DNA from: Undaria pinnatifida
Lineage: Eukaryota > Sar > Phaeophyceae > Laminariales > Alariaceae
Direction: 5' to 3'
DNA length: 64,000 bases
Assembly (NCBI GenBank): GCA_012845835.1
Contig: JABAKD010000019.1
Coordinates: 13,099,344 to 13,163,343 of the forward strand
Positions 1 through 64,000 of this stretch are shown one piece after another; the first letter of the stretch is position 1, and every line of letters begins with the position of its first letter. A program made the translations under genes and the position numbers. The notes beneath the pieces are model-generated. The model made no database searches. It worked only from the letters and a program-made list of their open reading frames with translations, and had not been told where the DNA came from.

Positions 1-310
1 CCATACTAATTCCATGTATATTTATCCTCACAAACGAAACGTGGATGCATTTCTCAAGGTAGGTGTGATTATCAAGGTAGTTCGAACGCTTTATTGTCTG
101 GTTGCAAGAATTGCGCTGGCTACTGACTGTTGTTGCTGGTCAATAATCGTGTGCGCCACGATTAATTGATGACAGTATAATAGAGGTTAGGGGTCTTCTT
201 TAAAATAAATGTCATCTCGTTCGCCAGGAAACAGCCGATGATACAGAGTAGTAGGGGTCTTCTTGACAACATCTCCTGTCCGCCAGAGCAATCGACGATA
301 GAGCTTATAT
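1..310. other. Left flank, no gene seen; 63-bp imperfect tandem pair
   Basis: No coding potential was recognised. Positions about 189-309 hold two imperfect copies of a roughly 63-base unit, each starting with TAGGGGTCTTCTT and ending near CGATGATA/CGACGATA. The pair stops where the copia LTR begins. Confidence 0.5.
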
Positions 311-771
311 TGGAGTACCTCGTGCACGGGGTTGCCTAGATCGTCATGCAGTGAACCATGTCAAGGTGGGAGCCGTCGATGGGCCCTCGGAAGCAGTCGT
401 AAAAAAGGCACAAGTACATATATATCATCTTTCGAGAGCCATCCATGCCGCTGTGTTCCCCCCCCCCCCCTTCTTCCCCATCACCCGCACCTTCGCCTAG
501 ACCTAGCACCACACGTATAACAAACCCCTCACCTAAAGCCGTCCGTCCCCCCCCCCCCCCCCCCCCCCCCCTCGCCCCCCCCCCCCCGCCCCCACCCCCC
601 ACCCTCCCCCCCCAACCCATCCCAACCCCACCCCCTCGAACACTCCACCCTCTCTTTACTCACTGATTGTACGAATTACCCCAGGATATACATGATAAAC
701 TGATGTATTATTTCCAAAAATGTCACATTTATCCCCTCGAAATAATGTATAGTTTCCAGGCACATATTGAG

Positions 772-802
<31 letters not shown>

Positions 803-1404
803 AACCCCCCCCCCCCCCCCCCCGCCCCCAATAATATACTGGTGCCAAAACCGTCAGATTTATCCCCTCGAAAGGATTTATAGCTTACATGCACAAATTG
901 CCCTTTCCCCCCCCCCCCCCCGCCCCCCTCCAAACCCGCTCGCTTTTGATCAAAACCAGGCCCCCCTTTCCCTTCACAGCTGTCAGATTTTGTCCCCCTC
1001 AGAAACGGGTTTTATAGTTTCCGCGCACAGACTGACTAAAATCATCCTGTTGACCCTGATAGCTACACTGTAGTTGTAAGGGGAGTCGCCGACCTATATC
1101 CTTAATGAGGACACACAACTCGTAATGCGCGCGATCGGAGTATCACACACAGCTTGCAAAGATGAGTTTCGACGAAATCTTCGATCTCACAGCTGGGGTG
1201 TATTTTAATTTTTATAATATATATATTATCGTTGTCTCCGCCGGAGAAGGAAGGGCACCTAAACGGCTGCAAATTCACACTTCATCCGACATGCCAAATA
1301 CAAGTATTGCAACTCTCTGAATACGAATTTCATATTATGATCTTCGTAGATACTTTACCGTTACATATATCAGACATTGGTACGAGCAAATGGTCAATCC
1401 TACA
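311..1404 (-). repeat. Copia 3' LTR (left end), split by a C-rich insert
   Basis: Two blocks, about 311-428 and 1200-1404, match the single uninterrupted LTR at 8543-8841. About 770 bases of C-rich repeat separate them. The outer edges give the TG...CA ends expected of an LTR on the minus strand. Confidence 0.85.
430..1200. repeat. C-homopolymer tandem repeat inside the left LTR
   Basis: At least three units of about 120-140 bases each carry TTTATCCCCTCGAAA or a close variant (starting near 717, 861 and 986), a short AT-rich block, and a long run of C. The poly-C runs reach more than 20 bases. The block is absent from the right LTR, so it arrived after the element. Confidence 0.75.
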
Positions 1405-1969
1405 TCCCTCCTGCATGTGACAACTGTCATGATGTTGCTCACACCACCCTACATTCCTGCAAACTCAAAAGCACCTTTCATTCTCAAATTTAAACAAAGT
1501 ATAAGAGCTTCGCCTTCAACTAAAAAATAAAATAAGCTATGATATAACTCCCCCATTCCGGAGTCAAGCCACATTTTGTCCACCAGTTTCGCTCTGTTTA
1601 ATCCGTACCAAGCTCTCAGCACGCGTTTGTATTACAGGACACTTTGTTTAGAACGCTTCAACTAACTATGGAAGCCAGCATTGGTCAAATCTACCTACTC
1701 TACAAGTAAGTTCAAAGCAGAATTCTGGTGGTAATATAAATACTCCTGATTTCAAAAAAAAAAATCAATGTTGAAATCAAGAACAAAAATCGCTACCAGG
1801 TAAGTCTTAACATCAAATGCTCCAGAAAAAAAAAAAAAAACAATATTTTATCTCCATGTTTTTGCTCTGCAAGTCCGCCTTCAATCCAAATTTAATGCAG
1901 AAATCATGACAAAAGCAAAAATCCCAAATTTCAATGTCAAAATTCCCCAAAAGCAACAAAAAAAAATCA

Positions 1970-2410
1970 AACTTCCCACAAATTCATCGCAAGGTTACGG
2001 TGGAACTCAAAAGAGTCCCGGACAATTGCTTTGGTCAGAAAATCGGCACGCTGAAACTGGGACGGTACGTGGATGATCGATACCTCTCTCCCCCCTACCA
2101 GCTCCCTGAGGAAGTTGTGCCTTACGTCGATGTGCTTGGAATTGGAGATAGTTATGGGGTTCCGCGCAAGTTGCACAGCGCCCTCGTTGTCCGCGAATAC
2201 CGGTATGCATGGCATGCCGGCAGCAGGGAGCATGAAACGCCAAACCTGCCTCAGAAGTAAGACTTCCTTCATGACATTTGCAAGCGCCATGTACTCTGCC
2301 CCCGTTGTAGACAGCGTGACGCACTTCTGTGTCCTAGAAAACAATGACACACAAGCACCCCCGCACATCACTAGTCCCCCCGGTTCTGACCTCCTATCAG
2401 CTGCCACACT
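1970..2410 (-). pseudogene. Copia RNase H region (fossil part)
   Basis: The minus strand shows the copia RNase H signature: SRTQKCVTLSTTGAEYMAL, then VFADNEGAVQLARNP and SKHIDVRHNFLREL. It is the last part before the A/T-rich 3' end and LTR. Confidence 0.88.
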
Positions 2411-2429
2411 CGGTAGTCCGCGTCAGCAA

Positions 2430-3400
2430 ACGCCTGCAAGTTCAAACCTCCTACTGTGCCTCCCTGAAAAGTAATACCAAATCCGCTCGTCTGTCTCACA
2501 TATCTTAAGATACCCGTTGCTGCCCTCAAGTGCACATACTTGGGAACCGAACAGTATAGCTGCTGCTCTCACTGCATTGGAGATGTCCGGCCGAGTCTGA
2601 GTTGCCAGCCACATCAGTGAGCCTACCAACTCGCGAAATGGCCAGCCCCCCGGTGCTTCATTCTTGTCAAATTTTCCAAGTTTCGTGCCAACGGGGAGCG
2701 GGACACTCTTATGATACTCTACCCCGTATTCGCTCGCCAACTGTTCAGCAAAATTTCTGCTGGGAAATTGTCAACATCCCCTTCTCCTAATCCCTCTCGT
2801 AGAAACACCCGGAATACCAACGTAGCTCTCCAAGATTTTTGACCGGAACCATCTTGTTCAAATCTCTCCCAAATTGAGCACACCTTGTCTTCTCTCCAAC
2901 TGCGAATATGTCATCCACATGCACCACTATGGTTATCACTACTCTCTCGCCTTCCATCAACCGGAAAACGCTTGCGTCTGCCAGACACTGCAAAAATCCC
3001 AAAGTCAACAAACATCTAGTAAGATGGGCATGCCATTGCCTCGATGCCTGCTCTAAGCCATAGAGACTCTTGTTTAGCCTCCCTATCTTCCCCGACAACC
3101 TCCCGCAACCCTGAGGCAAACGCATGAAATTGTTTTCCTCCAGATCAGATTGCATGAAAGCCTGCTCAATGTCAAAATGGCGCAGGTCGAGGTCTAGTTC
3201 ACAGGCCATGGCAGTCAACAAACGAACACTCGAAACAGAAACTGTGGGCGCAAACAATTCCCCAAAATCAACGTTAGCTCTCTGTTCATCCCCCCGTGCT
3301 ACCATTCTTGCCTTGGTTTTAGTTGGCCATCCGTACTCATCTGCCTTCCAATCGAACACCCACATTGCGTTGATGCAACTGTCGACTCGTTGCTAGACGG
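2430..3400 (-). pseudogene. Copia reverse transcriptase region (fossil part)
   Basis: Typical copia RT motifs are readable: KARMVARGDEQ, FDIEQAFMQSDL, NKSLYGLEQASRQW and VVHVDDIFAVG (the YVDD-box equivalent), then LVGSLMWLATQTRPDIS. Part of the broken copia element. Confidence 0.88.
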
Positions 3401-4299
3401 GCTCAAATGTCCCCGCCTCCAGTAATCCGTAGAACTCCCGACCTGAATAGTCCTTCCAAAGATGCGCGTGTTCGGACCGCATGGCCTCCGTATGATTCCT
3501 GGGGACTTTGATGTCCCTCGCGTAAAATTGCGGCAGGTCCGGAGGCTTGTAAGGCGGTCGCTGGTCGTTCAGCGTAGCTTCGATGTCCTCGCGTGTGGCA
3601 AGCATCGCCGCCATAGCCCAAGGTATCCCCCCGGACTTCCCAGCGGATAGCTGCTCTCCGCGGTCCTCCCCGGCGGGCGCAACTTGCTCGCGGCCCTCAC
3701 CACATGAACTCCCACCGCGATCCTCCACGGCGGGCGCCAGCTGCTCGCGGCCCCCACTATATGAGCTCCCACCGCGATCCTCCACGCCGGGCGCCAGCTG
3801 CCCGCGGCGGCCAGCATCAATCGCTCCACACGTATTCAGCATCGGCAGAGGCTCCTTCTTGCCCGCAATGGTCAGAAGCCCAGCGTTGAGACTGAAAGCC
3901 TCACCGGTTTTCACTGGCGACGGGAGAGACGGCTTCTCCAGCGTTACCGAGAAGTGCATCATCGGCGTGTCTGAAAACTGGATCGTCTTCGAGCGGGTAC
4001 GGCCAGACACCCGCTGCGACTCCAAGTACGGCGTCGCTGACGGCTGTGGCGGTGGCGGTCGTGACGGCTGTGCCGGCGGTGGCGGCCGTGACGGCTGTGA
4101 CGGCGGCGGAAGTGACGGCTGTGACAGTAACGGCTGTAACGTTTCCGGCTGTGACGGCAGCGGCAGTGACGGCTGTGATGTTACGGGCTGTGACGGCGGC
4201 GACAGTGACGGTGGCGTGTATGTTATGGTGAACCCCGGCGTCGTTGTCGGCGCGGCGGCGTCCACTGAGCCCACTGAAGCCCCCGCGCCCGCCGGCGGC

Positions 4300-6320
4300 G
4301 GCAACGGCAGGACGGGCGTGCGGGGGACCATCCATACGATGTCGCTGGAATAACACACGCCTCCGGTGGAGCTCTTGAGAACCTTCACGATAGATGAGGA
4401 GTGGTTGTGACCGTTGTTGAGGTAAAAACACTTGATCGCTTGGGCATCGAACGTGGTGCTCCGGTTCACTCGCGTCATGCCTAGATGGAAAAAAGGAATC
4501 ACCTGCAGACCCGGCAGTCGCCCGAAGAAAACCTCGTGCGATGACCGCCATCCGGTGTTCGCCTTGGTCGCGGAGCGATTGAAACAGTCGGAAGCCCACA
4601 GGACAGCCTCGAGCCACAGACGGTTGCCATTTGCGCCGACGAACGGGATTTTGCCGAGGTCAACGTCCGGGAACAGTGGCCCAATCTCGAGACACACCGC
4701 ATGGCCGCCCTTCATAGCACGCCAAATTGCACTCTCGATAACCGCGTTCTGCTGCGGCTTCCCCGGGGCCGTGTACCCGCGGCAAATCCCGGCAGAATCG
4801 CAGTAGTCCACATAGTCGCGGCTGATGAACTTCCCGCCGTTATCAGTGCGAAAGCAGTTTGGCCTCTCCATTCCGTTCATGTCGGCGAGAAACTTCTGGA
4901 CGTACGCGGTAGTCTCAGACTTTCTCCTCATACCGTATGGCCGCATCCACCTCAAAGCGCTGTCCACGAACATGATCAGATACACCGACCCGCCTAGGGA
5001 CGCCTCGTAAGGACCGGCCTAATCGATATGGACGGTCTCCATGGGCCTCCCTGCGCGCGATGTCGTCCTCCGCGGTGTCCCAGCACGTATCCCCTTAGCC
5101 TCCAAGCAGCCACCACACAGCCGCAGCACACCCGTCAGGGTAATCCCATGCTGCTGAGTCGTCTGCCTCAGAAGACGTTCGTGCTGGTGGCCGGAGGAGA
5201 CGTGGAAGTGATTAATATCGATCACCTTCTCGGGCTTCCCTACAGTGAATGGGCGCTTTCCCGGGGCGAGAACAGATGCAGCGGTACCTACGCTACCAGT
5301 GAGGAGAGTATGTTTATCAATCTCTTTTAGGGCTTGCACTGCCGCGGGGTTGAGTGCGGGGGAAAAACAATTTGTGTAATTAGTCTCATCGTGACAATCC
5401 ATGAGCTCAACGTCCGTGAACACGCTCATGTTCGGCGCCTGCATGCCGGGGGTAGGAACAAGAGATCTAATCCCTACCGCTCCTTGCTCTACTCCTGAGG
5501 AGGGCTCTGCAAGCGGTTGAGGTGTGAGCAGCACTGATGGTTCTGCACTTACAGCTGAAGCGGAAGGGGGGAAACATGACTCCGTAGGCACTACACCAGT
5601 AACGTTGGGCGGGAAACTTGAGTCGCTAGGTACTATGTCGCTCACGGCAGGCGGGAAACCTAAATCCGCGGCCATGCCCCCTTCTACCCTACGGTGGGAA
5701 AGGGGTTCAAAGCCAAAACCCGACGGCTCCGCCCCATCTAGACGAAAAAAGGGGCATCCAAAGGGGGAGGGGGGTTGAGAACACGACGGGGGGGAAGGTT
5801 GAGCACCAGAGGACGGGGGGGGGGTTGAACACCAGTAAAAGCAGGCACAGCAGTAAGTCCGGCAGTCGGGGTGGCATGCAAGCTTGATCCGATTTCATCA
5901 CGAAGAAAAGTGAGCTGTCTATCGAACAGGTGTGCGCCCTCCTAATCCAAGATGATGGTTTGCCGTGCTTGGGCCTGGTGTAGAGAGAACAGGTTGAAAC
6001 CCTATTCCCTCCATCACGTGCACCCCCGTGAGCTTCACATCAAAGTCCGTCTTCGAGTGTATTATCAGGTTGAGACTACCCACCCCAATCACTCTCATTG
6101 CCTTACCATCCCCGATCATGACTTTTTGCTTCTCAGGGGGGATCTCGACCCAGTCGTATACATTGCGGGCGTCGCTGGTAATGTGATTCGTGGCTCCGTT
6201 GTCGGACACCCAAAATTCACTACGTGCAGGCCCCTCTGTATCTCTGCCACTAACTCTATCGTGGTTATGACTAGCAAGCGCCAACCCAGCAAATCCTACC
6301 CCATCAAGAATCGACTCCAA
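4300..6320 (-). pseudogene. Copia protease and integrase regions (fossil parts)
   Basis: About 5900-6320 carries the retropepsin-like motif VSDNGATNHIT. About 5000-5250 carries the integrase zinc-binding motif (H-x4-H ... C-x2-C), and about 4600-5000 the catalytic core with FVDSALRW and FRTDNGG. A Pro/Ser-rich linker follows. Part of the broken copia element. Confidence 0.8.
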
Positions 6321-6699
6321 CCCAGTCTCGCCCTGTGGCGCCGATCAAACCATTAAGAGATGCAGTCCTGGCTGGAGAGGCGGAGGTGGTCCGGGAGAAG
6401 GTGAGAGAGACGAGGGCTGGACATGGCCGGGAGGATGCTGCTGTTGTTGGGAGTGCGGTTGTTGCGGTGGCTGCTGCTGTGGGTTGTACCCGTAGATTGA
6501 CGGCTGCTGCTGCTGCGCCGGTGGTAGAGGATGCTGCTGGGCGTTGCTCCCGTAGCACGACGGGGGCTGTTGTTGCAGCGGTGGCGGTGGAGGCGGCTGC
6601 GCGTAGTTGCCATGGTACGCCGGCGCCTGCGGTGGTGGCGGTGGAGAGGGCTGTGCATAGTTACAGTACAACGGCTGCTGTTGAAACTGCGGCTGCGTC

Positions 6700-8480
6700 T
6701 ACGGCGGCACCTGCTGTGATTCGCAGTCGTAGTCTCCGGTGTCTCCGTAGTCGCCGTAGTCGCCGTCGCCGCTGTAGTCGCCATAGTCGTAGTAGTTGGT
6801 GTCAGTGACCTCACCCACGGCGGCTATGTTAGCCTGGCCATATGAGTGCGCCCATGGCGGTCGCTGGTCGGGCGCTGTGCAGGTACGTGCAGGGCGCGAT
6901 TGTGCTCGCACGGGTTGACCTGGGTCTACCCGCGACGGGCAGTATTGGTGCATGTGCCCCAGTTCGTTACAATTCTCGCACCGCTTGCGAGGGTCAGCTG
7001 CATGTATTGGGGGCTGATTACCAATCGGACGGGGAAGGTTGGGCGGATACGCGTCAAAGGTATAGCCACCAGGGGGAGGGGGGTACGAAGGTAAACTTGA
7101 TCCCCTACCCCAAACTGTTTGCGTACGACCTCCTGCATACCTTCCGACGCCTCCCCTGCCGCTGCGTCCCCTGCCCCCAGCGCCCCACTGCTGTGAGTAC
7201 CACCTCCCGCGCCAACCACCACCTCCACGGCCGCTGCCCTGATTATAGTGGTGCTGCTGTTGCTGTCGCGGGTACTGATGCTGCTGTTGCTGCTGCTGAT
7301 ACTGCTGCTGTTGATGCTGCTGCTGCTGTTGTGGGTGCTGCTGCTGCTGATACTGCTGGTGTTGATGCTGCTGCTGCTGTTGTGGGTACTGCTGCTGCTG
7401 ATACTGCTGGCCTCCCATACCTTCACCCCGTTTGCCCCTTACGCGTCCGCCGCGGCCTGCTCTTGCTCCACCCCCGTTGCCCCGACCACCCGAGTCGGAA
7501 ACAAAAAGGGCGTGTTCCTTCCCGTCTCTCGTCCCCTTTTCCTTGGCCGTCTCCATATCGCCATATGCGTTCAGCACAACATCCTCAAGAACCTTTCAAG
7601 GTAACTCTTCCTTAGCAAGCAAAATACTCTTTTGCACTGAGTAATCGGGGGTGAGGTTTTGTGTGAAGTGCTGGTTAACATCGTTGTCAGTGTGTATGAC
7701 ACCATGGGTACCGAGCTGACTTCTCAGCACACTGCCCCTCGCAAAATATTCGTTGGGGGCCTCACCATCCCTCATGCCAAAACTATACCATGCCTGAGTC
7801 AGTCTAGCTTTTGCTGCTGCGGATTGCGGGGCGTAAAACTTCTTGAAAAATATCCACCCTTCGCTAGGACTCCCGAGAGCTTAAATCTGTAGTAGTAGAA
7901 ATTTGTACAGGATTGTGTTGATCAGTATCGACCAAGCCCGATAGGCCTGGTCGACCAACTCTGCATCAAACTCTGCTTCCAAAGCCATCCGATCGACATT
8001 CGGTTGCCCAACCTTGATCAGTGTGAGCGACTCTACCGCCTCTAAGCAACATTGTTGCCCAAAGTAAGCATTCATTTGAGTGATAAATACCAACACCTTC
8101 TGCTGCGGATCCTCTACTACCTTAAAACTACCATTGAAAGTTTCAGGCATCCTCATACTAGTCTGACTGAAAACGAAACTGCCTGTCTGTGTGATAGTAG
8201 CCGCCGCGGATTGCTGCTGCTTCTCCGCCTTTCCTTGCAATGCCTCAAAGATTCTTGCCAGCCCTTCCACAAGCTGGTCGGTGGGTAGGTTGCTGCTACC
8301 TCGGGAACTTTGTTCCTCGGGTTGCGCTCCTCTCCTTTCTTCGTCGGCTTGCGGCTGAGGTGCAATTGCTTCTTGCTGGGCGCGCTGGGGATCGACTAGC
8401 TTTTCCATCACTTGGCTCTCTAGGTAGACCTGTATGGCTTGGTGTTGTTCAGTTATATCTGGAAAAAGAGTAAAGTCCAT
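6700..8480 (-). pseudogene. Copia gag region (fossil part)
   Basis: The minus strand encodes a helical gag-like segment followed by a Gln/Gly-rich stretch and a zinc knuckle of the form C-x2-C-x4-H-x4-C (CENCNELGHMHQYC). The CAG/CTG-rich segment about 7250-7420 is a trinucleotide-like expansion within this part. Part of the broken copia element. Confidence 0.75.
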
Positions 8481-8542
8481 CCAGCTGACCTGTTGGGCTT
8501 CCTCGCAGCACGATCGCTGGTGACGTCACTACGCTAGCGTAT

Positions 8543-8841
8543 TGGAGTACCTCGTACACGGGGCTTCCTAGGTCATCATGCAGTGGATCATGTCAAGGTG
8601 GGAGCCGTCGATGGGCCCTCGGGAGCAGTCGTGAAAAAGGTAAAAGTATATATATATATATATTATCGTTGTCTCCGCCGAAGAAGGAAGGGCACCTAAA
8701 CGGCTGCAAATTAACAATTCATCCGACATGCCAAATACAAATATTGCAACTCCCTGGATACGAATTTCATATTATGATCTTCGTAGATGCTTTACAGTTA
8801 CATATATCAGACATTGGTACGAGCAAACAGTCAATCCTACA
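8543..8841 (-). repeat. Copia 5' LTR (right end)
   Basis: A 299-bp block matches both halves of the left LTR in the same orientation. On the element strand it begins TGTAGGATTG and ends CGAGGTACTCCA. No clear tRNA-type primer-binding site was recognised next to it. Confidence 0.85.
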
Positions 8842-10364
8842 GCTCAGTATCGTAAAAAATAGGGATCTTTTGCACAAATATATCGTGGTGCCTATACGCA
8901 TACGCACGTCCGACGCAAGTCAATAGGAAAAAAGGGAATGATAGAGAAGACAGAGAAGAAGAAAAAGGGGTAATATATTCCGATTCAATATCACCCTGTG
9001 CCAAGCCGAAGCAGGCGCTCATTGCTCTTATCTTTTTTGGGCAATATATATGGCTGTTAGTATGCCGGGACATGGCGATTTGACCGCTCTTTTACGATCC
9101 CGAATGGCTTTATCGTGACGCTCTGGGCACCAACTGCATAGATCCATCCCGAGGTCGAGCGTTTGGTACGAATTGCGGCCGCATGACAAGTTTTTGCCCT
9201 ACGCGAGTAGTATGCAAGAAAACCCGCAAAAATATTGGCGAGCTTAGCCAGGCTTCTGACCCGATAAGAGAATGAAATCGGAATTTTCAGCGATTTTTTT
9301 TCGGTGCCGCATAAGCGACAAAGAGGTGATTATTCGGGCACAGCAAATGTTCCATGATCATTCGACCATTATACCACTGAGTCAAACACGCACTGTTTTG
9401 GCCTAATTCCACACCTTTTTCCACGGTTGGTTATTATGCTCGAGTCGTGCCGGTCTTACTTCCACACATTATCATGTCGTTTTTCTTTGAACACCCCATT
9501 TATTTTGTTTCAAATTAATTGTGCTTATAACCGGGGGGGGCTGAATCCTGCATACACATGGCTCTAATTCGTCCATTTATATTGCGTTTGGTGCTGTTGT
9601 TGCTGTTCAAGTGTTTCTCATCCTTATTTCGAGCGTGCTTGCTCGGCACGCCAACCTGATACAGGCTCAAAATCGCTTTTTTGTGCGACCTATTATGCAA
9701 ACAACTCATTGAACTGCGCTCGCATTGCAAATGTTTGCCGTATGCGAGACGCACGCGAGAAAACCCGACTCTGTCGAAATAATTGTGAGCTTATTGGGTT
9801 AAAGCCTACCAGCCAATCACGAGAAATATGCCAATGGAGTCGGAGTTGACACGCCGTGCGGGGAGGTATATCGACCCGGGAGATCATCGTTATCGTTTCC
9901 GCGTTGTTGGGGCTGAGATTCGGAGCATTTCTGAACCGGGGATGGGACCCTATATCCCCGATAGTAGCAGATGCTGGCTCAGTGCGCGCCTGTCAGTTGC
10001 TACGTAGAGAACATGCAGCAAGCATTTGGCCATCCCTCTGCTGGCCCTGGATGCTTGGTTGAGTCGAAACGTCAACAAACGCACTCGAAACGTCTCTTCG
10101 TGGCTAGACTAGAGGGTCAGTCTGCGTGGGCTCGGATTTGTCCGATCGAAATATATGTTGTGAAGCTCGGAATCGGATTCACGCAAGAAACGGAGAAACG
10201 GAGGAAACGACAGAAGTAGTAAGTAGTCCACTGTTAGTCTATATCAATCTCTTGGCATTACTTTACGTTCTACACGCGTAGACTATGTGTTGTGCGGTAA
10301 CGGTTTTTACTCTCTATCGAATATTAAATTGAACTAGTCGAAGCGCTGCCTTGCCCTACCCGGA
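8842..10364. other. No gene seen; diverged repeat pair
   Basis: No convincing exon was recognised on either strand. Two diverged direct copies of about 140 bases lie near 9150-9290 and 9690-9835; both contain a 'TTTGCC...GCGAG...GAAAACCCG' core. Confidence 0.4.
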
Positions 10365-10396
10365 GCATGGGTGCCGGCGAATGCCGGCACCCATGC
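10365..10396. repeat. Perfect 14-bp inverted repeat with 4-base loop
   Basis: Arm GCATGGGTGCCGGC at 10365-10378, loop GAAT, then the exact reverse complement at 10383-10396. No coding context was found around it. Confidence 0.9.
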
Positions 10397-10594
10397 AGAG
10401 TTACCACTATAATAATACTTGCAAGCATACATCAACACGATATACTTTACTATTGTTCACTGCACTTCGAAGTGTACACTATTAACACTATGCATTATTG
10501 TAGCGTGCGACGACAGAGGCGGTACGTTTTCGACGCGTGCTACACACGACAGGGAGGTATTAGGTAGGGTATTATCCTCCTTTCCGGCTAATTT

Positions 10595-11352
10595 GCTTTC
10601 AGAATGACGGGGCTCCTTAATCTATTATTAATAAAAATCGTCGGAATGTCGTTTTTGTTTTGCAATAGTGTTTTTTACAGTCTAGGCCATGGGTTTGTTC
10701 GTTGTTTTATTATGATGATGTGCAACAAGGCTCTGGCTCTGCCATGTACGAGCTGCAGAGGTGGCCCCGAAGTGTCTGTTTAGACCACTTGTGATAAGAA
10801 GGAAAAGAAAAGATGAATTTGGAAAGTGGCGTTAATGTGACCAAAAGATGAACACCAACGAAGAATTAGAAGGGCGAGAGAGAAGAGTATAGAAGAAACA
10901 GAAGGAGGTGCAAGGAGGCGTAATGAGTGATCGAGGTAGGGCTGACCGTCACCTGGTCAATACGGCACAATGCTCATGCTACAGGCAGATGTACTCTACG
11001 GGTTGATGTACTTACCGACAGACCGTTCTATATATAGCAAATTTCCTTGCAATTTTCCCTTCAACGTTCCCCGATACCTACGGCGGGAAGTTAGCTACAT
11101 TTTGAATACACAACACACTGACGGGAAGTAACTAACCGAGATTTCCCGCATGTTGTATTTCTCTCCATCTAGATCAAGATACTCAGTGGACTCAGGGTAA
11201 TGACAAAGAATCAACTATATGGGATCCTTCATCCGGTAGCGGTTTTATTTTTCTCCAAATAAATCAGGTTTTGGGAGATCAAGTCTTCAGCTCCCAAATT
11301 GAGGGGTAGTATTAGAAAAAAAGTGGTGCACCTCTATATCGTAGCACGCGTC
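10595..11352 (+). mobile_element. Family A inverted-repeat element (MITE-like), split copy
   Basis: The left half (about 10595-10710) carries GAATGACGGGGCTCCTTAA...ATCGTCGGAA and TAGGCCATGGG. The right half (about 11240-11352) carries TTTTGGGAGATCAAG...GTGCACCTCTATATCGTAGC and ends ACGCGTC. About 530 bases without recognisable content separate them. The left terminal repeat is not clear. Confidence 0.6.
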
Positions 11353-11470
11353 TTCGTTCACTCAATAACCCGACCAACACTTCTATGCGCTAGTCCTCTA
11401 ATAACACAACACAAATTTGCTCGTAGAATTATCATTATTTAGCCGATAGTTCCACACGTTGAGGGCTCAA

Positions 11471-11744
11471 GACGCGTGCGACGATTATAGAGGTGCACCG
11501 CGTTTTTTTCTAATACTACCCCTCACTTCAGGAGCTTAAGACATGTCCTTCTTAACCCAAAAACTGATCCGGGGAGAAAAATAAACCGGATGAAACATCC
11601 CACGCGGCCTCGGTGTGCAACGATAATCATGCATCAAAAAAATATTGCCTATAATTCCGACGATTTGAGGTTAAGGGCCCCCCCGTCATTCATTCAGAAA
11701 GCCTTTTACAGGCCAAAATAGTGCTACCTCTATCGTAGCACGTC
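11471..11744 (-). mobile_element. Family A inverted-repeat element
   Basis: Both ends are readable: GACGCGTGCGACGATTATAG at the left and CTACCTCTATCGTAGCACGTC at the right. Internal blocks seen in other copies (TTCAGGAGCTTAAGAC, CCGACGATTTGAGG, GTCATTCATTCAG) run in reverse order, so this copy is on the minus strand. It has no coding capacity. Confidence 0.8.
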
Positions 11745-11950
11745 CCTCAATCCTGCGGTAAGAAAACGTTCGGCCCAAAAAGTGTAACTCCTAGACTACA
11801 CTCTATATATGAATGACTCCTAGGCCCCATCAGGGGATTTGTTTGCTACATCGTGTTTGTAGCACGTTAATGTTCTCAAAACCTTTTGGGGGTGAGACAA
11901 GGGCGCCCGCGGACAGTCTTTTTTCGGCACGCACCTCACATCTATAATGA

Positions 11951-12111
11951 TGGTCGGAATGGAAAACTAACAGGAGCGCTGTGATCGAAGGAGGATTTAG
12001 AAGTAAATGGGAAACTGACCGGAGCGCTGTGATCGCAGGACGATTTAGAACAGAAAACGGGTATCGTGGTCCTGCGATCACAGCGCTCCGGTTAGTTTTC
12101 CATTCGGACCA
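11951..12111. mobile_element. 161-bp palindromic inverted-repeat element
   Basis: The ends are TGGTCGGAATGGAAAACTAA and its near-perfect reverse complement, giving arms of about 41 bases that include AGCGCTGTGATCG. A second direct copy of the left arm core lies between them (about 12009-12040). This looks like a foldback or miniature DNA transposon remnant. Confidence 0.7.
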
Positions 12112-12544
12112 TATTTGATGTTGAGGTGTGTGCTATCCCAATCCACGGGCACCCTTGGGTGGGATTCCGCTATAGAACACCTCAAGCAAGTACAGGAGTC
12201 TCAGAAACAAATTGCTGAAACTCGACCGTAGGCATGTTTGTTATCTCCCTTTCCACCAGTTCCGTGCGCGTTCCGCCTCGTCCCGTGTAACAGGGTGTCA
12301 ACTATAGCTACCAGTATATCTGGCGCAGCAATACAGGACACCCAGTGATAAGAATACAGGATCGCTAGCTCAGGCTGGGTTTCTTATTTCCCAAAGGGGT
12401 GCATTATCCTACACCAAATTCAGCGCAACGACTGCCGAAGTTCTTGTTCACTTTAAATATCACCTTGCCTTCCCACCGGCTGGATCTCATGTATAAGGAA
12501 AGGCACATCCTACAGACCCAAGCCATAGAACCATAAGGGTGACT
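12112..12544. other. No gene seen
   Basis: No exon, RNA gene or repeat was recognised in this stretch. Confidence 0.3.
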
Positions 12545-12790
12545 CCAGAGGCTATTTTTTAACAGCGGCTCGGGGTCACTCACGCGAGTACCCCCCCCTG
12601 ACCCTTTGCAGTCACAGGCTTTGGCGTCCCATTAAAATTTTTGCGATATCAACAATCCGCAACAATATTATAGTAAGCTGTGCTGCGCCAAAAGCATCTA
12701 GAGATTTTTGACCGAGATACCTGCACGGAGTCACTCGTGTGCGTGGCTCAAGCCCCGTGGTGGAAAGGGGGGTACCCCCCCCTAATATAG
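12545..12790. mobile_element. Family C element (palindromic GTCACTCGCGCGAGTGAC ends)
   Basis: GGGTCACTCACGCGAGTACC near 12572 and GAGTCACTCGTG near 12725 mark the two ends. The same self-complementary motif brackets or marks segments near 14628-14800, 23565-23745, 32805-33005 and 62332-62352. It is a short dispersed element with no coding capacity. Confidence 0.55.
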
Positions 12791-12936
12791 TGTAGCCTTG
12801 GCCTACACTAAATCCAGTATAAAACGGCGCCCAGATTTCTTGCCATCCTATAAACATCACCCCGATTTTCTTATATTGCCTTCATCCTTATCAGGTGTTC
12901 TGAACAATCTGCGCTGAACGAGAAGACCGCTTCGCG

Positions 12937-13089
12937 ATGAAGATCGCCCAGGCGCTCTCGTATGTCATCTTCTACGCCTTTCAGTTGGGCGTGCCTGTGG
13001 CAGGGTCGTGGTGCCTGGTGGAAATACTACTGAGATATATGGCGGCTGTTGCCGAGGAGTCGGCACCGGTGTTCGTCTGGGTCAACTAG
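12937..13089 (+). CDS. Short ORF (50 aa), possible truncated paralogue of the secreted-protein gene
   Basis: ATG to TAG gives 50 codons, starting MKIAQALSYVIFYAF. The intact gene at 28054 starts MKIGQVLSLSAFYGF, so 9 of 15 residues agree, and both are hydrophobic signal-peptide-like starts. No further similarity was seen downstream, and the cysteine-rich body is missing. It could be the remnant of a duplicated first exon, or chance. No splice donor was obvious. Confidence 0.25.
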   Translation: MKIAQALSYVIFYAFQLGVPVAGSWCLVEILLRYMAAVAEESAPVFVWVN

Positions 13090-13339
13090 CGGTAACAGTT
13101 GATGTGGTGGAGGATCCCACAAACCGTCGCAAGCGTCATGGAGATTTGTAGGGGCCTGGAGAGGTGCTGAGCGTCAAGGTCCACTCTCTCCCTCGTTCTG
13201 TCCTCTACCACAAAGAATATCATATTTGATCCACGCGTTGGAAAAATCAGGTACGATCCGTGTATTTGACTGCCGACAGATCGCTGTGGCCTACATGTAT
13301 GCCCTGCATGATAATACAATGATGTTGCCGGACGGGAGC

Positions 13340-13485
13340 CGAATGATCTGCATTACGTGGCAGATGTTTCCTGGGATGGATCTGTGCTACGCAGATCGTG
13401 CACAACATTTGTATCATAACGACAGAAGATACAGGATCTGGAATTATCTAGATGATATACGGAAGGTCGTGATATGTCCGGTGCG
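13340..13485 (+). repeat. Family F dispersed repeat (GATCTRYATGATCTAGATGATC-like)
   Basis: TTTCCTGGGATGGATCTGTG is followed by CAGGATCTGGAATTATCTAG and ATGATAT...TATGTCCG. Related copies lie near 38840-38960, 54280-54385 and 57900-58235. The open reading frame across it (13226-13762) follows the repeat and is not taken as a gene. Confidence 0.5.
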
Positions 13486-13689
13486 TGAAATTACCTCATT
13501 TGACTGCGGGGCACTCATGCCATCCGGGCTTGGGACGTACGAGCAACCACATAGGGGGTCTATATGCATGGGCAGGGGCAGAGCGGTCGGACGCTCCCTG
13601 TGGAAACATTTCGAGGTTGAGGTTGTTGAGGTTGGAGGTAGGCGTTCCTGGAGTGGAGAGGGGGGCGTTTTTTTCAAGAACGGCGTATC

Positions 13690-14280
13690 CATGACCAACC
13701 CGGTGGTTACTATAAACACCATCCCCGAGAAGAAACGATGGAGAAAGCCTCGTTACCGATAGAAAAACTGCCAATGGTCTATCTGTGACCAACGTGGTGC
13801 TCAATGTTGTAGACATGTAATGGAGTGCTCTCCGTAGGAGGATAGTTTATAGATTCGACGTGAAACCATAAACCACGTAATATTAGATGTCACACTCACG
13901 TCAAGGCCATCATAGATGGGCGATGATGTAGGTGACGATGATGGGACAGGCAGGACGCCCCTCATCTCACTACCCTGCACCACCCTGCACTTTCCGTGCC
14001 CTATCCTGTTATGTTTGTACTTTAGCATTATATTTAGAAAAGTAATGCATAAGGTTTGAGCTGAGCCTAGCCAGCGAGCCATGAGGAAACATCAACCAAA
14101 GACACTGGAACCCATGGGGGGCACGCTTCCCAGCACCAACCAACCACGCATCCCCACTCGGAGTACTGTCACAGACACCACCCGTGAGAAGAAATATAGA
14201 ATAAAGCCTCGTTGTCATTAGAACGACTGTCCAAGAGCTCTATCTATGACCAACCTGGTGTTTACTAAACACCCCACCCT
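13690..14280 (+). repeat. Direct repeat pair
   Basis: About 13690-13800 and 14170-14275 share GAGAAGAAA...AAAGCCTCGTT...CTATCTRTGACCAAC. They are about 480 bases apart and clearly diverged. Confidence 0.5.
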
Positions 14281-14489
14281 CGACAAGGAAGAAAGCGTAA
14301 ACGTCAGGAGGTGATCTGTGATGTCCCGTCCTATCAGCCTCTCTCGCCCATCGGACGCCATCATGCCCGTGGTACATTAAGTAGAGTCTTCGGTAAAAAG
14401 GGCTGCAACTTGCAATAATAAATTGCCACGTAACAACCTTAAAACGGCCAAAAACGACTCAAGACCAAGCCTGCGGTACTAAAAGGCGA

Positions 14490-14640
14490 GATGTTATGAT
14501 GATGTCATGATGATGTTATGATGATGTTATGAGGATATATCCCCATTTTCACTACCGAATTAGAGCCATCATATCATATCATATCATATCACACATACTA
14601 TCATACTATCGTACTATCATACTATCATACTCGCACGAGT
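14490..14640. repeat. Simple repeats: GATGTTATGAT, ATCAT and CATACTAT tracts
   Basis: Three adjacent short-period tracts lie at about 14490-14535, 14570-14592 and 14595-14632. They are followed at once by a family C end motif (CTCGCACGAGTGACC). Confidence 0.8.
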
Positions 14641-14810
14641 GACCAAGCACCTCACGGATATATAGACGTTAGGCGTTATTTTTGGCCCAGAGGAGCTTAC
14701 CATATTCCATGGCGGATCATTGTCGCAAAAATATTTTCCGCACCAAAGATTAAGACCGCAAGAAAAAGGGTCACTCGCGCGAGTGACCCCGAGCCGCTGC
14801 ACAAAAACGC
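14628..14810. mobile_element. Family C element
   Basis: CTCGCACGAGTGACC near 14632 and GGGTCACTCGCGCGAGTGAC near 14769 bracket about 140 bases of non-coding sequence. Confidence 0.5.
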
Positions 14811-15337
14811 CCCAAAACAACATAGTAAACCCCCTACGAAATGAAGCCAAGGTCCCAAGCTGATTTATTTTAAAGGCCACCACTGCAACAGCTGTTTGTA
14901 TGCAGTACCTTCGAACGAAGGGGCTGAAAAGGCTTCATGCAGAGAGCAACGCTATAATAGAAAGCATATTATAGGTAACCGAGACGAAAAAGAGACCCTT
15001 ATACAAGTACAGAACTGACTGAGAGACTCTCATAATAGCGAGGACTGCAAACGCGTCCCTGGCAATCAAGAAAAACGGCGCCGTAGGGGAAACAAATTCT
15101 GTAAAAATTGCATGCGCTTGCGGTACTCTGCAGGGGAGGTGTATGCGCGTACCAACTGACGGTTTTCGCCTTTTTGTCCATCTCGTCATGACATCGGTTC
15201 ATAAAGGATTATGATAAACACATGAATTCCTGGTACCCAACAAACCGGCATCGGCGGCGGAATCGAGCTCCGTGGGAATTTTGTATGTTCTTAGGAGGAT
15301 GAAAATTTTAACAGGCCATCATGTAAAGGCGGAAAAT
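14811..15337. other. No gene seen; flank of the DIRS-type element
   Basis: No exon or recognised repeat. The A1 repeat of the retroelement begins right after. Confidence 0.3.
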
Positions 15338-15640
15338 GAGGAAGGTTGTCGTTGGGGCAACCTGGTGTTTGGGGGTAACGGGTAGAAAGATAGAACAGCA
15401 GAAGAAGGGAAATCTCGGGGTTTCTAAATGTAGGGTGCAGGATGTTGGGTACGGGGTATCATAGAAAGATCGAGAGGTCAGATACCAACAAGCGACTGCA
15501 GAGCGGTGTGAAGCGGGGGGTCGTGGGTGCAGCGAATAGCCAAAAATAAGTAACTAACGGGCGAGGCCCGGCACGAGCTGAAGAGGACCGGGGAAGAAGA
15601 CAAGGGACGTAAGGGAGTCGTCTATTTGGTTTTTTCTTTT
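15338..15640 (+). repeat. Split direct repeat A1 of the DIRS-type element
   Basis: The block starts GAGGAAGGTTGTCGTTGGGG and ends near AGGGAGTCGTCTATTTGG. It matches 21837-22168 along its full length in the same orientation and marks the element's left terminus. Confidence 0.88.
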
Positions 15641-15669
15641 CCTTTTCTGTTTTCTCTTCTCGTTCTGGG

Positions 15670-18100
15670 TTGCTGTGCTGGAGGGTGAGCATTGTCGAGA
15701 GCAGCAGTCGTCGGGAGGAACGAGCAAGGATGGAGGGCCTCACCCCGACCCAACAACAGGGCGAGGACCGGGACAACCTGGTGGGAGGCCCAGGCCCAAC
15801 GCAGTCGGGAGGCGGAGCAACCGGGAGCGTGGAAGAGGGTACCATGCACGGGAATACGCTAGCAACCGTAAGTGCGTCGTCTAGTAGAAGCGTGCAGTTC
15901 CCGGGGGTTGAATCACAGGCTCGTGACGGAGACCACAGACGGTCAGGTAGAAGGAATACTCGCATATCGCCAGGCAGAGAAGGAAGGAGTTCAGTTAGGC
16001 ACCACCGCGAACAAACCAACCACGTCCAACATGTCCCACCCCCGCAACGCCACCAAAATGTTTCCCGAGCGGAATCTCGGGGGCCCCCATCCGCGGGTGG
16101 GAGGAGTTCGTATCAGCAGGAGGCAGGGGCGGGGCGAGGCGGGATTACAGCCAGCTGGTGGTTTTTAACGGGCCACCACAGGCGCCCTGGGAACCGGTAG
16201 GAGTGCCGCACCACCCGCAGCAAGGGTGGACACCGCAGCGGCAGTATGACACGGGTGCACAACAGCAGCCGCAGCAAGGCGAGGGGCCGCAGCAACGAGG
16301 GGCGGTAATGGGGGGGGGGATACAGCAACAACAGCAGCAGCGGGGTTGGCCACCACAGCAGCTGAGCGAGGACGCACCACGGCAACAGCAGCAGCAGGGG
16401 TGGCCAACGCAGCAGCCGCATAGCGGGGTGGCCAACGCAGCAGCCGCATAGCGGAGGCACGCCACAGCAGCCGCAGCAAGGGTGGGGACCAGAACAGCGG
16501 GGGGGGGTATGTTGGGGAGCAGTAGGTGCAGTGAGCCCGCGACAGCAGCAGTCAAACTGGCAGCAGCGGCTACAGCCAAGCAGTCAGCAGCAGCAATTAG
16601 ACAGGAGGGGCTTCGGGGAAGTGAGCGCGTGGGAGTTAGACGGGTCAGGACAGCGACAGCAGCAGTTGGGAGCGCTCTTAGGGCAGTGGGGGGGGGGGGG
16701 GGGGGTTTGAAGCCCGTGGGAGATGAATCTGCCAAGGCTGCAACAGCAACGGTATCAGGAACCGGGCACGGGATGGGGAGATGGGAGCGGCATTTCATTT
16801 AGCAACGGGCTGCGGTGGGGGGTGGGGGAGGGGATGATGAGTTTTTCGTCGGGGGGGCCGGGGGGGGGGAGGGGCAGGGGGGGGGGGGGGGGGGGGAGGG
16901 GGGGGGCGGGAAGGATACTATAAGCCATCCCTGACGGAAGCGTTGTGGCGAAAGGGGAACCGCACGGTGGTAGTCTGGGCGTCTCTACGCGGGAACGGGA
17001 AGGCACCACTGTTCGATTCGGTGGAGGCGATGAGCATGGTCACGGGAGGTTCATCATGGAGGGAGAGGGCGCCCAGCAGGTACCAGGACTGAGCAAGATT
17101 GATGTCCGCAACTTCTCCCAGAGAGACTATTTTGGCTTCGGGGGAGGGACGGCGCAGGTATCCCTGGACCACAGGGTGGAGACCGTGTTTATGTTGTTAA
17201 CACAGCTCATGCGGTACGTGGGGGGCGGGAATAAAGTCTTCGGGCAAGCATCGCTCCGACGGACGGACAAGCTTGTCGAGCGCTTTCGCGCGGTAGCGCA
17301 AGGGGTGAGGACTTTTCACGCGCAGAATACACGGGTGACCCTATCAGAACCATTTAGGGGCAAATTCGTCCAATGTTTCAACAAAGATCTCCAGGAGTGG
17401 ACGGAGGAAGTATCTCGGCAGGCCCACATGCTGAAGCAGGAGGTCGGGACGTTCCCGGGTCCGAGCGACGTATACCCGATGCCGCTACCGCTTTTCATGC
17501 GAACCCATACGTGGGTTACAACGGCACCCATCTACCTGGCGGACGTAGGGTACGCAGAGGAGCCCACGGCAGGGGGGTATAGGAAGAGACGGGGGGGGCG
17601 AGGAGGGGAGGGGGCAATCGAGACCGCGGCGGCGGGAGGGTGGGGGGGGGGGTGGGGGGGAACGAACAAGGAGCGGAGGGGTTTGGGGTGGGGGAGGGGG
17701 GGGAGGAGGAGGAGGAGGAGGAGGGGGAGGGGGAGGAAGGGGGGGGGGGTTGGGGGGGGGGTGGGAGAAGGAGGAAAGAGGGAGGGGGGAGGAGGAGGGG
17801 GGGAAGGGGCATCCGACCATGCCGCGACTACAAAGAACTCAGGGCATGCCTCCACGAGCCAAAGAAGGGGATGACATGCAGATACCGGCCCGAAGGTGGT
17901 TACAAAAACTCGAAGGGTGCGTTTCTGCCGAAGGAGGGGGGCGGGTCGGGAGAGCGGAAGAGGGGGGGAGAGGAGGAAGAGAGGGGTTCGGGGAGGAGAA
18001 AGGGGGAGGGGGGAGGGGGGGGAGGGGAGAGACGGACCGGCGAAGAAATGAGGGCATGGGCTCCGCGGCGCGGCGGGGCCAACCAGGCGAGCGACCGACA
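15670..18100 (+). pseudogene. gag-like region of the DIRS-type element (fossil part)
   Basis: A Gln/Pro/Gly-rich low-complexity region (about 15700-16900, with CAG runs and long G runs) precedes a more ordered segment (about 16950-17550) with LTQLMRYVGGG and FVQCFNKDLQEW. That segment is plausibly the structural protein core. It ends in G/A-rich low complexity. The gag assignment rests on position before RT. Confidence 0.5.
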
Positions 18101-18419
18101 CCAGTTCTGAGGCGACCATGTCGAGGGCAGCAGCGGGAGGTTCGGGTTGGGCACTGGGCCAGAGGGGGGAGCCGACTCCTCCAGGATCGGTGGTTGTGTC
18201 AGATACAGGTGCGATATCCGGTCGGCGCGTAGAAGAGCAGAAGCGTTGGCGGGTTGCACTGGGATTACTGGGGAAGGTGTCTGGGGAGTCAACGAAGGCG
18301 ACAAGCTTAATGCGAGCTTTAGCCACGACCGCAGGGCAGTATTATCGAGGGTTTCCGTGGGGGGGGGGGGGGGGCAGGTAGTGCGGTGGTTGGGGGGGTC
18401 GTTGACGGCGCCCCATATG

Positions 18420-20260
18420 GACCCGGAGCGCGTGCAAGCGTTCTTCGGGGACAGACACCAATTTCCGGGAATAGAAAACTTGAGGCACATAGCGCGCGTA
18501 GGGGTGCCGGTCAATGTGCGACCGGGTGGAAACCTGACGAAGGACCTCACATACGGAAATCATTCAAGCGCACAGAAGTTTCACCTCGCAGTGTGGGAAA
18601 AGGCGGTTGCAGACGTTGCGAGTGGCCGTGCTATTGTTTTCCCGAAGGAACAGGCGGGACAGGTAGAAGGGTTGCGGGTGTCACCGGTCGGGGCAGTGGA
18701 AGAGCGGGAAAAGATAAGAATCATCCATGACATGACTTTTGAGCACAGAGACGGAAGTGGGGGCGGTCGATGAATTCGACGACGGATTCGGATGAGATTC
18801 CGACATGTGCGCTGGCAGGGGTGATGCATGAAGTGGTACTGAGGATTCTCGGGCTGAGGGTTAAGTTTGGGGATCGAGCGCGGATTGTCATTCAAAAAAT
18901 GGATGTCAAGAATGCGTTCCGGCAGATTCCAGTGGACCCTGACGGGGCCAGGGTTTTCGGGTACGTGTTGGGGGAGTTCCTTTTTTTCGAGTTGCGGTTG
19001 CAGTTTGGGTGGAGGGGCAGTCCGGGGTGGTGGAGGATGATTTCGGCTGCGATGCAGCATGCGCAAACGTAATACCACGAGAACTTCCGCGTTGTTCTCG
19101 CCGGCCGGAGACCGCGCGGTGGAGCACGTGACGGTGGCGCAGAAAACAGGGCGTTCAGTAGTCAGTTGGCCGGCAGAGTGTGTCGTGAGAACGGCGAAGG
19201 AGAGGGGGGCAGACGACCCGGCCTTCGTGGCGTCTTGTATGGACGATGCTATATCGGTAGAAGTTCGGTGGGATACGGAGGGGGCGCGGTGTTTGGACTT
19301 GTCACGATCCTTAGCTTTCATCCATGAGCAGGCTATGGGCGAGAGATCCGAGGGGCAGGAGCCACTGTTATCGCGTAAAAAGGTGACGGGCTGGGCTACG
19401 CAACAGGAGGTTTTGGGGTACGATATCGACACAGAGAGTATGACCATTGCCCTGCCGACATGGCAAGTAGACGACTTGTGCGCGCGAGTAGCAGAGTGGA
19501 CGGCGGAGCGGCAGTCGGCAGCGGTGCGGGAGGTTTTAGTGTTAGCCGGGAAGCTGCACCACGCTTCCTTTGTGATCCGGCCCGGACGGTACTTCGTCCG
19601 TAGGCTGCTGCAGCTTTCTAATCTGCATCTTAGTGGGGCGGAGCGAGCCAGGGGGGGGGAGCGTGGGTCAAGTACAGGAAACGGGCAGAAGCGAGGCGGA
19701 TTTTGTGACTGTTGCGCGAATTCATGGCTGATGTGGGGTGGTGGAAATGGTTTTTCGGGAGGAGGGGGGGTACGGGGGGGAGAGGATAACAGCACCGTTC
19801 TTTAGCTTCGTTAATCAGCGGCCGAGTAGGACGTGGTTTTCGGACGCATCCTTGGCAGCAATAGGGGGGTTATGTATGGAAACGGGGGTGTACTGGAGAT
19901 TCGACCTTCCGCAAGAGGTGCAGAAACGAACGGTAAAGGGGGGGCAGGCCGTAGCCGATTTGATTTCCATCAACCTGCTCGAGGTAGTGGCAACGGTGAT
20001 GACGGCGTACGTCACGATCGACATGAAGGGAGAGAGACCGCGGAGAAGAGGGGAAGCAGTTCTGATGAAGGCGGACAATGAAGCAGCGGTGACCTGGGTG
20101 AGGAGGTGCCGAGCGGGAGGGAAGAAGCAAGCAAGGGTGTGGGCGTTGATGAGGATAATGGGAGCTTTGGAAGCAAAGGGAGGGTGGTGTTTTCAGGCAA
20201 GGCATGTGCGGGGGGTGGATAATAGGTTAGCAGACGGTCTGACCAGGTGGAAAAAGGGCC
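18420..20260 (+). pseudogene. Reverse transcriptase and RNase H regions of the DIRS-type element (fossil parts)
   Basis: RT motifs: IIHDMTF, MDVKNAFRQIPVDP, FGWRGSPGWW and a catalytic box reading CMDDA (about 19238-19252). RNase H motifs: WFSDASLAAIGG, MKADNEAAVTWV and HVRGVDNRLADGLTRW (about 19830-20260). The FRQIPV and GSPGWW style is typical of DIRS rather than copia or gypsy RT. Confidence 0.8.
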
Positions 20261-20329
20261 AGATTCTCGAGAAACTGAGTGCAGAATGTCCTCGAATCGC
20301 TTGGCAGGTGCAGGAGTTGGGAACGGGGG

Positions 20330-21340
20330 AGCAGCTCATTTTGTTCGGAAATATTGCGAGAGGGTACGCATTTGGAAGAGGTGCAGCTTCGACTCAAAGG
20401 ACTTACGAGGCGAATTGGAGGATGTGGGTGAGCTGGCGGTCTTTTATAGGAAAGGAGTGTTGGCTTCGGAAAGACATGGGGGAGATGGAGCTGGTACGGA
20501 AATAGGTCGAGTTCATGGGATACTGTTGCGCAGGGAAAGGGAACAAGGAGTCGACCATAGTAGGTAAGTTGGTGGCGATCAATTTCTACCATGAGCAGTT
20601 GTTGGGGCTATCAGTGCTCATGAGTAACCCGTTGATCAGATCTGTCAGGCAAGGTATCAAGAGGGCGCACGTAAGGATGGGTAGTCAACAGAAAGTGATA
20701 AAGCCGTTGACGTGGGGGATGCTGACGGAGATGCAGGAGAGCGTTCAGGCATGGGGGATAGGCCGGAGGGTGTTATGGATTGGTTTGGCGCTAACGTATT
20801 TCTTTATGTTGCGAGCGTCGGAATTATTTGTTAACGGGAAAGGGGTGTTCCAAAAAGTATACTGTTTGAGGAGGGGGGATGTGGCGTTCTTCAAGGAATA
20901 CTAGTAGTTGGTAGGAAGCAGAATACACCGAAGCAAATAAAGTAGAGGTGAGGTTTAAGGGATCGAAGGGGGAACAAGGGAGAAAGGGGGCGATACTGGT
21001 GAGACCAAGGACAGGGCGGGGGAAGGATGGAGAAAGAGGGGCGGTGGGTCTGTTAGTGGAGCTGTTTAGGTTGCACGGTAACGGGGATTTTAAGAAGCGC
21101 CCTTAATGTCATTTAGGGGAAAGGATGGTTGGGAGGTTTGGTCTAGGGGACGGGCAACCCAGTGCTTGAGGAATGGCATAGCTAGCGTAGGGGAGAGGTG
21201 GAGAGAGGAAGAGAGGGGAGTGGGGGCGAGACTGATTCCAAAAGAATTCGCGTTGCATTCGGGGAGAATAGGCGGAGCGACAAGACTGGCCGCGAGAGAG
21301 GTACCGGAGGCCGTAATAAAGAAAGAAGGAAGGTAGTCGT
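20330..21340 (+). pseudogene. Tyrosine-recombinase region of the DIRS-type element (fossil part)
   Basis: After RNase H comes an N-terminal SAM-like segment (GAASTQRTYEANWRMWVSW), then LALTYFFMLRASELF, which carries the first catalytic Arg of tyrosine recombinases. A box LHSGRIGGATRLA of the H-x-x-R type follows. These are the recombinase hallmarks of the DIRS order. Confidence 0.72.
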
Positions 21341-21576
21341 CAGACTCGTTTATGGTGTGCGATAGGGCGAATATGGAGGACCCGGTTTGGGTGTGTCAGA
21401 GGTGTTGGAGCAAAGGGCATGGGAGTTTGAGAGACAACCGGGACAAGGGACTAGATGGGGCGGAATGGGATAAGTCTCACTGCCCGGTAATGTAACGACC
21501 GCTTGGGGAACTGCTATCGGAACCCAAACGGTCAGGACATAACCGGACGGAGGGTGGGGAGAATTGCTGTCTCGGG

Positions 21577-21693
21577 TGGGGAGGCGTCTCACTAGCGGAA
21601 GCCGACCGGTAGGTAGGTCGACCGCGTTTCGTTGTGTGGGTGGGGGAGGCGTAAGCAAGAGAGGAAGGGAGGGAGTGGCCCCTCCTCCCCCTC
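21577..21693 (+). repeat. Split direct repeat B1 of the DIRS-type element
   Basis: GGAGGCGTCTCACTAGCGGA to CTCCTCCCCCTC, matching 23048-23166. It follows directly on the coding parts, as expected for B1. Confidence 0.85.
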
Positions 21694-21836
21694 GTCCCTC
21701 CCGCTATTCTATATAGAGGTACGAGGGGAGGCGTACGCATCCGTGGGGGGAGGGGGCAGGACATCCCTTCCCCCCCCACCACCATTTCGGCTTCTTCAAC
21801 TAATATAAAGCATCCTTCGTGGAAGTAAAATCCAAA

Positions 21837-22168
21837 GAGGAAGGTTGTCGTTAGGGCAACCAGGTGTTTGGGGGTAACGGGTAGAAAGATAGAACAGCAG
21901 AAGAAGGGAAATCTCGGGGTTTTCAAATGTAGGGTGCAGGATGTTGGGTACGAGGTATCATAGAAAGAATGAAGGTTCCGGATAATTGTGAGAAATTAAG
22001 TTCGAGAAGTCAGATACCAACAAGCAACTGTAGAGCGGTGTGAAGCGGGGGATCGTCGGTGCAGCGAATAGCCTAAAATAAGTAGCTAACGCGCGAGGCC
22101 CGGCACGAGCTGAAGAGGACCGGGGCAGAAGACAAGGGACGTAAGGGAGTTGTCAAGTTGGTTTTTTT
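21837..22168 (+). repeat. Split direct repeat A2 of the DIRS-type element
   Basis: Full-length direct match to A1 at the left end, lying about 140 bases after B1. A2 carries about 35 extra bases in the middle that A1 lacks. Confidence 0.88.
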
Positions 22169-22249
22169 CCCGCCCACCCTCCCGCAATAATTTCACGGCG
22201 GATGGGCAAACGGAAGGGAAGAAGACACAGTGGTCGATTAGTGATGGCA

Positions 22250-23040
22250 TAATCCCGATCGCACGGGCCGTTTGAAGCGGAACCATTACATATTAATCGT
22301 GTGGCCTTCGTGGCGGGTTCCCGATCGCACGGGCCGTTTGAAACGGAACCACCCAAAGGCACGCGCAGGTGTTGGTTGATTAGTGATGGCATAATAGGTG
22401 TTGGTCGATTAGTGATGGCATAATAGGTGTTGGTCGATTAGTGATGGCATAATAGGTGTTGGTCGATTAGTGATGGCATAATAGGTGTTGGTCGATTAGT
22501 GATGGCATAATCCCGATCGCACGGGCCGTTAGAAACGGAAATAATCACTCAATAATCCGTTAGCAATCGCTGTCGGTTCCCGAGACGAACGGGCTGTTCA
22601 AAACAGTACGATCCGAAAGCACAGGCACATAGTGGTCGGTCAGTGGTGGCATAATCCCGATACGAGCGGGCCGTTAGAAACGGAAATCACCACATCTACG
22701 ATCTTTTGGCAGTCGAGTTGGGTCCCCGACAGGAGCGGGTCGTTACAAACGGAAAAACCAACCGAAAGCACGCGCAAGGTAGTGGTCGATTAGCGGTGAT
22801 TTTCCCGGGCGCACGGGCCGTTAGAAACGGAATCAACGTATCATTAATCGTTCAGCAACGGTGGGGGGTCCCCGACATGAGCGGGCCGTTAGAAACGGAA
22901 AACCTACACGAAAGCACACACAAGTATTGGTGGGTCGAGTAGGTCCCCGATCGCACGGGCCGTTAGAAACGGAACTACTTGGCTGTTTTAGCAATTTCGG
23001 GGTCCGGAATGAACGGGCCTCCGGTTTGCACACGAAAAAC
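22250..23040 (+). repeat. Array of paired hairpins (CCCG-loop-CGGG then CCGTT-AGA-AACGG)
   Basis: Nine clear units lie near 22254, 22320, 22512, 22580, 22655, 22722, 22803, 22868 and 22943, with a decayed tenth near 23000. Each has two adjacent stems: CCCG, a 6-7 base variable loop, CGGG, then CCGTT, a 3-base loop, AACGG. The unit at 22580 reads CTGTT-CAA-AACAG, a compensatory pair change. Others carry G-U-type pairs. Spacing in the later part is about 65-80 bases. The array lies between A2 and B2 of the DIRS-type element. Confidence 0.85.
22378..22510 (+). repeat. 29-bp tandem repeat inside the hairpin array
   Basis: About five near-identical copies of a 29-base unit containing TTAGTGATGGCATAATAGG. 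It separates hairpin units 2 and 3, and a single unit tail occurs before other hairpins in the array. Confidence 0.88.
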
Positions 23041-23047
23041 CTAAGAA

Positions 23048-23166
23048 GGGGGAGGCGTCTCACTAGCGGAAGCCGACCGGTAGGTAGGTCGACCGCGTTT
23101 CGTTGTGTTGGCGGGGGAGGCGTAAGCAAAAGGGAAAAGGGAGGGAGCGGCTCCTCCTCCCCCTCC
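23048..23166 (+). repeat. Split direct repeat B2 of the DIRS-type element (right end)
   Basis: Direct match to B1 at 21577-21693. The similarity ends near 23166, which I take as the right terminus of the element. Confidence 0.83.
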
Positions 23167-23564
23167 AAAAACGTGGAAAATATAGCGACTCTATTGTTTT
23201 ATGTTTTGAAGTCGGCTATCAGGCATGAGTGTCGAAAGCTGGCGAAGGGTGTATACGACCCGACGCTTACAACATTGTACGGGCCGATTCAGTTGATATA
23301 GCTTTGCCTTGCACTTAACTGTGTCGATTAGATGCATGTGCGCTAAGACATATGTGTCTGCCCGGTGTATGCTTGCGGCGGAGTTGCAGACTCACATGCC
23401 TAAGCACCCAACCCCGCAACGAAGGGCCGGAGCGGGGGGAAAGGAAGGGCTACTCATTTGTTGTTTGCCTCCGGCATTTGACTACTGATCACGAGTCCCT
23501 TTCGAGACGGGACCCAGGCTACGGTAGGGGGGTCCCTTTTGGGGCCTTAAATTTCAGTGGCTAG
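23167..23564. other. No gene seen; right flank of the DIRS-type element
   Basis: No exon or known repeat was recognised. Confidence 0.3.
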
Positions 23565-23760
23565 GGGCCACTCGCGCGAGTAACCCCTTTTTTATTTTGC
23601 GTTCTTACGTTTTCTTCATGTTTTATATTGACGAAATCCATCCGGAATGCAAAGGTAATCTAAGATGCTCCAAAATAACTGCCTAAACCCTCTTCATCAT
23701 CCGTGAGGTACAGAGTCACTCGTGCGAGTGGCTCAAACACACCAGTGAAATCGGGGGTGC
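23565..23760. mobile_element. Family C element
   Basis: GGCCACTCGCGCGAGTAACC near 23569 and GAGTCACTCGTGCGAGTGGC near 23713 mark the two ends of a short non-coding element. Confidence 0.6.
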
Positions 23761-23879
23761 CCCCCCTACCGTAGCCTTGATCACGGATCACCGTTCCTGC
23801 TCCTAATACAGCGGCTTCCAGCATTTGGGGGTGCCTGATAGACGCATGCTATACGGTAGATATAGTACATTCTTCTTAA

Positions 23880-24108
23880 ACGTTTTCTGGCTGACTGACG
23901 GGGCTCCTTAACCCAAATTCGTCGGAAAAAAAAAAAACAATAGGCCCTTTTTTTGCGTGATTCTCGTTGTGTAACTAGGCTATGGGATTTTCCTTCCTGT
24001 TGCAGCAGTTTTTTTTTTTCTCCAGATCGGTTTTTGGGAGAGGTCTTAAGCTCCCGAACTTGAGGAGCCCCAGAAAGAGAGTGTTGCACCTCTATCGTAG
24101 CTCGCGTC
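23880..24108 (+). mobile_element. Family A inverted-repeat element, left end missing
   Basis: CTGACGGGGCTCCTTAACCC, TTCGTCGGAA, CTAGGCTATGGGA and GGGAGAGGTCTTAAGCTCCC are readable, then TTGCACCTCTATCGTAGC and GCGTC at the right end. The left terminal repeat is lost. Confidence 0.75.
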
Positions 24109-24394
24109 GTATACTATAATCAAGATATATTACATAAAACTTCTTGCTTAACTCGTATCCTTCCTGTTCGGCCTTCACTGTGGCCATCATCTACCTTCTG
24201 GGATAGCGAAGGGCGGGAGGAATGTACCGGGGCATCAATTTCGAAAAAAGCTTTAAAAAAAATACTCGAGATGAACATGTTTCACACGATATCAGAACTC
24301 TGTTTTCGTTACTACAACATACATACATACGAAGACCGTAAACCGATGCGAGGGGCGAGAGGTTTGGCGTTCGGGGGTCGACGAGCAATAATTT

Positions 24395-24925
24395 TCCGGG
24401 CGCAACAGACTAAACCCATAGCATGGGACGTGACAGCAATAAAAGGACTACAATAATAGCCATAAATGACTATTCGTCGAAGCCACATCGCGCATCAAAC
24501 ACAAGGTGAGGCATTTTCGCTTCTTCTCCCGATACTCTTCTCATATTTTCGACTCTTCGTATAAACGAAACTGGGAGCGTAAAACAGTGTAGTCTAATTG
24601 CACTGCCGCTGTGTCGATCGTTCCGCAGTGATATAATACACGGACAATACTTTTCCTGACGCAACAGGCTGACCTATAGACTATAACATGATGAGGCATG
24701 ACAGCAGTCGGAAGAGGGCTATTATACTAACGTAAATAACTAGACTACACGTGGAAACCGCACAGCGCATCAAACACAAGTAAGGTGTTTCCGCTGCTGC
24801 TCCCTATACTCTTCTTATATTTTCCACTCTTCCTATTATAGACGGAGCTGTGAGCCGCAAAGAGTATGATTGCACTGCCGCTGTCTGTCGTTACGTAATT
24901 ACAGTGCTACAGTATTGACGGCAAA
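24395..24925 (+). repeat. Tandem duplication of a ~260-bp unit
   Basis: Two diverged copies (about 24395-24655 and 24656-24925) share CGCATCAAACACAAG, ATACTCTTCT.ATATTTTC and TGCACTGCCGCTGT. Purpose unknown. Confidence 0.7.
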
Positions 24926-26150
24926 AACACATGTTAAGATCGATTTACGGCAATTTACAATGCATTCACAGAGGAGGGGGAGGATTTACCCAAGCAAGGA
25001 AGATGATGCTACACAGATGCAGCGGTACACTGTTGTTTGTTGATAAATGTACGCCTCGCCCGGATCAGTTGTCCCGCACGATATACATGGCATAGTTCGT
25101 ATACAGCAGCTGCCCCTACTGTAGATCATACTGCTTTACAGCGAAACATGTTATGTTCCTCTTGCGATGAACAACTAACTGTCCTCGGCGCTCCTCCTTC
25201 TTAAACGATGCGATCACGAGGATGGCAGACTAGAATGTTGTGCGAGGATGACTGACTGCGACGCCGGTTAGCTAAAAATCGGATACCTGCTGCATGCCGT
25301 TCGCCTTTTTGAACGGGTGGCGTTTGGTTCTTGATCTATAGACTATAGTATATAGTGTCTCCAGTAAAGTCCATCTCGCAAGCAGCCCAGGCACACCCAT
25401 CTCGCCCGCACATCTGCATGGTTCGTCAACCCAGCCCTCTGTCAAGACAGCATCAAGCACTACCACTGCGGTCTCCAGTAAAAAAGGCGAGGCATGTGAC
25501 ACGCGCTATTATAACTGTAAGACTGTAACACGGGGCATCAGAGCTACAAGTTAGTTGAAAAAATGTCGCTGACTGACTAGTATATACTACCAGGTAGTAT
25601 ATACAGTAGTAATATATAGCCTCGGTGTTACCGGGGTATTGCGGTTCGTTTCGAACTGCAGCTTGCGCAATTCTGCGTTTTAGTGTCTCGTTGTGTTTGT
25701 GGGTTGTGTTTGTGGTTCGCAAATCGCTTATTATGGGCCAAGTATGTTTTATAATGTCGAGAAAAGGGACATCCCACGCCAGGAGGTGCCCGCAGCAGGA
25801 AGTTTCTGAGCTCATGAACATGAGGAGCTAGCTCAATATCTTACCATGTCATCACCCGAAACATGGCTTGCCATTGGAAGGCATTTTCGCTTGCGCAGCA
25901 ACCTGGCCAACATTTCTATGAGCGATATAGCCCTGTTAATAATGACCAATAACACAAAGATACTCACTCGTAGTGTTTATCATACTGTTCGACAGTATTC
26001 CACACTTTTTCAGGAGCTCAACCGGTCTGAAACGTGAAAAATCCCTGCCTAACGTGGGACGTCTCAATCAAGTACTGCTGCGCTGTAACAGCAAAGAGAG
26101 TGAGATGGTTGGCTTTTTTTGCTTCACCGTCCGGACATGTATGTGCTGCG
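24926..26150. other. No gene seen; fragment of dispersed repeat family D
   Basis: No exon was recognised. About 25760-25930 carries the family D pattern (GAGCTC...ATGAGGAGCT...CTCAATATCT...ACCCGAA), also seen near 55340-55680 and 61600-62060. Confidence 0.35.
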
Positions 26151-26450
26151 ATAGGGATACAGCACATTTTGGACAGACCTTTTTTTTCGGAATGGCGGGG
26201 CTCATTAACCCGAACTCATCGATCGGAACGCCATTAACGTAATGCCTTGTGTGTGTGCAACAGCGGAGCTCTTTGTACACCTATTAATAGCCCATGGCAT
26301 TGTGCATCTCTCGGGTTGCATTTCGGTTTTTCTCGAAAACCTTTTTTTTGTGTCGATGGCGCACATAGAGGTTGTCATCATGCCAGGAGCATCTCCTCCT
26401 CCTAAGAAAAATAATTATGCTACTATCTCTATCGTAGAGCATGCAGCATA
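26150..26450 (+). mobile_element. Family A element, strongly diverged
   Basis: GGAATGGCGGGGCTCATTAA, ATCGGAACGCCATT, TAGCCCATGGCATTG and CTATCTCTATCGTAG appear in the family A order. No open frame. Confidence 0.5.
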
Positions 26451-27114
26451 GCGAGAAATACTATTAGACTACGAGGTAGTCTATATTGTATACCTGGAGT
26501 ATATAGTGTACATGGTAAAGTCATTCGGTTGGCTCTCTCCGCCGCCCAAGCAATAACTTATCGGTCAAGCTAGAGATATCCCTACTCTCACAGCCCCATA
26601 CCATGAATCTTCACTTGTCACATCTAGTACGTACTTAATTTTACCCAGTTGCTATCCACTTAGACAGGGGTCTCTATAATATGACAGTTTTGGCTATTAA
26701 TTGCACGAGGCGGAACACGTGGTGGTGGGTCTTCTCGCCCTTCGCAGGCCCGATCGCGAATTTAGCAGTATAATAGAAGAGCTAGCTACTACTAAATAAT
26801 AAAGGGAACTTTGCTATAATAACGACAGCTCTGCCCAATCCCTAGAACATCGTCCGTCGTGTTTGAGTGGGTTTCCCGGCATAATCAGTAGCAGCACTCA
26901 CTCATACTATTAATAATGGTACTTATTTTTTGGCGCGTGACACGTGGCATACAATTTTCATGAGGTTCCTCATTTTGATAGCTACCTCACCCATACTTCG
27001 GCAGGAGAGTGAAAGTGGAACAAAGTGCACCTCGATTAACAGCCCTCTCATAATAATAGCCTGACGTTGCACACACAACGAACACTCTACCGCGCATAAA
27101 ACGCACGACGGATG
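26451..27114. other. No gene seen
   Basis: No exon, RNA gene or clear repeat was recognised. Confidence 0.3.
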
Positions 27115-27345
27115 CTGCGTTATTAGAGGTAACACTTTTGGGCCAAAATATGGTTTGTGAATGACAGGGCTCCTAACCCGAAAAATCGCCCGCGAATTTC
27201 ATTCTTTTCTTCGATGTTGTGTTTTTTAGTACCTAGGCCATGGTAGTTGTTCATCAGGCTTCGCGTCCTTTTGTTTTCAAAAACATATTTTCGGGGGTGA
27301 GGCATAGAGCACCTTAAGTGACAAAAAATATGGGTGCATATCTAC
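27115..27345 (+). mobile_element. Family A element, diverged
   Basis: TTAGAGGTAACACTTTTGGG, GAATGACAGGGCTCCTAACC and GTACCTAGGCCATGG are readable, and a decayed right end lies near 27335. Confidence 0.6.
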
Positions 27346-27676
27346 CATACTGCTACTGCAGAGGGCCATAGTGATTAGCAATTAGAACCCACGATGTCCC
27401 CAGAAACCCATATATATATACTCCCTATTATTTTTCCTCGTAACCGTATTTGGTCCTAATTACTATGTTCCCCCGCAATACTTGTAGTACTAAGAGTAAT
27501 ATTGGTACCTGGTACACCAGTCGTCATAGTATGTGCCACAAAAGGTATTCCGTCGATATTTGGTAGTAGTGTAATCATGACGACGTCAGGAAGGAGCCAT
27601 GTCAATTAACATACCGTATGTTTTTGCCGGAAGGCACTTCTCCTATCGCAGGATGCAGTTTTCTTTTTTTGCTATA
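27346..27676. other. No gene seen
   Basis: No feature recognised. Confidence 0.3.
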
Positions 27677-27937
27677 GGCGCGTGCTACGATAGAGGTAGC
27701 ACTTTTGGTCCGAAACGGTTTTTGAATGACGGGGCTCCCTAACCTGGGCAAAATCGTCGGAAAGATGCCATTTCATTTTGTTAATGATTCTCTCGTGTAC
27801 CTCGGACATGGGATTTTCCATCTGGTATCAGTGTTATTTTGCTCCATATCAGTTTTCGGGAGAGGTCTTATGCTCCCAAATCGAGGAAAACTCAGAGAAA
27901 AAAAGTGGTGCACCTCTATCAGATCATAGTACGCGTC
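27677..27937 (+). mobile_element. Family A inverted-repeat element, near complete
   Basis: The left end is GCGCGTGCTACGATAGAGGT, the right end is CACCTCTATCAGATCATAGT then ACGCGTC, and all internal blocks are present in order. It ends 116 bp before the start codon of the secreted-protein gene and so may form part of its promoter region. Confidence 0.85.
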
Positions 27938-28017
27938 TATGCCAATACGTTTGACTATCATCGTTGCTTGATCCCTTCTCGTCTCGTCTCGTCTCGTGCC
28001 GTTCGATAGCTGATAAT

Positions 28018-28028
28018 AGTATATACGG
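28018..28028 (+). promoter_or_regulatory. Possible TATA-like element
   Basis: AGTATATACGG lies about 30 bases before the ATG at 28054. That is close for a TATA box unless the 5' leader is very short, so this is only a suggestion. Confidence 0.2.
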
Positions 28029-28053
28029 CACGACGAGGCGACCACTCTACACG

Positions 28054-30396
28054 ATGAAGATCGGCCAGGTACTATCCCTCTCCGCCTTCTACGGCTTCCT
28101 GCTACCTACCGTCACCGCCACTGTGGACAGCCTCGTTGAAGACACCTGCGCATACAACACATACATGTGCTGCTGGACGGAGAACGACGGTAACGGTATG
28201 GAGGACAATACCGATGTATGCCGGGTGTTTGACTCGCCCGAGGTCGGCGACACTCGCGAGTTTCCGGGCGACACCGAGGGCGAGGTTCATTGCCACGGGT
28301 TCGTCTGGGCCGACGGCGCCAGCTTGGAGTCGTTCATCAAGCCGCTGTACAGCTTTGTGAGGGCTTACGACCACAGGGACGAAAGGGGCTACTTCGGGAA
28401 GTGAGTGCACAACCCAATGTTCGCTTTTATGACAAATCATAGATTTTCATTCCTACTACTGTTGTGTTTGCCATCCGACAAAGCGTAGCATAAGCTTCGA
28501 CGTCGATCACTCATAACCGTTCACAAAAACTAGAAGAAACAAAGTGAAACACTCAACTTTTACAGTCGTATTTATCATTTTCTGTTTAATCTCATTTTTA
28601 CTCATTTATTTCTTGTTTCGTGGACAAGTCGTAGTCATACACAGGGGTCGCATCTTCTCCCCCCCCGGTACGTGCGCCTTCATTTCTATCGCGAGGGGAT
28701 TTAGCATTCCCGATGATCGTCGATTTTGCTAGAATTTCATTATGCGGACTCGTCAACGACTCTCCTGACACTCATTTTACCCTGGACATACTGCTATCAG
28801 TACCAACGATGTATCAGTTGCCTTTATTGTTAACCGTTATTCCCCTCTTCATCCGATTTGGGTCCTCGAATGGTATGTTTTGTACACGCACATTTCTCTT
28901 AAGGTTTCCTCGGGCATGTTACATGTGATCCTGGGTTCCGCTGTCCTTGCATTCACGAAAGGACACATGTGCTACAATAGGAATATGTGAAGTATCACTT
29001 CTTAATGGCAAGTTATCCCTACCGACCGAACGAGTTCCTTAACTGATCATCTAATCCGAATAGTGTCGGGATGTATACCTGCTGTGTTTGGCCAAATTTT
29101 TGGTTGTGTACCTAGGATATGAGATTGCTCATCGGGTCTTTGCCTTCATTTTTCTCAAGAGTCTGGGTGAGGCATATAGAGTTCCTGCGAGGAACCACAC
29201 AAAGTATCAGGTGCACCCCTACGGCACCACGCCTCCATACTTGATGTCGGCTTCGTACTGGTCAATATTCAAACATAGATGTTCGTGCTCGTTCCCATTA
29301 ATAGTGACCCCACATCAACTACGACATCCCCAGTATTATCTGGATTTCAGACTCTGTGAGTTCCGACACGCCTCTTTGATGGGCGTCAGTCGTTAGAGGC
29401 CATTGAAGGTGTTGGGACTTGGTAAACATGGTGAACAAAAAGCTACTTGAGTGACACATTCAGACCCGTGCATGAACGGCGGCAACAATATGCGATGCAG
29501 TCCTATCACACAATGCTCGGGGTGTCATATCCAAGCAGAAACTGTTTAGAAACGAAATCGAAAGCTGTGATATGCGCAGCAGAGTCGGGCGTGTCAGCAG
29601 ACTTCTGCTTGATTAAAAGCGCCGTCCTGTATAGTTGCTGGGTATTCTTCGAGCGTTTCCGTTTTCAACGTGTGTGGGACCTCTTACAAGGTGTACAACT
29701 TCTGGGGCATGTAGTTGACACAATACTTCGACAGCTTATATTTTCATCAGGAGTACAGCATGCAAGCGTCTAACAAGCTTTTGCCACATCACAAGACGTA
29801 CGGCGTAATGCATCAAACACGTTTTCTAAGAGGAAGCTCATGCGAGCCGATGCATGCTACAATAGAGGTCGCACTTTTCTTTGGCTAGATTTTTTTTCTG
29901 AAAATGATGGGGGTCTTCTTAAACCAAAATGGTCGGAACAACGTCACATTTTTTTTGGAAATTATATTGTTTTTTTGTATACCTAGGCCATGGGTTTGGT
30001 TGTTCAATGTTTCCACTTCCAGTTTACCCAAAATCAGATTTTGGATGAGACATAACGCCTCCTCAAATCAGGAGTTCCAGACAAAAAAGTGGCGAATCCT
30101 TTACCTTTTTGATCGTATAATGCGTCAGCGCCGCACATGCCTAACGCACCCAACACGTCGCCGTTCATCTCCTCCTTCCTCGCCCATGTGGCAGTGTCAA
30201 GGGCTCGCACATGTGCGAATGCCTGGAGAAAATGCCTGTCGTGAGTCGCGCGGACTGCACGACGTACTCTTCCCAAGGACTCGTGGCGTGCGAAGACAAC
30301 GACCTCCGCACCCACTACGAAAACGAGATGCGCAGCCCCGGAGGAAGGATCACCTTCAACCTTGTAGAGACCTGCGACAACGAGGACGAACGCTAA
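28054..30396 (+). CDS. Secreted cysteine-rich protein, two exons (182 aa)
   Basis: Exon 1 is 28054-28400 and exon 2 is 30195-30396. The donor GTGAGT at 28401 and the acceptor GTGGCAG ending at 30194 give matching phase (2 + 1 bases), joining to an uninterrupted 182-residue protein. The start MKIGQVLSLSAFYGFLLP is a typical signal peptide, cut probably after TVTA, so the product is likely secreted or luminal. The mature part is acidic and cysteine-rich: CAYNTYMCCW, DNTDVCRVFD, GEVHCHGFVW, then MCECLEKMPVVSRADC, LVACEDND and ETCDNEDE. From memory this CCW / HCHGF / MPVVSRADC arrangement resembles an uncharacterised stramenopile family. I know no function and none is claimed. An in-frame ATG lies upstream at 27964, but the signal peptide favours 28054. 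Two family A elements lie in the intron. Confidence 0.8.
28966..29232 (+). mobile_element. Family A element, diverged, in intron 1 of the secreted-protein gene
   Basis: ATGTGCTACAATAGGAATAT, GTTCCTTAACTGAT, GTGTACCTAGGATATGAG and CAGGTGCACCCCTACGG follow the family A order. Confidence 0.55.
29848..30126 (+). mobile_element. Family A element just before exon 2 of the secreted-protein gene
   Basis: The left end is ATGCATGCTACAATAGAGGT. Internal TATACCTAGGCCATGGG and GGATGAGACATAACGCC follow, and the decayed right end reads GATCGTATAATGCGTC. Same strand as the gene; the acceptor follows 68 bp later. Confidence 0.7.
30195..30396 (+). CDS. Secreted cysteine-rich protein, exon 2 (C-terminal half)
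   Basis: Begins one base before a GTC codon and runs to TAA at 30394-30396. It contributes residues 116-182, with five cysteines in MCECLEKMPVVSRADC, ACED and ETCDN. The acceptor lies 68 bp after the end of a family A element. Confidence 0.75.
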
Positions 30397-31528
30397 ACCA
30401 GACATTAACGTGTTTCCAAAATATGTAGCGCTGTGAGTTAGGAAGCTATAAGTCGGTGACTATTAGGTATTTGTTTGGTTAGGTAGTACAGTGTTATGTA
30501 AACGATTGTCCGTGCCGCAGTTGGCAGAGTTGTGCATCCTGGCGTCTGGCTGGCAAGCATATGACCCGATGCGTGGCGACAACGACAACGCACGCTAGCA
30601 TAGCTTCATCGCGCCCCCCCTCTGCGTTAGACATTTGCTTTCGAAAAGTCAGTGGAGTTCAGTTGGTTAGTTTCGCTGCTTGTTTGATTTTCCTCGGCAG
30701 GCGGGTAAGAATGGAATTTGATCTTTTCACCACTCTCATTCCAAGTGGTTTTCCCAAAATACGTAAGCTCGATTCCAAAAGGGTTCATCTTATACCGCAG
30801 TTACACACATGATTTTGTCTTGACACATGATTGTGTCTTGTGTCAATTTCACTCCGTTGAAGCTCTCGTATCCAAGCGTGGAGCTCCTGGCACCAAAGAT
30901 TCTCCGACAACCGCGCGAGCTGCGGGTGTTGAGCGAAAATACTGCTGTTTAACTGTTGTTGAACATTGCTTAACGCCTGTAGATTTGCGACCACATTTAT
31001 GAGGACAAACCACTTGGACTTGGTGTGGAGTTGTTTTCCAGCCGCACAAGGGTTACGCCGTCAGGATTGTACCCCCTGGTTTTGGGGACAACATACTAGG
31101 ATACAGTGCGGAATATTATTGTGCTTTCAGTTCTGTGTAAGGAGTGTGACCTTTTATGCTCGTTTAACATTTGATTCCCCTACACCATACCCTCGTGTTG
31201 AACACGTTGAGAAAATACGAAAATTCAGCAGCCAGGGCTGGAGGCTGCTTGAGTCTTCCATTGAAGATCACTGGTCACAGGCCGGCTCCGAGTGGTAGCT
31301 GTTGTTTCAAGCCTTCCAGCATCAACTACCGGTACCTGTTGTGCTAACGATATACCTGGAACCGGTACCTGGTATGATACCTGGTACCTGGTATGCCTCG
31401 TGGTACCTGATAAGTTGATAGTGCGGACCTGGCAAGGCGTAGACAGCTACGTGACTGCTGTATATGATTCGGTAACAAACGTACGTGTGTTGTTTCGTTG
31501 TACGTACGGTGAGGGACATATATATACA
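30397..31528. other. No gene seen; short minus-strand open frame of unknown nature
   Basis: A 69-codon minus-strand frame at 30785-30994 (with LQALSNVQQQLNSS) looks protein-like but has no recognised relatives, donors or acceptors. It could be a decayed transposon fragment. Nothing else was seen. Confidence 0.3.
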
Positions 31529-31797
31529 TATGCTACGATAGAGGTGCACTTGCTCTTTTTTTCCATCTGAGGGCGGTGGCTTGAGGAGCTCTGCATTTCA
31601 TCCACAAACCGGCCTTGACTGATGAAACTGAAAGCGCAACCATTGTGATCAACAAACCTTCCCACGGCCTAGGTATACAAAAAGAAACGTATTATTTGCA
31701 AAAAAAGAACGGCAACCCGATGATTTGGGGTTAAAAACCCCCGCCAAATTCAAGAAGAATTTAGCCGGAAAGTGCCACCTTTAGCGTAGCAGGCGTC
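31529..31797 (-). mobile_element. Family A element, reverse orientation
   Basis: TGCTACGATAGAGGTGCACT at the left is the family's right end. CGGCCTAGGTATAC, CGATGATTTGGGGTTAA and GCCACCTTTAGCGTAGC then GGCGTC close it. It ends only a few bases before a family B element. Confidence 0.75.
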
Positions 31798-31801
31798 AGA
31801 G

Positions 31802-31957
31802 GTCCCTCCATGGTGCCGGTCGAGTAGTGCCGGTTGCCCGCTATCCTGGCACAGAGATGAAAACAGCCACTTGCCATGTCATCATGCAACGTAATGCCGG
31901 TTGCCGCTATAGTGCCGGCGTTTCCTGTTCGCACATACCGGCTCGCTGTAGAGGGAC
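31802..31957. mobile_element. Family B element (TIR TCCCTCTATAGTGCCGG)
   Basis: The left end is GTCCCTCCATGGTGCCGGTC and the right end reads CACATACCGGCTCG...GAGGGAC. Related copies lie at 39162-39316, 43372-43529 and 46410-46576. About 155-167 bp, no coding capacity. Confidence 0.75.
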
Positions 31958-31999
31958 CACTACTGCATTGGAAATTGAGAAATGCTGTTTCCACCCTTT

Positions 32000-32485
32000 A
32001 AGTCGCCTCCTTCAACCGCAAGGGCCAAGTCCTCCCCCCCCATGCACTCCCGAAGAAGCACCAAGCGATAGCCCGTATCCAAATAAATGGCTGGTTTGCA
32101 ACAGCTGTGTGCGATATTTCTGTCTAAAATACTGCTGTCGCCCGTAGCAAGGAGAGAGTTCCCGCCGTCCCGTTATTTCTGTATATCTGCCTTCGTCACC
32201 CCCTCCAGCTTAACACGACTGTTCTCACCCCTAGCCTTGCCACCACCAACCGCAAGGGCCATGCCCTCCCCCTCATGCACTCCCGAAGAAGAATCAAGCC
32301 ATGACCCGCTACCCAAATAAACGACTGGGTTGTAACTGCTGCAGGTATGTTTCAACGCGCAGAAAGTAGTGCGGTATTGCTGCCTGATACTGACATCGGT
32401 CGAGGAAAGGAGAGAGTCTCCGTCGTGTCCCTCTGTCTGTAGTTCTGCCCTCTCGTCACCCCGTCCTCCCCAAACACGACGTGTC
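32000..32485. repeat. Tandem duplication of a ~235-bp unit
   Basis: Two diverged copies (about 32000-32220 and 32235-32480) share ACCGCAAGGGCCA, ATGCACTCCCGAAGAAG, CCAAATAAA and AGGAGAGAGT. On the minus strand both read SSGVH-GE--ALAV, so a decayed coding origin is possible but unproven. Confidence 0.7.
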
Positions 32486-32799
32486 TCGATGAAAATCTCA
32501 TGGCCTAATCTATGCTCTATAGGCTTCAAACGATCAATTCTGTAAAATTAGCACGGGGTCCCAACGCGAACGAGTAGTTTCTCTATGGTGAAAATCCTCG
32601 TCCGCCCGATACGCTGTGGTCTAAACATGTTGCCCCTGATCGTATCCAAACACCCTGCAAATAATAAGAGATGAAAGCGTACGCACCTCCTAAGACACAA
32701 AACGCCCGTGTGGGAGAAGCTTGTATGTTATCTGTGGCGTACTCCCCCCGGACCAAGGCGGCGGCATGGAGGGTCACTTAGAACTGGGTTTGTTTTTGT

Positions 32800-33010
32800 A
32801 AGTGGCTGGGGATCACTCCCGCGAGTGAGGTTTCCCCCCCTGTTCCTTTGCGCGGTCTTAAGCTTTCGCGAGTGCTGTTCAGCTGTTTTGTTTGTTGGCG
32901 ATATTAATCCGTAATGGAAAACGGTTAGCTACACGAGGCTACGCCCAGCAAATCGCCTAAAATATGTGTGTCCAAATCAGGTACAGAGTCACTCGTGCGG
33001 GGGGGTGAAA
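32800..33010. mobile_element. Family C element
   Basis: GGATCACTCCCGCGAGTGAG near 32812 and GAGTCACTCGTGCGGG near 32987 mark its ends. Confidence 0.5.
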
Positions 33011-33340
33011 ACCGGGTAGCGGGAAAAGGGTGTATGATAGGGTATGATACTACAACGGCCGTGATCCCCGCCCCGTCACACCAAGATCTTGTGTACGTCG
33101 AACCCGACAGCGCTGTTCCTTCAAGCGGACTTGTTTCATCGTGAGAGAGCACAATCAAGTTTTCTTACCACTCTACTCCGCCTGTGTTTATTTCGCGGTC
33201 TATAGCGGCGAATCTGTGCGCTAGTCCCACATAGCTGAGGTCCGACATCGCGTCGGCCAGCCATTGGTGTCTAGAGCTTTCACATTTTCTAACACCGCGG
33301 AACAGCCCAATATACAGCAGCATGCCGGCAGTTCTTGCAG

Positions 33341-33422
33341 CGTCTCAATGGAAACACTCAAGCAACTCAAAAGTGGCGGGAACCGGACCGACGTTTCGGA
33401 TATAAAGTACTTGGAATTAAAG
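33341..33422 (+). other. Orphan exon-like segment
   Basis: A good acceptor (TTCTTGCAG ending at 33340) and a GTGTGA donor at 33423 bracket 82 bases. They read openly as METLKQLKSGG, NRTDVSDI and KYLELK in sequence, after two codons. It has no recognised similarity. It lies upstream of MSH2 on the same strand, where domain I exons are missing, but its end phase does not fit the first visible MSH2 exon directly. Confidence 0.2.
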
Positions 33423-34373
33423 GTGTGACAGTTTGATGTGTTTTATCGGTATGCTTCATGCTTCGAATTGTTAAAGTTCCAACGCATCTACAACAGGACG
33501 AGGACTGAAATAAGGGTACAGTCTATTTCGCCAAATCGATGTTGACTCCCGACGGAGCTCTGCGACTAACTATTAATAGTAGTCAAATGCAGTACTGCTG
33601 TAATTACTGCACTGGTCAGGCACCCAATATCGTTGGACTACTATTTGGGCCGTGGTGCATTATTATTCTGCTTAATTCGTGAGCCGATGGCGTCGCTCGT
33701 CAGTTGAAGCATGTGCAACATTTTTCAGCGAGTTGAGAAAGTAGTCTCACTCAGAGCTCCTCGAGGGTGAGGAGCTTGGTGAGGAGCTTGGTGGGGGGCG
33801 GGGGGGGGGGGGAGTAGGTTCACACCCCTACATGGTGGCATGCGTCTCGGGTATGATACTCGCCAATGCGAAATGTAAGGCCCGCGGTGTCAAAAACAGG
33901 AATGTGGCGACGGTCCTCAGAATGCGATGCTATCGATAACGCCTGTCCTGCACACTGCAACTCCCGTTCTTGAATATGCACTATTTAAATAGTAGTAGGT
34001 GTCCCACAGTAAGGCGGTGGTGTGCCAGAGCAATATTACCCAGGTCGTGATTTCGCGCCGAGCCCACAGACAGGTATAAATTAGCCCCGCCAGGCCGCTA
34101 GGAAAGGGACAAAGATGGCGGAGGACCGCGGCCAATGACCTGGGGGTGGAACGTTGATGAGGAAGAGCATGCATTACTTCAAATTAACAAGTATGAAAAG
34201 ATGTGGGCAAGGGTAATTGGTCAATCATTGGCGGACAGTCACAGAACAGATAGTTGTTTTACACGGAAAGACGTGCTGTCGGGGCAATAATTACCTGAAT
34301 ACTAATCATTACGATATTTCCGCCTTGTTGGGGGGAGCCGCCTTGCTCTCAATCCGGGTTATGCGCGCACAAT
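33423..34373. other. No gene seen
   Basis: Contains a G-run near 33794-33812 and otherwise nothing recognised. AAGGCGGTGGTGTGCCAGAG near 34012 resembles the left end of the element at 52485-52665. Confidence 0.3.
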
Positions 34374-34627
34374 GACGCGTGCTACGATAGAGGTAGCAAT
34401 TTTCGTCCGAATTTTGTTCTGAATGACGGGCACCTTAACACAAAATCGTCGCAAACACGCCATTTTTTTTGCATGATGCTCGTCGTGTACTTAGGCCCAT
34501 GGGACTTTTCATCGGGGAGCACTTAAATTTTTGTCCAAATCAGTTTTTTTTGGGAGAGGTCTTAAGCTCCCAAATTGAGGAACCTCAGAAAAAAGATAGT
34601 GCACCTCTAGATATCGTAGCACGCGTC
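34374..34627 (+). mobile_element. Family A inverted-repeat element, best complete copy (254 bp)
   Basis: Terminal repeats GACGCGTGCTACGATAGAGG and its near reverse complement ending TATCGTAGCACGCGTC are both present. CAAT lies directly on each side and may be the target duplication. Internal blocks: GAATGACGGGCACCTTAA, AAATCGTCGCAA, TACTTAGGCCCATGGGAC, GGGAGAGGTCTTAAGCTCCC. It has no open frame, so it would have been moved in trans by an unknown transposase. Confidence 0.88.
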
Positions 34628-35174
34628 CAATTAATTCCCCGTGTGTTGACACTCGCCACTCACCACTCCAAAGATGTGTGACGGATTGCTGACGGTACTG
34701 ACTGCTTGAAGAACAACGCGCACAGCGATCGAACTTGAAGTCTGGATAATACTACTGCGTGTGCCCGTACAGCTCTCGTGTTTATTCTCTACGTGCATCA
34801 CCGAGAAGGTGACCACCCCTGGATCGGACGGTTCAGAAATGCTGGCCCTTAGATGAGTGTTCGTGGGCGCTTCTCGTTCTCGCCCCTGGAACCCCGAAGT
34901 ATCATGCGGGAGTACGTTGCTGAGCCGTCGGGGCGTCTCCTGGTTCCTGTTCCGTTCTGTGCTCTCGCTCCGTGCGGTAGCTCTAGCACCCGGACCTTGT
35001 TCCACACTCTAACCTGATCCCATTCGACACCTTACTCCCACTTAGTGGCTTAGTCTAGTCTATCTAGTGGTGCAGAAATAGAATCAGCCCTCCGCATGAG
35101 CCGCGAGGGGCCGAGAGCGCGAGGGGCGAACCGTCATATATATATACTCATTATCAAGGGGTAACTATAATTAA
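34628..35174. other. No gene seen
   Basis: No exon was recognised. A 124-codon minus-strand open frame (34631-35005) lacks any recognisable motif. Confidence 0.3.
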
Positions 35175-35754
35175 TAAAAGAGCTGTGGGTCGGCACGAAG
35201 TAAGTCACCAACTAGTTAGTAGTCAGACTAATAGTTAGTCGTTTCCCGAAGGTACCGACTACCCGACTTCGGTCATCATACTTTGTAGGAAGGATTGTTT
35301 AATGTAGGATGCATTTTATCCTTGACAGCCGCCCTCGGGGGTCTAATTTGGCTCGCTTCGCTCGCCTGACTTAAGCCGGCAAGTAGGCTGTCCATCGGCT
35401 GTCTTTATCAGCCAACTTGCCGACTACTTCGAAGTATAGTGTCAGTTAGCCTGCTTAGCCGACTTGCAGACTCTGGTCATTTAGGCGGCTTACGTCAGCT
35501 ACCGGCTAGTCATTAGACGTGGAATCCTGCCGACTCACAGCCCCAGTGACCACATTACGTCTCGCCTGATCATGCGAGCAGGAGCCGCTGTGGGATCAGA
35601 TCGGAAACAGCCGCGTCTGCTGATGTGACTTGCGTTTTTTTTAAACGGAAGGAAAAAGCAAGTCGGGGTAAATGCTTGCCTGCCCGGGCCTGCATAATCT
35701 GAGAACGATTTACCACTTTCTTGACTAGAACTTCGTTATCATCACTCGGCACCG

Positions 35755-36115
35755 CACCCGTGCCCATCTCCTGTCCCATTTTGTGGGAGCCCCTATTTGC
35801 AGGACGGGCCTGCAACGAATTCTTGCTGGACGCTTTGGCACACTTTTGTCCCAGGTACCTGCACAGACCCCACCCAACCCCAACCCTAACCCTAACCCTA
35901 ACCCTAACCCCAACCCCAACCCGACCCCTGACCGTTTGACCGGTACGTGGGGCTAAAAGTGCCCTCGCGCGGCTTCGCCGCGCGTTCGGCAGGCGTTCGC
36001 CAAAAAAAAACGCGGGCAATAAAAAGCGGCAGGTGGCCAATCAGAGGCACGTCCTGCAAGAATTCGTTGCAGGCCCCTCCTGCAAATAGGGTTTCTCCCA
36101 TTTTGTGGAGAGGAC
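35755..36115. repeat. Inverted repeat with a telomere-like core
   Basis: TCCCATTTTGTGGGAGCCCC...GCCTGCAACGAATTCTTG (about 35777-35825) returns inverted as CAAGAATTCGTTGCAGGCCC near 36057, followed by CTGCAAATAGGG and CTCCCATTTTGTGGAG in direct sense. Similar blocks thus lie in mixed orientation around the CCCTAA tract. Confidence 0.5.
35876..35932. repeat. Short interstitial telomere-like tract (CCCTAA)n
   Basis: About four CCCTAA units flanked by CCCCAAC variants. It lies deep inside unique sequence, so it is not a chromosome end. Confidence 0.75.
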
Positions 36116-37081
36116 CTACTTTGTAGCGTAGAGTAGGGTGGCAGATGCCAACCTGGACGTAAATATAAAGACGGTACAGCAGTATTAATTTTAATAGTGT
36201 GCAACGGAATCTTATCGCGAAGAACACACCGGTCGGTTAACCCCGGGTTTTTTGCGGGTCTGCACCTGTTGAGCCGGGGCGGCAGCGTCCACAGAGGCAA
36301 CTCCCAGTCCAGCCCCGACCGCGGCCCTCGCAGCCCTTTGCAGCGCTTCCGTACGAGACAGCGCGCCGTCGTCCAGCCCCTGCCATTGCGGCCGTTCGTT
36401 AACACCGTAAGGGAGGGGGGGATCAAGGGCGAGGGGAGGGGTGGGGTTAATCGCTATCGTTCATGGCCGTAGGCTGTAAAATCATTAGAGCTGTGAGTCG
36501 GTGCGACTCAAGTCACCAACTAGTTATTAGTGGGACAAATGTTGGTCGTTTCCCGAAGGAACCAACCATCCGACTTGCTTGATTTCCATCCTTGGAGGAG
36601 GAATCGCTTAATAATGTAGTACGAGGGAAGCTAATTAGGCTCGCTTCGCTCGCAAATTTCTGCGTTTCGGTAGCAGTTTGGTTTAGCGAGACGCTGGAAC
36701 CAACAGTACATCCAGAGCTAGTGGGCGCGTATTGCCTGGTGGCCGCGGAACTAGTACACCTCCTGTCCAATTCCTCGTGTTGATCCAAGACTCTACTCTC
36801 CAAATTTCAAATTTCAAATTCTGAATAAAAAATAAAATTCCTATTCCCGGTGTTCCAAACAGATATGAGGCGTTTCTCTTTAGGGAAGATTTCATCTTTT
36901 GAATCTCCAAAACCTTCGGCTGGTGCCCCAGCAGCAGACAGCAAGCACCAAGCCCGCTCTAGCCCGACTCCCTGACAGGGTAACACTCTCCTCCAGCCAG
37001 CCCCAGGCGTTCGAACGCCTACTCATCATTAAAATAGTGCCGGATTCCTGATCGCACGAGGCGTCTTGTGTCCTTTGCCAG

Positions 37082-63082
<26,001 letters not shown>

Positions 63083-64000
63083 GTCCCAGCGCGTACTTTC
63101 CCCGACGGCTTGGACGTGTCGTTGATTTTGGACGTGGCTTGTGGTGTGTTGCAACCATTTTTTTCTTTTTGGTCTTCTAAGGCTGCTTGCTTACTTTTGG
63201 AGAGGTCTTATAAAAAATCCACCCGCAAAACCAAATTTTGATATAGCACACTGAAAGATTCGCCCGATGAAAAAAAAAAAAAAAACATGGCCTCTAGAGG
63301 GTGTACAACAAAATCATATCGCGAAATGAAAAAAGTTAGAGGTTGAGCCGCGTCATTTCAGGAAAGGGGTTTTATGCCAGAAAAAAGCGCTATCATACCT
63401 CGATCGTAACGCGTATTTCTTGTCTTGTCTTCTGCCAGGGCTCTGGAGTGTGGGCACCCTTTTTTTTTTGTTTGCCGAAGATAGTTCTGACTTAAGATAG
63501 CACAAGAGCTCCTCCGTTCAGGGGGATGTTGGGATTATCGCACTTTTTCGTTTCGAAATGTTGTTTCGTGTGCTGTGCCTGCTCCTGCTGCTGTGGTTTT
63601 TTATCCTTGTGAAGATGCTCGGAATGCGGCTTTTGACGTACCTGGTACGTTTTTAGCGTTTTAGCCGTTTTGTTTCCTTCTATGATACCAGGTATTTGGT
63701 ATTGAAACCGTTTTTTTCTTTCGCCGTTTTTTTTTTTTTCTTTTTTTCTGTCGTCCTCGGGGGGGGGGTTCCTTTTCTTCATGGTTGGGACTGCTGTTTT
63801 TTCGGGTTCATGAGTATACAATTCTTCATACGATTTTGCCTCCAAGGCATTTTTTGGGGGGTGACGTCGTATTGTATGGAGGTCCACTCGAGTGAAAAAC
63901 GCCTCAAGAAAAAACAGGTGCACCCTGCTGCCGTAGCTTGTGCCGGTGTTGTTCCCCAGCCGTCGCTGCGTTGAACGCGCAGATAGATGCGAGCGACGCG
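63083..64000. other. 3' flank of MSH2 with decayed family A pieces
   Basis: About 63185-63420 resembles a reversed family A copy, ending TATCATACCTCGATCGTAACGCG. About 63855-63945 resembles a sense right end (AACAGGTGCACCCTGCTGCCGTAGC). No clear polyadenylation signal or further gene was seen. Confidence 0.4.

Follow-up and report, generated by a model that had tools for sequence, protein, structure and literature searches.

What purpose could a chain of paired hairpins serve between two repeats of a retrotransposon? The question is raised by a stretch of 64 kb from the brown alga Undaria pinnatifida, referred to here as the window, in whose coordinates all positions are given. A preliminary description of its letters had claimed nine paired-hairpin units inside a DIRS-type element, with stems kept while loops vary, and had seen in them a hint of selection on RNA.

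The element that holds the array is delimited by four split direct repeats, which run in the order A1, B1, A2, B2 of the Ngaro superfamily. Its parts, all on the + strand, are the following.

15335–15635, + strand: A1, left split direct repeat, aligned to A2
15636–21577, + strand: decayed coding region, putatively Gag-like to RT to RNase H to YR, frames broken, from stop-to-stop pieces and motifs
21578–21693, + strand: B1, internal split direct repeat, aligned to B2
21694–21833, + strand: 140 bp separating B1 from A2 as aligned, without a second copy in the window
21834–22167, + strand: A2, internal split direct repeat, aligned to A1
22168–23048, + strand: A2–B2 spacer, bounded by A2 and B2, most of it taken up by the array
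23049–23165, + strand: B2, right split direct repeat, aligned to B1

A1 is 84.7% identical to A2 (21834–22167) over 334 columns, a 33-nt gap included, and the two ungapped blocks reach 96% and 92%; B1 and B2 are 93.2% identical over 117 columns. The alignment of these repeats places the array between A2 and B2, where it had been reported to lie. The likeness to Ngaro elements extends to the A1-ORFs-B1-A2-B2 layout, to the putative order of RT, RNase H, and a 3′ YR, and to the lack of space for a methyltransferase. Two features differ. In Ngaro elements B1 is directly followed by A2, whereas here 140 bp part the aligned portions, though either end of this copy may be truncated, and the A2–B2 spacer holds the junction array described below. 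The extra 140 bp reflect either an end lost by this copy or a failure to rebuild its ends from the internal junction. This segment (21694–21833) contains TATA-like stretches and is without a counterpart beside A1 or B2.

Six motifs were located in the coding region, SCMDDA (19233–19250), FSDAS (19837–19851), DNEAA (20074–20088), DNRLAD (20218–20235), RASEL (20812–20826), and HSGRIGG (21256–21276), which we take to be boxes of RT, RNase H, and YR. A Pfam scan with sets of 10, 7, and 10 window pieces gave a weak RVT_1 match at 18743–19069 (E = 0.04, below gathering) and none for the coding pieces carrying the RNase H and YR boxes; because this match is the sole library support, the RT, RNase H, and YR labels rest on these motifs and the repeat layout. 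The RNase H piece matched two PDB sequences at E-values judged to be chance (0.77 and 3.1), and IMG/VR protein scans returned no relatives of the coding region. In the open piece at 19732–20502, the last RNase H motif is followed directly by the segment that precedes the YR, and 21358–21577 is too short for a methyltransferase domain. The layout thus leaves no room for a methyltransferase domain between RNase H and YR, and the Pfam scan of window pieces found none, a silence that weighs little because RNase H and YR escaped Pfam as well. Since there is no such space in the layout, we prefer the Ngaro type to DIRS1 or PAT, following the type definitions in the relevant sections of PMC4157794 and PMC9210276. 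The PAT or DIRS1-like identity, which calls for a methyltransferase domain in pol, was rejected on the same layout. Judged from its sequence, the host is better called a decayed Ngaro-type retrotransposon than a DIRS1-type one, and this copy is dead. Elsewhere in the window, the minus strand has an open frame of 530 aa (3393–4985), which matches the integrase core PF00665 (E = 6.3e-6, below gathering) and is probably another retroelement.

The array itself comprises nine units on the + strand between 22254 and 22972, each combining a hairpin H1, CCCG-(6–7)-CGGG, with a hairpin H2, CCGTT-(3)-AACGG, as had been claimed. The unit limits given here include the flanking arms discussed below.

22234–22300, + strand: unit 1 (type a), three-way junction; H1 22254–22267, H2 22268–22280; fold z −2.10
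22300–22366, + strand: unit 2 (type b); H1 22320–22333, H2 22334–22346
22367–22511, + strand: 29-bp tandem in five copies, by which the left arm ahead of unit 3 is locally expanded
22492–22558, + strand: unit 3 (type a); H1 22512–22525, H2 22526–22538
22559–22626, + strand: unit 4 (type b); H1 22579–22593, H2 22594–22606 with the two-sided change; free fold a shifted junction
22636–22703, + strand: unit 5 (type a); H1 22656–22670, H2 22671–22683; outer stem GTGGTGG/TCACCAC
22705–22772, + strand: unit 6 (type b); H1 22725–22739, H2 22740–22752
22784–22850, + strand: unit 7 (type a); H1 22804–22817, H2 22818–22830
22851–22918, + strand: unit 8 (type b); H1 22871–22885, H2 22886–22898
22926–22992, + strand: unit 9 (type a); H1 22946–22959, H2 22960–22972; ten contiguous outer pairs
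22998–23039, + strand: possible degenerate tenth unit; covariance model 9.0 bits, E = 0.47, not significant alone

The 4-bp H1 stem CCCG/CGGG is found in all nine units, around a loop of 6 nt in five and 7 nt in four, and the 5-bp H2 stem abuts it with zero bases between. The H2 stem reads CCGTT/AACGG in six units. The two-sided change to CTGTT/AACAG claimed at 22580 was found in the unit whose H1 starts at 22579, and the other departures are G-U compatible, as had also been stated: CCGTT/AGCGG in the unit starting at 22254 and TCGTT/AACGG in that starting at 22725, each a U-G pair. All 81 stem cells pair (81/81, none broken), and the loops differ between units, which bears out the contrast of kept stems and variable loops. 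The H1 starts (22254, 22320, 22512, 22579, 22656, 22725, 22804, 22871, 22946) are spaced 66, 192, 67, 77, 69, 79, 67, and 75 nt apart. Two linker types alternate in these spacings, 39–41 nt in type a and 47–51 nt in type b, and the repeat is therefore a dimer of ~145 bp. The five-copy 29-bp tandem (22367–22511) lengthens the linker that follows unit 2 to 165 nt and the spacing there to 192 nt.

A covariance model built from the nine units scores these same nine at 45.8–57.0 bits, by construction. Its best other match in the 64-kb window, at 10.2 bits, is a minus-strand hairpin inside unit 2, the best match outside the array reaches 9.1 bits, and the model found no further clear unit in the window. 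Right after A2, at 22168–22225, lies a GC-rich hairpin that terminates, as H2 does, in AAACGGAA and may represent a decayed unit ahead of unit 1.

Local folds revealed that the flanks of a unit pair with each other, enclosing both hairpins in a three-way junction, so that the main structure escapes a reading confined to the two small hairpins. We call this outer stem P0. The alignment of units with their flanks by MAFFT, followed by RNAalifold, did not detect P0: its register shifts between units, which blinds an alignment-based approach, and an alignment-free test of arm pairing was therefore used. With arms of 16 nt, the mean energy of a unit’s own pairing is −10.34 kcal/mol versus −5.95 (sd 0.67) for dinucleotide-shuffled arms, a value reached by 0/1000 shuffles; with 20 nt, it is −12.06 versus −8.09 kcal/mol, again with 0/1000. 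Taken singly, six of the nine units pair at p 0.05 or better with 16-nt arms and three of nine with 20-nt arms. Random sets of nine places in the window, drawn with the same geometry and an arm G+C of 0.35–0.60 (the own arms span 0.25–0.62), equalled the own-arm mean in 0/20000 draws. The energy peaks at zero offset, falling to −8.6 and −8.9 at 3 nt and to −6.1 and −5.2 at 6 nt, with a second, weaker shoulder of about −8 at offsets of +15 to +27.

Exchanging arms between units gives a more graded picture. Permuted among all units on the + strand, arms match as well as their own partners with p ~0.003 or less at every length; permuted within type, they do so in 4, 68, 74, 83, and 142 of 2880 permutations at 16, 12, 20, 25, and 30 nt, respectively; units 1 and 3 have an identical left arm, which makes one or more of the top permutations a tie. 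The 16-nt means are −10.3 for own pairs, −6.1 and −8.9 for other pairs within type a and type b, and −5.2 and −5.4 across types. A plain stem scorer yields weaker within-type results, 36 to 514 of 2880 with G-U pairs and 8 to 790 with Watson–Crick pairs only; the outcome of the within-type test varies with arm length and scoring. Letters are exchanged inside P0 as well, as between unit 1 (GTGATGG/CCATTAC) and unit 5 (GTGGTGG/TCACCAC), where an internal A-U becomes G-C. With H1 and H2 enforced, P0 has 9–17 pairs per unit, 102 Watson–Crick and 12 G-U in total, counts that are not independent evidence since they are taken from the fold; 0–8 nt join P0 to H1 and 0–6 nt join H2 to P0. Linkers pair with themselves more weakly than own arms pair, except at units 8/9 (−11.4 vs −9.1 for unit 8 at 16 nt). 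These tests support arms of P0 that match within units and turn each hairpin pair into a three-way junction. By computation, the A2–B2 spacer can thus form a chain of three-way junctions, in which conserved abutting hairpins sit inside a variable outer stem.

Is such a chain more than a by-product of repetition? A functionless tandem array could have grown in the spacer by unequal exchange or RT slippage, with a dyad symmetry owed to founder chance. Tandem repeats are well known in retrotransposons, in the portions of that literature consulted, the five-fold expansion of the 29-bp unit is an instance of amplification without hairpins, and the 884-nt spacer, folded in full, is no more stable than shuffled versions of it (z −0.13 on + and 0.94 on −, 20 shuffles each); H1 and H2 pair probabilities in the full-length fold range from 0.06 to 0.94. 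What a founder effect accounts for poorly is the distribution of change among the units. Among units 1–8, the 27–28-nt core is 82% identical between types, while the linkers are near random at 49% (46.5% for shuffled linkers); unit 9 was left out, since its linker merges with the decayed tenth unit. Among units of like type, identity is 87% and 78% in the core and 63% and 66% in the linkers. Because the aligned blocks of A1/A2 are 96%/92% and B1/B2 93% identical, the units seem to have diverged well before insertion, with the core held back. The outer arms have diverged too and still match within units. We consider a functionless array unlikely. Selection is supported by the sequence of this one copy.

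The H2 change on which the hint of selection on RNA had been founded carries less of this argument than the outer stem, which the preliminary description had not seen. H1 is uninformative on covariation since it is invariant, and 43/500 column shuffles match the H1/H2 pairing score of the real units. In a simple substitution model, four random H2 substitutions leave all pairs standard in 0.3–3.6%, depending on transition bias. The H2 stem change is only suggestive, a hint and not proof of selection on RNA; the support for such selection comes through P0.

The near-fixed H1 and H2 are also DNA palindromes, a pattern expected of protein sites, and the units could be bound as duplex DNA by a dimeric protein (a transcription factor, an insulator, or the YR of the element), in which case RNA would be irrelevant. 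Duplex sites would have no need of a variable, matching outer stem, and of the three variant H2 stems, two carry U-G cells, which break the DNA symmetry. Duplex DNA sites are, in our judgement, distinctly unlikely. An RNA of the + strand can tolerate either of the one-sided changes in H2.

Free folding gives further information on the strand. As 67–68-nt RNAs of the + strand, seven of nine units adopt the junction as their minimum-energy fold; unit 4 forms a shifted junction, and in unit 2 a different form is more stable than the junction by 1.1 kcal/mol. Single-unit z-scores on this strand are all negative, from −0.20 to −2.10. In stretches of 75–76 nt, with 24-nt flanks, the junction is the free minimum in six of nine units; unit 8 forms it at 68 nt, and at 76 nt another form is 0.5 kcal/mol better. 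On the minus strand, RNAs of units 1, 3, and 9 are without the junction, which unit 2 forms there. Measured against mononucleotide shuffles, arm pairing has z of −7.05 and −5.35 on the + strand and −4.41 and −3.60 on the minus strand, where within-type permutations do as well as own arms in 4 of 2880 at 16 nt and in 444, 118, and 341 at 12, 20, and 25 nt. Wobble cells of P0 fail to separate the strands (G-U to A-C 7:7, 19:13, and 28:23). The + strand is thus only weakly favoured.

These minus-strand figures bear on another possibility, that the array cDNA folds as single-stranded DNA into Y-shaped sites for the YR, or into a start for the second strand, in the manner of integron attC. Arrays of attC sites are tandem folded sites with a conserved shape and variable letters in a tyrosine-recombinase context, and the layout and motifs of the present host point to a YR element. 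Junctions are possible on the minus strand, as the z-scores and the 4 of 2880 permutations at 16 nt indicate. The comparison fails in several respects, however. Units 1, 3, and 9 miss the minus-strand junction, although unit 2 forms it there and not on +. The attC core boxes, far from occurring in each unit, are near absent from the spacer, with one GTTRRRY on + (none on −) and one RYYYAAC on − only. Conservation in attC falls on the stem and variation on the tips; here the tips are conserved and the stem varies. Folded single-stranded sites therefore appear very improbable to us, even if the model for DIRS-1, in the sections of PMC5633606 devoted to it, passes through cDNA and circles.

The units were compared with known RNAs and with other collections of sequence. 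Rfam gave no match in the 64 kb at the gathering score and, in a permissive search, nine matches within 14000–25500, no ribozyme among them; just one of the nine, mir-278 on the minus strand (E = 0.96), overlies the array. A tRNA search of the window DNA found none. The hammerhead core was sought as CTGANGA and GAAA, and CTGANGA is absent from both strands of the spacer; the spacer also lacks a strict pol III B box, and a relaxed B-box pattern matches once on +. Few unpaired bases are conserved in the units. These results weigh on the idea of a captured structured RNA, a tandem self-cleaving ribozyme or small non-coding RNA of the sort found in retrozymes and Penelope-like elements, whose hammerhead ribozymes are three-way-junction RNAs of similar size inside retroelements. 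That precedent, attested in those parts of the literature consulted, is its main attraction; the present units differ in having no hammerhead core and no Rfam match, and in the abutment of H1 and H2. A captured RNA is the least probable of the explanations weighed here.

Exact-pattern scans of IMG/VR returned 3 and 16 stretches (two shared), and a scan of GTDB contigs 14, each with a single match and no array. In 17 of these 31 loci (L001–L017), the covariance model found one strong match each, located at the pattern, the best at 32.0 bits and the rest at 12.8 bits or less. Six pattern matches were viewed in context, where L009 and L011 are identical over 500 bases. We judge the single matches in both collections to be chance. 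Because these collections consist of viruses and prokaryotes, the scans say little about eukaryotic relatives.

The reading we tentatively prefer, and regard as possible, is that the array served this Ngaro lineage as a multi-copy cis-acting recognition element within its genomic RNA. The single copy suggests, and does not prove, that the element used its nine units as a repeated RNA handle. The array would then lie in the 3′ non-coding part of the genomic RNA, and its units would have been kept by selection while the element lineage was active. A protein of the element, either the Gag-like product or the RT, may find its binding face in the conserved hairpin pair, which the outer stem would do no more than clamp, and copy number would give avidity. 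The array could mark the RNA of its own element and compact it, ready for particle assembly or for reverse transcription, and perhaps also bring the 3′ B2 end near the B1–A2 region, the proposed template of circle closure. If A1 holds a promoter, the scheme predicts that a short A2-array-B2 transcript, properly ended, would be driven by A2. The terminal repeats of DIRS-1 hold a promoter, according to the passages of PMC5633606 on transcription, and the experimental proof of the mechanism proposed for DIRS-1 is described in the same source as incomplete.

How tyrosine-recombinase retrotransposons choose their own RNA, prime their cDNA, and close their circles is largely open, and the array offers a concrete candidate signal. 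More broadly, it may represent a cis-acting retrotransposon RNA of a new class, a Y-shaped junction chain with a near-fixed double-hairpin head and a varying, covarying clamp, which would serve tyrosine-recombinase retrotransposons as a packaging or template-recognition signal or be an uncharacterised catalytic RNA; we hold this wider proposal to be doubtful. To our knowledge, no such packaging or recognition signal is known for this group of elements.

The statement in the preliminary description that elements of DIRS order are without known arrays is itself questionable. TOC1 of Chlamydomonas reinhardtii, a split-repeat element of the PAT group, was reportedly described by Day and Rochaix in 1991 as carrying 76-bp repeats in an internal tandem array. 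This length is close to the 66–79-bp spacing seen here. In literature on DIRS split repeats, Kangaroo/PAT, Ngaro tandem repeats, and three-way-junction retrotransposons, we recognised no such array in the titles and opening lines of abstracts among the matches listed, and absence from print is not claimed. The words “tandem” and “hairpin” are absent from the main texts of two Ngaro papers, on Cafeteria (PMC8547959) and Xenopus (PMC9210276). The window contains other tandem arrays, at 37718–38138 (43 bp × 9.5) and 44114–44377 (13 bp × 20.3), and a long TTG trinucleotide array of ~100 copies lies within an open frame at 53379–53680.
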